This document shows positions 1-64,000 of a stretch of DNA of 64,000 nt, one piece after another (positions within the stretch are counted from its first letter, which is position 1; the number at the start of each line of letters is the position of its first letter). The stretch spans positions 1,031,289 through 1,095,288 of the forward strand of contig OY282446.1 in assembly GCA_958295975.1 (NCBI GenBank), in the 5' to 3' direction. Made by a program: the position numbers and the translations under genes. The notes under the pieces were generated by a model. It saw nothing but the letters and a program-made list of their open reading frames with translations. It was not told where the DNA came from and ran no database searches. Origin of the DNA: Tepidiformaceae bacterium. GTDB taxonomy: Bacteria > Chloroflexota > Dehalococcoidia > Tepidiformales > Tepidiformaceae.

Positions 1-5
1 GGCCC

Positions 6-1412
6 ATGGCGGCGCGGCGCCTGTCGGCGGTGACGGGGGCGGTGCTGCTGGGCCTCTCCATCTACGTGTTCCTCGCCTACCGCGCGGGCGGCGAGGTGCT
101 GCAGATGCAGCTGCGCTGGCCCTGGATCGAGCACGTGGGCTTCCTCGGCGAGAACGGCATCGCCCTGCGCCTGGGGGTGGACGGCATCTCCGCCCTGCTC
201 ACGCTGCTCACGGGCGTGGTGGCCTTCGCGGGCACGCTCGTCGCCTGGAAGCTGGAGTACCGCGCGCGGGACTTCTTCATCCTCTTCTGGGTGCTGATCG
301 CGGGCGTCTACGGCACCTTCTTCTCGCTCGACCTCTTCTTCTTCTTCTTCTTCTACGAACTGGCGGTGGTGCCGCTCTACCTGCTCATCGGCATCTGGGG
401 CTCGACGCGCAAGGAGTACGGCGCGATGAAGCTGACGCTGATGCTGGTGGGCGGCTCGGTGGGCATCTGGATCGGCATCTTCGCGGTGGTGCACGAAGCG
501 GGGCTGGGCACCTTCGACCTGCCCGCGCTGTGGGAGGCGGGCCGCAGCGGGGCCCTGAGCCCCGATTTCCAGAAGGCCATCTTCCCCTTCTTCGCCGTGG
601 GCTGCGGCGTGCTGGCGGGCCTCTGGCCGCTGCACACATGGTCGCCCGACGGCCACATGTCGGCGCCCACCTCGGTGTCGATGGTGCACGCGGGCGTGCT
701 CATGAAGCTGGGGGCCTTCGGCATCATCCGCCTGGGCATCCAGATCCTGCCGGAGGGGGCCGCCTTCTGGATGCCGGCGCTGCTGGTGCTGGGCACGATC
801 GGGGCGCTCTACGGGGCCATCGCGGCGCTCACGCAGCGGGACTTCAAGCTGATCAGCGGCTACAGCTCGGTGAGCCACATGGGCTACGTGCTCATCGGGC
901 TGGCCACGCTCAACGAGATCGGCGTGAGCGGGGCGGCCCTGCAGATGTTCAGCCACGGCGTCATGACGGCCCTCGTCTTCCTCCTCATCGGGGCGCTCTA
1001 CGACCAGGCGCACACGCGCGACCTGCGCGACTTCGGGGGCGTGGCGCGGGTGATGCCCCTGTGGGTGGTGGCCTACGTGGTGGCGGGCCTCGCCAACGTG
1101 GGCCTGCCCGGCCTCTCCGGCTTCACCGCCGAATTCCACATCTTCGTGGGCACCTTCCGCACCTATCCCATCTTCGGCGGGCTGGCCATCCTCGCCGCCG
1201 CCATCGCCGCCGCCTACATGCTGCGCATGTTCGCCACCGTCTTCTTCGGGCCGCTCAACCCGCGCTGGCGCGAGCTGCGCGACCTCTCGCCCATCGAGAT
1301 CGCGGCGGCGGTCCTGCTCATCGCCTCCATGCTGGTCATGGGGCTCTGGTGGGCGCCCTTCACTGACCGCCTCGCGCAGACGGTGCTGAGCCTGCCGGGG
1401 GTGACGGGCTGA
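6..1412 (+). CDS. nuoM: NADH-quinone oxidoreductase subunit M (5' end probably outside window)
   Basis: Proton-pumping membrane subunit of respiratory complex I. The 468 visible residues form about 13 hydrophobic helices. They include the antiporter-type core with the TWSPDGHMSAPTSVSMVHAG stretch near residue 215 and charged residues within helices (YEL near 118, MKLGA near 235). NuoM is usually 490-510 aa and starts with a hydrophobic helix ahead of this point. The frame is open to the window edge, so the ATG at 6 is probably internal and the gene is 5'-truncated by the window. The stop TGA overlaps the nuoN ATG by one base, so the two are translationally coupled. Confidence 0.95.
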   Translation: MAARRLSAVTGAVLLGLSIYVFLAYRAGGEVLQMQLRWPWIEHVGFLGENGIALRLGVDGISALLTLLTGVVAFAGTLVAWKLEYRARDFFILFWVLIAGVYGTFFSLDLFFFFFFYELAVVPLYLLIGIWGSTRKEYGAMKLTLMLVGGSVGIWIGIFAVVHEAGLGTFDLPALWEAGRSGALSPDFQKAIFPFFAVGCGVLAGLWPLHTWSPDGHMSAPTSVSMVHAGVLMKLGAFGIIRLGIQILPEGAAFWMPALLVLGTIGALYGAIAALTQRDFKLISGYSSVSHMGYVLIGLATLNEIGVSGAALQMFSHGVMTALVFLLIGALYDQAHTRDLRDFGGVARVMPLWVVAYVVAGLANVGLPGLSGFTAEFHIFVGTFRTYPIFGGLAILAAAIAAAYMLRMFATVFFGPLNPRWRELRDLSPIEIAAAVLLIASMLVMGLWWAPFTDRLAQTVLSLPGVTG

Positions 1413-2899
1413 TGCGCGACTTCACGCTCTTCATCCCGGAGTACATCGCCGCGGGCGCGGCCATCGGCGTGCTGGCGCTGGAGCTGGCCCTGCCCCGCCT
1501 GCGCCGGGACGCGCTGGCCTGGGCCACGGCGGCGGGGGCGGCGGCCTGGCTGATCGCGGCCCTGTTCTACGTCGGCGACGCGCCCGGGGACTTCGAGGGG
1601 CTGCTGCGCACGGACGCCTTCACCGCCTACTTCCGCATCCTCGCCGCGGGCGCCGTGCTGGCCGTCGCCCTCCTCTCCGCCCGCTACCTGCGCGACCGCA
1701 CGCGCGCCGCCGGGGAGTACTACGGCCTGCTGCTGATGGCGGGCGCGGGCATGACCCTGCTGTCCGCCGCGCGCGAGCTGCTCACGGCCTACGTGGCGCT
1801 GGAGCTGCTGAGCTTCTCCCTCTACGTGCTCGTGGGCTACCTGAAGCGCGACGCGCGCTCCAACGAGGCCAGCCTCAAGTACATCCTGCTGGGGGCCTTC
1901 TCCAGCGCCATGCTGCTCTACGGCATCAGCCTGCTCTACGGGCTGACGGGCAGCACCACCTACGCGGGCGTGGCCGAGGGGCTGGCGGCGCGCGGCGAGG
2001 GCACGGACCTGGCGGCGCTGGCCGCCATCATGCTGATCGTGGCGGGCGTGGGCTTCAAGGTGTCGGCGGCGCCCTTCCACATGTGGGCTCCCGACGCCTA
2101 CCAGGGCGCGCCCCTGCCGGTCACGGCCTTCCTCGCCACGGCCTCCAAGGCGGCGGGCTTCGCCCTCATCCTGCGCCTCTTCACGGAGGCGCTGGCGGTG
2201 GACGCGCTCGAATGGCGCGCGGCCATCGCGGCGCTGGCGGCCATCACCATGACGGCCGGCAACCTGCTCGCCATCCAGCAGACGAACCTGAAGCGGCTGT
2301 TGGCCTACAGCTCCATCGGGCAGGCGGGCTACATGCTGGTGGCGGTGGCCGCCATCGGCTACGGCGACGCGGCGGCGGCGCAGAACGCCTCGAGCGCGCT
2401 GCTGCTGCACATCGCGGGCTACACCCTCTCCACGATGGCGCTCTTCGCCGCCCTCGTGGCGCACTACAACCGCACCGGCGACGAAAGCATCGAGGGCCTG
2501 CGCGGGCTGTCGGCCACGCAGCCATTCCTCGCGCTCGTGATCTCGGCCTCGCTCTTCTCCTTCGCGGGCCTGCCCTTCTTCGCGGGCTTCGCCACCAAGC
2601 TGCTGCTCTTCCAGGCGGGCACGGGCGCGGGGCTGCTGTGGCTGGCGGGGCTGGGCGCGGCCAACAGCTTCATCAGCCTCTACTACTACCTGATGGTGAT
2701 GCGGCGCATGTACCTGTTCGACCCGCCGGAGGGACAGACGCGCATCAGGCCCCCGGCGCTGCTGGGCGCGATGGCGGGGCTGCTGCTGCTGGGCGTGGTC
2801 TTCATCGGCGTCTATCCGGGGCCGGTGTTCGAGGCCACGGACGGGGCGGCGGCGGCCCTCTTCGAGGCGAGCGCCGCGGCCTTCGCGCGCCTGCCGTAG
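1412..2899 (+). CDS. nuoN: NADH-quinone oxidoreductase subunit N
   Basis: Second antiporter-like membrane subunit of complex I, 495 aa, a normal length. It has about 14 hydrophobic helices and the conserved LKRLLAYSSIGQAGYM segment near residue 295. A charged ALELLSF helix lies near residue 129 and a FKVSAAPFHMWAPDAY segment near 215. It overlaps the nuoM stop by one base and is the last gene of the nuo operon here. An unrelated gene with its own promoter follows after 66 bp. Confidence 0.96.
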   Translation: MRDFTLFIPEYIAAGAAIGVLALELALPRLRRDALAWATAAGAAAWLIAALFYVGDAPGDFEGLLRTDAFTAYFRILAAGAVLAVALLSARYLRDRTRAAGEYYGLLLMAGAGMTLLSAARELLTAYVALELLSFSLYVLVGYLKRDARSNEASLKYILLGAFSSAMLLYGISLLYGLTGSTTYAGVAEGLAARGEGTDLAALAAIMLIVAGVGFKVSAAPFHMWAPDAYQGAPLPVTAFLATASKAAGFALILRLFTEALAVDALEWRAAIAALAAITMTAGNLLAIQQTNLKRLLAYSSIGQAGYMLVAVAAIGYGDAAAAQNASSALLLHIAGYTLSTMALFAALVAHYNRTGDESIEGLRGLSATQPFLALVISASLFSFAGLPFFAGFATKLLLFQAGTGAGLLWLAGLGAANSFISLYYYLMVMRRMYLFDPPEGQTRIRPPALLGAMAGLLLLGVVFIGVYPGPVFEATDGAAAALFEASAAAFARLP

Positions 2900-2929
2900 G
2901 GCGGGCGGGGCGGCTCATCTGCGAGTGAG

Positions 2930-2957
2930 TTGCGTGGGGTGCGTCCGCTCGTATAGA
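2930..2957 (+). promoter_or_regulatory. Sigma-70-type promoter of the accessory ATPase gene
   Basis: TTGCGT (2930-2935), a 16-bp spacer and TATAGA (2952-2957). The predicted start of transcription is near 2964, about two bases before the ATG at 2966, so the mRNA would be essentially leaderless. This separates the ATPase gene from nuo operon transcription. Confidence 0.55.
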
Positions 2958-2965
2958 TTGGGCAC

Positions 2966-5395
2966 ATGGTCGCCAGCCGCATCCGCAGCATTCGAGCCAT
3001 CGTCGAGGAGCGCATCGCGGGCGATGCGGGATTGGATGCTGGCGTTGCGCGCCTCGTGCGCGCGGCCTTCGTCGGCCAGCTCGATGCGGCACTGGCGGAC
3101 GAGGCCGTCGAGTCGCCCTTCGACGCGCCGCCGCCACAGGAGGCCGAACCCGCCGGAGCCCACCTCGCCAACATCGCAGTCACGGGTTTTCGCGGCATTG
3201 GCCCTCGCGCCGACCTGCCCCTCATGCCGGGGCCGGGCCTGACACTAGTCGTCGGACGCAACGGCACAGGCAAGTCCAGCTTCGCCGAGGGCCTCGAAAT
3301 GGCTCTGACGGGCCGCAACTCGCGCTGGGATGACATGTCCAGCGCCTGGATGGAAGGCTGGCGCAACCTCCATCACGAGGGGCCAGTCTCGGTCGAGGCG
3401 CGCTTTGCCGTCGATGGCGTCGCGGGCGAGGCGCTGGTCTCCCTGCGGTGGCCGAATGCCGACTTCGACGACCCTGTGCGCGAGGGTCTCGACACGCTTG
3501 GTTGGGAGGACGCGATCACGAGCCACCGCCCCCTCCTTTCCCACAGCCAGCTGAGCAAGAGGCTGGAGGGAAAGCCCTCGGATCTTTTTAGCGCCATGGC
3601 CGTTGGTCTCGGCATTGAGGAGATCAGTGAAACGCGCGAGCGTCTCCGCCAAAAGCGTCTCCAAGCCGAGCGTATGCGACGGGACGCGGGGAAGGCCGCC
3701 AACGCACTCCGTTCTGACTTGGCAGCGTTGGTCGATGATCGCGCCAGCCGTTGTGCGAACGCGCTGGAGCGGGATCCTTGGGACCTAGAGGCTATTGAAG
3801 GCGTTCTCGCGGACGCGACCGGTGGGGAAGGCGATCAGGCTCTCGCCATACTGCACGCGCTGGCCACCGCCAATGCTCCCGCTTCTGGGACGATCGAGGA
3901 GGTGCGCGCACAACTTGTCAAAGCGCACGAACGGATGACCGCCATCGCCAGCAGCGATACGGCGAGGGCCGACCGCCTGTTGAAGATGCTCACGGAGGCG
4001 CTGGCCCTTCACGAGCACGACGGCGACCAGCCTTGTCCCGTCTGTGGCGAGGGGACTATCGACGCCGCCTGGGCAGGCGAGGCCCGGGAACGTCAGGCGC
4101 GGCTTCGGCGGGAGGCGCGTGAAGCCCGCGCGGCCCAAAAGGCGCGGGCGGATGCGCTCGACGCCGCGCGACAACTCTGCACGGCCACGCCTGACGCGCT
4201 TGGCCAAGCCGAGCGCGTCGGCATTGACGCCTCCACCGCCATCCATGCTTGGCGCGACTGGACGGAAGCGCCCGATGGCGAGCCGGACCTGCCCGAACTG
4301 GCGGAGCGGCTGGCCGAACGCGGAGCGGCGCTCCAAGAGGCGGTTGCGAACCTGCGCGCCAGCGCTCGCGACGAACTCGACCGCCTACAGGCTCTCTGGC
4401 AGCCCCTTCGGCAGCAGCTCGCGGAGTGGCTCCCGCAGGGCCGCGAGACACGGAGGGCAATGGAGAAGCTCCCCGGCATCCGCACCGCAGAGAACTGGGT
4501 GAAAGCCGTAGAAGAGGATGTGCGCGCCGAGCGCTTCCGGCCCGTCGCTGAACAGACCCGGCGCTTCTGGGAAATGATGCGACAGAGCAGCAGCGTCTCC
4601 CTCAAGAAAATCGCCTTGGTGGGCACGGCGAAGCAACAGCACCTCGACATTGCCGTTACGGTCGATGGCGAAGGGGGTGCCGCCCTCGGCGTGATGAGCC
4701 AGGGCGAACTGAACACGCTCTCGCTCAGCCTCTTCCTCGCCCGCGCCACACTGCCCGAAAGCCCCTTCCGCTTTCTCGTCATCGACGACCCCGTGCAGGC
4801 CATGGACCCGGCCAAGGTGGACGGCCTCGCCAGCGTTCTTGAAGAAGTCGCACTCGAACGGCAGGTCATCGTCTTCACCCATGACACACGCCTGCGAAAC
4901 ACCGTTCGTCAATTGCAGATCGACGCGCAGATCATCGAGGTGACGCGCAGCCTCAACTCCCACGTCACCGCCCAGCAGGTGGACGGCCCCGTGAGGCGCA
5001 ATCTTGACGATGCTCGCGCCATCCTCAGGGCTGAGCAAGTCCATGAGTCGACCAAAGCCCGCGTGATCCCTGTGTTCTGCCGGCAGTCGCTAGAGGCGGC
5101 GTGTATCGAAGGCATCTGGCAGAAGCGCGCGAGCGGGGGTATCGACCACGCGCAAACGGAAGAAGACATCCGTGAAGCCACGATGTTGACCGACAAACTG
5201 GGGCTGCTTCTCTTCGACGAGCCGGGGCGCGGCAGCGACGCTTTGGATGCCGTGAACCAAAGGTTCGGCAAGGCAGCGGCCGACGCAGTGACGGACTGCA
5301 ATCGCGGCGCGCACGGAGAAGCGCTTTCCACGCCTCCGAATACCTTGATCAACAGGACCAGGACCCTCACTGGCAAACTGCGGAAGATGCAATGA
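2966..5395 (+). CDS. RecF/Rad50-like AAA ATPase with a Zn-hook-like motif and C-terminal helical domain
   Basis: An 809-aa SMC/RecF-type ATPase. Walker A is GRNGTGKSS near residues 96-104. A long helical middle carries CPVC at about 357-360; only one CxxC is present, as in a Rad50 hook half. The signature is MSQGELNTLSLSLFLA (about 577-592), Walker B is FLVIDDPVQAMD (about 602-613), and an FTHD H-loop sits near 637. About 150 extra C-terminal residues contain RQSLEA (706-711) and NRGAHG (779-784). Start ATG follows the promoter at 2930-2957. The stop overlaps the next ATG by 4 bp. Role inferred: DNA-related ATPase of a defence or repair module. The exact family was not identified. Confidence 0.85.
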   Translation: MVASRIRSIRAIVEERIAGDAGLDAGVARLVRAAFVGQLDAALADEAVESPFDAPPPQEAEPAGAHLANIAVTGFRGIGPRADLPLMPGPGLTLVVGRNGTGKSSFAEGLEMALTGRNSRWDDMSSAWMEGWRNLHHEGPVSVEARFAVDGVAGEALVSLRWPNADFDDPVREGLDTLGWEDAITSHRPLLSHSQLSKRLEGKPSDLFSAMAVGLGIEEISETRERLRQKRLQAERMRRDAGKAANALRSDLAALVDDRASRCANALERDPWDLEAIEGVLADATGGEGDQALAILHALATANAPASGTIEEVRAQLVKAHERMTAIASSDTARADRLLKMLTEALALHEHDGDQPCPVCGEGTIDAAWAGEARERQARLRREAREARAAQKARADALDAARQLCTATPDALGQAERVGIDASTAIHAWRDWTEAPDGEPDLPELAERLAERGAALQEAVANLRASARDELDRLQALWQPLRQQLAEWLPQGRETRRAMEKLPGIRTAENWVKAVEEDVRAERFRPVAEQTRRFWEMMRQSSSVSLKKIALVGTAKQQHLDIAVTVDGEGGAALGVMSQGELNTLSLSLFLARATLPESPFRFLVIDDPVQAMDPAKVDGLASVLEEVALERQVIVFTHDTRLRNTVRQLQIDAQIIEVTRSLNSHVTAQQVDGPVRRNLDDARAILRAEQVHESTKARVIPVFCRQSLEAACIEGIWQKRASGGIDHAQTEEDIREATMLTDKLGLLLFDEPGRGSDALDAVNQRFGKAAADAVTDCNRGAHGEALSTPPNTLINRTRTLTGKLRKMQ

Positions 5396-5751
5396 CCTCA
5401 AGTGCTCTCGCCGAAGCCCGGCGTCTGCTGGAATACCCGCCCACGACGGACTCCGGGCTGTGGGAGCGCGCCGCCGTTCTGCTCAGCCGACAAGCGCTCG
5501 AAGCCTCGGTGGAGCGGTTCTGGGAACAGCGCTCCCCCGACCTGCAACGAGCAAACACGCGCGCCCAGCTGTTGTGCCTCAGCGAATTCATGGGCGGCGA
5601 CACCCCTGTGGCAGGTGACGCGACGCAGCTCTGGAACACGCTCTCCCGCGCCTGCCATTACGACGACGACTACCTTGCCCCCACTGCCGCCGAGGTCGCG
5701 GGGTGGCTGGAACGCGCGGAGCGCCTCTGCACCATCATCGACGGGCGCTGA
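5392..5751 (+). CDS. Small helical partner of the upstream ATPase, unknown function
   Basis: A 119-aa all-helical protein translationally coupled to the ATPase (ATGA overlap). Its core, SRQALEASVERFWEQR at residues 32-47 followed by LSRACH at 84-89, parallels the ATPase C-terminal segment (CRQSLEAACIEGIWQKR at 705-721 and CNRGAH at 778-783). Spacing and the R-x2-H motif are similar. The partner therefore looks like a free-standing copy of that domain. The pattern recalls HEPN-type helical domains, but the classical R-x4-6-H motif is not met, so this is only a suggestion. It ends 5 bp before the convergent coaBC stop. Confidence 0.75.
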   Translation: MTSSALAEARRLLEYPPTTDSGLWERAAVLLSRQALEASVERFWEQRSPDLQRANTRAQLLCLSEFMGGDTPVAGDATQLWNTLSRACHYDDDYLAPTAAEVAGWLERAERLCTIIDGR

Positions 5752-5756
5752 CGCGC

Positions 5757-6986
5757 TCAGGGGAGGCGCGCGGCCACGCGGTCGAGGATGGCGTGGGCCA
5801 CGGCGTACTTGCCCAGCAGGGGCAGCCGCTCGGCCTTGCCCTCGCGGTGGAAGATGGCCACCTCGTTCGTCTCCGTGCCGAAGCCGCTGCCCTCCGCCGT
5901 CACGTCGTTGGCCACGATCAGGTCGGCGCGCTTGGCCGCGAGCTTGGCCACGGCGTTGGCGCGCAGGTTCTCGGTTTCGGCGGCGAAGGCCACGCGCACG
6001 CCCCCGCCGGGCAGCGTGGCGATGATGTCGGGCGCGGGTTCCAGCGCCAGCGTGAGCCCCTCCGCGCCGGTCTCGGCCTTCCGGATCTTGCGGTCCGCCG
6101 CGTGGCGGGGACGGAAGTCGGCGGGGGCGGCGGCCATGAGCAGGGCGTCGCAGCGCTCGGTCAGCGGTTCGAGGGCGGCCAGCATGTCGGCCACGGTGGC
6201 GGCCTCGACGCGCTCCACGGCCCAGGGCGTGGGCAGGGCCGAGGGGGCGGTGACGAGGGAGACGCGCGCGCCGCGGTCGCGGGCGGCCTCGGCGATGGCG
6301 AAGCCCATGCGCCCGCTGGAGCGGTTGCCGACGAAGCGCACGGGGTCGAGCGGCTCGCGCGTGCCCCCGGCGGTGACGACCACGACGCGCCCGCGCAGGT
6401 CGCCGTCGCGCGCGCCGAGCACGGCGCGCACGGCCCCCACGATGGCGGGCGTTTCGGCGAGACGGCCGGGGCCGTGGCGTCCGCTGGCGAGACGGCCCTC
6501 CTCCGGCCCCACCAGCGTGGCGCCGCGCGCGCGCAGCGTCTCCACGTTGGCCGCCACGGCGGCGTTGGCCCACATCTGCGCGTCCATGGCGGGGGCGAGC
6601 ACGAGGGGGGCGGAGGTGGCCAGCGCCGTGAGGGCCACCATGTCGCCCGCGCCGCCGTGGGCGAGGCGCGCGAGGCAATCGGCCCCGGCGGGGGCGATCA
6701 CGAGCGCGTCGATGCGGCGCGCCACCTCCACGTGCGCCTCGGCCTCGTCCGCGGCGAACATGTCCACGAGGGGCGCGACGCCGGTGAGCGAGTGGAAGGT
6801 GAGGGGCGCGACGAAGCGCGTGGCCGCCGCCGTCATGAGCGTCTCCACGGCGGCCCCGGCCTGGCGCAGCTTGCTGGCGAGGTCGGCGGCCTTGTAGGCG
6901 GAGACGCCGCCGGTGACGCCGAGGGCCAGCCGCCGTCCCGCGAGGGGCGCCTCGCGGAAGGGGCCGGCGACGACCGGCTCAGGCAC
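5757..6986 (-). CDS. coaBC: Bifunctional phosphopantothenoylcysteine decarboxylase / phosphopantothenate-cysteine ligase
   Basis: Catalyses two successive steps from 4'-phosphopantothenate to 4'-phosphopantetheine. At 409 aa it has the normal fused length. The N-terminal CoaC flavoprotein half has GVTGGVSAYKA (about 23-33), a catalytic His in AHVEVA, and APAMDAQMW, where many homologues have PAMN. The C-terminal CoaB half has VTAGGTREPLDPVRF and NRSSGRMG near residue 220. The start lies inside the 3' end of coaX (8-bp overlap), giving a coaX-coaBC operon for CoA synthesis. Confidence 0.96.
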   Translation of the reverse strand: MPEPVVAGPFREAPLAGRRLALGVTGGVSAYKAADLASKLRQAGAAVETLMTAAATRFVAPLTFHSLTGVAPLVDMFAADEAEAHVEVARRIDALVIAPAGADCLARLAHGGAGDMVALTALATSAPLVLAPAMDAQMWANAAVAANVETLRARGATLVGPEEGRLASGRHGPGRLAETPAIVGAVRAVLGARDGDLRGRVVVVTAGGTREPLDPVRFVGNRSSGRMGFAIAEAARDRGARVSLVTAPSALPTPWAVERVEAATVADMLAALEPLTERCDALLMAAAPADFRPRHAADRKIRKAETGAEGLTLALEPAPDIIATLPGGGVRVAFAAETENLRANAVAKLAAKRADLIVANDVTAEGSGFGTETNEVAIFHREGKAERLPLLGKYAVAHAILDRVAARLP

Positions 6987-7746
6987 GGTTGCGCTCGTGG
7001 ATGAAGCGCAGGCCCTGGAGCGTGAGGTCGCGGTCGACCACGTCGATCACGTCCGTCTCCGCCGCGATTTCGCTGGCCCAGCCGCCCGTGCCGATGACGG
7101 TGGCGCCGCCGCCGAGCTCCTCCTGGAAGCGCGCCACCATGCCCTCCACCAGCCCCACGTAGCCGAGCAGGATGCCGGACTGGAGGGCGTGCGTGGTGTT
7201 GCGCCCGATGGCGGCGGGGGGGCGCTCGATCTGCACGCGCGAGAGCATGGCGGCGCGGCTGAAGAGCGTCTCGCTGGCGATGCCGATGCCGGGCGCGATG
7301 GCCCCGCCGAGGTAGTCGCCCTCGGCGTTGACGGCGTCGAACACGGTGGCCGTGCCGAAATCGACGACGATGGCGGGCGGGCCGTAGAGCTCGACGGCGG
7401 CCACGGCGTCGATGATGCGGTCGGCCCCCACCTGGCGGGGGTTGTCGTAGAGGATGCGGATGCCGGAGCGCACGCCCTGGCCGACCACCATCGGCTCCGC
7501 GCCGAAGTAGCGCGCGGCCACGCGCTGGAAGGCGGGCAGCAGGGGCGGCACGCCGCAGCCGATGATGCAGTCCCCGACGTCGTCCGCCGTGAGGTCGCTG
7601 GTGGCCAGCAGGTTGAGCATGAGCACGCCGTACTCGTCGGCGGAGCGCTCGGCCTCCACGCCCACGCGCCAGGTGGCGGCCAGCTCCTCCCCCGCGAAGA
7701 GGCCCATGTGGATGGAAGTGTTGCCGATGTCGAGCGCGAGCAGCAT
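6979..7746 (-). CDS. coaX: Type III pantothenate kinase
   Basis: Phosphorylates pantothenate, the first step of CoA synthesis. It is 255 aa, of the acetate kinase/Hsp70 superfamily. The phosphate loop DIGNTSIHMG starts at residue 6. GADRIIDAVAA and the catalytic VVDFGTATVFD segment lie near residues 105-135. Type III kinases are typically ATP-feedback-insensitive and need a monovalent cation. It is first in an operon with coaBC and divergent from proA; the 71-bp gap holds both promoters. Confidence 0.96.
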   Translation of the reverse strand: MLLALDIGNTSIHMGLFAGEELAATWRVGVEAERSADEYGVLMLNLLATSDLTADDVGDCIIGCGVPPLLPAFQRVAARYFGAEPMVVGQGVRSGIRILYDNPRQVGADRIIDAVAAVELYGPPAIVVDFGTATVFDAVNAEGDYLGGAIAPGIGIASETLFSRAAMLSRVQIERPPAAIGRNTTHALQSGILLGYVGLVEGMVARFQEELGGGATVIGTGGWASEIAAETDVIDVVDRDLTLQGLRFIHERNRA

Positions 7747-7817
7747 GGCGCGGCGGCCCCTAGCGTAGGCGCGCGGGCGGTCGCGCGTAAAGCGGGCGCG
7801 GGCCGTAGACTGGACGC

Positions 7818-9101
7818 ATGACCGCCACCATGCCGCTCCTGCGCGAGCGGGCGGAGTCCGCCCGCGCCGCCGCCCGCGGCCTCGCCCTCGCCTCCACGGC
7901 GGAGAAGAACGCGGCCCTCGAACGCATCGCCGCGCTGCTGCCGCGGCGCGAGGACGCGATTCTGGCGGCCAACGAGGCGGACCTCGCCGCCGGGCGCGCG
8001 GCGGGGCTGCCCGACTTCTTCCTCGAACGGCTCACGCTCACCCCGGCGCGCATCCGCGGCATGGCCGCCGACGTCCGCCACGTGGCCGCGCTGCCCGACC
8101 CCGTGGGCGCGACCTTCGACGAGCGCACGCTGGCCAACGGGCTGCGGCTGGCGCGGCGGCGCGTGCCCCTCGGCGTCATCGCCTGCATCTACGAATCGCG
8201 CCCCAACGTGACCATCGACGTGGCCGCCCTCTGCCTGAAGAGCGGGAACGCGGTCATCCTGCGCGGGGGCACGGAGGCGCGGCGGAGCAACGCCGCCCTC
8301 GCCGACCTGCTGGCGGAGGCGCTGGCGGATTCGGCGCTGCCCGACGGGGCCGTGCAGAGCGTGCGCGATCCGGACCGCGCCCACATCGACGAGCTGCTGC
8401 GCATGCACGACCTCATCGACCTCATGATCCCGCGCGGGGGCGCGGGCCTCATCGACCACGTGCGGGCCACCGCCACCATGCCCGTGGTGGCCCACGGCGC
8501 CGCCGTCTCCCACACCTGCGTGGACGCCGCCGCCGACCCGGCCATGGCCCTCGAGGTGGCGGACAACGCCAAGACGCGCCGCTACAGCATCTGCAACGCG
8601 CTGGACACGCTGCTCGTGCACGAGGCCGTCGCGCCGCGCTTCCTGACGATGCTGGCGGAGCGCTGGGCGGGGAAGGTGACGCTGCTGGGCGACGGGCCCG
8701 CGCTCGACCTGCTGGCGCGGCTGGACACGCCCCCCGCGCTCGCCGTCGAGCCCGCGCGCGAGGGCGACTGGGACCGGGAGCATCTGGCCCTGCGCGCGGG
8801 CGTGCGCGTGGTGGCCTCGCTCGACGAGGCGCTGGCGCACATCGCGGCCCACGGCAGCGGCCACAGCGAGGCCATCGTCACCGGCGACGAGGCCGCCGCC
8901 GCGCGCTTCACCGCCGAGGTGGACGCCGCCTGCGTCTACGTGAACGCCAGCACGCAGTTCACGGACGGCGCGCAGTTCGGGCTGGGCGCGGAGATCGGCA
9001 TCTCCACGCAGAAGATGCACGCCCGCGGGCCCATGGGCCTGGAGGAACTCACCAGCTACAAGTGGACCATCCACGGCGACGGACAGGTGCGCCCCGCATG
9101 A
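7818..9101 (+). CDS. proA: Glutamate-5-semialdehyde dehydrogenase (gamma-glutamyl phosphate reductase)
   Basis: NADPH-dependent reduction of gamma-glutamyl phosphate in proline synthesis. The 427 aa match the family length. The catalytic Cys is C259 in the YSICNALDTLLVH context. The NAVILRGGTEA substrate/cofactor loop lies near residue 140, and STQFTDGAQFGLGAEIGIST near 380. Start: a TAGACT -10 box at 7806-7811 ends 6 bp before the ATG, so the mRNA is probably leaderless. No proB is visible nearby. Confidence 0.96.
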   Translation: MTATMPLLRERAESARAAARGLALASTAEKNAALERIAALLPRREDAILAANEADLAAGRAAGLPDFFLERLTLTPARIRGMAADVRHVAALPDPVGATFDERTLANGLRLARRRVPLGVIACIYESRPNVTIDVAALCLKSGNAVILRGGTEARRSNAALADLLAEALADSALPDGAVQSVRDPDRAHIDELLRMHDLIDLMIPRGGAGLIDHVRATATMPVVAHGAAVSHTCVDAAADPAMALEVADNAKTRRYSICNALDTLLVHEAVAPRFLTMLAERWAGKVTLLGDGPALDLLARLDTPPALAVEPAREGDWDREHLALRAGVRVVASLDEALAHIAAHGSGHSEAIVTGDEAAAARFTAEVDAACVYVNASTQFTDGAQFGLGAEIGISTQKMHARGPMGLEELTSYKWTIHGDGQVRPA

Positions 9102-9117
9102 GCGGGCGGAGGGACGC

Positions 9118-9435
9118 ATGATCAACTTCGAGCGCGAGGTGCGCACGCCTCATTCCGAGAGCTACACCGTGCTGGAGGACGGCGAGATCGTCGGGCGCGT
9201 GGACCTCCACATCCGCGCCCCCAACGTCTACGCCACCCTCTGCACGACGCCGGACGCGGACGACGACCGCATCCGCGAGCTGATGGACGCCATCGACGAG
9301 CAGCTGGCCATGACGGCGGACCCCTACCGCGAGGATTTCGTGGTGACGGTGTGGAAGGGCGTGCCCGCGGGCGTCTACGGCGACGCCGACGCGGACGGGG
9401 AGGCGATCAGCCTGGGCGAGGTCGCCGGGGAGTAG
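9118..9435 (+). CDS. Conserved hypothetical protein
   Basis: A 105-aa acidic protein 16 bp downstream of proA, possibly in the same transcript. It has a compact beta-rich start (TYTVLEDGEIVGRVDLH-like strands), then a helix around IRELMDAIDEQLAMTAD and a final strand EDFVVTVWKG. No signal peptide or membrane segment. I recall similar small proteins in Chloroflexota genomes, but no function is assigned. The start ATG is preceded by GGAGGGACGC, a plausible ribosome binding site. Confidence 0.75.
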   Translation: MINFEREVRTPHSESYTVLEDGEIVGRVDLHIRAPNVYATLCTTPDADDDRIRELMDAIDEQLAMTADPYREDFVVTVWKGVPAGVYGDADADGEAISLGEVAGE

Positions 9436-9464
9436 GGCTGCGTCGCCGACGGGCATGGGGTGGG

Positions 9465-9542
9465 GGCGAACGCGGGGCGAATGCGGGATTCGCGGGGGCG
9501 TTTGCACCCGTACTGGCAGTCGCCGCCCCTGTACTAGCACTT
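9465..9542. repeat. Direct repeat copy 1 (78 bp) with phased GGCGAA pair and promoter-like end
   Basis: This copy matches 9649-9726 over the same length (offset exactly 184 bp) with some substitutions. It starts with two GGCGAA half-sites 11 bp apart (9465-9470, 9476-9481) and ATTCGC at 9488-9493, which pairs with GCGAAT. It ends with TGTACT (9530-9535), a weak -10. An ATG at 9546 opens a 37-codon frame that ends at 9659; I do not consider that a proven gene. Confidence 0.7.
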
Positions 9543-9648
9543 CTCATGTCCGCAGGCTGGAATGCTATGCGGGGCCGCATCTTCCGCGTCCCGCCCGACG
9601 CCTCCTGGCATTCGCGGCGAAAGTCGATGGCCCAATCCGTGAGGGCGG

Positions 9649-9726
9649 GGCGAACGTAGGGCGAACGCGGGATTCGCGGGGGCGTTTGCGCTTGCACTGG
9701 CAGTCGATGCCCCTATACTAGCACTT
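9649..9726. repeat. Direct repeat copy 2 (78 bp) carrying the promoter of the AAA ATPase
   Basis: Second copy of the 78-bp unit. GGCGAA half-sites lie at 9649-9654 and 9660-9665, again 11 bp apart. ATTCGC is at 9672-9677. A good promoter is TTGCAC (9692-9697), 16-bp spacer, TATACT (9714-9719). A third GGCGAA pair with the same 11-bp spacing covers the start of the gene (9734-9739, 9745-9750). One helical turn between half-sites suggests cooperative protein binding on one DNA face. Confidence 0.7.
9692..9719 (+). promoter_or_regulatory. Promoter of the orphan AAA ATPase
   Basis: TTGCAC, 16-bp spacer, TATACT. Predicted transcription start is near 9726. That is at the in-frame TTG (9725) or 5 bp before the ATG (9731), so a leaderless or near-leaderless mRNA is expected. 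Confidence 0.6.
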
Positions 9727-9730
9727 GCGG

Positions 9731-11029
9731 ATGGGCGAACAGCGGGCGAACGATGTGTTGACGCAGGCGGACGCGGTGCGCGCCCGGGTTGATCTCGGGC
9801 AAGTCTTCAACCCGTCCGGGCCGGTGCGGCACCGCGAACTCCTGCAGGGCAGGGTGGAAGAGATCGCCCGCGTCCTCTCGGCCGTGAGCCAGCCGGGGCA
9901 GCACGTGATCCTGTTCGGCGAGCGGGGCGTGGGGAAGACCTCGCTCGCCAGCCTCACGCATGAGTTCTGGCTGGACTTCGCGCGGGACTCCGCCGGGATC
10001 ATTCCGCTCCGCTACAACTGCGAGCCCTCGGATACCTTCGGGACGATCTGGGCGCACATCGCCGAACTGCTCACGGACGAGTACGCCAAGCGCAATCAGC
10101 CCCTGCCAGCCGGAGAGGCGTGGCTCGATCTCCATGCGGAGATCACCCACGAGGCCGCATCCGCCCACTCAGTGCGCCGGTTCCTCGATCTCACGAACGA
10201 GACGAACATCATCGTGATCGACGAATTCGATCAGGTCGACGACGAGGACACGGTCCAGCAGTTCGCAAGCCTCATCAAGGCGCTCTCCGACCATCTCGCA
10301 CCTTCGACGCTGATCCTCGTGGGCGTGGCCGATACCGTGGACGATCTCATCGAAGACCATGCTTCAATCGACCGCGCCACGATCCAGGTGTCCCTGCCGA
10401 GGATGTCGAAGGTGGAATCGCGGAGCATCATCGAAAACGCCTATGCCCAGATTGGTCTTTCCACCACTCCCGACCTCTACGACCTGATGGCCGGGCTCGC
10501 TCAGGGCTTGCCGCACTACGCGCACCGCATGGGACAGGAGGCGGGGTTCGCAGCGGTCGAACGCGAGAGCATCCTCATCGATCAGCAGGATGTCGACCGG
10601 GCAGTGGCAATGGCAATCGACCACACGCAGGAGAGCATCCGCATGTCGTACCGCCTGGCTACGACAAGCCCGCGCAAGGACGCCCTTTTCGACCGGGTGC
10701 TTCTCGCATGTGCGCTCGCGCGGAGCGATGAGCTGGGGTACTTCGCTCCCTCCGACATCCGCAAGCCGCTGGAGCGCATCACCGGCAAAGACTACGACTA
10801 CCCGCAGTTCGCCAGACACCTCAAGCAGTTTGTCTCCCTCCGGCGAGGCGAGGTGTTCCAGGTCTCGGGGGAAAGCCGCCGAAAACGCTACCGGTTCGCC
10901 AATCCCCTGCTCAGGCCCTACGCCGTCCTGCGCGGGATTAACGAGGGGGTCATCAGCGCGGACACGGTCAGCGAGTTCGATCCGGAGGCGGAGACGTCCG
11001 CAGACGACGAGCAGTCGCGGCTGCCGTAG
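9731..11029 (+). CDS. Orphan AAA ATPase (Orc1/Cdc6- or STAND-like) with C-terminal winged-helix region
   Basis: 432 aa. Walker A is GERGVGKTS (residues 63-71), Walker B is IIVIDEFD (about 160-166, acidic D164-E165), and a sensor-1-like LILVGVAD lies near 196. A lid region follows, then about 120 C-terminal residues with helices and a basic wing (GESRRKRYRFANPLLRPY). The layout resembles Cdc6-type or STAND ATPases, and the substrate is unknown. Start: an in-frame TTG at 9725 is possible, but the ATG at 9731 is preferred. Codon use is less GC-biased than in the neighbours. It stands alone between proA and the glycosylase with its own repeats, which suggests an acquired gene. Confidence 0.8.
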   Translation: MGEQRANDVLTQADAVRARVDLGQVFNPSGPVRHRELLQGRVEEIARVLSAVSQPGQHVILFGERGVGKTSLASLTHEFWLDFARDSAGIIPLRYNCEPSDTFGTIWAHIAELLTDEYAKRNQPLPAGEAWLDLHAEITHEAASAHSVRRFLDLTNETNIIVIDEFDQVDDEDTVQQFASLIKALSDHLAPSTLILVGVADTVDDLIEDHASIDRATIQVSLPRMSKVESRSIIENAYAQIGLSTTPDLYDLMAGLAQGLPHYAHRMGQEAGFAAVERESILIDQQDVDRAVAMAIDHTQESIRMSYRLATTSPRKDALFDRVLLACALARSDELGYFAPSDIRKPLERITGKDYDYPQFARHLKQFVSLRRGEVFQVSGESRRKRYRFANPLLRPYAVLRGINEGVISADTVSEFDPEAETSADDEQSRLP

Positions 11030-11109
11030 CGTTAGCCTTTCTTACTCCGCGCACACCCGCACCTTCGCTACACGCGCTGTCCCGGCGATGCGGATGCCCC
11101 TGTACCAGC

Positions 11110-11757
11110 TCACTCCGCGCCGATGGGCAGGATCACGTCCTCGCTGCGCCAGAGGTACCAGCAGGCGACCGTGGACCAGGGCCGCCAGGGTGCGCCCGTG
11201 CGCTCCACGTCGGCGGGCGCGGGCGGCATGGGCAGGCCGTAGAGGCGCGACATGGCGCGATTCATCCCGGCGTCGCCCGTGGGCAGCACGTCGGGGCGCC
11301 GCAGCTGGAACATGAGGAACATCTGCGCCGTCCAGCGCCCCACGCCGCGCACGCGCGTGAGGTGGGCGATGATCTCCTCGTCGTCCCACTCGTCGAAGCG
11401 GTCGGGGCTGAGGTCGCCGCTGGCGAAGTGGTCGGCGAGGTCGTGGATGGCGGCGGCCTTGGCGCGCGAGACGCCCGCCGAGCGCAGCAACTCCTCGTCC
11501 GCGGCGAGCACCCGCTCCGGTTCGGGGAAGGCCGCCGCTCCCTCTTCGGCGAAGAGCGCGACGAAGCGTTCGAGGATGGCGCTCGCGGCCTTGCCACTCA
11601 GCTGCTGGAAGAGGATGGAGCGGGCGAGCGAATGGAAGGGGGAGGCCTCCGGCGGGCGCAGGCACAGCGGCCCCACGGCCTCGACGACGCGCGCCATGAC
11701 GGGGTCGGCGCGGCGCAGGTGCGCGACGGCGCGTTCGGGGTCGATGGTGGCGGCCAC
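11110..11757 (-). CDS. DNA-3-methyladenine glycosylase II-type (AlkA-like, HhH-GPD)
   Basis: Base-excision repair glycosylase removing alkylated bases. It is 215 aa, i.e. without the N-terminal AlkA domain. The helix-hairpin-helix VRGVGRWTAQMFLMF (about 136-150) is followed by the catalytic Asp in LPTGDAGMNRAM (about 158-169). FHSLARSILFQQLSGKAASAI is typical for the family. Start GTG: a TAGGAT -10 box (complement of 11764-11769) lies 6 bp upstream, predicting a leaderless mRNA. Divergent from the methyltransferase at 11808. Confidence 0.93.
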   Translation of the reverse strand: MAATIDPERAVAHLRRADPVMARVVEAVGPLCLRPPEASPFHSLARSILFQQLSGKAASAILERFVALFAEEGAAAFPEPERVLAADEELLRSAGVSRAKAAAIHDLADHFASGDLSPDRFDEWDDEEIIAHLTRVRGVGRWTAQMFLMFQLRRPDVLPTGDAGMNRAMSRLYGLPMPPAPADVERTGAPWRPWSTVACWYLWRSEDVILPIGAE

Positions 11758-11807
11758 GCGCGCATCCTACGCGCCCGCGACCGTAGGATGCGCCTCGGGA
11801 GCCGCGC

Positions 11808-12758
11808 GTGGAGATCAGCCGCATCAGGCTCAGGGCGACGCTGGCGGGGCTGGCCTCCGCCCTTCCCGGCCGCCGCCTGGGGGGAAGGAACGCGGGCGGG
11901 CCGGGCTCCGCCCGCTACTGCTACTCGGTCTGGCTCCGGCATCTGGTGATCGCGCGCCGGAGCGGCGTCGTCCCCGACATCGGAACGGTTCTGGAGATCG
12001 GCCCCGGCGGTTCCCTCGGGGTCGGGCTGGCGGCCCTGCTGTCGGGCGCGGAGTCCTGCGTCGCCGTCGATGCCGTTCGGCACACGTCGCCGGAGGAGAA
12101 TCTCCCCATCCTTGAGGAGATGGCCGAACTCCTCGCCCGTCGCGCGCCGGTTCCCGACGACGACGAATTCCCGGACATCCAGCCGCAACTGGAGAGCTAC
12201 GCCTTTCCCGCCGGGCTGGTGGAGGAAGGGGTGCTCAACCCCGATGCGGGGATCGCCGCCCTCCCCGCGATACGGGACTCCCTGCTCCATCCGGCGGCGG
12301 ACGACCCCCGCATGATCCGCATCGTCGCGCGTCCGGGAACTCCATCCGGGAACATTCAGGGGATGGTGAGCCTGCTCCTCTCCCAGGCGGCGCTTGAGCA
12401 CGTCGACGATCTGGACGGGATGTACGGCGCGATGCGGGGCTGGCTGCGTCCCGGCGGCGCCATGATCCACACCATCGACTACCGCTGCCACAGCCTCGCC
12501 TCACGCTGGAACGCGCACTGGACCTACTCCGATCTCGCCTGGAAGGCGATTCGCGGGCGCAGGCCGTACCTGATCAACCGCGAGCCGCACTCGACCCACC
12601 TACGCCTGCTGGAGCGGCACGGCTTCGCGCTGGCGAGCGAGATCACGGTACCGGAGCCGTCGGCCATCGCGCGGCGTGAGCTGGCGGGGCGCTTCCGCAA
12701 TCTTTCGGATGCGGACCTGACCACCAGCGTCGCCCACATCGTGGCGCGCCCGCGTTGA
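11808..12758 (+). CDS. SAM-dependent class I methyltransferase, substrate unknown
   Basis: 316 aa. The SAM-binding motif is VLEIGPGGSLGVGLA near residues 64-78, with an acidic AVDAV strand end near 92. The downstream SQAALEHVDDLDGMYGAMRG and LRPGGAMIHTIDY match the post-I and motif II/III layout of small-molecule or lipid/sugar methyltransferases. GTG start; TAGGAT (11784-11789) is a possible -10 and would give a leader of about 12 nt. The next gene on the other strand ends 5 bp after its stop. No biosynthetic partners adjacent, so the target cannot be inferred. Confidence 0.8.
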   Translation: MEISRIRLRATLAGLASALPGRRLGGRNAGGPGSARYCYSVWLRHLVIARRSGVVPDIGTVLEIGPGGSLGVGLAALLSGAESCVAVDAVRHTSPEENLPILEEMAELLARRAPVPDDDEFPDIQPQLESYAFPAGLVEEGVLNPDAGIAALPAIRDSLLHPAADDPRMIRIVARPGTPSGNIQGMVSLLLSQAALEHVDDLDGMYGAMRGWLRPGGAMIHTIDYRCHSLASRWNAHWTYSDLAWKAIRGRRPYLINREPHSTHLRLLERHGFALASEITVPEPSAIARRELAGRFRNLSDADLTTSVAHIVARPR

Positions 12759-12763
12759 ACGGC

Positions 12764-13099
12764 TCACTCCGGCAGGCGCGCGAGGAGCGAGGGCGGCGCG
12801 CGCATCGTCCATGCCTCCCGCAGCAGCCCCGCCAGCTCCGCGCGATCGACGGCGGCGAGCCGCACCTGCACCCAGTCGTGGCGCTCGTAGTGCGGCGTCC
12901 AGAAGAATTTCCGCGGCTCCGCCCGCGCCAGCAGGGCGCGCTCGTCGCGGTCCATGCGCAGCACGAGCGACTCGCCGTCGTGGTGGAGCCGCGCGAAGAG
13001 GCGGTCGCGCACGCGGAACCCCGGCGTGCCGTAGGAGGGGCGCTCGCGCGTCTCCGGCAGCGCGAGGGCCAGCTCGCGGACGTCGTCGGGCGCGGCCAC
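12764..13099 (-). CDS. MmcQ/YjbR-family protein
   Basis: A 111-aa protein of the MmcQ/YjbR (CyaY-like fold) family. It contains ALPETRERPSYGTPGFRVRDRLFARL and HDWVQVRLAAVD, the two typical blocks. A longer open frame exists, but the GTG at 13097-13099 is chosen. It starts at the usual family N-terminus and has a TACGAT -10 box (complement of 13106-13111) 6 bp upstream, the leaderless pattern seen repeatedly in this window. Function in the cell unknown; possibly DNA- or small-ligand-binding. Confidence 0.85.
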   Translation of the reverse strand: MAAPDDVRELALALPETRERPSYGTPGFRVRDRLFARLHHDGESLVLRMDRDERALLARAEPRKFFWTPHYERHDWVQVRLAAVDRAELAGLLREAWTMRAPPSLLARLPE

Positions 13100-13133
13100 G
13101 CGCGCATCGTACCCGCGCGGTAGACTCGCGGGC

Positions 13134-13895
13134 GTGTCCGCGGAAGGCCCCTCGTTCTCGCTGGAGGGAAAGACGGCGCTCGTCACGGGCGGCTCGCGCG
13201 GCATCGGCCACGCCATCGCCGCGGCCTTCGTGGGGGCGGGCGCGCGCGTCATCCTCAGCGCGCGCGGCGCGGAGGCGCTGGACGCGGCGGCGCGGGGGCT
13301 GGGGCCGAACGCCATGGCCATGCCCTGCGACGTCTCCGACCCGGAGGCCGTGCGCGCGCTCGTGGAGCGGGCCAGCGCCACGGGGCCCGTCGACGTGCTG
13401 GTCAACAACGCGGGCGTCAGCCCCTTCTACAAGCGCATCGAGCAGACCACGGCGGCGGAGTTCGACCTGCTCACGGGCGTGAACCTGCGGGGCGCGTGGT
13501 GCTGCGGCATCGAGGTGGCCACGCGCCTCTTCGCGGCCGGGCTGCCGGGGAGCGTCATCAACGTCAGCTCCATGCTCGGCGTCCACCCCGACGAGCGGCA
13601 GGGGGCCTACGCCGTGACGAAGGCGGGGCTGCTGCAGATGACGCGGGTCTGCGCGCTGGAGTGGGCCGACCGCGGCGTGCGCGTGAACGCCATCGCGCCG
13701 GGCTGGACGGAGAGCGAGCTGACGGACGGGCTCTTCGCCAGCCGCCACGGCGAGCGGCTGCTGGGCGACATCCCGCTGGGGCGCTTCGCCACGCCGGCGG
13801 ACGTGGCCGGCGCCGCCGTCTATCTGGCCAGCGACGCCAGCTCCTACGTGACCGGCGCGGTCATCGCCATCGACGGCGGCCGCGCCCTGCGCTAG
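13134..13895 (+). CDS. SDR-family oxidoreductase (FabG-like)
   Basis: 253-aa classical short-chain dehydrogenase/reductase. It has the NAD(P) motif TGGSRGIG (about 19-26), NNAG near 91, catalytic Ser in INVSS, and YAVTK (Tyr-x3-Lys) near 160. The C-terminal YVTGAVIAIDGG is present. GTG start, with TAGACT (13121-13126) 7 bp upstream. Probable 3-oxoacyl or alcohol substrate; not resolvable from sequence. The next gene starts 2 bp after the stop. Confidence 0.92.
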   Translation: MSAEGPSFSLEGKTALVTGGSRGIGHAIAAAFVGAGARVILSARGAEALDAAARGLGPNAMAMPCDVSDPEAVRALVERASATGPVDVLVNNAGVSPFYKRIEQTTAAEFDLLTGVNLRGAWCCGIEVATRLFAAGLPGSVINVSSMLGVHPDERQGAYAVTKAGLLQMTRVCALEWADRGVRVNAIAPGWTESELTDGLFASRHGERLLGDIPLGRFATPADVAGAAVYLASDASSYVTGAVIAIDGGRALR

Positions 13896-13897
13896 GC

Positions 13898-14814
13898 ATG
13901 GACGGCGTGAAGCGGCTGACGCCGGAACGGCGCGATCGCGCGCGGGCGTTCGTGCGGGCGCACGCGCAACCGCTCGCCCGCGCGCTGCTGGACGGCGAAC
14001 GCGCGGGCGTGCTCGCCGCGCTGGCGGAGCTGCGGGCCGGCGACGGCGGCTTTCACGGCATGGAGGCCGACTTCGACGACGGCGGCGCCTCGTCGGTCGT
14101 GAACACGCTCAGGGCGCTGGAGATACTGGCCGACCTCGGGGTTCCCGCGAGCCACCCGCTGGCGGGCGGCGCCATCGCCAGCCTCATGGCCGCGTACGCG
14201 CCCGGCTGGCGCTCCTGGCCGCTCATTCCCCGGCACGACAACGGCAGGCCGCACGCGCCCTGGTGGCGCTGGAGCGAGGGGTTCGGGGAATCGTGGGGCT
14301 TCTTCGCGGACAATCCCCGCCCCGCGGTGGTCGCCAGCCTGCACGCCTTCGCCGGGGCCGTCGATGCGGGCTTTCTGGAGGAGGTCACGGAGGCGGTCGT
14401 GCGACGCGCCGCCGAGCTCGACCCCGCCGCCGTGCCGAAGGACGCGGCGGAGTGCTACCTGCGTTTCGCGTGCGCCCCCGCCGTGCCCGCGGCGGCGCGC
14501 GAGCCGGTGCTCGCGCGGGCCGCCGAGGTCGTGGAGGCGACGCTGGCCACGGACCCCGCGCAGTGGGGCGGCTACGGCCTGCAGCCGCTGGACGCGGTCG
14601 ACGCGCCCGACTCGCCGCTCCACGCGCCCTTCCGCGAGCACGTGGAGCGGCACCTGGACTACCTCGTCGAAACGCAGGGCGCGGACGGCGCGTGGTCGCC
14701 GCACTGGAGCTGGATGGGCGCGTTCCCGGAGGCGTGGGAGCGCGCGAAGGTGGCGTGGCAGGGCAGGCTGACGGTCGTGCGGCTGCGCCAGCTGGCGGCC
14801 TTCGGGCGCGCCCC

Positions 14815-14818
<4 letters not shown>
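13898..14818 (+). CDS. Prenyltransferase/terpene cyclase-like alpha-alpha-barrel protein, unknown function
   Basis: 306 aa with repeated GGF/GAW-type helical units: GDGGFHGMEADFDDGG near residue 48 and TQGADGAWSPHWSWMG near 265. VVNTLRALEILADLGVP lies between helices. This is the pattern of prenyltransferase and squalene oxidase repeat folds. The DxDD motif of class II cyclases is not evident, so catalysis is unproven. ATG start 2 bp after the SDR stop, so it is co-transcribed. Its stop TAG shares the palindrome CTAG (14815-14818) with the stop of the opposing acyl-CoA dehydrogenase gene. Confidence 0.7.
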
Positions 14819-15987
<1,169 letters not shown>

Positions 15988-16065
15988 GGCGGCTGCTCCT
16001 GGGAAGTCGCCGCGAGTGTAGCACCCGCGCGCCGCGCCGGGGGCCCGCCGTAGAATCTTCGGCGC

Positions 16066-16980
16066 ATGGCCATCCCCATCCTCTTCCTGCGGCTCGCGGC
16101 GAAGTGCTGGCGCAATCCGGCGCTCTGGCCGGAGCTGCGGCGCATGACCGTCCGCTACGCGCTCGGCCTCCATTTCCTGCCAGCCAGACGCGCGCGCACG
16201 CGCGCCCGCCAGCGGGAACGCATGGAAGCGGAGCGAGCCGAGGCACTGGCGTGGTGCCGCGAACGGGTCATCCAGCCCGACGAGCTGGCGCGACGGCTGG
16301 CGGTCCCCTTCGCGCCAGCCGATGTGGAGGCGGCCTTCCCCGACGCCTTCCGGGAAGCCCGCGCCCGCGTCGCGGCCTGCCCATTGGAGGAGTTCGGAGG
16401 GATCGTGAACGGCGGCGCCGCCAACCTGGACCTGCTGTACTCCCTGGCCCGGGCGGTGGACGCGCGCAGCATCGTCGAGACGGGCGTGGCCTTCGGCTGG
16501 AGCACGCTGGCGCTCCTGCTGGCGGTTGGCGAACGGGACGGCGCCCATGTCTTCAGCGTCGACCTCCCGCACTGCTTCAACACCCCGGACAGGAGATGGC
16601 GCGACGGGGACGGCTGGGTCGGGGCGGCCGTGCCGCACGCCCTGCGGAAGCGGTGGACCGTGTTCATGATGGCGGACCGGGAGGGGCTGCCGCGGGCGCT
16701 GCGGGCGGCGGCGCCCGTCGATCTGGCGCACTACGCCTCGGACCTGTCGCCGGAGGGGTGCGCGTTCGGCTATGCGGCCATCTGGCGTTCCCTGCGCGAG
16801 GGCGGCGCCTTCATCGCCGACGCCGTCGAGCGCAGCCCCGCCTTCCGGCGCTTCGCCGAGGATCTCGGCCTGGATCCCGTGGTCGTCGAGGGTGGCGATG
16901 GTGGCAGCGGCAAGTACCAGGGCATCCTGTTCAAACAGGCGCGACATTCGCCTCGGGCGAACGTTGCCACGGATGCGTGA
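16066..16980 (+). CDS. Class I SAM methyltransferase (Methyltransf_24-like)
   Basis: 304 aa. A basic N-terminus (residues 1-65) precedes a Rossmann methyltransferase: IVETGVAFGWSTLALLLA (about 139-156) binds SAM, FSVDLP (about 165-170) ends strand 2. VDLAHYASDLSPEG (about 218-231) corresponds to the D-x-SD-x-S block of this family. Such enzymes often act on surface sugars or secondary metabolites; the substrate is unknown. TAGAAT at 16051-16056 is a -10 candidate 9 bp before the ATG. The gene ends 12 bp before the palindromic repeat that precedes fic. Confidence 0.78.
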   Translation: MAIPILFLRLAAKCWRNPALWPELRRMTVRYALGLHFLPARRARTRARQRERMEAERAEALAWCRERVIQPDELARRLAVPFAPADVEAAFPDAFREARARVAACPLEEFGGIVNGGAANLDLLYSLARAVDARSIVETGVAFGWSTLALLLAVGERDGAHVFSVDLPHCFNTPDRRWRDGDGWVGAAVPHALRKRWTVFMMADREGLPRALRAAAPVDLAHYASDLSPEGCAFGYAAIWRSLREGGAFIADAVERSPAFRRFAEDLGLDPVVVEGGDGGSGKYQGILFKQARHSPRANVATDA

Positions 16981-16991
16981 GCGAGTCACTG

Positions 16992-17100
16992 CCATATTCA
17001 CTAATAAGGTGAATATGGAAGGCTCGGCGCTTCCTTATTCACCTGGGCGTGCGCTTGGACGCCACATGCGCGCCATGCTAAAGTACTAGGTGAACATGGA
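16992..17100. repeat. MITE-like palindromic repeat, left copy (about 109 bp)
   Basis: Imperfect direct repeat of 18291-18399 with an exact offset of 1299 bp, so the two copies flank fic. It contains a perfect inverted repeat, CCATATTCAC (16992-17001) and GTGAATATGG (17009-17018) with a 7-nt loop. A second imperfect one is CTTCC-TTATTCACCT against AGGTGAACATGGAAG (ending 17102). The outer ends CCATATTCAC and GTGAACATGG are near-inverted. The left copy also holds the fic promoter. Confidence 0.8.
17055..17084 (+). promoter_or_regulatory. Putative fic promoter inside the left repeat
   Basis: TTGGAC (17055-17060), an 18-bp spacer and TAAAGT (17079-17084). The palindrome arm GGTGAACATGG (17089-17099) overlaps the expected transcription start, so it could act as an operator. 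In the right-hand copy the -10 hexamer is lost. Confidence 0.45.
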
Positions 17101-17135
17101 AGCCGGTCCGCGGCTGTATTCACGCGGGGGACGAC

Positions 17136-18287
17136 ATGGCGGTCGAGACGCGAACGGGACGGTCGGGGCGCTATGAGCTCCAGCCCCAGGGCTACCGCGC
17201 CTTCATCCCCGCGCCCCTGCCGCCGTCGCCGCCGTTCGAGCTGACGCCGGAGCTGGCGGGCCTGCTGGCGCGCGCCGAGCAGGCGCTCGGGCGGCTCGAC
17301 GGCTCCACGCAGATCCTGCCCAGCCAGGACCTGTTCGTGGCCATGTACGTGCGCAAGGAGGCCGTGCTCTCCAGCCAGATCGAGGGCACGCAGAGCTCGC
17401 TGGACGACCTGCTCGCGGCCGAGGCCCGCGTGCTGCGCGCGCGCCAGCCGGAGGACGTGGGCGAGGTGCTGAACTACGTGGCCGCCATGGACCACGGGCT
17501 GGCGCGGCTGGAGACGCTGCCCGTCTCCGTGCGCCTCATCCGCGAGGTGCACGAGCGCCTGCTCACGGGCACGCGCGGCGGCGAACGCCAGCCCGGCCAG
17601 CTGCGCGAGAGCCAGAACTGGATCGGCCCCGCGGGGGCCATGCTGGGCGACGCCATCTACGTGCCGCCGCCACACCGGGTCGTGCCCGCCGTCCTCGGCG
17701 ACCTCGAACGCTTCATCCACGAGGAGCGCGATCTGCCCCTGCTCATCCGCATCGGGCTGGTGCACGCCCAGTTCGAGACGATTCACCCCTTCCTCGACGG
17801 CAACGGGCGCGTGGGGCGGCTGCTGATCACGCTCCTCCTCTGCGAGCAGGGGGCGCTGCAACGGCCCGTCCTCTACCTCTCGCACTTCCTCAGGGAGCAC
17901 CGCCGGGACTACTACGCCGCCCTCCAGGCGGTGCGCGAGGACGGGGCATGGGAGGAGTGGACCGCGTTCTTCCTGCGGGCCGTGGCGGCCTCCGCCGGGG
18001 ACGCCACCGAGACGGCGCGGCGCATCGTCGACCTGCGCGAGCGCCACCGCGGCCTCATCGTCGCGCACCTCGGCCGCGGCGCGGGCACGGGCCTGCGCCT
18101 GCTCGAGGCCCTCTACCGGCGCCCGCTCATCGACGTGCCCGAGGCGCGGGCGATCCTCGGCCTCACCTTCCAGGGGGCGAACCGGCTGGTGCGCCGCCTC
18201 ACCGAGTTGGGCATCCTCACGGAGATGACCGGCCAGCAGCGCAACCGCGTCTTCCGCTGCTCCGAGTACGCCGACCTGTTCGCCTAG
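17136..18287 (+). CDS. Fic-family protein (class II adenylyltransferase-like) with C-terminal HTH
   Basis: 383 aa. N-terminal Fic_N region; inhibitory helix motif S79-x3-E83-G84 (SSQIEG), which blocks ATP in class II Fic proteins. The Fic core starts at H217 (HPFLDGNGRVGR), a complete active site for AMP transfer to Ser/Thr/Tyr hydroxyls of a target. The C-terminal 80 residues form a winged-helix (ARAILGLTFQGANRLVRRLT, then GILTEM). Probable role: self-regulated AMPylator, possibly binding its own flanking palindromes. ATG start after GGGGGAC. Flanked on both sides by 109-bp repeats, so it may be a mobile or acquired unit. Confidence 0.92.
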   Translation: MAVETRTGRSGRYELQPQGYRAFIPAPLPPSPPFELTPELAGLLARAEQALGRLDGSTQILPSQDLFVAMYVRKEAVLSSQIEGTQSSLDDLLAAEARVLRARQPEDVGEVLNYVAAMDHGLARLETLPVSVRLIREVHERLLTGTRGGERQPGQLRESQNWIGPAGAMLGDAIYVPPPHRVVPAVLGDLERFIHEERDLPLLIRIGLVHAQFETIHPFLDGNGRVGRLLITLLLCEQGALQRPVLYLSHFLREHRRDYYAALQAVREDGAWEEWTAFFLRAVAASAGDATETARRIVDLRERHRGLIVAHLGRGAGTGLRLLEALYRRPLIDVPEARAILGLTFQGANRLVRRLTELGILTEMTGQQRNRVFRCSEYADLFA

Positions 18288-18290
18288 ATT

Positions 18291-18399
18291 CCATATTCAT
18301 CTAAGAGATGAACATGGAGGGCGCGGCGCTTCCTTATTCACCTGAGCGTGCGTTTGGATGCACCGGACGCTCCATACGAACCTCTTAGTTCAATATGGA
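18291..18399. repeat. MITE-like palindromic repeat, right copy (about 109 bp)
   Basis: Starts 3 bp after the fic stop. The inverted repeat CCATATTCATCT (18291-18302) pairs with AGATGAACATGG (18306-18317) with one mismatch and a 3-nt loop. The outer ends are terminal inverted repeats: CCATATTCATCTAAG against CCATATTGAACTAAG (complement of the right end), 13 of 15 matching. A third palindrome TCCATA-GAAC...GTTC-TATGGA covers 18371-18399. It could also act as a terminator for fic, though no T-run follows. Confidence 0.8.
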
Positions 18400-18412
18400 G
18401 CGCGGGCAGTGC

Positions 18413-19773
<1,361 letters not shown>

Positions 19774-19774
<1 letters not shown>

Positions 19775-20463
19775 CAGGCGCGCGGCGTCTCGCGTTCGGC
19801 GGCGTGCTGGTCCTCGTGCAGGGCGCCCACGTGCTCCTCCAGGTGGGCGATCAGGTCGCGCAGCTCGTCCACGCGCTCGTCCAGCTGGTTGAGCCGCTCC
19901 CACTCCGGGTCGGGCAGACGCTGCAGGACGCCGTTGGAGTCGTCGTGGAAGGCCACGATGTGGCCGGGCACGCCCACCACCGTGGCGTTGGGCGGCACGT
20001 TCGTGATCACCACCGAGCCCGCCCCGATGCGCGCGCCCTCGCCGACCTCCACCGCCCCGATCACCTTCGCGCCCGCGCCCACCACGTTGCCGCCGCGCAG
20101 CGTGGGGTGGCGCTTCGTGCGGCGCGTGCTCGTGCCCCCCAGCGTGACCCCCTGGTAGAGCGTCACGTCGGGGCCGATCTCCGCGGTCTCGCCCACCACC
20201 ACGCCCATGCCATGGTCGATGACGAAGCGGGGGCCGATGACGGCGCCGGGGTGGATCTCGATGCCCGTGAGGAAGCGCGCGAGGTGCATGATGCCGCGCG
20301 GCGCGAGGGGCAGGCCGCGCCGGTGCAGCGCGTGCGCCAGACGGTGGGCGAGGCGCGCGTGGAAGCCCGGGTAGAAGAGCGCCACCTCGACCGCGCTGGT
20401 GGCGGCCGGGTCGCGCGCCATGGTGGCGCGGATGTCGTCGCGGACGTCGCTGAACGGGGACAT
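19774..20463 (-). CDS. cysE: Serine O-acetyltransferase
   Basis: Acetylates L-serine in the first step of cysteine synthesis. 229 aa; N-terminal helical domain then left-handed beta-helix hexapeptide repeats. The catalytic region is VIDHGMGVVVGETAEIG (near 82-98) with GVTLGGTS following. The C-terminal 35 residues form a charged helix (DERVDELRDLIAHLEEHV), longer than the usual cysteine-synthase-binding tail, and lack a terminal Ile. The next gene upstream, a HicB-like gene, ends 3 bp before the ATG. Confidence 0.95.
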
Positions 20464-20466
20464 GGG

Positions 20467-20895
20467 CTACGCGGGCGCATCCTCCGCGATCAGGCCCCGC
20501 CCGACGGCGTCGCCCGCGCGCGCGACCTCGCTGGGCGGGGAGCGGTGGTCGGGGTCGAGCAGCTCGCGGACGGCCTCCGCGCCGAGACCGAGCCGCCCCG
20601 CCAGCGCCGCCTCGGTGAGCCCCTGCGCGCGCATCGCATCGTGGAGCGCCAGCTTGGCGGCGACGACCGGCGGCACGGGAACGAGGCGGCGCTCGCCGGT
20701 GGCCTCGCCCGGGACGGGGATGTCGAGGCCCCTGCGCGCGCGCGCCGCCAGAATCGCCACCAGCGCGTCCTCCGCCAGTTCGAGGGCCTCCGCCTCGGTC
20801 GCGCCGGCGGTGAGCGCGCCGGGCACGTCGGGGAAGGTCACATGGAACCCGCCGCCCGCTTCGGGATGCAGGATGCAGGGGTAGGCGTACCGCAT
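20467..20895 (-). CDS. HicB-like antitoxin with C-terminal HTH (no HicA seen)
   Basis: 142 aa. The N-terminal half is a HicB-type partial RNase-H-like fold: YPCILHPEAGGGFHVTFPDVPGALTAGAT, EAEALELAEDAL. The C-terminal half (about 85-135) is an Xre-like helix-turn-helix (MRAQGLTEAALAGRLGL, VRELLDPDHRSP). Antitoxins of this type normally follow a HicA toxin gene. Upstream on this strand only the last codons of another open frame are found (stop at 20899-20901), with no HicA motif. So it is an orphan or has lost its partner. It directly precedes cysE. Confidence 0.85.
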   Translation of the reverse strand: MRYAYPCILHPEAGGGFHVTFPDVPGALTAGATEAEALELAEDALVAILAARARRGLDIPVPGEATGERRLVPVPPVVAAKLALHDAMRAQGLTEAALAGRLGLGAEAVRELLDPDHRSPPSEVARAGDAVGRGLIAEDAPA

Positions 20896-21066
20896 TCGTC
20901 ACCAGTCCCTTCGGTCGATCCCCAAGTCCCGCAGCGAGTCATCGCGTTCGAGCTTACGGCACACGCGCCGTGCGGGGAACGGCCCCGCCCTTGCCCGCTC
21001 CCACCTACCGCCCAGCCACGGGACGGGTCTGCCGCGACTGGCCCGGAGTACCCTACAATCGGGAGC

Positions 21067-21348
21067 ATGACGGCGAACGCCGGGGCGAGCACGCTCGAAC
21101 TCATCGGCGATCTGCGGGAGGCCGCCAGCGAGGCGCGCGCCTTCGACCGCGCCGTCCGCGACTTCGTCGCGCGCCATCCGAACCTCCACGAGGACTACCC
21201 GGACCAGTGGATCTCCGTCCATCGGGACGCCGTGCTGGCGGCGAGCGGCCTCGACGAACTGCTTGGCGAACTGGACCGCCACGGCATCCCCCGCGCGCGC
21301 GCGCATGTCCGGTTCGTCGAGCGGGAACCGCAGACGCTCATCCTGTAG
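21067..21348 (+). CDS. Small DUF5678-like protein, unknown function
   Basis: 93 aa. A helical N-terminus (LELIGDLREAASEARAFDRAV) is followed by YPDQWISVHRDAVLAASGLDELLGELDRHGIPRARAHVRFVE. That order (strand 'W-x-V-x-x-x-x-V-x-A', helix, strand) resembles DUF5678 proteins. The start is chosen at the ATG 7 bp after a TACAAT -10 box (21054-21059), giving a leaderless mRNA. The 171 bp upstream (20896-21066) holds no gene I can support. Confidence 0.65.
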   Translation: MTANAGASTLELIGDLREAASEARAFDRAVRDFVARHPNLHEDYPDQWISVHRDAVLAASGLDELLGELDRHGIPRARAHVRFVEREPQTLIL

Positions 21349-21356
21349 GGCCGAGC

Positions 21357-21830
21357 CTACCGCGCCGCCACGGAGACGCTGATGGCCACGCCCTCGTCCC
21401 CGCGCCGCGCCGCGTCGGGCAGGCGGTGGATGAACAGCGTCGAGAAGTTCGAGTCGTCGTAGTTGAACCGCTTGATCAGCCGCGGGTCCTGCCCCGGCGG
21501 ACAGAAGAGGCCCGCGGCCAGCCCATCGAGCACGGGCTTGACGAAGTTCTCCACGTCGAGGTCCGACCGATGGCCGTGAGCGCCCGGCCAGAATCGCATG
21601 GCGAGGCTGATGGCGTACCGCTCGCCCGCATCCCACCGCCCACCGCCCCGCGCGTCCCGAACCTCCGAAGCGATACGCCGCTTCCAGGCCAACTGCGCGT
21701 CCTTCCGCTCGGTGATGGAGTTCACGATCGTCCCCGACACGCGCAGTTCCAGCCCGCGCTCCTCGTCCGCGAACGCGACGACCGGAACGCGCCAGCCGTC
21801 CACCGTGCGCTGCTCCAGCGTGAGCGTCAT
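21357..21830 (-). CDS. RusA-like fold protein (putative nuclease)
   Basis: 157 aa. The segment HRSDLDVENFVKPVLDGLA (about 92-110) has the D-x-D-N/E-x3-K-x3-D spacing typical of RusA Holliday junction resolvases. KRFNYDDSNF follows where RusA has its last acidic pair. RusA proteins are about 120 aa and often phage-borne. Catalysis is inferred only from these acidic residues. Convergent with the 93-aa gene and divergent from the DUF6941-like gene. Confidence 0.5.
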   Translation of the reverse strand: MTLTLEQRTVDGWRVPVVAFADEERGLELRVSGTIVNSITERKDAQLAWKRRIASEVRDARGGGRWDAGERYAISLAMRFWPGAHGHRSDLDVENFVKPVLDGLAAGLFCPPGQDPRLIKRFNYDDSNFSTLFIHRLPDAARRGDEGVAISVSVAAR

Positions 21831-21955
21831 GGCGTCCTCCTGCGTGGCGTACCCGCACCAACCCCTCAGAGCATGGTAGGATACTACGGGTTTGGTTGAT
21901 GGCGTCTCTGGCTGGAGTTGCCCAAGCCAACCGCCGAACGAAGGGGGAGTGATCT

Positions 21956-22384
21956 GTGGAAAAGGGACCGGGGCCCCACTTGGCCACCGCCGTTTTGTGC
22001 GAGCGGGTTCTTGAGGAAAAGACTGGCGTTCTGAGCTTGATCAGAATCGTCGACAGGATTATCTGGTCCGCAGGAGAAACTGGACTTTCGTCGCCGACGA
22101 TTAACTTGGTCGCCTGCATCAGCTTCAAATCTGGAGAAGCGCGAGGCGGGCACGATGTCGTTATCCAGCAAGAGGCGCCGTCGGGGATTCGTCAGCCGGA
22201 GACTCGTCTCTCCGTGCTTTTCGAAGGAGAGGACCGTGGCGTTAACGTGGTCATCGGACTCAACCTAGTCGGGCTGGAAGAAGGACTGCACTGGTTTGAT
22301 ATCGGCCTTGACGAGAAGTTTATGACGCGAATTCCACTTCGCGTGGTGCACCAACACGTTGCACTGGGAGAGCCTTCCCCGTGA
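21956..22384 (+). CDS. DUF6941-like hypothetical protein
   Basis: 142 aa, all-beta pattern. HLATAVLCERVLEEKTGVLSLIRIVDRI at the N-terminus resembles the DUF6941 opening (LCD.V...DGKLSLIGIF-type). GLHWFDIGLDEKFMTRIPLRV closes the fold. No catalytic motif. GTG start is supported by a strong GGGGGAG 6 nt upstream. GC is lower than in core genes. The 3' end overlaps the opposing 115-aa gene by 65 bp. Confidence 0.6.
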   Translation: MEKGPGPHLATAVLCERVLEEKTGVLSLIRIVDRIIWSAGETGLSSPTINLVACISFKSGEARGGHDVVIQQEAPSGIRQPETRLSVLFEGEDRGVNVVIGLNLVGLEEGLHWFDIGLDEKFMTRIPLRVVHQHVALGEPSP

Positions 22385-22667
22385 TCGTGACCGAAGAGGC
22401 AAACGACTCAAGGAAGCTGAGGGCACCCATGTGTATCGCGGCCAACGGAACCAGCTGCGCCCGCAGCTCTTCCTCGGTGTGGTACCCTCCCGACGCTTCC
22501 ATCAGCAGGAGCTGGGCATCCCACGCGAGGCCGACGGCATCCAGCTCGCCCTCTTCCTTCCAGACCAACGGGAAGAGCCAGTCCTCAAGTTGGTCCAGGC
22601 TGATCTCGCCGAGGATGTACCGGCCGATCTGGGTCCGCACCGCAATCAAGGGGTAAGATTCGCGCAT
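22320..22667 (-). CDS. Hypothetical protein, accessory
   Basis: 115 aa, acidic and helical: IGRYILGEISLDQLEDWLFPLVWKEEGE, then GGYHTEEELRAQLVPLA. The 'GEISL-x2-L-x-DWL' segment occurs in small accessory proteins of unknown role. A longer open frame exists, but the ATG at 22665-22667 is chosen because the helix pattern starts there. It uses the palindrome CATG (22665-22668), which also provides the start codon of the divergent gene, so the two starts overlap by 2 bp. Confidence 0.6.
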   Translation of the reverse strand: MRESYPLIAVRTQIGRYILGEISLDQLEDWLFPLVWKEEGELDAVGLAWDAQLLLMEASGGYHTEEELRAQLVPLAAIHMGALSFLESFASSVTITGKALPVQRVGAPREVEFAS

Positions 22668-22977
22668 GACCGATGAACCTCCGACCCGCCGCGTTCCGGC
22701 CAGCCACCTGCGCAAGATCTTCAACCGGCTCCATCTCATGGAGGCCGTTGAGGCTGGTGATCTCACTATACAGATGAAACGGGACAGGCACCCCTCCCCG
22801 CCCAAGGCCGACGAGCCGATCTGCACCCGCAGCCAGGCTGTCGCCTACCTTGACGCCGAGGGGCGGACGGTGGCCGTGGTCCACCAGTTCATCCGGCAAG
22901 ACGGCAGCATCGGCGCATCGGGACGCCCCGACCCCAAGTTGCTCCTGCACGAGGGCGAGATTCTGCTGCCGGAGTAA
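22666..22977 (+). CDS. Hypothetical protein, accessory
   Basis: 103 aa. An alpha-rich start (ASHLRKIFNRLHLMEAV) is followed by a beta segment (AVAYLDAEGRTVAVVHQFIR) and GSIGASGRPDPKLLLHEGEIL. I recognise the last block only as a recurrent tail of small uncharacterised proteins. TAAGAT at 22654-22659 is a -10 box 6 bp before the ATG, so leaderless expression is likely. Starts are shared through CATG with the divergent gene. Confidence 0.6.
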   Translation: MTDEPPTRRVPASHLRKIFNRLHLMEAVEAGDLTIQMKRDRHPSPPKADEPICTRSQAVAYLDAEGRTVAVVHQFIRQDGSIGASGRPDPKLLLHEGEILLPE

Positions 22978-23103
22978 CCAGGCGCTTCGACGCCCCAGCC
23001 ATCTACCGCGACGGGCTCACACTCCAAACGACAACGGATGGCCAGCGAGCCACAGGGTACCAATGAGCACGAGCGCCACAGGCACGAGAAATTTCCCCAT
23101 CCC

Positions 23104-24021
23104 TCACTCCACCAGCGGCAGGAGCTCGTCCCCCACGCCCGGGCCCCGCGGGAGGATGGGGGCCGCCTGCTCCTCCGCGTGGTAGGAGCTGCGCACGAGC
23201 GGGCCCGATTCGACGTGCGCGAAGCCCATCGCACGCGCCGCCTCCCCCAGCTGCGCGAACTCGTCGGGGTGGTAGTAGCGCGCCACGGGCAGGTGCTTCG
23301 GCGTGGGGCGCAGGTACTGGCCCAGCGTGAGCACATCCACGCCGTGCGCGCGCAGGTCGGCGAAGACGGCCAGCAGCTCGTCCGGCGTCTCGCCGAGGCC
23401 CGCCATGAGGCCGCTCTTGACGAGCCGCGCGGGGGCCGCCTCCTTCGCCCGCCGCAGCAGCTCCAGCGAGCGTTCGTAGCGCGCCTTCGGGCGCACGCGC
23501 GCGTAGAGGCGGGGCACGGTTTCGGTGTTGTGGTTCAGGATTTCGGGGGCGGCGTCGAGCACCGCGGCCAGCGCGTCATGGTCGCCGAGGAAGTCGGGGA
23601 TGAGCACCTCGACCGTGGTCCCGGGGGAGAGGCGGCGGATCCAGCGCACGGTGTCGGCGAAGAGGGAGGCGCCACCGTCGCGCTCGTCGTCGCGGTTGAC
23701 GCTGGTGACGACGGCGTGACGCAGGCCCATGCGGCGCACGGCGAGGGCCACGCGCTTCGGCTCGCCGCGGTCGAGCGCGCCGGGGCGTCCGGTGGTGACG
23801 GCGCAGAAGCCGCAGGCGCGCGTGCAGACGTCGCCGAGGATCATGAAGGTGGCGGTGCCGCGGCTCCAGCAGTCGCCGATGTTGGGGCAGCGGGCCTCCT
23901 CGCAAACGGTATGCAGGCCCTGCTCGCGCATGAGGCCGCGCAGGCGCTCGTGGCCCTCCCCGGCGGGGAAGCGCACGCGCAGCCAGTCGGGCTTGCGGTC
24001 GGGGGCGGCGGGCGCGGTCAT
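23104..24021 (-). CDS. lipA: Lipoyl synthase
   Basis: Radical SAM enzyme inserting two sulfurs into octanoyl groups. 305 aa. The auxiliary [4Fe-4S] cluster Cys are C40, C45, C51; the radical SAM cluster Cys are C66, C70, C73 (CTRACGFC). The C-terminal RSSYHAEE carries the Ser ligand of the auxiliary cluster. The ATG is chosen because TACGCT (complement of 24028-24033) ends 6 bp upstream and the family N-terminus fits. No lipB adjacent. Regions 22978-23103 and 24022-24072 hold no gene. Confidence 0.96.
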
Positions 24022-24072
24022 GCCCCCAGCGTAGCGGGTTCGCGCGCGGGGGCGTAGCGTGCGCGGCCCAGG

Positions 24073-25491
24073 ATGACGCCCGCCGCCAGTCTCGACCGGC
24101 TCTTCTCGCCGCGCGCCGTGGCCGTGGTGGGGGCCTCGGCGAACGTCGATTCGGCGGGGCACGACTACGTGCGCGCCCTGCGCGAGTTCGGCTTCACGGG
24201 CGCGGTGCATCCCGTTAACCCGAGGGCGGACGAGATCGCGGGCTACCGCGCCAGCCCCGATCTGCGGGCCATCGGCGCGCCCGTGGACCTCGTCATCTGC
24301 TGCATCCCGGCGGAGGGGGCGCCCGCCGTGGTGGACGCCTGCGGGGCCATCGGCGCGCCCTTCCTGCACCTGTTCACGGGGCGGCTGAGCGAGACGGGGG
24401 AGGCGGCGGCGGCGGCGCTGGAGGACGAAATCGCGCGGCGCGCGCGGGCCAGCGGCGTGCGCCTGCTCGGCCCCAACGGGCTCGGCGTCTACCACCCCGC
24501 CGCGCGCATCGCCTTCCGCCCCGACCTGCCGCGCGCGGCGGGCGGCCTGGCCCTGCTCAGCCAGAGCGGCAACAACGCCGTGGAGGCGGTGCTGCGCGGG
24601 GCGGCGCGCGGCCTGCGCTTCGGCAAGGTGGCCAGCTACGGCAACGGCCTCGACCTCACGCCCGCGGAGCTGCTCGCCCACCTCGCGGACGACCCCGCCA
24701 CGGAGGCGATCGGGGCCTACGTGGAGGGCGTGGCGGACGGGCGCGCCTTCTTCGAGAGCCTGCGGCGGGCCGCCACGCGCAAACCCGTCATCGTGTACAA
24801 GGCGGGGCGCTCGGCGGCGGGGGCGCGGGCGGCGGCCTCCCACACCGCCGCGCTCGCGGGCGAGGCCGCCGTCTGGTCGGGAATGCTGCGGCAGGCGGGC
24901 GCCATCGAGGCGCGCACGCAGGAGCAATTGCTGGACCTGCTCACGGCCGCCTCCCTGCTGGCGCGGCCCCGCGGACGGCGCGCCGCCGTGGCGGGCGGAG
25001 GCGGGGGCCGCGGCGTGCAGTCCGCCGACGCCTGCGCGGAGGCGGGGCTGGCGCTGCCGCCGCTGCCCGCGTCCGTGCGCGCCCGCGTGGCCGAACGCGC
25101 CCCCGCGCTGGCCGACTGGGTGGGCAACCCCGTGGACCAGTCGATCCTCGCGGGCAGCGGCCTCTCCGCCAACGGCCTGCTCGCGGACATGGCCGCGTCG
25201 GGGGCGTACGACCTGGCCATCGCCAACGTGGGCGAGGAGTGGTTCCTCGGACGCCCGCGGGCGGAGGAGCGCCTGCGCCGCGCCTGCGCGCGCCTGCGCG
25301 AGGCCGCCAACGCCGCGCCCGTGCCCGTGGCCGTCGTGCTGGGCGCGACGGAGGCGCCCGAGGCCTGGCAGCGCGCCCTCATCGACTCCGTGCGCGCCGA
25401 ATTCGTCGAGGCCGGGCTGGCCGTCTTCCCCACGGTCGAGCGCGCGGCCTTCGCGCTGGGGGCGCTGGCCCCGCGGGAGCGCGCGCCGTGA
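24073..25491 (+). CDS. ADP-forming acyl-CoA synthetase alpha-like protein (CoA-binding)
   Basis: 472 aa. N-terminal CoA-binding Rossmann domain ([14 protein letters not shown] near 11-24; [12 protein letters not shown] near 133), then two succinyl-CoA ligase-like domains. [22 protein letters not shown] near 256 corresponds to the SHTGALAG block with the phospho-His position. Here the usual Gly is Ala. No ATP-grasp beta subunit is fused or adjacent, so activity would need a separate beta subunit, or the protein has another CoA-related role. The clpS start overlaps its stop (GTGA). Confidence 0.82.
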
Positions 25492-25781
25492 GCGAGGCGC
25501 CCGCTTCCCCGCGCACGGACCTCGACGAGGAGGCGCTGCTGGCGCTGGTGCCACCCTGGCGCGTGGTGCTCCACAACGACGACCGCAACACCATGGAGCA
25601 CGTGGTCGAGTCGCTCGTGCGCTGCGTGCCCTCGCTCACGGTGGAGGCGGCGGCGGCGATCATGCTGGAGGCGCACACGGAGGGCCGCGCGACCGTCGTC
25701 GAGTGCCCGAAAGAGACCGCCGAGCACTACCGCGACGCGCTCGAATCGCGCGGCCTCACGGCCACCATCGAGCGCGCCTGA
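25488..25781 (+). CDS. clpS: ATP-dependent Clp protease adaptor ClpS
   Basis: 97 aa. Binds N-degron substrates and delivers them to ClpA/ClpC. The core [18 protein letters not shown] (about 26-43) contains the N-degron pocket residues (HNDD, T-M-E-H-V). [25 protein letters not shown] binds the unfoldase. GTG start overlapping the previous stop by 4 bp. The matching Clp unfoldase is encoded at 49353. Confidence 0.95.
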
Positions 25782-25868
25782 CGGGGCGCTCCGCTGGCGG
25801 CCATCGCGATCCTCGCCGCCGCGTTCCTCGCCAACAGCATCATTGAGGGCGTTATCGGGCGCGGTTAG

Positions 25869-26318
25869 TCAGCCCCTGGGGCCGGGCGTCGGGGGCGCGT
25901 CGTCGTCGTCCGGCGGCGGCGGCTCGTCGTCCGGCGGGGGCAGCGGGCCGGAGTCGCCGAGGTTGCGAAGGTCGGGCGGGCCCTCCTCGCCGAACTCGCG
26001 GATGATGCGCCGCGCCACCTCGTCCAGCTGCTCCGGGCCCATGCCCATGCGCTCCATCGTCTGGCGCAGCAGCCGCTGCACCTCCATCAGGTCGCCGCGG
26101 ATGAGCGCCTCCGCCAGCTCCAGCTGCGTCTCGATGGCGACGAACTGCTCGCGCCGGTCGCTCTCGCTGTCGTTGGCGAGGATGGTGGCCAGCAGGCGCG
26201 TGAAGAGCGTGCAGGTGCGCGCGATGCGGATGCGGTCGTCGTGGTGCGGCGGGAACTCGCCCGTGACCGCCACCTCGAGGCCGGTGCGCTTGTCCGTGGC
26301 CACGTACTGTTCGGACAC
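25869..26318 (-). CDS. Hypothetical protein with acidic Pro-rich tail
   Basis: 149 aa. Residues 1-110 are helical (LFTRLLATILAND..., LELAEALIRGDLMEVQRLLRQTMERMG). The last 30 are Pro/Asp-rich and disordered (PPPDDEPPPPDDDD). No known domain recognised. GTG start; TATGCT (complement of 26325-26330) ends 6 bp upstream, matching the leaderless pattern. Confidence 0.6.
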   Translation of the reverse strand: MSEQYVATDKRTGLEVAVTGEFPPHHDDRIRIARTCTLFTRLLATILANDSESDRREQFVAIETQLELAEALIRGDLMEVQRLLRQTMERMGMGPEQLDEVARRIIREFGEEGPPDLRNLGDSGPLPPPDDEPPPPDDDDAPPTPGPRG

Positions 26319-26355
26319 GGGACCAGCATAGGGGAAACGCGGGCCGCGCGCGCCC

Positions 26356-26808
26356 TCAGTCGCGTTTGGGCACGGGACGCCAGCCCACGCCCTCCGCCAG
26401 GATGGCCGTCACCAGCTGGTTGAGCGAGGTCTCCTGCGCCGCCGCCTCGCGCGCCAGCCGCTCGTGCAGCCCCGCGGGCACGCGCACGCGGAACCTGCCG
26501 TCGTACTCCGGAAAGTGCTCCTTCGGCGGCGGGATCTCCCAGCCCTCCTCGAGCGCGCCCCCGATCCAGAGCTCCATCGCCTCGCGGATCATGGCCGTCG
26601 CCTCCTCGGGCGTGTCGCCATGACTCATGCAGCCCCTGAACTCCTCGACGTAGGCCATCCACACGGGATCGCCTTCGGAGTCGTCGTAGTACATGCACAC
26701 GGTGTAGGGCCGCCTCAGGTACTCCGCGACCTGCGCCGCGATTTCGGGATCGTCGAGCGGATCGTGCGGCTGCGTCGTCGCGGGCACCGCCTGTTCAGCC
26801 GTCGTCAT
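26356..26808 (-). CDS. hicB: HicB antitoxin, copy 1
   Basis: 150 aa. N-terminal HicB fold: YTVCMYYDDSEGDPVWMAYVEEFRG, DTPEEATAMIREAMELWI. C-terminal ribbon-helix-helix (about 108-140): FRVRVPAGLHERLAREAAAQ, TSLNQLVTAIL, for operator binding. It neutralises the HicA toxin encoded immediately upstream on the same strand (14-bp overlap). It is a close duplicate of 27068-27523. The region before residue 85 has diverged most. Confidence 0.93.
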   Translation of the reverse strand: MTTAEQAVPATTQPHDPLDDPEIAAQVAEYLRRPYTVCMYYDDSEGDPVWMAYVEEFRGCMSHGDTPEEATAMIREAMELWIGGALEEGWEIPPPKEHFPEYDGRFRVRVPAGLHERLAREAAAQETSLNQLVTAILAEGVGWRPVPKRD

Positions 26809-27043
26809 TACGCATCACCTCGTCGATCGCCTTGAGCGCGTCCCGAACGTACACCTGTTTGACCGGCCTGCGGTACGGAACGACCACCGCGTCCTCGCGG
26901 CGCGGATGACGGTAGCGCCAGTGGCTCCCGCGCACGTGGACCAGCGTGAAGCCCGCCGATTCCAGCGCCGTCCGCAACGCCTCCGGCGAAACGTCCGTCT
27001 GCGAGCGGCGGAGCCGTTCGATGCGCCGCTCCCGTCTCACCAC
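26795..27043 (-). CDS. hicA: HicA toxin, copy 1
   Basis: mRNA interferase with a double-stranded RNA-binding-like fold, 82 aa. The catalytic His lies in VRGSHWRYRHPR (residues about 39-50), and VVVPYRRPVKQVYVRDALKAID closes the fold. Two adjacent in-frame GTG codons are possible starts. A TATCAT -10 box (complement of 27048-27053) lies 4 or 7 bp upstream, and the second GTG (27038-27040) fits the usual 6-7 bp spacing better. Forms a toxin-antitoxin operon with hicB copy 1. Confidence 0.92.
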   Translation of the reverse strand: MVRRERRIERLRRSQTDVSPEALRTALESAGFTLVHVRGSHWRYRHPRREDAVVVPYRRPVKQVYVRDALKAIDEVMRNDDG

Positions 27044-27067
27044 CGCGATGATACCGCGGGCGGCGGG

Positions 27068-27523
27068 TCAGTCGCGGTCGCCCGCCGGACGCCAGCCCAC
27101 GCCCTCCGCCAGGATGGCCGTCACCAGCTGGTTGAGCGAGGTCTCCTGCGCCTCCGCCTCGCGCGCCAGCCGCTCGTGCAGCCCCGCGGGCACACGCACG
27201 CGGAACCTGCCGTCGTACTCCGGAAAGTGCTCCTTCGGCGGCGGGATCGGGTCGCCGTGCTCGACGGCGCTCCCGATCCAGAGCTCCATCGCCTCGCGGA
27301 TCATGGCCGTCGCCTCTTCGGGCGTGTCCCCCTGACTGACGCAGCCACGCAGCTCCTCCACCCACACCACCCAGGCGGGCGGTCCGCCGGGCGAGTCATC
27401 GCGCACCATCGTGATGGTGTAGGGCTTCTCCAGGTATTCCGCGACCTTCGCCGCGATTTCGGGATCGTCGAGCGGATCGTGCGGCTGCGCCGTTGCGGGC
27501 GCCGCCTGTTCAACCGTGGTCAT
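27068..27523 (-). CDS. hicB: HicB antitoxin, copy 2
   Basis: 151 aa, the paralogue of 26356-26808. The RHH half is almost identical (FRVRVPAGLHERLAREAEAQ, TSLNQLVTAILAEGVGWRP). The N-terminal half differs (YTITMVRDDSPGGPPAWVVWVEELRG), as expected if each antitoxin recognises its own toxin. It overlaps the hicA copy 2 stop by 14 bp, as in copy 1. Only 24 bp separate its stop from the copy 1 hicA start. Confidence 0.93.
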   Translation of the reverse strand: MTTVEQAAPATAQPHDPLDDPEIAAKVAEYLEKPYTITMVRDDSPGGPPAWVVWVEELRGCVSQGDTPEEATAMIREAMELWIGSAVEHGDPIPPPKEHFPEYDGRFRVRVPAGLHERLAREAEAQETSLNQLVTAILAEGVGWRPAGDRD

Positions 27524-27758
27524 GGCGCATCACCTCGTCGATCGCCTTCAGCGCATTCCGAACGTACACCGGCTTGACCGGCCTGCGGTAGGGAACGACA
27601 ACCTTCTCGACCAGAGCGGGATGCCAGTACTGCCAATGACTCCCCGTGGTGCGCTCCAGCTCGAAGCCGAACCACTCCAGCGCCGTCCGCAGCGCCTCCG
27701 GCGAGACGTCCGTCTGCGAGCGGCGGAGCCGTTCGATGCGCCGCTCCCGTCTCACCAC
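27510..27758 (-). CDS. hicA: HicA toxin, copy 2
   Basis: 82 aa. The first 27 residues are identical to copy 1 (VRRERRIERLRRSQTDVSPE). The active-site region differs (LERTTGSHWQYWHPALVEK), with the catalytic His in GSHW. Start GTG inferred by alignment with copy 1; the same TATCAT box is at the complement of 27763-27768. The gene continues open far upstream, but that is GC-rich frame shadow. Confidence 0.9.
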   Translation of the reverse strand: MVRRERRIERLRRSQTDVSPEALRTALEWFGFELERTTGSHWQYWHPALVEKVVVPYRRPVKPVYVRNALKAIDEVMRHDHG

Positions 27759-27855
27759 CGCGATGATACCGCAGCGCGCCCCACGAGCGCCCCGCGGAGG
27801 CGGCGTTGACGGCTGCTGCTGAAGCCTTGCATCAGGCGAACGAGCAGGCGCGCGC

Positions 27856-28257
27856 TCACCGGCGGCGGCCCCGGGCCAGGCGCGGCGGGCCCGCCGCCTC
27901 CGCCGCGCGCAGACAGAGGGCGAGGCTGGCCACATGGTCGTCGTGGCCGCGCTCGTTGCCCCAGACGAGGCGTCCGCCGGACGCGAGGGAGGCCCCGCAG
28001 GCGGCCAGCTCGGCGCGGCGGCGGGCGGCTTCGGCGCTGGCGTCCGCGCGCGGCAGGAGCAGGCGTCCCGTGCGCGCCGCCGCCAGCAGGGCGTGGCCGA
28101 GGGCGCTCTTGGAGGCCGCCGTAAAGACCACCTCGTCGAGCCTCTCGCCCAGCGCCGGGCGCAGCTGCGCGGCGAGGGGCGCGCCCATGCCCGTGGCGTC
28201 GGCGCAGAGGCGGGCGAAGCGCCAGCGTTCGTCGAGCGCGCGCACCTCCGCCAGCAT
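27856..28257 (-). pseudogene. Fragment of phage-type terminase large subunit (nuclease domain)
   Basis: 133 codons matching the C-terminal RNase-H-like nuclease of TerL proteins. ARLCADATGMGAPLAAQL (the D-A-T-G-x-G block) comes first, then FTAASKSALGHALLAAARTGRLLLPRAD, and GNERGHDDHVASLALC with the final HDD acidic residues. The N-terminal ATPase and the first catalytic Asp strand are missing. Homology-like sequence continues a few codons upstream of the ATG (RYAD), then ends near the hairpin at 28307. Probably a remnant of an integrated phage or gene transfer element. Confidence 0.6.
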
Positions 28258-28306
28258 GTCGGCGTAGCGTGCGCCCCTGACGCGCCCCCGCCGCCCGCGC
28301 GCACCG

Positions 28307-28332
28307 GAGGACGCCCCGCGGGGGGCGTCCTC
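28307..28332. terminator. Strong hairpin downstream of lysC
   Basis: Perfect 11-bp stem: GAGGACGCCCC (28307-28317), 4-nt loop, GGGGCGTCCTC (28322-28332). It lies 44 bp beyond the lysC stop in the direction of lysC transcription. No T-run follows on that strand, so it is either a factor-assisted terminator or a 3' stabiliser. Confidence 0.55.
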
Positions 28333-28375
28333 TTCGCGTTCAGCCGAGGCCGCGAGCTCCGGCGCGCGCGCCGCC

Positions 28376-29593
28376 TCAGGCCGGGCGGTCGAGGCCGAAG
28401 GCGGCGTGCAGGGCGTTCATGGCGTCGCCCACGCGGTCGTCGCGCACGATGCAGGTGATGCGGATCTCGCTGGTGGTGATGAGCTCGATGTTCACGCCCG
28501 CGTCGGCGAGGGCGCGGAACATGCGCGCGGCGTAGCCCGGCGCGGACTGGATGCCCGCGCCCACGATGCTCACCTTGCCCAGGTCCGTGTCGGCCACGTA
28601 GCCGGAGGCCCCCACGCTGGCGCTGATGCGCTCCATGAGCGCCTCCGCGCGGCGCAGGTCCGCGCGCGCCAGCGTGAAGGTGAGGTCCGTGCGCTCGCGC
28701 GCGCTGGCGTTCTGCACGATCGTGTCCACGCTCACGCCCGCCTCCGCCAGCGGCTCGAAGATGCGGGCGGCGACGCCCCGTTCGTCGGGCACGGCCCGCA
28801 GCGTCACCTTGGCGATGTCGTGGTCGTCCACCACGCCGCGCACGCGGTTGCGTTCTTCCATGCGGGGGCCTCCGTGGATGAGGGTGCCGGGGGCCTCGAC
28901 CATGCTCGAGGCGACGAGGATGGGCAGGTCGTGGTGGGCGGCCAGCTCGACGGCGCGGTTGTGCATCACGCGCGATCCCTGCGTGGCCATCTCCAGCATC
29001 TCGTCGTAGTGCAGGTCGGCCAGGCGGCGGGCTGAGGGCACGGCGCGCGGGTCGGCGGTATGGACGCCCTCCACGTCCTTGTAGGTCTCGCAGCGGTCCG
29101 CCCCGAGGGCCACGCCCAGGGCCACGGCGGTGAGGTCGCTGGCGCCGCGCCCGAGGGTGACGAAGTCGCTGGCCTCGGTGACGCCCTGGAAGCCGGCCAC
29201 GATGGGGATGCGGCCCGCCTCCAGCTCGGCCTCGATGCGTTCGGCCTCGATGCGCTCGATGCGGCCCGCGCCGTGGAGGGCGCGCGCGTGGATGCCCGCC
29301 TGCGAACCCGTGAGGCCCACGGCCTCGCGCCCCATCGCCTTGAGGGCCATGGCCAGCAGCGCCGCCGACATGTGCTCGCCCGTGGCCAGCAGCTGGTCCA
29401 GCTCGCGCGCGTCGGGGTCGGGCGCGACGGAGAGGGCGAGGTCGATGAGCTCGTCCGTGCGGTTGCCCATGGCGGAGACGACGACGACGACCTCGTCGCC
29501 GCCGCCCGCGCGCCGCGCCACGCGCCCGGCCACGTGGCGGATGCGTTCGGCGTCGGCCACGGAGGTGCCGCCGTATTTCTGCACGGTTCGCAT
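28376..29593 (-). CDS. lysC: Aspartate kinase
   Basis: First step of Lys/Thr/Met synthesis from aspartate. 405 aa. KYGGTSVADAERI (residues 5-17) binds ATP/Asp; TLGRGASDLTAVALG near 147 is the kinase core. Two ACT domains occupy about 260-405 (VSVDTIVQNAS, then VNIELITTSEIRITCIV) for feedback inhibition by Lys/Thr. The ATG at 29591-29593 is the family start; the frame is open further but unlike any kinase. Divergent from the leader RNA at 29620. Confidence 0.96.
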   Translation of the reverse strand: MRTVQKYGGTSVADAERIRHVAGRVARRAGGGDEVVVVVSAMGNRTDELIDLALSVAPDPDARELDQLLATGEHMSAALLAMALKAMGREAVGLTGSQAGIHARALHGAGRIERIEAERIEAELEAGRIPIVAGFQGVTEASDFVTLGRGASDLTAVALGVALGADRCETYKDVEGVHTADPRAVPSARRLADLHYDEMLEMATQGSRVMHNRAVELAAHHDLPILVASSMVEAPGTLIHGGPRMEERNRVRGVVDDHDIAKVTLRAVPDERGVAARIFEPLAEAGVSVDTIVQNASARERTDLTFTLARADLRRAEALMERISASVGASGYVADTDLGKVSIVGAGIQSAPGYAARMFRALADAGVNIELITTSEIRITCIVRDDRVGDAMNALHAAFGLDRPA

Positions 29594-29619
29594 TGGCGAA
29601 AGAATACGGGAGCGGGGGC

Positions 29620-29649
29620 TTGTGGGGCGCTCGCGCACGGGTGTAAGGT
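29620..29649 (+). promoter_or_regulatory. Promoter of the leader-peptide transcript
   Basis: TTGTGG (29620-29625), 18-bp spacer, TAAGGT (29644-29649). The expected transcript starts near 29656 and contains GGAAGGGAGG, a strong ribosome binding site, 7 nt before the GTG at 29681. Confidence 0.45.
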
Positions 29650-29680
29650 GGCTCCGAGCACACCGGAAGGGAGGTCGCAC

Positions 29681-29746
29681 GTGTACCACGTCAAGACTCA
29701 CCTCCTGCATGGAGTCCTCATCGTGCAGCTGCAAGGCCCGCGTTAG
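29681..29746 (+). CDS. 21-aa putative leader peptide (attenuator) or micropeptide
   Basis: GTG start with strong SD (29664-29673), 21 codons, TAG stop at 29744-29746. The peptide is rich in branched-chain residues (LLHGVLIVQLQ core) and has three His. Its stop codon lies inside a perfect 7-bp hairpin (GGCCCGC, loop GTTA, GCGGGCC at 29735-29752), and an intrinsic terminator follows at 29769. This layout matches amino-acid attenuators, but the gene downstream is rpiB, so the regulatory link is unexplained. It could also be an independent micropeptide with its own terminator. Confidence 0.5.
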   Translation: MYHVKTHLLHGVLIVQLQGPR

Positions 29747-29768
29747 CGGGCCGCGCACAGACCAGGGC

Positions 29769-29798
29769 GGGCCCCGGGCGACCGGGGTCCGTCTTTTT
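29769..29798 (+). terminator. Intrinsic terminator after the leader peptide
   Basis: GGGCCCCGG (29769-29777), GCGA tetraloop, CCGGGGTCC (29782-29790) with one G-U pair, then GTCTTTTTG. The 5' arm (GGCCC) can pair instead with GGGCC of the upstream hairpin (29748-29752), a possible antiterminator. Confidence 0.75.
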
Positions 29799-29840
29799 GC
29801 GTTGGGCGGAGGAACGCGCGCCGGTAGACTCCGCGCCACG

Positions 29841-30269
29841 ATGCGCATCGCCATCGCCTCCGACCACGCCGGCTACCGCCACAAGGAAGCGCTCAAGGCG
29901 TTCCTGCGCGAGCGCGGCCACGAGCCCGTCGATTTCGGCGCGCACTCGGAGGAGCCCGCCGACTACCCGCGCTTCGTGCGCCCCGCCGCCGAGGCCGTGG
30001 CCGCGGGCGACTGCGAGCGCGCCATCGTGCTGGGCGGCTCCGGCAACGGCGAGGCCATGGCCGCCAACCGCGTGCGCGGCGTGCGCTGCGCCCTCTGCTG
30101 GAACCGCGAGACGGCGGAGCTGGCGCGCCGCCACAACGACGCCAACGCCATCGCCATCGGCCAGCGCCTGGTCGACGTCGGGACCGCGCGCGAGATCGTG
30201 GCCGTGTGGCTGGACGCGCCCTTCGACGGGGGCCGCCACGCCCGCCGCATCGCCCAGCTGGACGGCTGA
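29841..30269 (+). CDS. rpiB: Ribose-5-phosphate isomerase B
   Basis: Interconverts ribose-5-P and ribulose-5-P. 142 aa. SDHAGYRHKEALKAFL at residues 7-22 and VLGGSGNGEAMAANRVRGVRCALCWN near 64-89 hold the catalytic loop. The proton-abstracting Cys of some homologues is replaced by Ser/Gly (GGSGNG), as in actinobacterial RpiB. ATG at 29841. TAGACT (29825-29830) is a possible own -10, so it may not depend on read-through of the upstream terminator. Confidence 0.93.
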   Translation: MRIAIASDHAGYRHKEALKAFLRERGHEPVDFGAHSEEPADYPRFVRPAAEAVAAGDCERAIVLGGSGNGEAMAANRVRGVRCALCWNRETAELARRHNDANAIAIGQRLVDVGTAREIVAVWLDAPFDGGRHARRIAQLDG

Positions 30270-30295
30270 CAGAGTGGCGCAGCGCGCGGGGAGCG

Positions 30296-31456
30296 CTAAC
30301 GCCGGAACTGCGACATGGCCTCGTGCCGCGGGCGCACGAGGCCGTCCTCGCGCACGATCAGGCCGAGGGCCTCGAGGCGGGCGAGGTCGCGCGTCAGCGT
30401 CTTGCGCGACACGCCCGTCCAGACGTACGCCAGCGGGCCGCGCCGCGCGAGCAGATCGGCCTCGCCCACGGGCTCCGCGAGGCCGTCCATGAACGCCGCC
30501 AGCCGCCCGCGCACGGCCGCGCCCAAGCCACCGCCGGATATGATGGTCGAGCGGGCATGGTCGCGGAAGGCGATGCGCGTGATCGCCGCCAGGACTTCCC
30601 CGCGCACCGTCTCCATCTCCTCGACCAGCCCCGACGCGGCGAAGCGGACGAAGGGCGTGAGGTCCCCGTCCGGGTTGAAACGGCAACGGTCGAGCAGGGC
30701 GATGTATTCGGGGCGGTTGCGGTAGTAGAAGTTGGCGAGCGAATAGAAGCCGAGCACGTTCACGCCGGTCTGGTAGAGCAGGTAGCTCTCCACCGCGCGC
30801 GCCGTGCGCCCGTTGCCGTCGCCGAAGGGATGGATGCTGACGAAGTAGAAGTGGGCGGCGACGGCGCGCACGATCGGGAGCCAGGCTGTGGCGGGCGGCG
30901 TGTTCAGCCAGTCGACGAATTCGGCCATGAGCCGCCGCACGCCGTCGCCGTCGCGGGGCGGGACGTAGTCTCCGACGCGCACGGGGTGCGAGCGGTAGAC
31001 GCCGGGTTCGTTGTGGGGATAGTCGATGCCCTCGGTCGTGAGGCGGTGGAGTTCGAGGATCAGTTCCTCCGTGAGCGGACGCGCGGGGGCCGCGTCAATG
31101 GTTCGCGTGATGAAATCCATGACCGCCGCCGCGTTGCGCGCCTCCCGCTCGTCGCGGGCGCGGGAGGCGGGCAGCACGGGCGTCTCCGGGGGCGTCGCGA
31201 GGATGCGCCCGACCTCCTCCTCGGCCAGCTCCGTGCCCTCGATGCCGGTCGTCCCCCGCACGGCGCGCACAACGTTGAGCCGGTCGAGCCGCTCCTGAAC
31301 CGCCGGCGACAGGGGCACGCCGCGGATGACCTTCGCCACCGCCTCGGCCTCCGCGACGGCGCGGATCAACGCGAGGTCGTCGAGGGCGATGCGCCGGTCG
31401 AAGGTCACGTCCCAGGCTGGCATGGCGCTCCCGCTGTCCGCGAAGTTGTCCCGCAT
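30296..31456 (-). CDS. Fic-family protein, second copy type
   Basis: 386 aa, not a close paralogue of the Fic at 17136. Inhibitory motif T69-x3-E73-G74 (TTGIEG); complete Fic motif from H209 (HPFGDGNGRTAR). A C-terminal winged helix (about 320-375: WTGVSRKTLTRDLARLEALGLI) suggests DNA binding. Start ATG at 31454-31456; M12 is an alternative. Its promoter region carries an unusual phased TTGTCC array, consistent with autoregulation. Confidence 0.9.
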   Translation of the reverse strand: MRDNFADSGSAMPAWDVTFDRRIALDDLALIRAVAEAEAVAKVIRGVPLSPAVQERLDRLNVVRAVRGTTGIEGTELAEEEVGRILATPPETPVLPASRARDEREARNAAAVMDFITRTIDAAPARPLTEELILELHRLTTEGIDYPHNEPGVYRSHPVRVGDYVPPRDGDGVRRLMAEFVDWLNTPPATAWLPIVRAVAAHFYFVSIHPFGDGNGRTARAVESYLLYQTGVNVLGFYSLANFYYRNRPEYIALLDRCRFNPDGDLTPFVRFAASGLVEEMETVRGEVLAAITRIAFRDHARSTIISGGGLGAAVRGRLAAFMDGLAEPVGEADLLARRGPLAYVWTGVSRKTLTRDLARLEALGLIVREDGLVRPRHEAMSQFRR

Positions 31457-31586
31457 ATTGTCCGGCTCCCCGTCCGGTCGGGATTCATCTCCTGCCTATG
31501 ATACCAGAGTTTTTCATACCGGTTCCCGGGAACATGACCGCGCACTTGTCCCCATGCTTGTCCGCAGATTGTCCACTGGGTTGTCC
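31446..31586. promoter_or_regulatory. Phased TTGTCC repeat array and palindrome upstream of fic
   Basis: TTGTCC occurs at 31446-31451 and 31458-31463 (12 bp apart, at the start codon) and at 31546, 31558, 31569 and 31581 (steps of 12, 11 and 12 bp). On the fic coding strand these read GGACAA. Between the clusters lies a perfect 12-bp palindrome GTTCCCGGGAAC (31522-31533). One-turn phasing suggests cooperative binding of a regulator, perhaps the Fic protein itself. A -10-like TATCAT lies on the fic strand at about 31498-31503. Confidence 0.6.
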
Positions 31587-31597
31587 CGCATCCGTCC

Positions 31598-32452
31598 TCA
31601 GCCCGCGAAGTGCGCGCGGGCGAGGGCGACGAGCTCGTCGGGGGCGTCGTGCTGGACCCAGTGGCCCGCGCCTTCCACCACCGTCGCGCGCGCCCGCGGG
31701 AACCCGTCCGCCAGCCGCGCCATGCCGCGTTTCGCCCCGGCCTCGCCGCCCACCACGAGCAGCACGGGGCAGGCGACGGCGGCGAGGAAGGCGCGCATCT
31801 CGTCGTGGGTGAAGTCGTCTCGCCGCGCCCCGTGCCGCGCCCAGTTGTCGAACTTCCAGACGTAGCCGCCGTCCGCCTCGCGCACGCCGTGGGCGGCCAG
31901 GCGGCGCGCCTGCGCGGGCGAGAGGCGCGGGTTCGCCTCCCCCATGCGGCGGGCGGCGCTCTCCACGTCGGGGTAGACGCGCGGCCCGCGCCGTTCCAGC
32001 GCGCGGCGGCCTTCGGCGTACTCGCGGAAGCGCGCGGGCGTCATCGGCGGGGGCGTCTCCTCCGGCGCGGGCACGCGCGCCTCCACGGCCACGATGGAGG
32101 CGAAGCGTTCGGGCCAGGCCCCCGCCGCGAGGAAGGCGACCTGCCCGCCGAAGGAGTGGCAGATGACGCGCGCGGGGCCGCGCAGCCGCTCCGTGAGCGC
32201 GATCAGGTCGATGGCGTTGCCGGAGACGGGGTAGTCGCCGCCGGGCGACCAGTCGGAGTCGCCGTGGCCGCGCAGGTCGGGGGCCACGACGTAGTGGTCG
32301 GCGGCGAAGGCCCCGGCGATGCGGTCCCAGCTGCGGGCGTGATCGCGCCCGCCGTGCAGCAGCAGGAGCGGCGGCGCGGCCTCGTCGCCCCAGGCCCAGC
32401 ACGCCAGCCGCAGGCGCTGCGATTCGTGGAACCAGCGGACCGGACCGGCCAT
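31598..32452 (-). CDS. Alpha/beta hydrolase
   Basis: 284 aa. Oxyanion HGG loop (LLLLHGGRDHARSWD near 30-44), nucleophile Ser in ICHSFGGQ near 98 (Cys replaces the usual first Gly of GxSxG). The acid is probably the Asp near 126-145, and the catalytic His lies in GAGHWVQHD near 266. Substrate unknown; similar sequences are annotated as esterases or epoxide hydrolases. Stands alone, divergent from the cobA-hemD gene. Confidence 0.9.
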   Translation of the reverse strand: MAGPVRWFHESQRLRLACWAWGDEAAPPLLLLHGGRDHARSWDRIAGAFAADHYVVAPDLRGHGDSDWSPGGDYPVSGNAIDLIALTERLRGPARVICHSFGGQVAFLAAGAWPERFASIVAVEARVPAPEETPPPMTPARFREYAEGRRALERRGPRVYPDVESAARRMGEANPRLSPAQARRLAAHGVREADGGYVWKFDNWARHGARRDDFTHDEMRAFLAAVACPVLLVVGGEAGAKRGMARLADGFPRARATVVEGAGHWVQHDAPDELVALARAHFAG

Positions 32453-32499
32453 GCGCCCCTCCGCGCGCGCCCCGCGCGTGGCCTACCATACGAGACGCG

Positions 32500-33972
32500 G
32501 TGAACGGCGGCGTCTGGCTGGTGGGAGCGGGTCCGGGCGACCCCGGCCTGATCACGCGCGCGGGGCTCGCGGCCCTGCGCCGCGCGGACGTGGTGGTGCA
32601 CGACGCGCTCGCGCCGCGCCCCCTCCTGCGCGAGGCGCCCCCCGCCGCCGAGCTGATCGACGCGGGCAAGCGCGCGGGGGCGCACGCCATGTCCCAGCGC
32701 GACATCGAGGCGCTCCTGATCGCGCGGGCGCGGGCGGGCGCGCGCGTCGTGCGCCTCAAGGGCGGCGACCCCTTCGTCTTCGGGCGCGGCGGCGAGGAGC
32801 TGCGCGCCTGCCGCGCCGCGGGCGTGCCCTGCGCGGTCGTGCCCGGCGTCAGCTCGGCCCTCGCCGCGCCCGCCTTCGCGGGCATCCCCCTCACGCACCG
32901 CGGGGCCGCCAGCGCCTTCATGGTGCTGAACGGGCGCGACGCGCGCGCGGGCGGGGCCAACTGGCGCGCGGCGGCGGCGGTGGACACGCTCGTGCTGCTC
33001 ATGGGCGCGGCCACGCTCGCCGACTGCGCCGCGCGGCTGCTGGCGGAGGGCCGCGCCCCGGGAACGCCCGCCGCCGCCGTGCGCTGGGGCACGCGCGCCG
33101 ACCAGCGCACGGTGCGCGGCACGCTCGGCGACATCGCCGCGCGCGTGGCCGCCGAGGGGCTGGACGCGCCCCTCGTCACGGTGGTGGGGGAGGTGGCGGC
33201 GCTGGCCGCGGAGCTGGCCTGGTTCGAACCCGGCCCCCTCGCGGGCAGGCGCGTGGCCGTCACGCGCGCGCGCGTCCAGGCCAGCGCCCTCGCCGAGCGG
33301 CTGGAGGCGGCGGGCGCGCTCGTGGTCGAGGCCCCCGCCATCGAGCTGCGCCCCGCGCCCCCCGCCGTCCTGCGCGAGGCCGTGGACGCGCCCGCCGCCT
33401 GGTGGGTCTTCACCAGCGCCAACGGCGTGGCGGCGGCGATGGAGGCGCTGGCCGCGCAAGGGCTGGACGCGCGCGCCCTCGCCGGACGCCGCCTGGCCGC
33501 CATCGGCGAGGCCACCGCCGCCGCCCTCGCCGAACGCGGCCTGCGCGCCGACTTCGTGCCCGCCCACGCCACCGCCGGGGCCCTCGCGCGCCTGCCCGCC
33601 GCCCCGGGCGAGGCCGTCGCCCTCTTCCAGTCGGCGCTGGCCGAGCCCGACCTCGCGGAGGCGCTGGCCGCGCGCGGGCTGGAGGTGCGCGCCGTGGCCG
33701 CCTACGAGAACCGCCCCGCGCCCCTCGACCCCGCGCGCCTCGCCGAGCTGCGCGAGGCGGAGGCCGTCGTCTTCGCCAGCAGCTCCTCGGCGCGCGCCCT
33801 GCGCCTCGCCCTCGGCGCGCACGCCCACGCCCCGCGCGGCGCGCTCGTCAGCATCGGCCCGCGCACCTCCGCCGCCGTGCGCGACTGCTTCGGGCGCGTC
33901 GACCGCGAGGCCGCCGCGCCCACGCTCGACGGCCTCGCGCGCGCCGTCGTCGAGGCCCTCGGCGCGCCGTGA
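32500..33972 (+). CDS. cobA-hemD: Fused uroporphyrinogen-III C-methyltransferase / uroporphyrinogen-III synthase
   Basis: 490 aa. The N-terminal SUMT domain (1-240) has VWLVGAGPGDPGLIT, VRLKGGDPFVFGRGGEEL and PGVSSALAAPAFAGIPLTHRG; it methylates uroporphyrinogen III to precorrin-2. The C-terminal HemD domain (about 245-490) has WWVFTSANGVAA and VVFASSSSARAL; it closes the tetrapyrrole ring. Fusion channels hydroxymethylbilane to siroheme. GTG start. The following chelatase overlaps by 4 bp (GTGA). Confidence 0.95.
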   Translation: MNGGVWLVGAGPGDPGLITRAGLAALRRADVVVHDALAPRPLLREAPPAAELIDAGKRAGAHAMSQRDIEALLIARARAGARVVRLKGGDPFVFGRGGEELRACRAAGVPCAVVPGVSSALAAPAFAGIPLTHRGAASAFMVLNGRDARAGGANWRAAAAVDTLVLLMGAATLADCAARLLAEGRAPGTPAAAVRWGTRADQRTVRGTLGDIAARVAAEGLDAPLVTVVGEVAALAAELAWFEPGPLAGRRVAVTRARVQASALAERLEAAGALVVEAPAIELRPAPPAVLREAVDAPAAWWVFTSANGVAAAMEALAAQGLDARALAGRRLAAIGEATAAALAERGLRADFVPAHATAGALARLPAAPGEAVALFQSALAEPDLAEALAARGLEVRAVAAYENRPAPLDPARLAELREAEAVVFASSSSARALRLALGAHAHAPRGALVSIGPRTSAAVRDCFGRVDREAAAPTLDGLARAVVEALGAP

Positions 33973-34679
33973 GCGGCCCGCGCCGGGCCCTGCTCCTCGC
34001 CGGGCACGGCTCCCAGCTGGACGCCCGCTCCGGCGAGGCCGTGCGCGCCCACGCGCGGCGGCTGGCCGCCAGCGGCGCCTTCGACGAGGTGCTGACCGGC
34101 TTCTGGAAGGAGGAGCCCGCCCTCGCGCGCGCCCTCGACGGCTGCCGCGCGGACGACGTCGTCATCGTCCCCGCGTTCATGGCCGAAGGCTACTTCGTGA
34201 ACGAGGTCGTGCCCGCCGAGCTGGGGCTGGACGGGCCGCTCACGCGGCGCGGGGGGCGCATGCTGCGGCTCGCCCGCCCGCTGGGCGCGCACCCCCTGCT
34301 GGCGGAGGCGGTCGCGGCGCGCGCGCTGGAGGCCGGGGCCGCGGCGGACGGCGCCGTGTTCGTCCTCGGCCACGGCCACCCGCGCGATCCGCGCTCGGCC
34401 CGCGCCGTGCGCGCGCAGGTCGGGCGCATCCGCGCGACGGGCCGCTTCGCGCGCGTGGAGGCGGTCTTCACCGATCAGGCGCCGCGCGCGGACGCCATCC
34501 CCGCCCTCGCGGACGGGCGGGCCGCCACGGTCGTGCCCTTCTTCGCCGCCGGGGGCTGGCACGTGGGCCGCGCCGCCGCCGCCATCCCCGCGAACGCGCG
34601 TCTGGCCGCGCCCGCGGGCGCGCACGCGCTGGCCACCGACGCCCTCGCCGCCCTCGCCCGCGAAGCCGCGCGGGGGTAG
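33969..34679 (+). CDS. cbiX: Sirohydrochlorin chelatase (CbiX/SirB family)
   Basis: 236 aa. Two tandem chelatase-like halves, each starting with a metal-binding His: LLLAGHGSQLD near 9-17 and FVLGHGHPRDP near 130. Inserts iron (or cobalt) into sirohydrochlorin made by the upstream product after oxidation. GTG start overlapping the stop of cobA-hemD. No precorrin-2 dehydrogenase gene is adjacent. Metal specificity cannot be read from sequence. Confidence 0.88.
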   Translation: MSGPRRALLLAGHGSQLDARSGEAVRAHARRLAASGAFDEVLTGFWKEEPALARALDGCRADDVVIVPAFMAEGYFVNEVVPAELGLDGPLTRRGGRMLRLARPLGAHPLLAEAVAARALEAGAAADGAVFVLGHGHPRDPRSARAVRAQVGRIRATGRFARVEAVFTDQAPRADAIPALADGRAATVVPFFAAGGWHVGRAAAAIPANARLAAPAGAHALATDALAALAREAARG

Positions 34680-34700
34680 CGCGCGCGGTAGACTGCGCCC

Positions 34701-37700
34701 GTGACCAGCCCCAGTACCCACGAACAGACGGTGAACGTGGCCCTCGGCGAGGTGCTGGACAAGATGCGCGAGAGCTGGACCGTCATCGCCGACCGTCGCG
34801 GGAAGGTGCTGAAGGAGGGCGGCTGGCCGGACGTGCTCGTGCTGGACGCGGCGGGCTGGCCGGTGGTCATCGAGGCCAAGCACCACCCCAGCCACACCTG
34901 GGCAGAGGACGCCGCCACGGACCGTCTGGGCAAGCACCCGGTGAACAGCCCGTACCCGATCGAGACGGCCATCGCGCTGGTGTATCCGGAGTCGTTCCGG
35001 CATCTGGAGCACGCGGCGCTGCAGGATGCCATCCGCACGACGGACGCGCTCGAATACGCGCTGTACACGCACGTGGCTGACGACGAGCGCGGGCGCGAAC
35101 GGCTGCCCGTAAAGGGCTGGCTGCGCGGGAGCGTCATCGACCTCGCCATGCTCGTCCATCGCGCCTCCACGCCCGCGCCGCGCGTCGAGGAGCTGGCCGA
35201 CGCGCTCCAGGAGGGCGTGGAGCAGGCGGCCAGGTTGTTTGACTCCCCCTACGGGAGTGAGCGTGGCAGAGCACTCGCGGGTGTGCTCAACCCTGACATT
35301 GATAGCGAAGAGGACCAGGAACGGAAGGAGTGGATGCTCGCCAAGGCCGATAACGAACAGGCTCGGCGCATGGCCATGACCATCATCCTCAACGCGCTCG
35401 TCTTTCATGAGTCGTTGGCGGAAGCAGACTTCCGCGTCCCCGATGACGACGGGCGTGTCGTGCAGTCCGTCGAGACGTTCTGGGACGGGTCTACCTTCCT
35501 GCGCCGGATCTTCTGGCCGAATGGGACGCCATCCTCAAGCGCAACTACTGGCCCATCTTCGACTCCGCGAGGAAGATGCTTACTCCCGATATCATGCCCA
35601 CGGCGACGGCGGCGAGGATCGCCTACCGCCTCTGGCGCACGGCCAACCGCCTCGTGCAGGGCGGCATGACGCGCTCGCACGACCTCACCGGCACCGTCTT
35701 CCAGCGCCTCATCGCCGACCGCAAGTTCCTCGCCACCTACTACACGCGGCCCGAAGCGGCGGCCCTGCTGGCGGGGCTGGCGCTGCCGCTCGACCGCCCG
35801 CCCGGCGGCGCGGACTGGAGCAACGCGGACACGCTGACAAGCGTCCAGATCGGCGACTTCGCCTGCGGCACGGGCACGCTCCTCTCCGCCGCCTATTCGC
35901 GCCTCTCCCTCCTCCACGAGCTGCACGGCGGCGACCCCAGGGCGCTGCACGGGCCGATGATGGAGAACGGACTCTTCGGCCTCGACGTGCTCAACAGCGC
36001 CGTCCACCTGACGGCGACGATGCTGGCGGGCACGCACCCCGATGCCCCATTCGACGGCGAGCGACTGCTGACCATGCCCTACGGCGCGCAGAAGAGCGGC
36101 GGCGTGTCCATCGGATCGCTCGAATTGCTGGCGAAAGAAGTTCAGTCCGCGTTCACGCAGGCGGTTGCGCGCACGTCCGGCGCGCGCGGCGAGCAGTACG
36201 TGGCCGACTTCGTGAACCATGTGGGCCACGGCAAGTTCGACCTCGTGATCATGAACCCGCCCTTCGTGCGGAACACCAACCATGAATCGTCCCACGCCAA
36301 CGTGCCCATGCCCGCCTACGCCGCCTTCGAAACCAGCATCGGGACGCAGGAGCTGATGTCGGGGCGCGAGAAGCTGCTCGCCAGAGGATCGCCCGCCGAC
36401 GGGAACGCGGGGCTTGCGTCCTTCTTCACGGAGCTGGCGTACCGGAAGGTTCATCCCGAGGGGACGATCGCCGAGGTGCTGCCCCTGTCCGCGCTCAGCG
36501 GATCGTCGTGGCACGCCACGCGGGCAAGATGGCGATCCGGATTCGGGGACATCATCGCCGTCACCATCGCCGCCGGGAAATCCCGGGCGGCATCGTTCTC
36601 GAACGACACCGGCATCGCCGAGTGCCTGGTCGTGGCCCTCCGGGCGCGCGGGGTTCGCAACGGCCCGCGCGGCGTGTTCGCCGTCCTGAACAAACAGCCG
36701 GGCTCGACCATGCGGGGAGAGTTGATCGCCACCGCCATCCAGACCGCCATCGGGAACGGCGTCCGCCGCCTCGACGATGGACCGCTGGGGACCACGCCCA
36801 TCATGCTCGGCCGTGAGTACTGCGGCCATCTGATCGACTGCCCGCTCCCGGACGATGGCCCATGGCCGCTCGTCGGCATCGCGGACGTCGAGCTGGCGCA
36901 GATCGCGTACCGCCTGGCGCATGGGCGGCTGGCCAGCATCGGGCAGGCGACCACCTCGCACACGGAGATTCCCGTCGCCCCGGTCGGCGAAATCGCGGAG
37001 CGCGGACCGGTTCACCGGGACATCGACAGGGACGAGCGCGACGGTACCGTTCGCGGACCCTTCGAGCGGCGCAAGATCACCAGCGGCGCGCCGACCTACC
37101 CCATGCTCTGGGCGCACGACGCGAAGAAGGAGCGCCGGCTCGTCGTCGAGCCTGACTACGAAGGGCAGATCAAAGCCGTTGGCGCCCGCTTCGACCAGCA
37201 GGCCGTGAACGAGAAGGCCGCGCGCATCCAGTCCACCGCCACGCGCGCCCACTACAACTGCGACCTCCAGTTCAACTCGCAGTCCCTGATCGTGGCCATG
37301 ACCGAGCGGCCCTGCATCGGCGGTACCGCATGGCCCTCCGTCATCTTCAGGAACCGCGAGCACGAGTACGCCTTCGCCCTCTGGTCCAACTCCACGCTCG
37401 GCCTGCTGCTCCACTGGTGGACCGCCAACAAGACGCAGTCCGGGCGTGGTCGGACGACCGTGACGGGCATCCCGCACATCCCCACGCTCGACGTGCGCGC
37501 GCTCTCCGACGAGCAGCACGCGCGGGCGCGGGAGGCGTTCGATGCGCTGCGTAGCGAGCGCTTTCTGCCCTTCGACCAGATCGACGAGGACGAGGCGCGG
37601 GCTCGGCTCGACCGCGCGCTGCTGGTGGACGTGCTGGGGCTGCCGGAGTCGCTGTGCGCGGCGGGCGGGCCGCTGGACACGCTGCGCCGCAAGCTCGCCG

Positions 37701-37786
37701 CCGAGCCGCAGATCCACGGCGGCAAGCGCACGAAGGTGGAGTTCACGGACACGGGCGAGCGCTCGGTGCGGCGCTCCGCCCGCTAG
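34701..37786 (+). pseudogene. Type IIG-like restriction-modification protein broken by a frameshift
   Basis: Frame 1 (34701-35669, GTG start after TAGACT at 34689) encodes a PD-(D/E)xK-like nuclease domain: GGWPDVLVLDAAGWPVVIEAKHH (Asp...Glu-x-Lys, about residues 40-62). Frame 2 (open to 37786) encodes an N6-adenine methylase: FACGTGTLL for SAM, IMNPPFV catalytic, and a C-terminal recognition-like region. The block AEWDAILKRNYWPIFDSA lies in frame 2 upstream of its first ATG (35576), so the two parts were one protein of about 1030 aa. The shift occurs near 35490-35515. Sequencing error or true inactivation cannot be told apart. Confidence 0.75.
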
Positions 37787-38658
37787 CGCGGGGGGCGGCC
37801 CTCGCCCGCGAACACCGTCGAGCGCACGATGTCGGGCTGGCCGTCGTTGAGGATGGCGTCCATGCGGCGCGCGATGGCGCCCTCGTGGTCCTCGTGCGTG
37901 AGGATGTAGAAGCGCTCCTCGCGGATGGCCTCCAGCACGTGCTCCGCCGCCAGCTCGGGCGCGATGGTGCGCAGCGCCCCCGGCGCGCTGAAGCCGGGCG
38001 TGCGCTCCGCCCGCGCGCGCACGCCCTCCGCGTCCAGCCCGCGCAGGGCGGCGGGACGGTTGCGCTCGGAGTCGCGCAGGTTCGTGTCCACCACCCCCGG
38101 GCAGAGGACGGAGACGCGGACCTTCGAGCCCGCGTCGCGCAGCTCGGCGGAGAGCGTCTCGGAGAGGGTGACGGCCCCGTGCTTGCTCACGTTGTAGGGG
38201 CCGGAGCCGGCCACGGAGACGAGCCCGGCCATGGAGGCGGTGTTGACGATGTGGCCCTCGTCGCGCGCGACGAGGTGGGGGGTGAAGACGCGCACGCCGT
38301 GGATGACGCCCCAGAGGTTGACGCGCAGCACGAACTCCCAGTCGTTCACGCCCAGTTCCCACATGCGCCCGCGCAGGCCCACGCCCGCGTTGTTGCAGAC
38401 GACGTGGACGTCCCCGAAGTGGTCGAGCACGCGCTCGGCGAGGGCGTCCATGGAGGCGGCGTCGCCCGCGTCGGTGGGCACGGCGAGGGCCTCCGCGCCG
38501 TCCGCGCGCAGGCCCCCGGCGGCGGCCTCGAGCGCGCCCTCCTCGATGTCGGCGAGGGCGATCTTCATGCCCTCGGCGGCGAAGCGCCTGGCCATGGCCA
38601 AGCCGATGCCGCTGGCGCCGCCGGTGACGACGGCCACCTTGCCCGTGAACTCCCGCAT
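37783..38658 (-). CDS. SDR-family oxidoreductase
   Basis: 291 aa. VVTGGASGIGLAMARRFA (about 10-27), NNAGVG near 89, catalytic Ser in VNTASMAGL and YNVSK (Tyr-x3-Lys) near 158. A 50-residue C-terminal extension beyond classical SDRs. ATG preceded by GAGGAGG. Downstream of the Rieske oxygenase on the same strand (43-bp gap), probably the same operon; may oxidise the hydroxylated product. Its stop uses the CTAG palindrome (37783-37786) shared with the opposing gene. Confidence 0.9.
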   Translation of the reverse strand: MREFTGKVAVVTGGASGIGLAMARRFAAEGMKIALADIEEGALEAAAGGLRADGAEALAVPTDAGDAASMDALAERVLDHFGDVHVVCNNAGVGLRGRMWELGVNDWEFVLRVNLWGVIHGVRVFTPHLVARDEGHIVNTASMAGLVSVAGSGPYNVSKHGAVTLSETLSAELRDAGSKVRVSVLCPGVVDTNLRDSERNRPAALRGLDAEGVRARAERTPGFSAPGALRTIAPELAAEHVLEAIREERFYILTHEDHEGAIARRMDAILNDGQPDIVRSTVFAGEGRPPR

Positions 38659-38701
38659 CGCGCCCTCCTCGCGGGTTGTCGGGGGGAACGCCCGCGCGCC
38701 G

Positions 38702-39982
38702 CTAGCGGTCGGGGCCCTCCAGGTAGTCGTCGAGCACCTTGTGCATGTGGCGGATGCGCCGCTCGCGGTAGTTGATGAGCAGGCCCTTGAACGAGCGCGA
38801 GTTCATGCCCTTCTGCACGCGCGGCAGGTTGTAGGAGTCCTGATCCAGCCCCAAGCCCAGCGAGATTTCGCCGTGCTTGTGCTGCGTGTGCACGGGCCGC
38901 GGCGGCGGCTCCGACCCCTCCGGGATGCGGACCAGGTTCTGCAGGTCGTAGTACATCCGGTTCGGGTCCGTGGCGTGCGGGCGCTGGCGGAAGAGCATCA
39001 CGCCCGAGTGGTGCGTGTTGAGCGTGATGTTGGGGAAGAGGTAGTAGTGGTAGTCGTCCGTCAGCTGGTCGTCGTTGAGGGACGAGAGGTCGATGCCCTG
39101 GGCGGCGGCGTGACCCTTCACCGCCGCCTGGATGGCGGGGCGCACCGCGGCGGGGCCGCCGTCGAACGTCTCCGGGTCGATGCCCGCCTCGCGCAGCATC
39201 TCCTTGAGCGTGCGCGTCAGCTCGCCCTGGTTCTGGTAGCGCGGGCTCAGCAGGGCGAAGGGCACGAGGTAGCGGTTGTGCCGCTCGTACAGGTCGATCT
39301 GCACGTGGATGTCGTCGATCGATTCGAGGATCTGCGGGTGGATGCCCTGCACGTGGTAGACCTCGTTGAAGGCGTCCACCGACGTCTTCCAGTTGCAGTC
39401 CCACTCGATGGTGCGGTCCTGCACGAGGTACTGGTCCTCGAAGCGGTAGGGGTCGAGGTGGCCGGGAATCTCGCCGAGGAAGTCGCGCAGGGGCTCGGCG
39501 TCCGGGTTCATGTTGAACCACACCCAGCCGCCCCACGTGTCGCAGGGCACCTCCACCAGCGCCGTCTCCTGCGGCACGCCCTGCGTGAAGGTGTCCTCGT
39601 CCGGCACGAACTTCTTGGAGCCGTCGAGGTTGAACTCGAAGAAGTGGTAGGCGCACTGGAACGATTCCGCATGGCCCATGCCCGCGTTCCTGATCTGGTT
39701 CCCGCGGTGCGGGCAGACGTTGTAGAAGGCCCGCACCGTGTCCGGCGCCTCGCGCACGATGAGGAACGACTCCGGCCCCAGCTCGGTGGTGAAGTAGTCG
39801 CCCACGTTGGGGATGTCGGACACGCGCCCGGCGATGTTCCAGACCTTCGTCCACATGCGCTCCCACTCGAGCGCCATGAACTCCTCGGAGGTGTAGCGCT
39901 CCTTGGGGATGAGGTCGGTGCCCAGCGCGGGCTCGGGGGCCTTCTCCGTGGGCGTCTGGCGGATGGCGGACTCGATGACCAT
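38702..39982 (-). CDS. Rieske aromatic ring-hydroxylating-type oxygenase, alpha subunit
   Basis: 426 aa. Rieske [2Fe-2S] ligands C90, H92 (CPH) and C110, H113 (CAYH). Mononuclear iron site E206, H209, H214 (NEVYHVQGIH), with the third acidic ligand expected near 340-360. A long C-terminal domain follows. Oxidises an aromatic, steroid-like or other ring substrate using a separate reductase/ferredoxin, not encoded here. It lies between two SDR genes on the same strand, suggesting a small catabolic cluster. ATG at 39980-39982; GAGGAGCG 6 nt upstream. Confidence 0.93.
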   Translation of the reverse strand: MVIESAIRQTPTEKAPEPALGTDLIPKERYTSEEFMALEWERMWTKVWNIAGRVSDIPNVGDYFTTELGPESFLIVREAPDTVRAFYNVCPHRGNQIRNAGMGHAESFQCAYHFFEFNLDGSKKFVPDEDTFTQGVPQETALVEVPCDTWGGWVWFNMNPDAEPLRDFLGEIPGHLDPYRFEDQYLVQDRTIEWDCNWKTSVDAFNEVYHVQGIHPQILESIDDIHVQIDLYERHNRYLVPFALLSPRYQNQGELTRTLKEMLREAGIDPETFDGGPAAVRPAIQAAVKGHAAAQGIDLSSLNDDQLTDDYHYYLFPNITLNTHHSGVMLFRQRPHATDPNRMYYDLQNLVRIPEGSEPPPRPVHTQHKHGEISLGLGLDQDSYNLPRVQKGMNSRSFKGLLINYRERRIRHMHKVLDDYLEGPDR

Positions 39983-40052
39983 GACACGCTCCTCGCCGCG
40001 TTCTCCGGCGTCGTCCCCGCCATCCTACTCCCGCGGGCGGCGGGTTGGGGGC

Positions 40053-40832
40053 TCAGGCGGGGGCCAGCGCGGCGATCTCCTCGAGGCTGCGCGCGCGGGG
40101 CGTGCCCGAGGCCCCGAAGAGCCAGGACTGGCCGGTGGGGCCGTCCGCGCCGTGCGCGAGCACGTTGACGACCGCGCGGCCCACGTCCGCGGCGCGCATG
40201 CCCGCCTCCGCGGCGGCCACGGAGACGGCGCGCAGCATGGGCGTGTCGGTGGCGCCCATGCAGAGGCCGTTCACGCGGATGCCGCGGGGGGCCAGCTCCG
40301 CCGCCCAGGTCTCCACCTGCCGCCACTGCACCCACTTCGCCCCGTCGTAGCCGCTGGCGGCGCCGCCGGTCATGAGGTGGCCTTCCTTGATGTGCTCGGT
40401 GATGACGTTGACGATGTCGCCCCCGCCGGCGGCCAGCATGGCGGGCACGGCGGCGCGCGCGCAGTAGAAGCTGCCCAGCGCGCAGATGGCGAGGGAGCGC
40501 TCGTAGGCGAGCGTCTGCGACTCGTAGTCGCCGCCGGTGAGGCTGGTGTCGGCGTAGATGGCGGCGTTGTTGACGAGCACGTCGATGCGGCCCAGCCGCT
40601 GCAGGGCGCCGTTCATGGCGCGGCGCACCTGCGCGCGGTCGGCCATGTCGCAATCGACGGCGAGGCCCTGGCGGCCCGTCTCCCGCACGAGGCGGGCGGT
40701 TTCGGCGTTGCCGACGGCGTCGATGTCGAGGCCCGCGACGGCGGCCCCCTCCTCGGCGAGCGCGACGGCGATGGCGCGTCCGATGCCGACGGCGCTCCCG
40801 GTGACGACGGCGGCCTTCCCTTCGAGCAGCAT
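40053..40832 (-). CDS. SDR-family oxidoreductase
   Basis: 259 aa. AAVVTGSAVGIGRAIAVALA (about 7-26), NNAAIY near 87, and a GGAASGYDGAKW block near 165 where Y-x3-K is kept as Y-D-G-A-K. An ATG 15 bp further upstream exists, but it contains the GGAGG that forms the ribosome binding site for the ATG at 40832, so the shorter start is chosen. Third gene, transcribed first, of the SDR-Rieske-SDR cluster. Confidence 0.88.
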   Translation of the reverse strand: MLLEGKAAVVTGSAVGIGRAIAVALAEEGAAVAGLDIDAVGNAETARLVRETGRQGLAVDCDMADRAQVRRAMNGALQRLGRIDVLVNNAAIYADTSLTGGDYESQTLAYERSLAICALGSFYCARAAVPAMLAAGGGDIVNVITEHIKEGHLMTGGAASGYDGAKWVQWRQVETWAAELAPRGIRVNGLCMGATDTPMLRAVSVAAAEAGMRAADVGRAVVNVLAHGADGPTGQSWLFGASGTPRARSLEEIAALAPA

Positions 40833-40921
40833 GGCGGTTCCCTCCATTCGCGCCGATTCTGGCCGATCGCGCGCCGCCCCGCCACGGCCCGCGCCCGTGC
40901 CATACTGGGGAAGAGGAGAAG

Positions 40922-41458
40922 ATGGACATGAAGATCGACCCGCTTGGGGACATCACGGGAAGCAGGCCCTACGACGGCGAGCGCTTCCGGCGGCTGGCGC
41001 GCCACCTCGCCGGGCGCTCCGACCAGGGCGCGGCCCTTGACGCGACGAAGCTGGCGCGACGCCTCTTCTACTGCGACTTCCTCGCCTACCTCGAGCTTGA
41101 GTCGTCCATCACGGGCGCGACCTACCTGAATGATCCCCGGGGGCCCCGCCCCGAGCGGCTCGACGGGGAGCTGGCGCGCATCGAGGCGTCGGACGGCATG
41201 GCCGGAGACGACGGCGGCGCGCCCTTCAGCAGGGCGGAGCTGGCCATCGTCGAGCGGGTGCTGGCGGGGCTGCCCGAGGCGGACGGGAGCGGCGAATCGA
41301 GCCTGCCGCACCTTGATCCCGTCTGCCGCATCGTCCCCGAGGGCACACCGGTCGCCTACGAGCTGGCGTTCGTCTCCACCGATCCGCCAAGCGAGGAGGC
41401 CATTCGCGCGGGCCAGGAGGTCGCCGAGCGTCTGGGCCTGCTTGCCCGTGCTCAGTGA
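40922..41458 (+). CDS. Panacea-domain (DUF4065/SocA-like) antitoxin
   Basis: 178 aa. The central block TKLARRLFYCDFLAYLELES followed by SITGATYLNDPRGPRPERL (about 41-80) is the hallmark of the Panacea/SocA domain: a K-L-x2-L-x-Y-x-D-F helix, then S-I-T-G-x-x-Y. Panacea proteins act as antitoxins for many unrelated toxins. ATG start with GAGGAG 6 nt upstream. The next gene starts 11 bp before its stop, the layout of the PanAT two-gene systems. Confidence 0.82.
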   Translation: MDMKIDPLGDITGSRPYDGERFRRLARHLAGRSDQGAALDATKLARRLFYCDFLAYLELESSITGATYLNDPRGPRPERLDGELARIEASDGMAGDDGGAPFSRAELAIVERVLAGLPEADGSGESSLPHLDPVCRIVPEGTPVAYELAFVSTDPPSEEAIRAGQEVAERLGLLARAQ

Positions 41459-41711
41459 GGTTCGCTGGCGGCCCCTGGCGGATGAGCAGTATCGCGCCAT
41501 CTGCGCGAACTACCCGCGCGCCAGGGGGGCCATCGACGGTCTGCTTCGCACGGTCGGATACGCCGGAGCGGCCCGTCCCTTTCTCCCGAACTCCGGCGGG
41601 CTCCGCAACGTTGAGACGCCGGGCGCGGCGCGCGGCGTTCCCAAACTGATTCTCGTGTACAGCGAGGACGCGGACGGCGTGTTCTGGGTCGAGGAGATTC
41701 GCGTCCGCTGA
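41448..41711 (+). CDS. Putative toxin partner of the Panacea antitoxin
   Basis: 87 aa, basic, GTG start overlapping the antitoxin end by 11 bp. It begins VRWRPLADEQYRAICANYPRARGAIDGLL and ends LILVYSEDADGVFWVEEIRV. This helix-helix-then-beta-hairpin pattern resembles the RelE/ParE toxin fold, but active-site residues are not clear. Function as toxin is inferred from position next to Panacea. Confidence 0.65.
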   Translation: MLSEVRWRPLADEQYRAICANYPRARGAIDGLLRTVGYAGAARPFLPNSGGLRNVETPGAARGVPKLILVYSEDADGVFWVEEIRVR

Positions 41712-41721
41712 GCGCGCCGCC

Positions 41722-42606
41722 CTACTCCGTGGTGCGGATGGCGCGGATGGCGATGGTGAGCATGAGCGCGCCGAAGGCCAGCACCACCCCTATCTCCTCC
41801 CACGTGCTCAGCGTATAGCCGAACCACTCCACATGCGTGATCTGGAAGGGCGCGTCCGCCGGCACCGCCGCCAGCTGCTCGGAAAGGGCGATCTCGCGGA
41901 TGGGCGCGACCGCGTAGGTGACGGGGTTGATCTTCACCAGCACGTCCATCCAGGCGGGCACGTTGTTGATGGGGAAGAAGATGCCGGAGAGGAACATGGC
42001 CGGGAAGATGGCCACCTGCGACAGCATCTGGAAGCTCTCCACGGAGCGCAGGCGGCTGCCCAGGGCCACGCCCAGGCCGGTGAGCATGAAGGACACGAGC
42101 GCGATCAGGGGCAGCAGCTTGGCCACCACCTCGAGCGTGATGTCGATGCCCAGCAGGGGCGCGATGGCGAACATGACGGCGCCGTTCACGAGCGCCACCG
42201 TGGCCCCGCCGCTGATCTTGCCGATGCAGATGGCGGTGCGGCTCACGGGGGCGACGAGGATTTCGCGCAGGAACCCGAACTGCCGGTCGGTGACGATGGA
42301 GACGCCGGAGAAGACGGAGTTCATGAGCACGATCATGGCCACCATGCCCGGGAAGATGAACTGGCGGTAGCCGATGTCGCCGGGCAGCTGGGCGATGCTG
42401 TTGCCCAGCCCCTCGCCGAACATGACGAGCATGATCACGGGCATGGTGAAGGCGGAGATCATGCGCGCGCGGTCGCGGAAGTAGATGAGCACCTCGCGCA
42501 TCCAGATGACGCGCACGACCTGCAGGAAGCCCGCGCGCCCGGTGGCCCGCCGCGGCGCGCCCGCCGCCACGCGCGCATCCGCGCCCGCTTCCGCCGAAAC
42601 CGTCAT
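41722..42606 (-). CDS. ABC-2 type transporter permease
   Basis: 294 aa with six hydrophobic segments of the DrrB/NodJ type. A cytoplasmic start (VIWMREVLIYFRDRARMISAF) and the conserved FPAMFLSGIFFPINNVPAWM block near 215-234 are present. Works with the ATPase encoded just upstream on the same strand (ATGA overlap). The cargo is unknown; lipid or drug export is typical. Confidence 0.92.
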   Translation of the reverse strand: MTVSAEAGADARVAAGAPRRATGRAGFLQVVRVIWMREVLIYFRDRARMISAFTMPVIMLVMFGEGLGNSIAQLPGDIGYRQFIFPGMVAMIVLMNSVFSGVSIVTDRQFGFLREILVAPVSRTAICIGKISGGATVALVNGAVMFAIAPLLGIDITLEVVAKLLPLIALVSFMLTGLGVALGSRLRSVESFQMLSQVAIFPAMFLSGIFFPINNVPAWMDVLVKINPVTYAVAPIREIALSEQLAAVPADAPFQITHVEWFGYTLSTWEEIGVVLAFGALMLTIAIRAIRTTE

Positions 42607-43586
42607 CGCATCCTCCGGAAGCCCTGGCGCTGCATGGAGCGCATCTTGTCCTCCTCGCTGAAGGCCTGCTCGCGGATCTGGTGGCCCGTGAGGGAGACGA
42701 ACACGTCCTCCAGCGTGGGCGCGCGGATGCCCACGGAGCGCACCTCGCCGTCGAGGCGGGCGAGCAGCACGGGCACGAAGTCGCCGCCGTGCTCCACGTT
42801 GAATTCGACGGCCTCGTTTTCGAGGCGCGGCTCGATCTCGAAGGATTCGCGCACCTCGCGCGCGAGGGCGGCGTTGTCGGGGCCGACGATGGAGACCACG
42901 TCGCCGCCCAGCCGCGCCTTCAGGCGCGCGGGCGTGTCGAGCGCGATGATGCGCCCGTGGTCCATGACGGCCACGCGGTCGCAGGCCTCGGCCTCGTCCA
43001 TGTAGTGCGTGGTGAGGAAGATGGTGACGCCCTCCGTGTCGCGCATGGAGCGGGCGTAGGCCCAGAGGCTGCGGCGCGTCTGCGGGTCCAGCCCCACGGT
43101 GGGCTCGTCGAGGAAGAGCACGGAGGGCCAGTGCATGAGGCCGCGCGCCACTTCCAGCCGCCGCCGCATGCCGCCGGAGAAGGTGATGACGGCGTCGCCC
43201 GCGCGGTCGGCCAGGCCCACGCGCTCCAGCAGCTGGTCCGCGCGGGGGCGGATGTCGGCGCGGGCCATGCCGAACAGCTCGCCGTGGAAGACGAGGTTCT
43301 CGCGCGCCGTGAGGCGCTCGTCCACGGTCGAATCCTGGAAGACGATGCCGATCTCGCGGCGCACCCCGGCGGGGTCGGACACGATGTCGCAGCCGCCGAT
43401 GGCGGCGCTGCCAGCGGTGGGGCGCAGCAGCGTGCAGAGCATGGAGATAGTGGTCGTCTTGCCCGCGCCGTTGGGGCCGAGGAAGCCGAAAATCTCGGCC
43501 TCGCCCACGTCGAAGGAGACGCCGTCCACGGCGGTGATCTCGCCGAAGCGGCGCGCCAGCCCGGAAACGCGAACGGCTGGGGGCAT
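42603..43586 (-). CDS. ABC transporter ATP-binding protein (DrrA-like)
   Basis: 327 aa. Walker A GPNGAGKTTT near 40-49, Q-loop FQDSTVDE, signature FSGGMRRRLEVARGL, Walker B VLFLDEPTVGLDPQ, H-loop TTHYMDEAE. A 100-residue C-terminal DrrA-type domain follows (TLEDVFVSLTGH). ATG chosen at 43584-43586, as upstream codons do not match. Forms an exporter with the permease at 41722. Confidence 0.94.
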   Translation of the reverse strand: MPPAVRVSGLARRFGEITAVDGVSFDVGEAEIFGFLGPNGAGKTTTISMLCTLLRPTAGSAAIGGCDIVSDPAGVRREIGIVFQDSTVDERLTARENLVFHGELFGMARADIRPRADQLLERVGLADRAGDAVITFSGGMRRRLEVARGLMHWPSVLFLDEPTVGLDPQTRRSLWAYARSMRDTEGVTIFLTTHYMDEAEACDRVAVMDHGRIIALDTPARLKARLGGDVVSIVGPDNAALAREVRESFEIEPRLENEAVEFNVEHGGDFVPVLLARLDGEVRSVGIRAPTLEDVFVSLTGHQIREQAFSEEDKMRSMQRQGFRRMR

Positions 43587-43633
43587 CCCCGCTACCTTGC
43601 GCCCCCGCCCCCCTTGCGCGCAAGCGGCGACGC

Positions 43634-44782
43634 TCACGGCTCGTACAGGAGCGTGTCGGGGAAATAGTCCGACCAGGCGAACCAGAAGACGGCGAAGGCG
43701 GGCAGTGGCTCCAGCCGCCGCCCCGCCAGCTCGCCCTCCAGCGCCTCGCCCGTGAGCGCCGCCCAGATGGTGCCCGTCTCGCGGTCGCGCAGCCGCGCCG
43801 CGCCGTCCGCGGCGGGGTCGGCGGCCTCGAAGGTGAGCGCGCGGCCCTCGACGCTCGGGGCGAAGGCCGCCGCCGCGCGCGCCTCGCCGTCCCAGGCGAT
43901 GAGGACGGAGCGCCCGCCCACGCGGTCGTTGAGCGCGGGCGCGTCCGCGAGCCGGTGGTGGGCGTAGGCCTTGCGCCCCTCGGGCAACACCAGCCCCAGC
44001 ACCAGCGTCTTGGGGAAGAGGCGTTCGTCGCGGTTGCGCTCGCCGATCACGCCCGCGTCGGGCCGCAGGTAGTAGTTCGAGTAGGCGTCGATGACGACGC
44101 CGCCCTGGTCGAGCGCGGTGGTGTCGGGATGGAGCGCGCGCCAGCTCTTCCAGCGCATGAGCGCGGCGGGCAGCGGCGTCAGCTCGGTCCCCACCAGCGG
44201 GCCTTCCACGGCGCGCCCCAGGAACTGGCTCCAGAGCGTCTCCGTCTGGCGGTCGAACATGACGAGCGCGTTCATGATGAGCTTGCCGGAGACGCCGAAG
44301 TCGAGACGCCGCTCTCCGATGTCGCGGGCATACACGATGCCCGTGAAGCAGAGCGGTCACCAGGTGACGGCGATGGCGCGCCCGCCGAGCGTGTCGTTCA
44401 CGATCTCGTGGCCGCTGAGGAAGGCCGCCCCGTAGGCGCGGTGTTCGCCGCCGACGGAGACGCCGATGACGAGATCGTTCGCGCGCAGCTGTTCGTCCGC
44501 GACGGCGGCGGAGACGATGGCGGGGTCGTCGATGGCGGGAATGGCGTCCGGCGGCAGCAGCGTGACGATCTCGAACTCCGCCTCCGCCCCGGGCGACGCC
44601 GTGGCGGTGGCGGTGGGCGATGCCGTGGCCGTGGGCGTGGCCGAAGGCGTGGCCACAGTGGCAGTCGCCGTGACCGTGGCGGAGGGCGTGGCCGTGGGCG
44701 TGGCGACCGGCGCGTCCGTTCCCCCGCAGGCGACCGCGATCAGCGCCAGCGCGGCCAGCGCCGCCGCCAGCGCGCGGACCAC
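43634..44782 (-). CDS. DUF3179 lipoprotein, predicted selenoprotein (in-frame UGA = Sec142)
   Basis: One frame of 382 codons interrupted only by TGA at 44357-44359. N-terminal lipoprotein signal (LALIAVACGG, lipid-modified Cys about 20), Thr/Ala/Pro linker, then the DUF3179 domain. HEIVNDTLGGRAIAVTW precedes the UGA and PLCFTGIVYARDIGERRLDF follows it. The family motif there is CPLC, so UGA replaces the first Cys (UxxC). Directly after the UGA lies a hairpin that fits bacterial SECIS rules. GTG start 2 bp after the pheA stop. Alternatives: a nonsense mutation or sequencing error (TGC to TGA). Function of DUF3179 is unknown; a redox or metal-binding role is plausible. Confidence 0.82.
44309..44356 (-). 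promoter_or_regulatory. Putative bacterial SECIS element
   Basis: It starts immediately after the UGA. Outer stem CCGCUCU/AGAGCGG (7 bp, perfect), inner stem CGGGCAU/AUGCCCG (7 bp, perfect), apical loop CGUGU. The UGA-to-loop distance is 20 nt, the upper stem is longer than 4 bp, and G is among the first two loop nucleotides. These are the published bSECIS criteria. Lies entirely within the coding sequence. Confidence 0.75.
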
Positions 44783-44784
44783 GC

Positions 44785-45630
44785 TCAGCCCCCCCCGGCG
44801 CGGGGGTAGCTGCCGAACACCTTGAGGTGCGCGGTCATGGCCTCCAGCGCGGCCAGGGCCTCGGCGCAGCGCGGGTCGCGCGCGTGCCCCTCGAAGTCGA
44901 TGAGGAAGACGTACTCGCCCATGCTGGCGCGCGTGGGGCGGCTCTCCATCTTGGTGCAGTTGATGCCGCGGCTGGCGAATTCGGCCAGCGCCGCCGCCAG
45001 CAGCCCGGCGCGGTCGTCGGCGAAGCGGAAGGCGATGGAGGTGCGGTCGCGGCCCGTGGGCGCGGGGGGGCGCGCGCCCACCACCACGAAGCGGGTGGCG
45101 TTGTCGCGCCGGTCCTGGATGCCCTCGGCCAGCACGCGCGCGCCGCAGCGCCCGGCGGCGCGCGCGGTGGCGATGGCCGCCGCCCCCTCGTGCGCGCGCT
45201 CCATGGCCAGCTGCGCCGCGTGGGCCGTGGAGAGGGCCGCCTCCAGCCGCGCCCGCGGGTGGCGTTCGCGCAGGAAGGCGCGGCACTGCCCCAGCGCCTG
45301 GGTGTGCGAGTAGATCGTCTCGATGGCCCCGGCCTCCACGCCCGGCGCGGCCACCAGGTGGTGCGTCACGGGCACGATCAGCTCCGCCTGGATGGGCAGG
45401 GAGGTTTCGTGGATGAGGATGTCGAGCGTCTCCGCCACGGAGCCGTTGAGCGAGTTCTCGATGGCGAGCACGCCCGCGGCGGCCTCGCCCGCCTCCACGG
45501 CGCGGGCCACCTCGGCGTGGGAGGGGAGGGGGAGCAGGGCGGCGTCGGGCGCGTGGCGGCGGGCCGCCTCCTCGCCGAAGGTGCCGGGCGGCCCCAGGTA
45601 GGCCAGCGGGCCCTCAGGTGTCGAAGCCAT
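44785..45630 (-). CDS. pheA: Prephenate dehydratase
   Basis: Converts prephenate to phenylpyruvate. 281 aa, without chorismate mutase. YLGPPGTFGEEAA (residues 10-22), catalytic NATRFVVVG (TRF) near 175, and a regulatory ACT domain with RTSIAFRF and the Phe-binding ESRPTRASMGEYVFLID near 227-243. It overlaps the trkA gene by 17 bp on the same strand, so it is part of a usp-trkA-trkA-pheA-DUF3179 transcript. Confidence 0.95.
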   Translation of the reverse strand: MASTPEGPLAYLGPPGTFGEEAARRHAPDAALLPLPSHAEVARAVEAGEAAAGVLAIENSLNGSVAETLDILIHETSLPIQAELIVPVTHHLVAAPGVEAGAIETIYSHTQALGQCRAFLRERHPRARLEAALSTAHAAQLAMERAHEGAAAIATARAAGRCGARVLAEGIQDRRDNATRFVVVGARPPAPTGRDRTSIAFRFADDRAGLLAAALAEFASRGINCTKMESRPTRASMGEYVFLIDFEGHARDPRCAEALAALEAMTAHLKVFGSYPRAGGG

Positions 45631-46288
45631 GGGCGCCCCCGATCAGCGCTTCGCCGAGCATGGCGCGGCTCTCCGCGCGCGTCACCACCACCAGCGCATC
45701 CCCCACCGTGAGCGTCGTGTCCGGGGCGGGGATGCGGGGCACGCCGCCGGAATCGACGATCAGGGCGACCAGCGATTCGGGCGGCAGCAGCAGCTCGCGC
45801 GGCGTGCGCCCCACCGCCGGCGACGTCTCCGGCAGGCGCACTTCCACCAGCTCCAGCCCCTCGTGCAGATGCATCACGGGCACCACCGCCACGACCGGCA
45901 GCTCCTGCTCGATCTGGGCGAGGATGGCGTCCGTGGCGGAGACCGTGGTCTCGATGCCGCGCTTCCCGAAGAGGAGGGCGTTGCGCGGGTCGTTCACGCG
46001 CGCCAGCACGCGCGCCACGCCGTGGTGACGCGCGATTTCGCAGACCACGAGGTTGTCCTCGTCGTCGCCCGTGACGGCGGCCACGAGGTCCGCGCGGCGC
46101 ACGCCCGCCCCCTCCAGCACGGACGCCTCGCAGGCGTCGCCGCGCAGGGCCGCGCCCTCCAGCCGCTCGCCCAGCTCGGCCGCGCGCTCGCCGTCGCGCT
46201 CGATCACGAGCAGCTCGTTGTCGCCGCCCTGCAGCTCCCGCGCGAGGGAGTAGCCGACCTTGCCGCCGCCCGCGATGATGATGTACAC
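45614..46288 (-). CDS. trkA: TrkA/KtrA-type RCK regulator of K+ transport
   Basis: 224 aa: RCK_N Rossmann domain (MYIIIAGGGKVGYSLARELQ, GDACEASVLEGAGV, TGDDEDNLV) plus RCK_C (about 140-215, VEVRLPETSPAVGRTPRELLL and DTTLTVGDALVVVT). Cytoplasmic gating ring subunit that binds NAD(H) or nucleotides. No TrkH/KtrB channel gene is visible here. Confidence 0.93.
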   Translation of the reverse strand: MYIIIAGGGKVGYSLARELQGGDNELLVIERDGERAAELGERLEGAALRGDACEASVLEGAGVRRADLVAAVTGDDEDNLVVCEIARHHGVARVLARVNDPRNALLFGKRGIETTVSATDAILAQIEQELPVVAVVPVMHLHEGLELVEVRLPETSPAVGRTPRELLLPPESLVALIVDSGGVPRIPAPDTTLTVGDALVVVTRAESRAMLGEALIGGAHGFDT

Positions 46289-46291
46289 GGC

Positions 46292-46702
46292 TCAGGCCGG
46301 GGCCTCGCCCGCGAGCATGGCGATCATGGCGTCCGCGCCCGCGCTCGTGGGGCTGTAGGTGTCGATGCCGAGGCGCCCGAAGATCTCGCCCCGCTGCGGA
46401 TCCTTCACGCGGCAGATGACGCGCGCCACGCCGTAGACCTCGCGCGCCAGCTGGCTGGCGAAGAAGTTGCGGTTGTCCCCCTGCGTGACGGCGATGAAGG
46501 CGTCCGCCTCGCGCACGCCCGCGCGCTCCAGCGCCTCCATGTCCATGCCGTTGCCAGCCGCCAGGCGTCCGCCGAAGCCGCCGTCGAGCCGCCCGAAGCG
46601 GGAGGCGTCGCGGTCGATCACGGTCACGCGGTGGCCCTCGCGGTCGAGCCGTTCGGCGATGGCCGCGCCCGTGCGCCCGCAGCCCATGACGAGCACGTTC
46701 AC
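46292..46702 (-). CDS. TrkA N-terminal (RCK_N) domain protein
   Basis: 136 aa with only the Rossmann RCK_N domain: NVLVMGCGRTGAAIAERLDR, VIDRD, GNGMDMEALERAGV, TQGDNRNFFASQLA. No RCK_C. GTG start overlapping the usp stop by 4 bp. Probably pairs with the full-length RCK protein encoded 3 bp downstream, as in two-subunit TrkA systems. Confidence 0.9.
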   Translation of the reverse strand: MNVLVMGCGRTGAAIAERLDREGHRVTVIDRDASRFGRLDGGFGGRLAAGNGMDMEALERAGVREADAFIAVTQGDNRNFFASQLAREVYGVARVICRVKDPQRGEIFGRLGIDTYSPTSAGADAMIAMLAGEAPA

Positions 46703-47169
46703 GGGCGCGCCGCCGGTTCCGCGGCGGGGGCGGCGCGCTCCAGCGGCGCGCGCGCGATCCACACGGCGCAGGGCGCGTGTCCGAGCACGTGCTCCGCCGT
46801 GCGGCCCACGGCGAAGCGGCCCGGCAGGAGCGATGCGGCCACGCCCAGCACGATCGCGTCGGCCTCGCGCGCGGCCGCCGCCTCCACGATGGCGGGGCCC
46901 GCGGCGCGCGCCTGCAGCATCTCGTCCTCGATGGTCACGCCGCCGCCGGCGGCCTCGGCGCGGGCGCGCGCGCGGCGCAGCAGCTCCTCGCCGCGGCGGC
47001 CCTCCAGCTCCATGTCCGCCGTCACGGGCAGGCGGCGATCGACCTCGATCACGTACAGGAGCGTGAGCGCGCCCCCGGCCTGGCGCGCGAGCGCCGCGCC
47101 GAGCGCGGCGGCGTCGAGGCTGGCGTCGCCGGGCGCCACCGGCGCGAGGATGGAGCGGAAGCCCGCCAT
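46699..47169 (-). CDS. Universal stress protein (UspA family)
   Basis: 156 aa. RSILAPVAPGDASLDAAALGAALA start and a C-terminal DAIVLGVAASLLPGRFAVGRTAEHVLGHAPCAVWIAR. The nucleotide-binding G-x2-G-x9-G-S/T motif is only partly kept (Ala for the second Gly, RT at the end), so ATP binding is uncertain. The longer open frame is not needed; the ATG at 47167-47169 matches family starts. First gene of the trkA-pheA operon. Confidence 0.88.
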   Translation of the reverse strand: MAGFRSILAPVAPGDASLDAAALGAALARQAGGALTLLYVIEVDRRLPVTADMELEGRRGEELLRRARARAEAAGGGVTIEDEMLQARAAGPAIVEAAAAREADAIVLGVAASLLPGRFAVGRTAEHVLGHAPCAVWIARAPLERAAPAAEPAARP

Positions 47170-47241
47170 GCGCTGCGCCCCCTCTTCTGGCGCGGGGAGA
47201 ATACCGCCGCGCGGGATCGCGCACAACGCGCCCGCGCACGC

Positions 47242-47406
47242 TCAGTCGCGCCGCGCGAACCAGAGCCGCACGAGGCCGTTGCAGGCCAGCGCCATGCCCA
47301 GCCACGCGCCCGCGCCCCAGCCCGCGCCCTGCAGCAGCAGGAAAAGGACGAGGGCCGCCCCCAGCGCCAGCGAGGCGGCGGCGAGCAGACGGTTGACGGC
47401 GCGCAC
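47242..47406 (-). CDS. Small two-helix membrane protein
   Basis: 54 aa: a short basic start, two hydrophobic helices (AAASLALGAALVLFLLLQGAG and GAWLGMALACNGLVRLWF) and a basic end (ARRD). GTG start with TAGGCT (complement of 47414-47419) 7 bp upstream, the window's leaderless pattern. No family recognised. Upstream of usp on the same strand. Confidence 0.55.
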   Translation of the reverse strand: MRAVNRLLAAASLALGAALVLFLLLQGAGWGAGAWLGMALACNGLVRLWFARRD

Positions 47407-47544
47407 TCGCGCGAGCCTACCCGCGCGCCGCCTTGCGCGCCCCCGCGCGGGCGGGTGTGGCGGGCGCGCGCGCGGATCGCCATAATGGGCGCGACGCGGG
47501 GGGCCACGCCGCCCGCGGGAACACGCGCGAGGGGGCGGCACGCC

Positions 47545-47760
47545 ATGGACAGCACCGACTTCTACCTGGCTCCGATGACGATGAGCTACTTCTTTCTCGA
47601 GGCGCTCGAGCAGAACGGCTACGCCTTCCCCAGGGGCTGGCGTTCGCACCAGCAGAACGTCGAGGCCCTGCTGGAGGACGGCAAGGTCGTGCGCATCACC
47701 GTGGGCGCGGGCAACCAGATCGAGGTCACGGACATCAGCGCCGAGATGGCCAGCGCCTGA
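47545..47760 (+). CDS. Small hypothetical protein
   Basis: 71 aa, acidic. MTMSYFFLEALEQNGYAFPRGW, then a charged helix and beta strands DGKVVRITVGAGNQIEVTDI. No known domain. ATG follows GGGGGCGGCACGCC. Downstream 47761-47883 contains palindromes before dnaJ. Confidence 0.55.
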   Translation: MDSTDFYLAPMTMSYFFLEALEQNGYAFPRGWRSHQQNVEALLEDGKVVRITVGAGNQIEVTDISAEMASA

Positions 47761-47821
47761 ACCGCCCTCCCCGCCGCCTCCCGTCCGCGCCCGGCGGCCA
47801 TCGGCCCGCGCGCAAGCCCTG

Positions 47822-47865
47822 ACAATGCCATTGTGAGGATTCCTTCCCCGCACACTTGCGGGAAG
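47822..47865. promoter_or_regulatory. Palindromes upstream of dnaJ (candidate operator)
   Basis: Perfect palindrome ACAATG-C-CATTGT at 47822-47834 and an inverted repeat CCCGCA/TGCGGG with a CACT loop at 47847-47862 (extendable with one bulge to 47843-47865). It matches neither the CIRCE nor the actinobacterial HAIR consensus. Position suggests control of the dnaJ-hspR-clp cluster, possibly by HspR. Confidence 0.4.
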
Positions 47866-47894
47866 CCGCCCGATGCGGCACCATGGATGGCGCA

Positions 47895-48890
47895 ATGGCC
47901 ACCGACTTCTACGAAACCCTCGGCGTCAGGCGGGACGCACCGGCGAAGGAGCTGCGCGCCGCCTACCGCCGCCTCGCACGGCGGCACCACCCCGACGTCA
48001 ACCCCAACGACGCGGGCGCGGAGGCGCGCTTCAAGCAGATCCAGCAGGCCTGGGACGTGCTCGGCGACGAGGAGACGCGCGCGCGCTACGACAAATACGG
48101 CGAGCGCTGGGAGCAGGCCGAACAGATCGAGGAGATGGAGCGCCAGCGCGCGCGCTTCGGCGGCGGCGGCCCCGGCGGCTTCTCCTTCGAGGGCAACCTC
48201 GCCGACTTCGACCTCGGCGGGCTGTTCGGCGGCGTCTTCGGCGGCGGGCCGCGCGGCCCCCGGCGCGGGCAGGACGTGGAGACGCCCTTCGTGATCGCGC
48301 TGGAGGAGGCCGCAGCCGGGGCCACGCGCACGATCACGCTGCAAGGGGCGGCGCCCTGCGCGGCCTGCGGCGGCGAGGGCGTCGTGGGCGGGGCGCGCTG
48401 CCACGCCTGCCGGGGCGAGGGCCAGAGCGCCGCGCCCCGCCGGCTGGAGGTGAAGGCCCCGCCCGGCGTGCGCACGGGGTCGCGCGTGCGCATCGCGGGC
48501 GAGGGGCGCCCCGGCCGTGGCGGCGGCCCGCCGGGGGACCTCTACCTGCTCGTCGAGGTGCGCCCCCACGACCGCTTCGAGCGCCACGGCGACGACCTGC
48601 TCGCGGAGGTGGCCGTGCCCTGGCTCGACGCCCTGCTCGGCGGCGAGGTGGAGGCCCCCACGCTCGACGGGCGCGTCCTGCTCACCATCCCCCCGCTCAC
48701 CCAGAACGGGCGGCGCTTCCGCCTCGGCGGCAAGGGCATGCCCGTGCTGGGCCGCGCGGGCCGCCGCGGCGACCTCGTGGCGCGCGTGAGCGTGCGCCTG
48801 CCGGAGCGGCTGAACGAGCGCGAGCGCGAGCTCCTCGCGGAGTTGCGCCGCCAGGGCGCGGACGCCTCCGCCGCGCCCGCCGCGGGCTAG
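47895..48890 (+). CDS. dnaJ: DnaJ/CbpA-type co-chaperone with reduced zinc region
   Basis: J domain at the N-terminus (DFYETLGVRRDAPAKELRAA; HPD at about 39-41). Then a Gly/Phe-rich linker, and a short Cys region with only two CxxC (CAAC, CHAC) instead of the four CxxCxGxG of classical DnaJ. The two C-terminal client-binding barrels follow. 331 aa from the ATG at 47895; in-frame ATGs at 47883 and 47856 are alternatives. Stimulates Hsp70 (not encoded here). In an operon with hspR and the Clp unfoldase. Confidence 0.9.
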   Translation: MATDFYETLGVRRDAPAKELRAAYRRLARRHHPDVNPNDAGAEARFKQIQQAWDVLGDEETRARYDKYGERWEQAEQIEEMERQRARFGGGGPGGFSFEGNLADFDLGGLFGGVFGGGPRGPRRGQDVETPFVIALEEAAAGATRTITLQGAAPCAACGGEGVVGGARCHACRGEGQSAAPRRLEVKAPPGVRTGSRVRIAGEGRPGRGGGPPGDLYLLVEVRPHDRFERHGDDLLAEVAVPWLDALLGGEVEAPTLDGRVLLTIPPLTQNGRRFRLGGKGMPVLGRAGRRGDLVARVSVRLPERLNERERELLAELRRQGADASAAPAAG

Positions 48891-48912
48891 CCGCGAAAGG
48901 AGCCCCGCCATC

Positions 48913-49290
48913 ATGCCCCGCCGCCGTCCCCCCGCGGGCCCGCCGCGCGACGACGATCCCTGCTACGTGATCTCCATCGCCGCGCGCCTCGTGGGCCTCC
49001 ACCAGCAGACGCTGCGCTACTACGAGCGCGCGGGCTTCATCCGCCCCCACCGCACGGGCGGCAACATCCGCATGTACTCCAACGCCGACATCCGCCGCAT
49101 CCGCCAGGCCCAGCGCCTCATCGACGAGCTGGGCGTGAACCTGGCGGGCGTGGAGGTGGTGCTGCGCATGAGCGACCAGCTGCGCGAGCTGCGGGCCGAG
49201 CTGGACGAGGCCCGCGCCGAGCTGGAGCTCCTGCGCCGCGCGCGCCTGCCCGCGCCCGCCGTCGACAGCGAGGGGCGGCCCGCGCGCTAG
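48913..49290 (+). CDS. hspR: MerR-family heat shock regulator HspR
   Basis: 125 aa. A winged-helix MerR domain (YVISIAARLVGLHQQTLRYYERAG, GNIRMYSNADIRRI) followed by a coiled coil (LREL...AELDEARAELELL). Same order as dnaJ-hspR in actinobacteria and related groups, where HspR represses dnaK and clp genes with DnaK as co-repressor. 22 bp after dnaJ. AAAGGAG 9 nt before ATG. Confidence 0.94.
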   Translation: MPRRRPPAGPPRDDDPCYVISIAARLVGLHQQTLRYYERAGFIRPHRTGGNIRMYSNADIRRIRQAQRLIDELGVNLAGVEVVLRMSDQLRELRAELDEARAELELLRRARLPAPAVDSEGRPAR

Positions 49291-49352
49291 CCCCCCGCCC
49301 GCCGTTCCGCCACCCACGAAGCCCCCGCGCCCGCGGGGCGGAGGAATCCCCC

Positions 49353-51644
<2,292 letters not shown>

Positions 51645-51739
51645 GCGCGCGCGGACGGGGAACCGATCCGGAGCGTCCGCCGCCAGACGCGCGCCCACCC
51701 ACGACCAGTGCCCCCCGCGAACCGCGACGCCTCCGGCCG

Positions 51740-52111
51740 TCAGGCCAGCGGGCCGACGCCTTTCGCGCGCAGGGCCAGACGGCGCGCCAGCCGCAGCAGC
51801 GGATACCAGCGCCGCGCCGCGCCCGGCGGTGCGAAGAGCAGGCGGTTGGCCGTGCCGAAGAAGCCGCGCCGCCCCGAATGGCGCGCCAGCTCGCGCAGGG
51901 CCTCGCTCCCGAAGCGCCAGCGCCCGTCCAGCTTCAGCGCCATGCCCGCGTCCGGGTCGTGGCCCAGGCGGCGCGCCTCCGCCGCCAGCGGGCCGCCCAC
52001 GCGCGCGTCCACCAGCATCAGCTCGCCGATGGCCTCGCGCACGTCGAGGAGGCGCGCGTAGTTCGAGCAGAAGGGGCATTCGCCGTCGTAGACCAGCCAG
52101 GCCCGCGCCAT
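51740..52111 (-). CDS. DCC-family thiol-disulfide oxidoreductase (DUF393)
   Basis: 123 aa. The family motif DGECPFC at residues 9-15 (D-G-x-C-x2-C) is present, then YARLLDVREA, GRWRFGSEALRELARHSGRR and the hydrophobic C-terminus with RWYPLLRLARRLALR. Thioredoxin-like fold; partner unknown. ATG at 52109-52111. 51645-51739 holds no gene. Confidence 0.87.
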   Translation of the reverse strand: MARAWLVYDGECPFCSNYARLLDVREAIGELMLVDARVGGPLAAEARRLGHDPDAGMALKLDGRWRFGSEALRELARHSGRRGFFGTANRLLFAPPGAARRWYPLLRLARRLALRAKGVGPLA

Positions 52112-52123
52112 CCCCGGAAGGGG

Positions 52124-52471
52124 CTACTCCGTGGCCGTGAAGAAGTCCGCGCGCGGCGTGCCGGTGTCGTCGTAGACGGGCTCCTCGAGGTCCGCGCGGA
52201 ACTTGCTGATGCTGGAGCCGCGGATGCCGTGGCGGCCGATGTTCGCGCCCATGTCAGCGTAGTGGCGGTCGCGGAAGTGGGCCGCCAGCGCCTCCTCGTC
52301 GTCCCACAGCTCGTAGACCCAGATGCGGCCCGCGTCGAAGGGGTCGGGCGTCCACGTGTAGTGGCGGCAGCCGCGCTGCGTGAGCGCGCCGTCGATGAAG
52401 GGCTTGCCCGCCTCCAGCGCGGCCTCGCGCTGGTCGGGGTCGAGGTCGATGCTGCCCGCGATCACGATCAT
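52124..52471 (-). CDS. Antibiotic biosynthesis monooxygenase-domain protein
   Basis: 115 aa, ABM fold: IVIAGSIDLDPDQREAALEAG, RGCRHYTWTPDPFDAGRIWVYELWDD, LAAHFRDRHYADMG. Small dimeric oxygenases/hydrolases of this fold act on quinones, heme or aldehydes; the substrate is unknown. Co-oriented with the DCC gene 12 bp downstream. Confidence 0.85.
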   Translation of the reverse strand: MIVIAGSIDLDPDQREAALEAGKPFIDGALTQRGCRHYTWTPDPFDAGRIWVYELWDDEEALAAHFRDRHYADMGANIGRHGIRGSSISKFRADLEEPVYDDTGTPRADFFTATE

Positions 52472-52548
52472 GCCGTTCCTCCCCGGGCGTTTCCCGCCGG
52501 TGGCAGGCTACCACGGCGGGGCCGCGCGTCCGTGCGTCCGCGCCGCGC

Positions 52549-54141
52549 TCAGTTGACGCGGCGGCCCCCGCCCTCCGCCCAGTACGGTTCGCGCAGCTCG
52601 AACTTCTTGAGCTTGCCCGTGGCCGTGCGCGGCAGCTCGCGGACGAACTCCACGCGCCGCGGGGCCTTGAAGTGGGCCAGATGGTCGCGGCAGAAGGCGA
52701 TGATCTCCTCCGCCGTGGCCTCGGCGCCCTCCTGCAGCACGACCACCGCCAGGGGCGTCTCCCCCCAGCGTTCGTCGGGGACGCCCACGACCGCCGCCTC
52801 CAGCACCTTGGGGTGGCGGTAGAGGGTGTCCTCCACCTCGATGGAGGAGACGTTCTCGCCGCCGGAGATGATGACGTCCTTGGCGCGGTCGACGATATTG
52901 ATGGAGCCGTGCTCGTCCACGGTGGCGAGGTCGCCGGTGTAGAAGTAGCCGTCGCGCACGACGCTGGCGGTCTCCGCGGGCTGGTTCCAGTAGCCCTTGA
53001 AGACCATGTTGCCGCGCGCGGCCACCTCGCCGATGGAGGCGTCGTCGCGGGGCACGTCGCGCCCGCCCTCGCCCACCACGCGCAGGCGCACGCCGAGGGA
53101 GGGATGCCCGGCGCGGGCCTTCAGGCGGTAGCGGGCGCGGCCTTCGGCGTCGATGTGGGGCCGGGGTTCGGCCACGGTGAGGATAGGCGCCGTCTCCGTG
53201 AGGCCGTAGAGCTGCATGAAGGTCCAGCCGCGCTCCTCCTCCAGCCGCTCCACGAAGGTGAGGGGCGGCGGAGCGCCCGCCACCGCGAAACGCGGCTTCG
53301 TGGCGATGGCGTACTCGTCCGCGCGCTCGAAATCGAGGATGCGCGCCAGCACCGCCGGGGCCATGCAGGCGAAGGTCACGCCCTCGTCGCGCATGAGGCG
53401 GTAGAGCGTCTCCGGTTCGGGCGTGCGCACGATCACCTGCTTCGCGCCCACCGCCGTGAGCGCGTAGACGCCGCCCCAGCCGTTGCAGTGGAACATGGGC
53501 AGCGTCCACATGGCCGCGTCGTCGTGGCTCGCGCCCATGTGGATGATGTAGTGGTAGGCGTTGGCGTAGAAGTTGCGGTGCGTGAGCATCACGCCCTTGG
53601 GCCGCGCCGTCGTGCCCGAGGTGTAGTTGATGCTGACGAGGTCGTTCTCGTCCAGTTCCGGGTCGGGCGGGGGCGTCTCCGGCTGGCCCGCAATCAGCTC
53701 CTCCCAGTCGCGCCAGCCGTCGGGCGCGGGGGCGTCGCCGTAACGCGCCACGATCCAGTGCTCCACCTCCGGCAGCCCCTCGCGGATGGCGTCGAGCGCG
53801 CCCGTCAGGTCCGAATCAGCCAGCAGCGCCTTCGCCCCCGAATGCGCGAAGGCGTAGCGGAAGTCGTCGGAGACGAGGCGGTAGTTGAGGGGCACGAGCA
53901 CGGCCCCGATGAGCGAGGTCCCGTAGAACGATTCGAGGAAGTGGTGGCTGTTGGGGCTGAGGATGCCGACGCGGTCGCCCTTGCCGATGCCCAGCCCCGC
54001 GAGGGCGTGGGCGAGGCGGTGGCAGCGGGCCGCGAATTCGGCGTAGGTGAAGCGCCGTTCGCCGTCCACCACGGCCACCTTGGGGCCGTAGAGCGTCTCC
54101 GCGCGGAAGAGGAAATCGTTGACCGTCATCGGAACTTCCAT
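52549..54141 (-). CDS. AMP-forming acyl-CoA synthetase/ligase
   Basis: 530 aa. P-loop SINYTSGTTARPKGVMLTHRN-type block near 175 (TSGTTARPKG), adenylate motif YGLTETAP near 307, YFYTGDL near 410, hinge DRAKDVIISGGENVSSIEVE near 430, and catalytic Lys in TATGKLKK near 513. Activates a fatty or aromatic acid to its CoA thioester. Two in-frame ATGs, 54141 and 54129; GGGAG precedes the first and GGAAG the second. Could feed the acyl-CoA dehydrogenase at 14815. Confidence 0.94.
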   Translation of the reverse strand: MEVPMTVNDFLFRAETLYGPKVAVVDGERRFTYAEFAARCHRLAHALAGLGIGKGDRVGILSPNSHHFLESFYGTSLIGAVLVPLNYRLVSDDFRYAFAHSGAKALLADSDLTGALDAIREGLPEVEHWIVARYGDAPAPDGWRDWEELIAGQPETPPPDPELDENDLVSINYTSGTTARPKGVMLTHRNFYANAYHYIIHMGASHDDAAMWTLPMFHCNGWGGVYALTAVGAKQVIVRTPEPETLYRLMRDEGVTFACMAPAVLARILDFERADEYAIATKPRFAVAGAPPPLTFVERLEEERGWTFMQLYGLTETAPILTVAEPRPHIDAEGRARYRLKARAGHPSLGVRLRVVGEGGRDVPRDDASIGEVAARGNMVFKGYWNQPAETASVVRDGYFYTGDLATVDEHGSINIVDRAKDVIISGGENVSSIEVEDTLYRHPKVLEAAVVGVPDERWGETPLAVVVLQEGAEATAEEIIAFCRDHLAHFKAPRRVEFVRELPRTATGKLKKFELREPYWAEGGGRRVN

Positions 54142-54306
54142 GCCGCTGCTCCCGCGCCCCGTGGCGGGCGCGCGCGCATCGTACCCGCCCCGCGCGGGGG
54201 CGGGAAACCGCCCGCGCCGCCCCGTGGCGCTCGCGCGGCGCGCGCATAAGGCCCCGATAAGGCGCCCGTCTGGCGTGGGCGCGCGGCGTCCGCCACACTG
54301 GGGGCG

Positions 54307-55227
54307 ATGCCCCTCATCGAGACGGACGGCCTCACGAAGCGCTACCCGGGCGTGACCGCGCTGGACGCGCTCGACGTGAGCGTCGAGCCGGGCGTGGTGG
54401 GGCTGGTGGGCGCGAACGGCGCGGGCAAGAGCACGCTCATCAAGATCCTGCTGGGGCTGCTGCCCGCCAGCGCCGGGCGGGCGCGCGTGCTGGACCGCGA
54501 CGTGGCGGCGGAGGGGGCGGCCATCCGCCAGTTCACGGGCTACATGCCCGAACACGACTGCCTGCCGCCCGACCTCTCGGCCACGGAGTTCGTGGCCCAC
54601 CTGGCGCGCGTGAGCGGCCTGCCCCGCGCCGCCGCGCGCGAGCGCACGGCGGAGACGCTGCGCCACGTGGGCCTCTTCGAGGAGCGCTACCGCGAGATGG
54701 GCGGCTACTCCACGGGCATGAAGCAGCGCGTGAAGCTGGCGCAGGCGCTCGTACACGACCCGCGCCTCGTCTTCCTCGACGAGCCCACCAACGGCCTCGA
54801 CCCCGCCGGGCGCGAGGAGATGCTGGACCTCGTGCGGCGCACGGGCCGCGAGTTCGGCATCGCCATCCTCATGGCCTCCCACCTGCTCGGCGAAATCGAG
54901 CGCGTCTGCGACTCCCTCGTCGTCATCGACGGGGGCAGGCTGGTGCGCGCCGGGGCCATCGCCGAATTCACCACCGGCCTCGGCTCCCTCGAGGTGGAGG
55001 TGGACGGCGAGGCGGACGCCCTCGCCGAACGGCTGCGCGGCCTCGGCTTCGAGGCGCGCGGCGAGGGCGCCATCGCGCGCGTGGCCCTCAACGGCGCGGA
55101 GCCCTACGACGCCATCCGCGACGCCATCGTCGCGCTGGACATGGGCCTCGTGCGCCTGGAACAGCGCCGCCAGTCGCTGGAGGACCTCTTCCGCGCGGAC
55201 GCCGAAGAGGAAGCGGCGGCGCCGTGA
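54307..55227 (+). CDS. ABC transporter ATP-binding protein
   Basis: 306 aa. Walker A GANGAGKST near 38-46, signature YSTGMKQRVKLAQAL (S-T-G-M instead of S-G-G), Walker B LVFLDEPTNGLDP, H-loop MASHLLGE, C-terminal DUF4162-like tail (LEDLFRAD). First of four genes joined by 4-bp overlaps, two ATPases and two ABC-2 permeases: an export or membrane-remodelling system of unknown cargo. Confidence 0.94.
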   Translation: MPLIETDGLTKRYPGVTALDALDVSVEPGVVGLVGANGAGKSTLIKILLGLLPASAGRARVLDRDVAAEGAAIRQFTGYMPEHDCLPPDLSATEFVAHLARVSGLPRAAARERTAETLRHVGLFEERYREMGGYSTGMKQRVKLAQALVHDPRLVFLDEPTNGLDPAGREEMLDLVRRTGREFGIAILMASHLLGEIERVCDSLVVIDGGRLVRAGAIAEFTTGLGSLEVEVDGEADALAERLRGLGFEARGEGAIARVALNGAEPYDAIRDAIVALDMGLVRLEQRRQSLEDLFRADAEEEAAAP

Positions 55228-56105
55228 CGGAGCCGCGCGCGGGCGCCATCTACGACCTCGGCTACCGGCGCTACGGGGGGGCGCGGCTGGGGCGGGGGCA
55301 CGCCATCGTCTCGCTCTACGTGCACGGCCTGCGCTCGGCCTTCGGGCTGGGGCGGCGCACGCGCGCCAAGATCTTCCCCATCGGCCTCATCATCTTCGCC
55401 ATCATCCCCGCCTTCCTGCAGGTGGCCTTCGGGGCGCTCACCTCGGAGGACATCGAGGTGTTCCGCGCGGAGGACTACTACGGCTACATCAATCTGGCGC
55501 TGGCGGTGTTCGCCGCCGTCGCCGCCCCCGAGCTGCTGGGCCGCGACCAGCGCCACCGCACGCTGCCGCTCTATTTCTCGCGCGCCTTCAGCCGCCACGA
55601 CTACGCCCTCGCGCGGCTGGCGGCGATGGTCACGGCCATGTTCGCGCTCACGCTCCTGCCGCAGGCGCTGCTGTTCGTGGGCAACGCGCTGGCGGTGGAC
55701 GATTTCGGCGGCTACTTCCGCGACGAGTGGCGCCAGGTGGGCCCCATCGTGGCCAGCGGTGTGCTCGTCTCCGCCTTCTTCGCGGCCACCGCCATGGCCC
55801 TGGCCGCGACCGTGCAGCGGTCGATGTACGCCATCATCAGCATCCTCGGCCTCTTCATCGTGCTCTCCTTCGCGCTGGCCCCGCTGCTGGTGAACTTCGT
55901 CGACAACCTCGCGGGGCGGCTGGGCGTGTTCCTCAGCCCCTTCGCGGTCGTGGACGGCTTCACGCGCTGGCTCTTCGGCGTGGAGCCCGGCGAGCTCGCG
56001 GCCACGGCGGACTTCGCGGGCGGGTCCTACTTCCTGTGGGCGCTGGCCCTCAGCGTCCTCGGCTGCGCCTTCGTCGTGCGGCGCTACGGGCGCAAGAGCC
56101 TGTGA
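55224..56105 (+). CDS. ABC-2 family transporter permease
   Basis: 293 aa, GTG start overlapping the ATPase stop. Six hydrophobic segments; starts with IYDLGYRRYGGARLGRGHAI, the typical amphipathic N-terminus of the YhaP/NatB-like ABC-2 group. RDQRHRTLPLYFSRAFSRHDYALARL is the cytoplasmic coupling region. Second gene of the four-gene operon. Confidence 0.9.
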   Translation: MTEPRAGAIYDLGYRRYGGARLGRGHAIVSLYVHGLRSAFGLGRRTRAKIFPIGLIIFAIIPAFLQVAFGALTSEDIEVFRAEDYYGYINLALAVFAAVAAPELLGRDQRHRTLPLYFSRAFSRHDYALARLAAMVTAMFALTLLPQALLFVGNALAVDDFGGYFRDEWRQVGPIVASGVLVSAFFAATAMALAATVQRSMYAIISILGLFIVLSFALAPLLVNFVDNLAGRLGVFLSPFAVVDGFTRWLFGVEPGELAATADFAGGSYFLWALALSVLGCAFVVRRYGRKSL

Positions 56106-57031
56106 GCGCGAACGGGGCGGCCCCCGCCGTCGAGGTGCGCGACGTCTCGCGCTGGTACGGCGACGTGGTGGCCGTGAACGGCGTCAGCTTCGCGCTGGAG
56201 CCGGGCGTGACCAGCCTGCTGGGGCCGAACGGCGCGGGCAAATCGACGCTGTTGCACCTCATGGCGGGCTTCCTGCGCCCCTCGGCGGGCGAGGTGCGCG
56301 TGCTCGGCGAGCCCGCCTTCGGCTCGCCCGACGTCTACCGCCGCATCGGCCTCGTGCCCGAACGCGAGGCCGTCTACCCCTTCCTCACGGGCCGCGATTT
56401 CGTGCTCCTCAGCGCCCGCCTGCACGGCCTGCCCGACCCCGGAGCCGCCGCCGACCGCGCCCTGCGCGAGGTGGAGATGACGGACGCCGCCGAGCGCGCC
56501 ACGGGGGGCTATTCGAAGGGCATGAAGCAGCGCGTGAAGATCGCCGCGGGGCTGGTGCACGAGCCCGACGTGCTGCTGCTGGACGAGCCCTTCAACGGGG
56601 CCGACCCGCGCCAGCGCCTGCAGATGACGGAGATGCTGCGGCGCATGGCCGACGAGGGCCGCACGGTGCTCTTCTCCAGCCACATCCTCGAGGAGGTGGA
56701 GCGGCTGGGGGAGAACGTGCTGGTGGTGGTGGCGGGGCGGCTGGCGGCCTCCGGCGACTACCGCGCCATCCGCCAGCTGATGACCGACCGCCCCCACTCC
56801 TTCACCATCCGCTCCAGCGACGACCGCGCCCTCGCGCGCGCGCTCGTGGTCGAGGAGAGCGTCACGGGCGTGGACCTGGCGGACGGCGCCCTGCGCGTGC
56901 GCGCCACCGAACTGGCCGCCTTCACCACGCTCGCGCCGCGCGCCGCCCAAAGCGCGGGGGCCACGCTCTTCGAGCTGCGCCCCGACGACGAGTCGCTGGA
57001 AAGCGTCTTCCAGTACCTGGTGCGGCGATGA
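56102..57031 (+). CDS. ABC transporter ATP-binding protein
   Basis: 309 aa. Walker A GPNGAGKST near 44-52, signature YSKGMKQRVKIAAGL, Walker B VLLLDEPFNGADPRQ, H-loop FSSHILEE, and a C-terminal regulatory domain. GTG start overlapping the permease stop (GTGA at 56102-56105). Upstream in-frame codons belong to a shadow of the permease. Confidence 0.93.
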   Translation: MSANGAAPAVEVRDVSRWYGDVVAVNGVSFALEPGVTSLLGPNGAGKSTLLHLMAGFLRPSAGEVRVLGEPAFGSPDVYRRIGLVPEREAVYPFLTGRDFVLLSARLHGLPDPGAAADRALREVEMTDAAERATGGYSKGMKQRVKIAAGLVHEPDVLLLDEPFNGADPRQRLQMTEMLRRMADEGRTVLFSSHILEEVERLGENVLVVVAGRLAASGDYRAIRQLMTDRPHSFTIRSSDDRALARALVVEESVTGVDLADGALRVRATELAAFTTLAPRAAQSAGATLFELRPDDESLESVFQYLVRR

Positions 57032-57768
57032 ACGCGATCCTGCTCGTGGCGGCCATGACCGCGCGCCAGCTGCTGGGCCAGCGGCGCACCATCGTCGTCG
57101 TCCTGCTGAACGCCGTGCCCGTCCTCGTGGCCGTCATCGTGCGCACGGTGGAGACGGATCAATCCGCCGCCCAGCTCGTCGCCAGCCCGGTGCTCGAATG
57201 GACGACGCTGTTCATGCTGCCGCTGACGGCGCTGCTCCTCGCCACCGCCGCGCTGGGCGGCGAGATCGAGGACGGCACCGCCGTCTACCTGCTGTCCAAG
57301 CCGATCCCGCGCTGGCGCATCCTCGCGGGCAAGCTGCTGGCCGCCTGGGGCGCGACCGCCGCCATCGTGCTGGCCGGGGCGGCCCTCGCCGGGGCCGTCG
57401 TGCTGGCGGGCGAGGGCGGCTGGAACGTGCTCGGCGGCTACCTCGTGGCCCTGCTCGCCGGATCGTTCGCCTACGGCGCCCTCTTCCTCATGCTCAGCCT
57501 GCTCACCTCGCGCGCCCTGCTCGCGGGCGTCGCCTACGTCTTCATATGGGAATCGGTCATCACCAACTTCGCGCCGGGCGTGCAGCGCGCCAGCATCCGC
57601 GAGTACACGCTCGGCATCGCCGACCTCGCCTCGGGCGCGCCCGCCAGCGTGATCGACGCCGATCTCGGCGGCGTGCTCTCCCTCATCCTCATGGCCGTGG
57701 TCTCGGCCATCGCCGTGGCCATCGCCGCGCGGCGGCTGGCGCGCTTCGAGCTGTCGGGCGAGGCCTAA
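57028..57768 (+). CDS. ABC-2 family transporter permease
   Basis: 246 aa with six hydrophobic helices. IEDGTAVYLLSKPIPRWRILAGKLLAAW is the coupling region seen in NosY/YhaP-like permeases. ATG overlaps the ATPase stop by 4 bp. Last gene of the operon; its TAA overlaps the convergent PAC2 stop by 3 bp. Confidence 0.92.
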   Translation: MNAILLVAAMTARQLLGQRRTIVVVLLNAVPVLVAVIVRTVETDQSAAQLVASPVLEWTTLFMLPLTALLLATAALGGEIEDGTAVYLLSKPIPRWRILAGKLLAAWGATAAIVLAGAALAGAVVLAGEGGWNVLGGYLVALLAGSFAYGALFLMLSLLTSRALLAGVAYVFIWESVITNFAPGVQRASIREYTLGIADLASGAPASVIDADLGGVLSLILMAVVSAIAVAIAARRLARFELSGEA

Positions 57769-58634
57769 CCGCCGCCGTCGCCGCGCAGCAGGTCCTCCAC
57801 GTCGCGCAGCACGTCGCCGGCGTCGAGGTCGGGCGCGGGCGCGGGCATGGGCGCGTCGCCCTCGCGGTACTGCTCCTCAAGGGCGCGGATGTAGCGCGCG
57901 ATCTGCTCGTCGCCGCGGGAGGCCTCCTCCACGCGCTGCAGGAAGGCCTCGCTCTCGCGCTCAAGGTCGCCCGGCGGCGGCGCGAAGCCGAGCATCGGCT
58001 CCAGCGCCCGCAGCAGGGCGAGGGTGGCGGGCGGGTTCTCGTCCACGCTCAGGTAGTGGGGCACGGAGGCGGCGAGGCTGACGAGGGGCAGGCCGTGGCG
58101 GCGCATGGCGTCGTGCAGCACGCCCACGATGCCGGTGGGGCCCTGGTAGCGCGAGGGGCCGAGGCCGAAGCGCCGCGCCAGCTCCGCGTCCGCCGCCGAG
58201 CCGCTCACGGGCACGGGGCGCGTGTGGGGCGTGGCCGCCGGGCGCGCCACCAGCGTGCACACGAGCGCGGGCGCCAGCTCCGCCAGCACGCCCGCCAGGC
58301 GCTCGCTGAAGGGCCCCCAGCGCAGGTTCGGCTCCGTGCCCGCCACCACCACGAGGTCGCGCCGCCCTCCCCCGCCGCGCGCCGCGAAGCCCTCGTTCGG
58401 GGGCCACGTGATCTCGCGCGTGTCGCCCTCCACGAGGCGCACCTCGGGGCGCGTCTCCGTGAACACGAAGTACTCCTCCGGGTCGACGGTGAGGAAGCGC
58501 TCGCCGCCGCAGACGTCGACGAGGTGGCGGGCGGCGTCGGTCGTGACCGTGCCGGTGTCGCTCCAGCCGGTGAAGGCGAGCACCGCGACCGGATCGCGCA
58601 GCCCCTCGACGGGCGAGACCTCGAAGCCGTCCAC
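57765..58634 (-). CDS. PAC2-family protein (proteasome assembly chaperone-like)
   Basis: 289 aa. PAC2 core: VAVLAFTGWSDTGTVTTDAARHLVD, VVVAGTEPNLRW, GPTGIVGVLHDAMRRHGLPLVSLAASVPHYL. A C-terminal helical tail (residues 220-289) is acidic. In bacteria these proteins occur in Actinobacteria and Chloroflexota, some without proteasomes, so the role is unclear. GTG start with TAGGAT (complement of 58641-58646) 6 bp upstream. Confidence 0.9.
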   Translation of the reverse strand: MDGFEVSPVEGLRDPVAVLAFTGWSDTGTVTTDAARHLVDVCGGERFLTVDPEEYFVFTETRPEVRLVEGDTREITWPPNEGFAARGGGGRRDLVVVAGTEPNLRWGPFSERLAGVLAELAPALVCTLVARPAATPHTRPVPVSGSAADAELARRFGLGPSRYQGPTGIVGVLHDAMRRHGLPLVSLAASVPHYLSVDENPPATLALLRALEPMLGFAPPPGDLERESEAFLQRVEEASRGDEQIARYIRALEEQYREGDAPMPAPAPDLDAGDVLRDVEDLLRGDGGG

Positions 58635-58702
58635 GCCTCCATCCTAGCGCCTCCCGCCATTAGGGGCGCGCGAGCCGTTGGTCACAAACGCGCTGGACGG
58701 GG

Positions 58703-59230
58703 CTAGCGGGAAATCGTATGTGTAAAGCGCCGTTTACGGGACCTCCCCATTGCCATCTCAATAGACTCAGCATCGCTAAGAAAAACGGCCAGAATCTCGA
58801 TTCGCTTCATATTAGTGTGAGGGTAGCCCAAATCTCGACGAATTGCGATAACAAGATCTGCAATACCAGCGAGTAGTCCTGTACCATCGTCTGCCCTCAT
58901 GGCCTGTTCGTTATAGATATCAATATCATTGAATGTCCGAATAACTTCGTCAGATCCGACTAGCAGTAGCTTACTACGAAAATTCGAAAAGACCGTGAGC
59001 AGGTTTTTATCAACTCCTTTGGTGCTTCCTTTTTCCTTGACTGCATTCATCTGATTAAACATCGAAGTTATGAAATCTTCATAGATTTTCCTGCGGCTCT
59101 GATTCGATTCAATCTTGTCGTATTTCTCAATTTCAGTCTTGGCATTCCACCTCGGCGTCATAATAGCAGCAATCAACTGGGAGAGCAGAACCGCGACAGC
59201 AGCAATAACCCCGCTTGCGATCACTTCCAT
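58703..59230 (-). CDS. AT-rich orphan gene, membrane-anchored protein of unknown function
   Basis: 175 aa. N-terminal transmembrane helix (about 5-24, VIAAVAVLLSQLIAAIM), then a soluble helical region (KYDKIESNQSRRKIYEDFITSMFNQM; DIDIYNEQAMRADD) and a basic tail (GRSRKRRF). GC is near 45% against about 73% around it, and codon use is A/T-ending, a clear sign of recent transfer. ATG preceded by AGGAGAGG, unlike the leaderless neighbours. No family recognised. Confidence 0.8.
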   Translation of the reverse strand: MEVIASGVIAAVAVLLSQLIAAIMTPRWNAKTEIEKYDKIESNQSRRKIYEDFITSMFNQMNAVKEKGSTKGVDKNLLTVFSNFRSKLLLVGSDEVIRTFNDIDIYNEQAMRADDGTGLLAGIADLVIAIRRDLGYPHTNMKRIEILAVFLSDAESIEMAMGRSRKRRFTHTISR

Positions 59231-59257
59231 TGTCAGATCCTCTCCTTGCGGTACGGC

Positions 59258-59596
59258 TCACGCGCCCGCGTGGGCCGTGGCGAGGGCGTCGCGGAGGGCG
59301 AGGGCGAGGCGCACGGCGTGGACGGCGGCGGCGCCCTCCGCGGCGAGGAGCATGGCCAGACCGCACGAGCAGGGCGCGGCCTCGCAGACGCACACGCGCA
59401 GCCCCCGCGCGGCCAGCCGCTCCGCCCTCGGCGAGGCGGCGCGACAGCGCGCGCAGGGGGCGCGGTGACGGGCGCAGCCGTCCTGCCCCGCGAGCACGGC
59501 GGGCGCGAGCGCGGCCTCGGCGGCGAGCGCGTCGGCGGCGTCGGCCTCGAGGGCGCGGGCGGCGAAGGCGTCGGCGGCGGGGCTGGCAGTGGTCAC
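59258..59596 (-). CDS. Ala- and Cys-rich hypothetical protein
   Basis: 112 aa. Ala-rich helix (residues 1-36), then two Cys clusters (CARHRAPCARC at about 41-51 and CVCEAAPCSC at about 69-78), with His between them, suggesting a metal site. No match recognised. High-GC shadow frames here make the call uncertain, but the frame is open with an ATG and sits between two solid genes. Confidence 0.4.
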   Translation of the reverse strand: MTTASPAADAFAARALEADAADALAAEAALAPAVLAGQDGCARHRAPCARCRAASPRAERLAARGLRVCVCEAAPCSCGLAMLLAAEGAAAVHAVRLALALRDALATAHAGA

Positions 59597-59648
59597 GGGC
59601 GGCTCCTGCGCGGGGACGCCCCAATCGTAGCGCGCGCGGGCGTGCGCG

Positions 59649-60218
59649 TCAGGGCGCTTCCGCGCCCCAGGCGTCCCAGCCCGGGGCCGCGCGCCGCGCG
59701 AACAGCTCGATGCGCGCCTGTGTCGGGAACATGGCCTCGATGCGCCGCCGCACCTCCTCCGGCTTGGCCGAATGCGGCCCGCGCTCGTCGCGCACCAGCT
59801 GGCGCACGTCGCGCGCGCCCCGCGGCCGGGGGATGCGCCCGCGCTTGAAGACGAGACAGAGCTCGCACTGGCTGAGCGTGTAGAAGCCCGGATTGACCCG
59901 CTCCTTGTCCCACACGAAGGCCACCGTGGCCCAGGCGAAGCCCCACGCCTTGCCCAGCGCGATCGCCTGATCCAGGTGCGGGCTGGTGGACCAGAGGAAG
60001 AGCAGGCAGTCGTCCGCCGCGATGGAGGCCACGGGCAGGCGCCTGAGCTGCGCGAGCGTGAGCGTGCCGTAGTGGCGCGCGGCCCCGCCCGTGTCCTCCG
60101 CGCCCGGCCCCGCGTGCTGCAGCTGGCCCCTGTAGTCCCACGGCGGGTCGGCGTAGATGACCTCGTAGCGGCGCAGGGGCAGCTCCGCGTAGAGGCGGCC
60201 GGCGGGGCGGTCGCTCAT
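59649..60218 (-). CDS. MT-A70-family N6-adenine methyltransferase (orphan)
   Basis: 189 aa. Catalytic DPPW in EVIYADPPWDYRGQ (about 20-33), then HYGTLTLAQLRRLPV, LFLWSTSPHLDQAIALGKAWGF, and GARDVRQLVRDERGPHSAKPEE, the order of MT-A70 enzymes. Probably methylates adenine in DNA. No restriction gene adjacent. ATG overlaps the xdhC stop (ATGA). Confidence 0.92.
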   Translation of the reverse strand: MSDRPAGRLYAELPLRRYEVIYADPPWDYRGQLQHAGPGAEDTGGAARHYGTLTLAQLRRLPVASIAADDCLLFLWSTSPHLDQAIALGKAWGFAWATVAFVWDKERVNPGFYTLSQCELCLVFKRGRIPRPRGARDVRQLVRDERGPHSAKPEEVRRRIEAMFPTQARIELFARRAAPGWDAWGAEAP

Positions 60219-61018
60219 TCGGCGCGCGCGGGCCCCCGGCGGTGGTAGAGGGGGGCGCCCGCGCCGCCGCGCCGCAGCATCACCGCCTCGGCCATGATGC
60301 TGAGGGCGATCTCCTCCGGCGTCTCCGCGCCGATGTCGAGGCCGATGGGCGTGCGCACGCGCGCCAGCTCGTCCGCCGCGAAGCCCTCCGCGCGCAGGTG
60401 GTCGAGCACGGCGGCGGTGCGCCGCTTCGAGCCGATCATGCCGAGGTAGCCCGCCCCCCGTCCGAGGCAGCGCCGCAGCGAGAGCTCGTCCTGTTTGTGC
60501 CCGCGCGTGACCATCACCACGGCGGTGTTGGGGCCGATGGGGAAGCGGTCGAGCGCCGTTGCGAAGTCCTCGCAGATGACCTCGTCCGCCTCCGGCAGGA
60601 GGGCCGCGTCGGCGAAATCGGCGCGGTCGTCGAGCACGGCCACGCGGTAGTCGAGGAAGCTGGCCAGCCGCGCCAGCGAGCGCCCGATGTGGCCCGCGCC
60701 CACCACGAGGAAGGCGGGCTTCGACTCCACCACCTCGAGGTAGAGGCCCGCCGCCCCCGCGCGGGCGCGGTCGGAGAGGCCGTCGGGGTGGAGGTAGACG
60801 GTTTCGGCGGCGTGGCGGGCGAAGGCGTCGGGGGCGCGTGCGGCCACCAGCGCGTCGAGGCGCGCGTCGCCCAGCGAGCCGCCGCACACGCCGTCGCGCG
60901 CGACCAGCAGCTTCGCGCCCCGCTCCAGCCCGTCGGGGCCGGGGTCGAGCACCGTGGCCAGCAGCACCGGATCGCCGCCGCGGGCGGCATCGAGGAGACG
61001 CCGGAGATGCTCGCGCAC
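60215..61018 (-). CDS. XdhC/CoxI-family protein (molybdoenzyme maturation)
   Basis: 267 aa. XdhC_CoxI domain (RLLDAARGGDPVLLATVLD..., VCGGSLGD) and Rossmann XdhC_C (AFLVVGAGHIGRSLARLA, VAVLDDRADFADAALLP, VMVTRGHKQDELSLRRCLG, YLGMIGSKRRTAAVLDHL). Assists insertion of sulfurated molybdenum cofactor into xanthine dehydrogenase-type enzymes, none of which is encoded here. GTG start with TACACT (complement of 61025-61030) 6 bp upstream. Confidence 0.92.
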   Translation of the reverse strand: MREHLRRLLDAARGGDPVLLATVLDPGPDGLERGAKLLVARDGVCGGSLGDARLDALVAARAPDAFARHAAETVYLHPDGLSDRARAGAAGLYLEVVESKPAFLVVGAGHIGRSLARLASFLDYRVAVLDDRADFADAALLPEADEVICEDFATALDRFPIGPNTAVVMVTRGHKQDELSLRRCLGRGAGYLGMIGSKRRTAAVLDHLRAEGFAADELARVRTPIGLDIGAETPEEIALSIMAEAVMLRRGGAGAPLYHRRGPARAE

Positions 61019-61065
61019 GGGGCCAGTGTACGGCGCGCAGGCGCGGGGCGCGCTACGATCGCGCC

Positions 61066-62328
61066 ATGCCCGACGAAGCCGCGAGTGCGCTCGCGCGGAA
61101 CGACCCCGAGGTGGCCGCCATCGTCGCCGCCGAGCGCGCGCGCCAGACGGAGACGCTGGAGATCATCGCCAGCGAGAACTACGCCTCCGCCGCCGTGCTG
61201 GAGGCCACCGGCTCGGTTTTCACCAACAAGTACGCCGAGGGCTACCCGGGCAGGCGCTACTACGCCGGCAACGAGCACGCCGACGCCGTGGAGTCGCTGG
61301 CCATCGCCCGCGCGAAGGCGCTCTTCGGGGCGGAGCACGCCAACGTGCAGCCCACCTCCGGGGCGGAGGCGAACATGGCCGCCTACCTCGCCTTCGCCGA
61401 GCCCGGCGACACCATCCTCGGCCTCGAACTGACGCAGGGCGGGCACCTCACGCACGGCTCGCCCGTCAACTTCAGCGGGCGGCTCTACGATTTCGTGCCC
61501 TACTCCGTGGACCGCGAGACGGAGGTGGTGGACATGGCGCGCGTGGCCGAGCTGGCGGCGGAGGCGAGGCCGCGCGTCATCGTCACGGGCGCGACCGCCT
61601 ATCCGCGCCGCTTCGATTTCGCCGCCTTCGCCGAAATCGCGCGCGCCGTCGGGGCGCTGCTGCTGGTGGACATGTCGCACTTCGCGGGCCTCGTGGCGGG
61701 CGGCGCGCACCCCTCGCCCGTGCCCCACGCGGACGTGGTCACGAGCACCACGCACAAGACGCTGCGCGGGCCGCGCGGGGCCTTCGCCATGACCACGGCG
61801 GAACATGCGGCGGCGCTGGACAAGGCCGTCTTCCCGGGCACGCAGGGCGGCCCCCACCTGCACAGCATCGCGGCCAAGGCGGTGGCCTTCGGCGAGGCCC
61901 TGCGCCCCGAATTCCGCGACTACGCGGCCAGGGTGACGGCCAACGCCGCCGCGCTCGCGGAGGCGCTCATGGAGCGCGGCCTGCGGCTCGTCTCCGGCGG
62001 CACGGACACGCACCTCGCGCTCATCGACTGCGGGGCGCTGGGCATCAGCGGGCTGAAGGCGCAGAACGCGCTGCAGGGGTCCGGCATCATCGCCAACAAG
62101 AACACCATCCCCTACGACGAGCGCTCCCCCTTCGTCACCAGCGGGCTCCGCATCGGCACGCCCGCGCTCACCTCGCGCGGCATGGGCGAGGCGGAGATGG
62201 GGCGGCTGGCGGACTGGATCGCGCGCGTGCTGCGCGACCCCGACGGCGAGGGCGTGCGCGAGGGCGTGCGCCGCGAGGTGGCCGCGTTCGCGCGCCAGTG
62301 GCCCGTGCCCGGCCTCTCCGACGCCTGA
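61066..62328 (+). CDS. glyA: Serine hydroxymethyltransferase
   Basis: PLP enzyme converting serine and tetrahydrofolate to glycine and methylene-THF. 420 aa. IIASENYASAAVLEATGS (residues 33-50), NVQPTSGAEANMAAYLA, PLP-Lys in STTHKTLRGPRG near 226, and SGLRIGTPALTSRG near 360. ATG with TACGAT (61054-61059) 6 bp upstream, so probably leaderless. Confidence 0.97.
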   Translation: MPDEAASALARNDPEVAAIVAAERARQTETLEIIASENYASAAVLEATGSVFTNKYAEGYPGRRYYAGNEHADAVESLAIARAKALFGAEHANVQPTSGAEANMAAYLAFAEPGDTILGLELTQGGHLTHGSPVNFSGRLYDFVPYSVDRETEVVDMARVAELAAEARPRVIVTGATAYPRRFDFAAFAEIARAVGALLLVDMSHFAGLVAGGAHPSPVPHADVVTSTTHKTLRGPRGAFAMTTAEHAAALDKAVFPGTQGGPHLHSIAAKAVAFGEALRPEFRDYAARVTANAAALAEALMERGLRLVSGGTDTHLALIDCGALGISGLKAQNALQGSGIIANKNTIPYDERSPFVTSGLRIGTPALTSRGMGEAEMGRLADWIARVLRDPDGEGVREGVRREVAAFARQWPVPGLSDA

Positions 62329-62346
62329 GCGCGAGGGCGGGCGGTG

Positions 62347-62410
62347 TGCTATCCTGCCCGCGCAGCCGGGCGCCCCGACCGTGGGTCGGGGGAAACCCAC
62401 CGTTCGGCAC
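62347..62410 (+). promoter_or_regulatory. rpsF leader: extended -10 and alternative hairpins
   Basis: Extended -10 TGC-TATCCT (62347-62355). Downstream is a perfect hairpin CCCCGACC/GGTCGGGG with a GTG loop (62373-62391). The GTGGGT segment (62381-62386) can pair instead with ACCCAC (62395-62400), so two structures exclude each other. The CACCG motif just after it recalls the S6:S18 autoregulatory leader, which is an inference. Confidence 0.45.
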
Positions 62411-62420
62411 GCGGAGCGCC

Positions 62421-62918
62421 ATGCGCGAATACGAGCTCATGGCCGTCTACGACCTCGCCTTCACCGAGGAGCACGGCCAGAACGCCAGCGTCGAACACCT
62501 CACCGGCCTCGTGGAGCGGAACGGCGGCACGGTGGCCAGCGTGGACCACTGGGGCCGCCGCCGCCTCGCCTACCCCGTCAACGGCCAGCTGGACGCGGAT
62601 TTCGTGGTCACGCGCGTGGAGCTGGATCCCGCCGCGGTGGCCCCGCTGAACGCCGATTTCGGCATCGAGGAGCGCGTCTACCGGCACCTCGTGGTGCGCG
62701 CGGACGAGCTGCCGCCGCCTCGCCCGCCCACGCCCCCGCCGGGAATGCGCGGCCCGCGCCCGCCCGAGGCGCCGCGGCCCGCGCCCGCCGCTCCGGCTGC
62801 GGAAACGCCCGTCGAGCCGGTGGCGGAGCCGCCCGCCGCCGCGCCCGCGCCGGAAGCGTCCGCCGAACCGCCTCCCGCGCCCCCGCCGGAAGCGCCCGCC
62901 GAACCCCCGCAGGAGTAG
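62421..62918 (+). CDS. rpsF: 30S ribosomal protein bS6 with Pro/Ala-rich tail
   Basis: 165 aa, against about 100 in typical bS6. [14 protein letters not shown] start, then [21 protein letters not shown] and [11 protein letters not shown], which end the domain near residue 95. The remaining 70 residues are low-complexity Pro/Ala/Glu (disordered). Same operon as ssb and rpsR. Confidence 0.95.
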
Positions 62919-62923
62919 CCGCG

Positions 62924-63412
62924 ATGGGCAACCTCAACAAGGTCATGATCATCGGCAACACGGGGCGCGACGCCGAACTGCGCTACACCGCCAACGGCAC
63001 CGCCCTCTCCGACTTCAGCATTGCCGTGAACTCGCGGCGGCGCTCCCCCAGCGGCGACTGGGAGGACGAGACGGAGTGGTTCAACGTCACGCTCTTCGGC
63101 GACCGCGCCGAGCGCATCAGCCAGTACATCACGAAGGGCAAGCAGCTCTACGTGGAGGGCCGTCTTCGCACCCGCAACTGGGACGACGACCAGGGCGTGC
63201 GCCACTACCGCACCGAAGTGATCGCCAACAACGTCGAGTTCCTCGACCGCCGCGGCCAGGACGGCGGCGGCGATGGCGACTGGGGCGGCAACCGTGGCGG
63301 CGGCAGCCGTGGCGGCGGCCGCGGCGGCGACGACTGGGGCAGGAGCGGCGGCGGCGGAGGCCGTGGACGCGGTTCCGGCGTCTCCGACGCCGACGACCTG
63401 CCTTTCGAATAG
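62924..63412 (+). CDS. ssb: Single-stranded DNA-binding protein
   Basis: 162 aa. OB-fold with [53 protein letters not shown] Gly/Arg/Asp-rich linker and the acidic DDLPFE tip recruit partner proteins. GGAG 7-8 nt before ATG; 5 bp after rpsF. Confidence 0.96.
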
Positions 63413-63438
63413 ACGCGCGAAGCACCGGAGGAATCGCC

Positions 63439-63861
63439 ATGACCCAGCCCCAGCCGCCCGCGGCCCCCGCCGCGCCCCCCGCTCCCGCCGCCGCTCCCCG
63501 TTCCGGCCCGCCCGGCGGCGAGCGGCGCTCCGGCCCGCCCGGCGACCGCCGCGGCCCCGGCGGCGACCGCCGTCGCGGCGGCGGCGGCAGGCGCTTCGGC
63601 GGCAGGCGCCGCGTCTGCCGCCTCTGCAACAAGGTGCGCTGCTCCCCGGGCGACGAGTACAAGGTCGACTACAAGGACGTGGACCGACTGCGCCATTTCA
63701 TCAACGACCGCGGCAAGATCGAGCCGCGGCGCAAGCTGGCCACCTGCGCGCTGGCCCAGCGCGCGCTGGCCCGCGCCGTGAAGCGCGCGCGCCACGTGGG
63801 GCTGCTGCCCTACACGCTGCGGCACGTGCGCGAGACGCGCATCTTCCCCCTGCGGGGCTAG
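63439..63861 (+). CDS. rpsR: 30S ribosomal protein bS18 with long basic N-terminal extension
   Basis: 140 aa; bS18 is normally about 75-90. Residues 1-55 are Pro/Ala then Arg/Gly-rich. The bS18 core follows ([44 protein letters not shown]). Cysteines CRLC, C and TC suggest a zinc-binding form. GGAGGAATCGCC before the ATG at 63439. Confidence 0.95.
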
Positions 63862-63878
63862 GCGCGCCCCGCGAGCCC

Positions 63879-64000
63879 GTGACGCGCCGTGACCGCACCA
63901 CCGGCCTGCCCCTGCCGCGGCGGGGCCTGCGCCGCCGCGCGCGCGCCAGCGACGGGGGCTTCCTCGCCAGCCGCGCCGCCCGCTTCGCCGTGGTCGGCGT
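63879..64000 (+). CDS. Start of a further gene, cut by the window end
   Basis: Open frame from GTG at 63879, 40 codons visible. Very basic N-terminus (RRGLRRRARASDGG) then the start of a hydrophobic segment (RFAVVGV), so possibly a membrane protein. A second GTG at 63889 opens another frame; the first is preferred for its charge/hydrophobicity pattern. Not identifiable. Confidence 0.35.
   Translation, partial: MTRRDRTTGLPLPRRGLRRRARASDGGFLASRAARFAVVG

Follow-up and report, generated by a model that had tools for sequence, protein, structure and literature searches.

HEPN enzymes usually pair identical domains. HEPN RNases act at the dimer interface (PMC10702470), and the HEPN dimer of a retron cuts tRNA in abortive infection (PMC13405049). 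The RNase domains of the anticodon nucleases (ACNases) RloC and PrrC are likewise HEPN domains (PMC3710099). Mutation has confirmed the RloC triad, R-X3-E-X36-52-H, and that of PrrC is R320-E324-H356 (PMC2610378). The ACNase activity of RloC requires its own ATPase and linear DNA (PMC3874168).

The locus described here combines a Rad50/SMC-type ATPase with two HEPN-type domains, one of which probably forms the end of the ATPase while the other is a separate, small protein. It lies in a window of 64,000 nucleotides (the whole stretch of DNA that was analyzed) from a host genome that is a single 2.4-Mb contig. Gene 1 (positions 2966 to 5395, plus strand) encodes an 809-aa Rad50/SMC-like ABC ATPase (AAA_23 and SMC_N matches) with a C-terminal HEPN-like domain, and gene 2 (5392 to 5751, plus strand) encodes a 119-aa stand-alone partner with a HEPN fold (AlphaFold2 model and structure matches). 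An earlier note on this DNA had placed the pair between nuoN and coaBC, with a 4-bp overlap of the two genes. Both ORFs are present, with ATGA as the overlap; the last base of nuoN is 2899, and coaBC, recognized by Pfam DFP and Flavoprotein matches, lies on the minus strand with its end at 5757. The note had also given the module its own near-leaderless promoter, and a sigma-70 scan found none. The GC content of the module stretch is ∼67%, compared to 70 to 79% in most flanking kilobases. Rough gene calls at homologous loci revealed no third conserved gene adjoining the pair, and no R-M genes lie beside it in the 64-kb window.

The AlphaFold2 model of the ATPase (pLDDT 90.4) has a Rad50/SMC head and a long coiled coil. 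Its structural matches are Rad50/SMC heads (Z up to 27), which cover residues 64 to 680; the RecF/Rad50-like assignment made previously is thus borne out as Rad50/SMC-like. Each of the expected motifs is encoded on the plus strand and was compared across 76 homologues. In Walker A (residues 97 to 105, GRNGTGKSS; 3254 to 3280), G97, N99, G100, K103, S104, and S105 are invariant. The same holds, in 76 of 76, for S578, Q579, G580, and E581 of the ABC signature (M577-S-Q-G-E581; 4694 to 4708), for I606, D607, D608, and P609 of the Walker B region (V605-I-D-D-P609; 4778 to 4792), and for H-loop His639 (4880 to 4882). Both cysteines of a zinc-hook motif, C357-P-V-C360 (4034 to 4045), which lies in the coiled-coil insert, are also present in all 76.

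The partner is modeled with high confidence (pLDDT 93.7) as a HEPN helical bundle. The solved structures that best match the model are mostly HEPN proteins, including 2hsb (AF0298; Z 13.9, rmsd 2.0, 108 residues), and LsoA, Csm6', and HEPN toxins are among the top matches. Helical bundles can reach high structural scores by chance; here, one superfamily, HEPN, dominates the match list. On the basis of the model, the fold of the partner is HEPN. No convincing family was found for the partner alone in Pfam, PADLOC, NCBIfam, or PHROGs, nor for 67 to 70 partner members in Pfam, PADLOC, or NCBIfam, and the partner had no match among PDB sequences. The canonical HEPN RNase motif, Rx4-6H, is absent from the partner, which has R86-x2-H89 with a nonconserved R86. 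Instead, it carries R33-x3-E37 (5488 to 5502, plus strand) followed by His89 (5656 to 5658, plus strand).

Next, the partner was compared with the C terminus of the ATPase, which the earlier note had said it resembles. The C-terminal 134 residues of the ATPase (676 to 809; 4991 to 5392, plus strand) form a helical domain in the AlphaFold2 model, and helices 675 to 688, 694 to 724, 769 to 781, and 791 to 808 mirror the layout of the partner. Two-sequence BLASTP of partner against ATPase C terminus was not significant (E 0.055). As family profiles, the two can be aligned along 116 columns (hhalign E 3.5e-5, probability 72%); R33 falls opposite R706 and E37 opposite E710, the His regions correspond, and a longer ATPase profile still placed the partner on the C-terminal domain. 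The claimed resemblance is therefore upheld by the profile match and by the shared predicted helix layout. The C-terminal domain of the ATPase is a divergent relative of the partner and, given this homology and the same helix layout, is probably also a HEPN domain. Of the motifs said to be shared, family-wide conservation is limited to R-x-[A/S]-L-E and the His; it does not extend to W-x2-R or to the Arg of R-x2-H.

Conservation across 162 pairs points to the same three positions in both proteins. In the partner, R33, E37, and H89 are retained in 161, 161, and 150 pairs; in the ATPase, R706 and E710 (R706-x3-E710; 5081 to 5095, plus strand) and H783 (5312 to 5314, plus strand) are retained in 162, 161, and 149 pairs. 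These residues are among the most conserved of the two proteins. The spacing from Glu to His is 51 residues in the partner and 72 in the ATPase (E710 to H783). As judged from the alignments, the R-x3-E...H set of both proteins resembles the catalytic triad of the RloC/PrrC anticodon nucleases.

This resemblance raises the question of whether the ATPase is simply a divergent RloC orthologue, with the partner a duplicated ACNase domain of no independent importance. The domain order, the zinc hook, and the R-x3-E...H arrangement are those of RloC, and yet we regard orthology as highly improbable. The Pfam AAA_13 score of the ATPase is 22.2 bits, below the cutoff of 36, its Glu-to-His spacing falls outside 36 to 52, the partner is obligate rather than part of a single-gene system, and hhalign of both HEPN-type domains against ten RloC-type C termini gave a probability of 10% or less, which is not significant. 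Profile scores suggested that the ATPases of this family are separate from RloC.

The distribution of the two genes was then analyzed. In the first set of loci, the partner directly follows the ATPase in 82 of 84, and at the 2 exceptions the contig ends 34 and 47 bp past the ATPase. Among 170 loci, which represent several phyla as well as plasmids, 164 contain the pair; the exceptions are at contig ends or in truncated or degraded copies. The partner profile matched 12 of 400 Chloroflexota genomes, and a separate ATPase profile matched the same 12, so that neither gene occurred alone. Among 397 genomes from one actinobacterial order, 73 encode the partner. Scanning genome contigs yielded 464 relatives; the best 80 loci belong to Chloroflexota, Actinomycetota, Acidobacteriota, Spirochaetota, Dormibacterota, and others. 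Both genes occur on three plasmids; no full relative was found in the phages and viral contigs searched. The divergence of the partner correlates with that of the ATPase (r 0.82, 124 non-redundant pairs). The ATPase and its partner are a strictly paired module, and the co-occurrence that the earlier note had left to be checked is conserved and obligate elsewhere.

Several individual loci depart from the common form. About 20 (L227 to L249) encode a partner of a second subfamily, which is more divergent (roughly 70 to 94 bits) but keeps R33, E37, and H89 and a matching ATPase. At a Streptomyces anthocyanicus locus (L004, 11803 to 14264), a frameshift splits the ATPase gene inside the C-terminal domain and the partner is intact. 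The module is apparently decaying at L217 (2633 to 3001), where the partner is kept and the ATPase is reduced to a C-terminal remnant, and at L225, where the partner has R33C.

The small size of the partner, the overlap of its gene with that of the ATPase, and its constant presence could also reflect a toxin-antitoxin arrangement, in which one HEPN domain is the RNase, the other is a neutralizing look-alike, and the ATPase lifts the block upon stress or infection. Many HEPN toxins have a cognate partner (PMC3710099). In a pure antitoxin, however, R-x3-E and His should have been lost, and both domains keep these residues almost equally. In addition, degraded remnants retain the partner without an intact ATPase, and the partner alone is therefore not obviously toxic. 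We consider a toxin-antitoxin arrangement unlikely.

The partner is absent from all 98 relatives (0/98), and the ATPase is absent from every same-genus genome searched. On the left, where nuoN meets the module (2900 to 2965), homology to the nuoN of relatives ends at 2895 to 2899, and in those relatives the next homologous block begins after ∼14 bp. That block matches the window from 9424 down to 5764 (small gene, proA, coaX, and coaBC). On the right, where the module meets coaBC (5752 to 5763), homology to relatives resumes at 5764. The coaBC-coaX-proA-small gene block (5764 to 9424) is thus inverted relative to nuoN compared to same-genus relatives, and the module stands at one breakpoint, between nuoN and the coaBC end of the inverted block. 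Because relatives lack the module and the block beside it is inverted, the insertion is specific to the host lineage and lies at an inversion breakpoint, in agreement with the insertion between housekeeping operons that had been read from the window alone.

Adjacent to the opposite end of the inverted block, two 87-nt direct repeats (9456 to 9542 and 9640 to 9726; 85% identity) and an incomplete third copy at 9733 lie just upstream of an AAA gene (9725 to 11029). This is a low-GC (63%) nSTAND1/AAA_16 ATPase gene, and a homologue directly adjoins coaBC (L121) in the same-genus genome G001. The nuoN/coaBC site may for that reason be a small insertion hot spot. A second nuoN/nuoM/nuoL-like gene set is present elsewhere in the host genome (G000:C1:2383269-2387906).

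To place the module in its genomic context, genes around the homologous loci were compared with PADLOC models. The 124 genes nearest the pair match 97 models, and 121 more distant genes (up to 10 kb; 3 of them near-neighbor genes added as fillers) match 88, compared to 5 models for 120 genes taken from random regions in actinobacterial genomes that carry the module; these figures count models, not genes, and the taxonomic mix of the random regions is narrower than that of the loci. The contrast is nevertheless large, and defense genes surround the pair much more frequently than they do random regions. Near and more distant neighbors did not differ in defense content (97 versus 88 models); therefore, the signal is regional and not specific to the adjacent gene. 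Matches around the loci include type I, III, and IV restriction genes and a BREX helicase, and the Streptomyces plasmid pairs adjoin type I R-M genes. PADLOC, Pfam, NCBIfam, and PHROGs recognized no named system beyond the generic ATPase core, and the pair is described nowhere in the open-access literature searched. The earlier view of a defense or repair system of no named type therefore holds as far as naming is concerned; since the shared domain is probably of the HEPN type, RNase action like that of RloC and PrrC is likelier than repair.

A lineage-restricted change bears on the roles of the two histidines. In 11 Lentzea-clade genomes, His89 of the partner is replaced by Arg and His783 of the ATPase is replaced by Asp, together. 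Both genes are under purifying selection in this clade (median dN/dS of 0.18 for the partner and 0.14 for the ATPase), and the partner keeps two adjacent histidines. The coupled change is only suggestive of contact between the partner and the C-terminal domain of the ATPase, because it represents a single evolutionary event; replacement of a His-His contact by an Arg-Asp contact would fit. Either His89 and His783 are not strictly required in the Lentzea clade, or a neighboring His of the partner may substitute, or the two residues may have a structural role.

Loss of both histidines under purifying selection is also what a Rad50-type complex for DNA-end processing or repair might show, with HEPN-like domains that are structural or nucleic acid binding and not RNases. 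The Rad50-like head and the zinc hook are in keeping with such a complex, and there are HEPN domains that bind but have no activity (PMC3710099). The near-invariance of R-x3-E in both proteins argues against it, as do the lack of an accompanying DNA nuclease subunit and a patchy, mobile, defense-associated distribution unlike that of housekeeping repair. A repair function thus appears improbable.

Taken together, we consider it reasonably probable that the pair is a mobile two-gene defense module that functions as RloC does, but in two parts, with the ATPase controlling a heterotypic HEPN RNase. By analogy with RloC, HEPN dimer RNases, and the retron HEPN, the Rad50/SMC-type ATPase, with its coiled coil and zinc hook, would sense DNA ends or phage DNA, and ATP binding or hydrolysis would be coupled to its C-terminal domain. 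That domain and the partner HEPN would dimerize with each other, and the R-x3-E...H residues of this heterodimer would form a metal-independent RNase site. The triggered sensor would open this site, RNA (most likely tRNA) would be cut, translation would be halted, and phage growth would be stopped. The module is probably an unnamed anti-phage system, with nuclease activity, an RNA target, and anti-phage function all inferred. The low profile probability with RloC C termini, the missing Rx4-6H motif, and the Lentzea His loss were counted against the two-part RloC model. More tentatively, the module may be a split, "two-key" anticodon nuclease, in which one HEPN domain is fixed to the sensor, the other is free, and the toxic site exists only when both meet; in the Lentzea clade, the His pair would have become Arg-Asp in a module still under selection.

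If the proposed RNase model is true, a common, unnamed two-gene anti-phage system would be added, given its frequency in the actinobacterial order and in Chloroflexota. It would also offer a test of the wiring between a DNA-break sensor and an RNase. With an obligate pair of unlike HEPN domains, each half-site would be separately mutable, and an RloC-type activation mechanism would become accessible.

Among described systems, stand-alone HEPN proteins (AF0298, LsoA, Csm6, and HEPN toxins) share the fold of the partner but are not encoded with a Rad50-like ATPase that ends in a related domain. PARIS also joins an ABC ATPase sensor (AriA) and a small, tRNA-cutting RNase effector (AriB) in two genes (PMC12839542); its effector is Toprim, not HEPN, and its ATPase is of the OLD type. 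Lamassu (the SMC protein LmuB, the effector LmuA, and LmuC) has an SMC-like core, and LmuB is the best PADLOC match of the ATPase (E 6.7e-21), but this match is confined to the head and coil, and Lamassu is excluded by the partner (0 of 67 partners match PADLOC Lmu models). PrrC combines an ABC ATPase with a HEPN RNase domain and resides within a type I R-M operon, whereas R-M genes adjoin only some module loci; PrrC has neither a zinc hook nor a HEPN partner. RloC, which excises the wobble nucleotide of tRNA, is the most similar, with a Rad50-like head, a CXXC zinc hook in a coiled-coil insert, and, in the same order, a HEPN-type domain at the C terminus that carries R-x3-E followed by a His; the ATPase has the first two features and probably the third. 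In RloC, Glu and His are 36 to 52 residues apart on the same chain, whereas in the module the ATPase spacing lies outside this range and that of the separate partner lies inside it. RloC is one gene without a partner; the module is two genes, and its partner is obligate.

What the first reader, a model, noticed from the sequence alone, without database searches (positions are those of the whole stretch)
16992..18399. fic gene flanked by two 109-bp MITE-like repeats with nested palindromes
Repeats 16992-17100 and 18291-18399 keep an exact 1299-bp offset. Each starts with a palindrome based on CCATATTCAC/GTGAATATGG and ends in an inverted match to its own start. The left copy carries the fic promoter; the right copy has lost its -10. 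This looks like either a mobile cassette bounded by small elements or a duplicated operator used by the Fic HTH domain.
Basis: seen in the sequence. Interest (0 to 1): 0.7.

Follow-up and report, generated by a model that had tools for sequence, protein, structure and literature searches.

The report
Toxin-like fic gene between operator arrays
The two repeats around this gene are not tiny jumping elements but arrays of a 27-letter palindrome, most likely the docking sites through which a defence-type enzyme (Fic) shuts off its own gene; the same arrays precede its relatives in many bacterial phyla, and so far a second array behind the gene was seen only in this lineage.

Summary
In detail: direct repeats 16992-17115 and 18291-18414 keep a 1299-bp offset (73% ungapped; alignment score 116, best of 300 shuffles 35). 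Each holds two 27-bp palindromes, CCATRYT-N13-ARYATGG. The MITE reading fails: the genome has no copy of the repeat outside the fic locus. The operator reading is strongly supported. A motif learned from half of a cross-phylum set of fic relatives (CCATATTAAAGGCAGCCTTTAATATGG) recurs upstream of fic in 22 of 38 held-out loci, against 0 of 65 distant flanks and 11 of 760 shuffles; all 27 loci of at least 60% identity carry it. Sites lie 40-41 bp apart, in phase with the start codon. Of 236 variable Fic columns, the four that co-vary best with the operator lie in the two helices of the predicted HTH, although a tree-corrected test is underpowered. A second, downstream array is special to this lineage (5 of 5 loci; 0 of 73 others). 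Sister genomes show occupied sites, empty sites and one fic-less array; another shows a fic 3' remnant next to an array. Best reading: a SoFic-like enzyme that autorepresses through an operator array, duplicated around the gene and recombining. Fic autorepression is known (CccR); this operator architecture was not found in my searches.

The parts
16992..17115 (.). upstream operator array (left 124-nt unit of the direct repeat)
   Evidence: (D1)
16992..17018 (.). 27-bp palindromic operator, -144 relative to the fic start codon
   Evidence: model score 15.2 bits
17033..17042 (+). half-site CCTTATTCAC in the -103 register; right arm degenerate
   Evidence: read; not above the half-site threshold
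17073..17099 (.). 27-bp palindromic operator, -63 register, overlapping the possible -10 hexamer
   Evidence: 8.7 bits
17114..17140 (+). degenerate last unit (CTGTATTCAC ... ACATGG) overlapping the fic start codon
   Evidence: read; relatives have a scored site at -23
17136..18287 (+). fic gene, 383 aa: Fic_N, Fic domain, C-terminal winged HTH; SoFic-like
17370..17387 (+). inhibitory-helix motif SSQIEG (class II type, SxxxEG), residues 79-84
   Evidence: translation; S79, E83 and G84 invariant in 40 homologues
17784..17819 (+). catalytic motif HPFLDGNGRVGR, residues 217-228
   Evidence: conserved in 40 homologues
18168..18206 (+). predicted recognition helix of the wHTH, residues 345-357
   Evidence: AlphaFold2 model; co-varies with operator positions 10-11
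18291..18414 (.). downstream operator array (right 124-nt unit)
18291..18317 (.). 27-bp palindromic operator
   Evidence: 15.6 bits
18332..18341 (+). half-site CCTTATTCAC, equivalent of 17033-17042
   Evidence: read
18372..18398 (.). 27-bp palindromic operator
   Evidence: 18.5 bits

Best explanation
The gene encodes a SoFic-like class II Fic protein: a self-inhibited AMP-transferase, probably a toxic or anti-phage protein, with a C-terminal winged HTH. The repeats are arrays of its own operator, a 27-bp palindrome repeated every 40-41 bp (about four helical turns) from about -144 to the start codon. The HTH of a Fic dimer binds these sites and blocks the promoter, keeping the dangerous product scarce (negative autoregulation). 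In this Dehalococcoidia lineage the array was also copied behind the gene, probably by a tandem duplication of array plus fic followed by loss of the spare fic. The two arrays stay alike by recombination, which can also delete fic and leave a single array. The downstream copy may tighten repression by looping or by titrating Fic. Shown here: the repeats, the operator's conservation, spacing and phase, its restriction to one Fic subfamily, the lineage-specific second array, and occupied, solo and empty sites. Inferred: direct binding, repression, dimer binding, looping or titration, toxicity.
For: Operator: all 38 seeds of a palindromic EM search on 37 loci (window genus excluded) had near-identical outcomes in the eight best listed, one motif of about 19.6 bits, CCATATTAAAGGCAGCCTTTAATATGG. 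At 10 bits or more, 22 of 38 held-out loci have it in the 250 bp upstream, against 0 of 36 far upstream, 0 of 29 far downstream, 0 of 36 just downstream, 1 of 38 inside the gene and 11 of 760 shuffles. By identity to this Fic: 27 of 27 loci at 60% or more, 18 of 26 (56-60), 6 of 27 (52-56), 2 of 12 (46-52), 1 of 13 (below 46) (training loci included). Spacing of neighbouring sites: 60 of 67 are 39-42 bp (46 are exactly 40), 6 are 80-82, 1 is 63; the commonest starts are -63, -23 and -103. HTH link: of 236 variable columns the four with the strongest association to an operator position are 352, 351, 341 and 347, all inside the two HTH helices 334-341 and 345-357 of the model (pLDDT 91). Precedent: CccR, a Fic-HTH protein, represses its own gene through a palindrome (PMC9755527, passages). 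Second array: 5 of 5 loci of this lineage have sites downstream, against 0 of 37 and 0 of 36 others. Up- and downstream arrays of one genome resemble each other (window 87/107, G018 143/162) more than the upstream arrays of window and sister genomes do (best local score 26 or less, against 94). G018 has a 42-codon fic 3' remnant plus array, 253 bp at 89% to the intact copy. G001 has an array without fic; G003, G005 and G006 have neither.
Against: No binding or expression data. The tree-corrected test of the HTH-operator link is inconclusive: residue 347=G goes with operator C11 in 8 of 9 loci (6 of 37 otherwise), but G347 changes only 4 times on the tree and only 4 independent pairs exist. Over all columns 321-365 the mean association is no higher than in most other segments (0.38 against 0.23-0.64); only the top pairs and operator position 11 single out the HTH. 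16 of 38 held-out relatives have no site at 10 bits. No sigma-70 promoter was found by consensus. In the viral-contig set, 6 of 80 fic loci had an upstream site, none of the 7 at 50% identity or more with a matching N-terminus. In G002, G004 and G007 the two arrays of one genome are not clearly more alike than arrays of different sister genomes. The function of the downstream array is untested.
Confidence: 0.8

Rival explanations
1. Array-fic-array is a small non-autonomous mobile cassette (MITE-like or REPtron-like) whose ends are the arrays and which is moved by an enzyme encoded elsewhere.
For: Occupied sites (G002, G004, G007), a solo array (G001) and empty sites (G003, G005, G006) at one intergenic place in the genus. 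G003 and G006 are nested inside the occupied clade. In G004 the 4-bp CCGC stands at both junctions and once in the empty sites of G003 and G006. Window and G018 have fic in other contexts.
Against: No dispersed copies in the own genome. In other phyla the array is upstream only (0 of 73 downstream). No recombinase gene was noticed nearby. CCGC is short in GC-rich DNA, and the junctions of G002 and G007 do not show it cleanly. Loss and replacement by homologous recombination explain the states as well.
Confidence: 0.12
2. The palindromes are operators of another regulator, and fic is only a target.
For: Binding was not shown. An array with another palindrome also precedes a Schlafen/AlbA_2 gene in this genome.
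Against: The operator is tied to fic itself across phyla and fades with Fic identity. In the own genome the palindrome pattern occurs at this fic, near the second fic paralogue and at two other places only. The strongest co-varying columns lie in the Fic HTH.
Confidence: 0.08
3. The downstream palindromes act as a bidirectional transcription terminator between the convergent genes fic and cysS.
For: The gap is convergent in the window, and also in G002, G004 and G007. The window's downstream array folds better than shuffles as RNA (z -4.0 and -6.9 on the two strands).
Against: No U-tract terminator by scan. G018's downstream array has no special RNA fold (z 0.3). The same palindromes stand upstream of fic, where a terminator would be out of place.
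Confidence: 0.1

Closest known systems
CccR (YPK_0951) of Yersinia pseudotuberculosis, PMC9755527
   Same: Class II Fic protein with a C-terminal HTH that binds a palindrome in its own promoter and represses it.
   Different: Its footprint is two 10-bp arms 26 bp apart (46 nt), one site; here 27-bp palindromes stand in a 40-bp array, with a second array behind the gene. Fold similarity to 7xux, which I take to be CccR (recalled, not stated in the call), is partial: TM 0.57, 20% identity.
SoFic / Sofic anti-phage AMP-transferase (PDB 3eqx, 3zec; PADLOC SoFic)
   Same: Domain order, fold (TM 0.81) and the PADLOC SoFic profile at 394 bits.
   Different: Below the NCBIfam SoFic equivalog cut-off (174 against 550 bits). 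No 47-aa AS1-like gene downstream: the ORF lying wholly inside the gap has 26 codons.
CbFic2 of Coxiella burnetii (PDB 8cil), PMC10628234
   Same: Class II Fic with a wHTH that binds DNA; DNA binding changes its activity.
   Different: Studied with random DNA; no operator described in the passages read.
REPtrons / MITEs (recalled, no call)
   Same: A gene between palindromic repeats.
   Different: No dispersed copies and no transposase-like gene between the repeats.

Membership tests
Class II Fic protein with C-terminal wHTH (SoFic-like) | Fic_N and Fic domains with HPFx(D/E)GNGRxxR | tested here: met
   Pfam Fic_N 97 bits, Fic 64 bits; HPFLDGNGRVGR at 217-228
Class II Fic protein with C-terminal wHTH (SoFic-like) | N-terminal inhibitory motif (S/T)xxxE(G/N) | tested here: met
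   SSQIEG at 79-84, conserved in the 40-row alignment
Class II Fic protein with C-terminal wHTH (SoFic-like) | C-terminal winged HTH and SoFic fold | tested here: met
   AlphaFold2 model pLDDT 91; best PDB match SoFic 3zec, TM 0.81
SoFic in the strict sense (NCBIfam NF046030 equivalog) | score above the curated cut-off | tested here: not met
   174.2 against 550 bits
Autorepressing Fic-HTH (CccR type) | palindrome in the own promoter, conserved with the gene | tested here: met
Autorepressing Fic-HTH (CccR type) | protein binds the palindrome and represses | not testable with these tools
   needs EMSA and a reporter fusion
MITE | many dispersed copies in the genome | tested here: not met
   only two units in 2.4 Mb
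MITE | target-site duplication and empty sites | tested here: inconclusive
   empty sites exist in sister genomes; only a 4-bp CCGC at both ends in G004
REPtron | RAYT-type transposase with dispersed REP palindromes | tested here: not met
   the enclosed gene is fic; no dispersed copies
Sofic-AS1 toxin-antitoxin pair | small AS1 gene downstream of Sofic | tested here: not met
   no ORF over 26 codons lies wholly between fic and cysS; the gap is the array

The most novel reading that the evidence does not exclude
The flanking arrays are a DNA antitoxin. Operator-bound Fic is held as dimers in an inactive or deAMPylating state (CbFic2 is reported to switch mode on DNA binding), and the doubled array raises the number of such sites around the only gene. 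When a phage degrades or outcompetes host DNA, Fic is released as an active AMP-transferase. The arrays also make array-fic-array a self-contained unit that can be gained, lost or reduced to a solo array without any recombinase of its own.
Probability: 0.1. Interest if true: 0.8.

Novelty: new variant of a known kind. Interest (0 to 1): 0.5.

Why it matters
It gives a sequence-based operator for a subfamily of SoFic-like proteins, a group used in phage-defence annotation whose control is largely open. The 27-bp site, the 40-bp register and the matching HTH positions make direct binding, and the effect of DNA on AMPylation, testable in many organisms. The lineage with arrays on both sides, a solo array and clean empty sites suggests how an autoregulated toxin-like gene can be duplicated and lost through its own operators.

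Tried and rejected
MITE or dispersed repeat: rejected, no further copies. Structured RNA: no Rfam match at E up to 1 in 16500-19000; RNA folding is strong in the window and absent in G018's array, so a DNA-level palindrome fits better. Terminator and consensus promoter: none by scan. Phage cargo: relatives in phage records are distant (25 of 50,697 records, all under 60% identity; the best that covers 80% or more of the query has 29%), and viral-contig relatives lack the operator. Plasmids: 996 of 72,556 records hold relatives, 3 of them at 60% or more; their promoters were not examined. Restriction-modification: in L054 the order is hsdM-fic-hsdS-hsdR (Pfam); hsdM is found in 13 of 81 family loci and hsdS in 5 of 81, none of them the window or its sisters, so R-M linkage is not part of the explanation. 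Family-wide pattern search at 2 mismatches is too loose to count solo sites: reversed-pattern controls are of the same order in most genomes.

Literature: searches (open PMC library only). I saw passages, outline and abstract of PMC9755527, passages of PMC10628234, passages and part 1 of 4 of the text of PMC12249575, and looked for terms in PMC12255303 without a hit; the rest were search listings. None of these describes a 40-bp-spaced operator array around fic; subscription papers are not covered.

Rows dropped: 3 near-duplicate loci of 110; 2 of 107 for short upstream sequence; the window genus and L027 left out of motif training; rows with an internal stop left out of the co-variation set, leaving 78 aligned proteins, 46 of them with sites; L055 (a stop in its frame) and others left out of alignment A1, which holds 40 rows chosen by hand from the fetched loci.

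Full report
WHAT IS THERE. Each unit carries two 27-bp palindromes, CCATRYT-N13-ARYATGG, 81 bp apart (16992, 17073; 18291, 18372). A pattern for them has four hits in the window with 0.22 expected. Between the palindromes lie half-sites in the same 40-41-bp register (17033, 17114, 18332; by eye), one of them running into the fic start codon. The gene between the units encodes 383 aa with Fic_N and Fic domains, the inhibitory motif SSQIEG, the catalytic motif HPFLDGNGRVGR, and a C-terminal winged HTH in a confident model (pLDDT 91). The nearest solved folds are SoFic (TM 0.81) and a Mycobacterium marinum Fic protein (TM 0.83). PADLOC's SoFic profile matches with 394 bits, but the NCBIfam SoFic equivalog cut-off is missed, so it is SoFic-like rather than SoFic in the strict sense. 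A contig in a sister genome of the same genus (G007 C111, 40218 bases) corresponds to a record titled Dehalococcoidia bacterium, which is how I place the window.

THE PALINDROME IS A CONSERVED fic OPERATOR. I fetched fic relatives from 99 related genomes (52 with a match) and 80 loci across phyla. After removing 3 near-duplicates, 107 of 110 loci remained. Leaving out the window's genus and L027, I trained a palindromic motif on 37 of the 75 loci with at least 52% identity. The eight best of 38 seeds, from eight different loci, ended in the same solution: CCATATTAAAGGCAGCCTTTAATATGG, about 19.6 bits. On the held-out 38, at 10 bits, 22 upstream regions have a site; far upstream 0 of 36, far downstream 0 of 29, just downstream 0 of 36, inside the gene 1 of 38, shuffled upstream 11 of 760. 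By identity to the window's Fic, loci with a site are 27 of 27 (60% and more), 18 of 26, 6 of 27, 2 of 12 and 1 of 13: the operator belongs to this subfamily. These bins include training loci and the window's own genus. In the 64-kb window the trained model hits the four palindromes and nothing else at 8 bits.

ARCHITECTURE. Of 67 distances between neighbouring sites, 46 are 40 bp, 12 are 41, one 39, one 42, six 80-82 and one 63. Sites prefer starts at -63, -23 and -103 from the start codon (9, 8 and 6 sites, window lineage not counted); in the -23 site the start codon ATGG supplies the right arm. The window keeps this register (-144, -63).

WHO BINDS IT. Of 236 variable Fic columns, the four most associated with an operator position are 352 (position 10), 351, 341 and 347 (position 11). 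All four lie in helices 334-341 and 345-357 of the model, the HTH. Three of the five best pairs are in the recognition helix (hypergeometric p 0.0009); for position 11, columns 340-353 exceed the rest (p 0.004, one of several uncorrected tests). G347 goes with C at position 11 in 8 of 9 loci, against 6 of 37. Against this, the HTH as a whole is not clearly more associated than the rest, and the tree-corrected comparison has only 4 independent pairs, so it cannot decide. The direct precedent is CccR, whose HTH binds a palindrome in its own promoter and represses it (PMC9755527).

THE SECOND ARRAY. At 10 bits a downstream site is present in 5 of 5 loci of this lineage (window, G002, G004, G007, G018) and in 0 of 37 and 0 of 36 others. 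G025, of the same family, has upstream sites only. Within the window and within G018 the two arrays resemble each other (87 of 107 and 143 of 162 bases), while the upstream arrays of the window and its sisters hardly align: there the arrays evolve together, by duplication or conversion. In G002, G004 and G007 this is not seen. In G018 a 42-codon fic 3' remnant precedes the left array, and fic end plus array form a 253-bp, 89% duplication; this is a tandem duplication of fic and array with one fic lost. In the genus, G002, G004 and G007 have array-fic-array between the same two genes; G003, G005 and G006 have neither; G001 has an array of at least two scored sites without fic, as deletion between two arrays would leave. 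On a tree of neighbouring proteins the empty G003 and G006 are nested inside the occupied clade, so loss, or replacement by an empty allele, has happened unless fic was gained several times. In G004 CCGC stands at both junctions and once in the empty sites; that fits either a short target duplication or a deletion at microhomology. In the window fic sits between another gene pair (methyltransferase and cysS), which an inversion or a separate arrival could explain. The genus genomes are 89-96% complete by the tool's estimate, so an ortholog could be missed.

MECHANISM. Most likely the Fic dimer binds its own operator array and represses transcription; the array overlaps the only promoter-like hexamers, seen by eye, since the consensus scan found none. 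The downstream array may allow looping over 1.3 kb or hold extra Fic. Binding, repression and the role of the second array are inferences.

VERDICT. The MITE reading is rejected and the operator reading is supported. It is a new variant of a known kind: Fic autorepression is known, while the 40-bp-spaced 27-bp operator array across phyla and the doubled, recombining array around the gene were not found in my searches.

Noticed in passing
L134 (G000:C1:991206-994232), repeats 1431-1492, 1544-1605, 1585-1646: A second, distant fic paralogue (35% identity) of the same genome also has repeated upstream DNA (62-nt copies, spacings 113 and 41) and a 27-bp palindrome of the same type at L134 1501-1527.
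   Followed up: partly
L133 (G000:C1:980835-983861), 1501-1797: Three direct repeats about 108 bp apart, each with a palindrome like TACTCTAACATTGTTAGAGTA, lie just upstream of a gene with Schlafen/AlbA_2 and RecG C-terminal domains: another operator-array-like promoter.
   Followed up: partly
window 30296-31456 (-): Another Fic-type gene (386 aa, HPFGDGNGR) in the window; the operator pattern and model have no hit near it.
   Followed up: no
window 26356-27057 and 27068-27772: Tandem duplication with a period of about 715 bp (85-92% identical pieces), probably a duplicated gene.
   Followed up: no
window 9456-9542 and 9640-9726: An 87-nt direct repeat, 85% identical, ending in CCCCTRTACTAGCACTT.
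   Followed up: no
L054 453-7123: In Rhodanobacter sp. A1T4 the fic gene with its operator stands inside a type I restriction-modification operon (hsdM-fic-hsdS-hsdR); hsdM is near fic in 13 of 81 family loci.
   Followed up: partly
L029 and L030, flanks of fic: More distant Fic relatives (53-55%) show a different, longer palindrome of about 34 bp (CTTATTTCACGAA ... TTCGTGAAATAAG), seen by eye; operator spacing may differ between Fic subfamilies.
   Followed up: no
L156 (G008), cysS at 15614-17265: The cysS match of G008 is in two pieces with two in-frame TGA codons reported: possibly an assembly error or a broken gene.
   Followed up: no

Follow-up and report, generated by a model that had tools for sequence, protein, structure and literature searches.

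The UGA at codon 142 of a DUF3179 gene from a Tepidiformaceae bacterium is very probably decoded as selenocysteine (Sec), which would make the gene product a selenoprotein. This assignment was strongly supported by the Sec machinery of the genome, the conservation of the UGA, the covariation of a hairpin behind it, and the specificity of this hairpin to Sec members. In the proposed mechanism, SelB and tRNA-Sec(UCA) would decode UGA codon 142, directed by the covarying hairpin 14–32 nt past the UGA.

Gene and Protein Product

The window, the whole 64,000-nt stretch of DNA analysed, carried the DUF3179 gene on the minus strand at 44782..43634; the strand had been left unstated in the initial annotation. 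The single frame described there across the UGA (44359-44357) was borne out. With this TGA read as a residue, the frame gave one DUF3179 protein of 382 residues (382 codons plus stop), running from a proposed GTG start at 44782 to a terminal TGA at 43636-43634. In the homologue alignment, the UGA (44357..44359, minus strand) fell exactly at the first Cys of the DUF3179 CPLC motif, so Sec142 would be the first position of a UPLC motif. The Pfam match to PF11376 (DUF3179) spanned the UGA, with an E value of 1.6e-84 over residues 79-377 and 284 bits against a cut-off of 27, and covered positions 2-292 of the 292-position profile. The product consisted of a hydrophobic N-terminus, a PTAT-rich linker, and then the segment ...AIAVTW-U-PLCFTGIVYAR....

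A scan of the whole window found only three in-frame TGAs with coding-like composition on both sides. The other two were ordinary gene junctions: TrkA-TrkA at 46294 and HicB-HicA at 27070. The two TrkA-type genes lay head to tail in one frame (45614-47305, minus strand), and the HicB-like antitoxin and HicA-like toxin genes likewise shared a frame (26798-27529, minus strand).

The N-terminus was signal-peptide-like, with a possible lipobox Cys (LIAVAC-GG; 44716..44782, minus strand) and a similar ACGG in orthologues. Compared with the pattern [LVI][ASTVI][GAS]C, the sequence AVAC followed a hydrophobic stretch and had Ala at position -3, which is weak. Of the exported lipoprotein proposed earlier, the signal-like N-terminus and the Cys at LIAVAC stood, with a weak lipobox. 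It is plausible from these features that the protein is exported, probably as a lipoprotein.

The upstream gene encoded prephenate dehydratase (pheA, with PDT and ACT domains; 44785..45630, minus strand) and ended 2 nt before the proposed GTG. A DrrA-like ABC ATPase and an ABC-2 permease, also assigned by Pfam, lay downstream (41722..43586, minus strand). The order TrkA, pheA, DUF3179, ABC ATPase, ABC permease was conserved at all loci of the genus long enough to show it. At the other loci examined, the DUF3179 neighbours had no common functional context. The same genome had two further DUF3179 paralogues, both containing Cys (CPLC and CTLC). A PDB sequence search with the protein found no relative, the sole row being an antibody chain with an E value of 0.09. 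Rfam at the gathering threshold gave zero matches within the 64-kb window; weak matches near the DUF3179 gene were to unrelated families, far below threshold, and were rejected.

Conservation of the UGA Codon

An orthologue was present in seven of the eight other genomes of the genus, with 66–70% identity and exactly one TGA each at the same codon; the eighth genome (G008) had no DUF3179 match. The UGA was also retained in orthologues from further families. The named public records carrying the gene were Dehalococcoidia and Chloroflexi metagenome assemblies. In the alignment of homologues proposed in the initial annotation, 36 distinct sequences had TGA at this column; of the other 35, 34 had a Cys codon. 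One locus (L079, genome G365) was listed with one TGA, yet its aligned column was TGC.

The decay that had been named as grounds for rejecting the Sec assignment was not seen around the UGA. On either side of the UGA, dN was well below dS; downstream of it, the values for the window gene were 0.22–0.25 and 0.57–0.60, respectively. These ratios indicate that purifying selection persists downstream of the UGA.

Selenocysteine Machinery

The genome was a single contig of 2.4 Mb. The search for Sec machinery that had been suggested was run, and SelA (512.7 bits), SelB (288 bits, above the cut-off), SelD, and tRNA-Sec (69.6 bits, anticodon UCA) were all present. The SelD gene (L021:1501-2430; G000:C1:1262122-1263051) had its own in-frame UGA at SCGG-U-ASK, and SelD of this genome is probably itself a second selenoprotein. 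SelA was found in 32 of the 33 genomes with a UGA-containing DUF3179 gene versus 256 of 393 across the class, a co-occurrence inflated by relatedness. The lone UGA-DUF3179 genome without a SelA match (G048) was 69% complete.

SECIS Hairpin

An apical hairpin, CGGGCAU-CGUGU-AUGCCCG (44325..44343, minus strand), was assigned as a bacterial SECIS (bSECIS) element from covariation, comparison of Sec and Cys members, and folding. Its 7-bp stem started 13 nt after the UGA, and its 5-nt loop lay 20 nt from the UGA. The bSECIS rules require a stem of 4–16 bp, a loop of 3–9 nt, a UGA distance of 16–37 nt, a G among the first two loop bases, and an MFE of at most -7.5 (PMC13188914). The apical hairpin conformed to the standard model, as had been claimed from the sequence, with G at loop position 2 and an MFE below -7.5. 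In some UGA relatives the stem was shifted and 6 bp long, closing a loop of 8 nt, and loop sequences across relatives included CGUGU, CGGGU, and others.

Two nested stems had been proposed. Both were in the minimum-energy fold here (-25.8 kcal/mol for 54 nt, z -2.97), and equally stable folds occurred in 2 of 200 shuffles of the 54-nt piece. The apical stem was conserved. The outer stem, CCGCUCU/AGAGCGG (44309..44356, minus strand), paired 7/7 in this genome, and the other 35 UGA sequences formed only 1–5 of its 7 pairs; since it was complete only here, it lies outside the conserved element and was not retained as part of the SECIS.

Among 22 distinct UGA sequences from the clade of the window gene, 92% of the cells of the seven-pair helix were paired, and at five of the seven pairs both partners had changed. 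The covariation score was 0.388 versus 0.112 in shuffles and was reached by 0 of 500 shuffles, a test inflated by sequence relatedness. Sliding the helix partner abolished the signal. At the same seven positions, 5.9 of 7 pairs formed in the 36 UGA rows versus 3.0 of 7 in the 35 other homologues (p 4e-9, uncorrected for relatedness). The apical hairpin was specific to Sec members, and Cys homologues were without it.

These results bear on two other explanations of the UGA. Normally, an in-frame stop seen once in a single assembly would point to a pseudogene or a sequencing error, in which case the UGA would be a premature stop followed by a decaying part. However, seven further genomes of the genus, and many families besides, carried the same UGA in separate assemblies, while the downstream half was still under selection and the hairpin covaried. 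The retention of the UGA by orthologues effectively refuted this explanation, whose probability is negligible. A conserved in-frame UGA by itself leaves the residue unnamed, and a code change or suppressor might insert another amino acid instead of Sec. Against this, UGA also served as an ordinary stop, ending both the DUF3179 gene and the neighbouring pheA; homologues carried Cys at the UGA column; the SECIS-like hairpin was confined to UGA members; and the genome had the full Sec machinery. Insertion of another amino acid is thus very improbable, and Sec is the preferred assignment.

Domain Duplication and Fold

Residues about 104–220 and 260–378 were two copies of one beta-rich domain. Comparison of half with half by hhalign gave a probability of 99.9%, an E value of 2e-31, and 31% identity. 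The DUF3179 protein is an internal duplication with homologous halves.

An AlphaFold2 model from 11 sequences had a confident core, with most of residues 80–382 above 80. In VIA-align, all matches listed for the whole model were Rieske proteins (Z 9.1–6.8, mainly to half 2), as were all matches listed for the model of half 1 alone (Z 8.1–6.1), against a background of 7–8. The best Foldseek match had an E value of 0.015. Profile–profile comparison with Rieske by hhalign gave a probability of 1% and no support, and PF00355 (Rieske [2Fe-2S]) was not among the Pfam matches of the protein. Because the Z values were near background and the hhalign probability was 1%, a Rieske-like fold of each half is only a suggestion from the model. 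Each half would resemble Rieske ferredoxin and the Rieske domain of oxygenases in fold, but the C-x-H...C-x2-H cluster ligands of those domains were in neither half. A Sec-ligated Rieske cluster was dropped for this reason, and by eye the UPLC turn appeared to lie off the cluster loops. The window also contained a Rieske ring-hydroxylating oxygenase alpha subunit gene (38702-39982, minus strand), and the genome had at least 16 Rieske matches.

Active Site and Proposed Function

The U142-P-L-C145 site and a nearly invariant H125 were found in the first domain copy only. A UxxC redox or metal site, as put forward in the initial annotation, would be a reasonable reading. Only one sequence had neither Sec nor Cys at the first motif position. 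H125 was present in 72 of 75 rows, with Arg instead in three Sec members. C145 was usual, but a DUF3179 gene on an IMG/VR contig (viral collection; L103) had CPLT and lacked the second Cys, so that not every member could use a resolving Cys. Two loci (L095 and L100, genomes G043 and G101) were divergent paralogues, and L095 had GPLT for CPLC, with loss of the active-site Cys.

We know of no established function for DUF3179. From the Sec or Cys at the first position, H125, the usual C145, and the predicted export, the protein could be an extracytoplasmic selenol/thiol redox catalyst, a reading to which we give even chances. Outside the cytoplasmic membrane, Sec142 would act as the attacking selenolate of selenol/thiol redox chemistry, H125 would help to activate it, and C145, where present, would resolve the intermediate. 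The protein might instead be a selenoprotein whose UxxC site is metal-binding or structural. Metal binding would fit an exported protein that combines a Sec/Cys pair with a nearly invariant His, and the fold matches were Rieske-like. However, repeated swapping of Sec and Cys confined to the first position, the second being Thr in some cases, suits a nucleophile better than a pair of ligands, and the Rieske ligand motif was absent. A metal or structural site is considered rather unlikely, and redox catalysis is the preferred function.

Distribution in Dehalococcoidia

DUF3179 was present in 142 of the 393 genomes of the class, and UGA members occurred across many families. Because UGA loci were selected deliberately, the proportion of them in the retrieved set does not measure how frequent they are. 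The Sec/Cys column was masked for a tree of 72 proteins, which needed eight label changes, at least seven of them forced by well-supported branches. The clade of the window gene (n = 29) contained 27 Sec and 2 Cys members. The host genome of one Cys member (L098, genome G370) still had SelA; that of the other (L092, genome G235) was not among the genomes with a SelA match. Sec-containing DUF3179 is widespread in Dehalococcoidia, on several separate branches, and lineages swap Sec and Cys.

Relation to Known Selenoproteins

The initial annotation knew of no description of DUF3179 as a selenoprotein family, and this did not hold. Two reviews, PMC9312934 and PMC13188914, tabulate DUF3179 among the selenoproteins with the motif UxxC/T, and on a Salinirubellus plasmid record the product is called 'DUF3179 domain-containing (seleno)protein'. 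The window gene belongs to the same Pfam family (PF11376), with Sec first in UxxC. Given these earlier listings and the record, it is a further, well-supported member and not a new kind of selenoprotein. The two reviews, through which the 2007 family is known here, credit it to Zhang and Gladyshev 2007, a study of the Olavius algarvensis delta symbiont, whereas the present members are from several separate branches of Chloroflexota, class Dehalococcoidia. Added here are the Dehalococcoidia-wide occurrence of Sec-DUF3179, at least seven Sec/Cys exchanges, and an internal duplication with Rieske-like fold matches lacking the ligands. Within the texts searched, no paper linked SAR202 to selenoprotein, and none linked Rieske to DUF3179.

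The gene offers a clear selenoprotein case, open to testing, in a lineage that has received little study; automatic annotation is likely to truncate or split it. The position of Sec suggests which residue of DUF3179 is catalytic, and the many Sec/Cys exchanges within one class are natural pairs for asking what selenium contributes. Sec-DUF3179 may, rather doubtfully, be a tandem Rieske-like fold without an iron-sulfur cluster, with the selenol site at a different position and frequent Sec/Cys exchange in Dehalococcoidia. To our knowledge, a Rieske-like fold is not known for selenol catalysis. The suggestion is a starting hypothesis for structural work and, if true, Sec-DUF3179 would be a selenoenzyme on a fold new to selenol catalysis.
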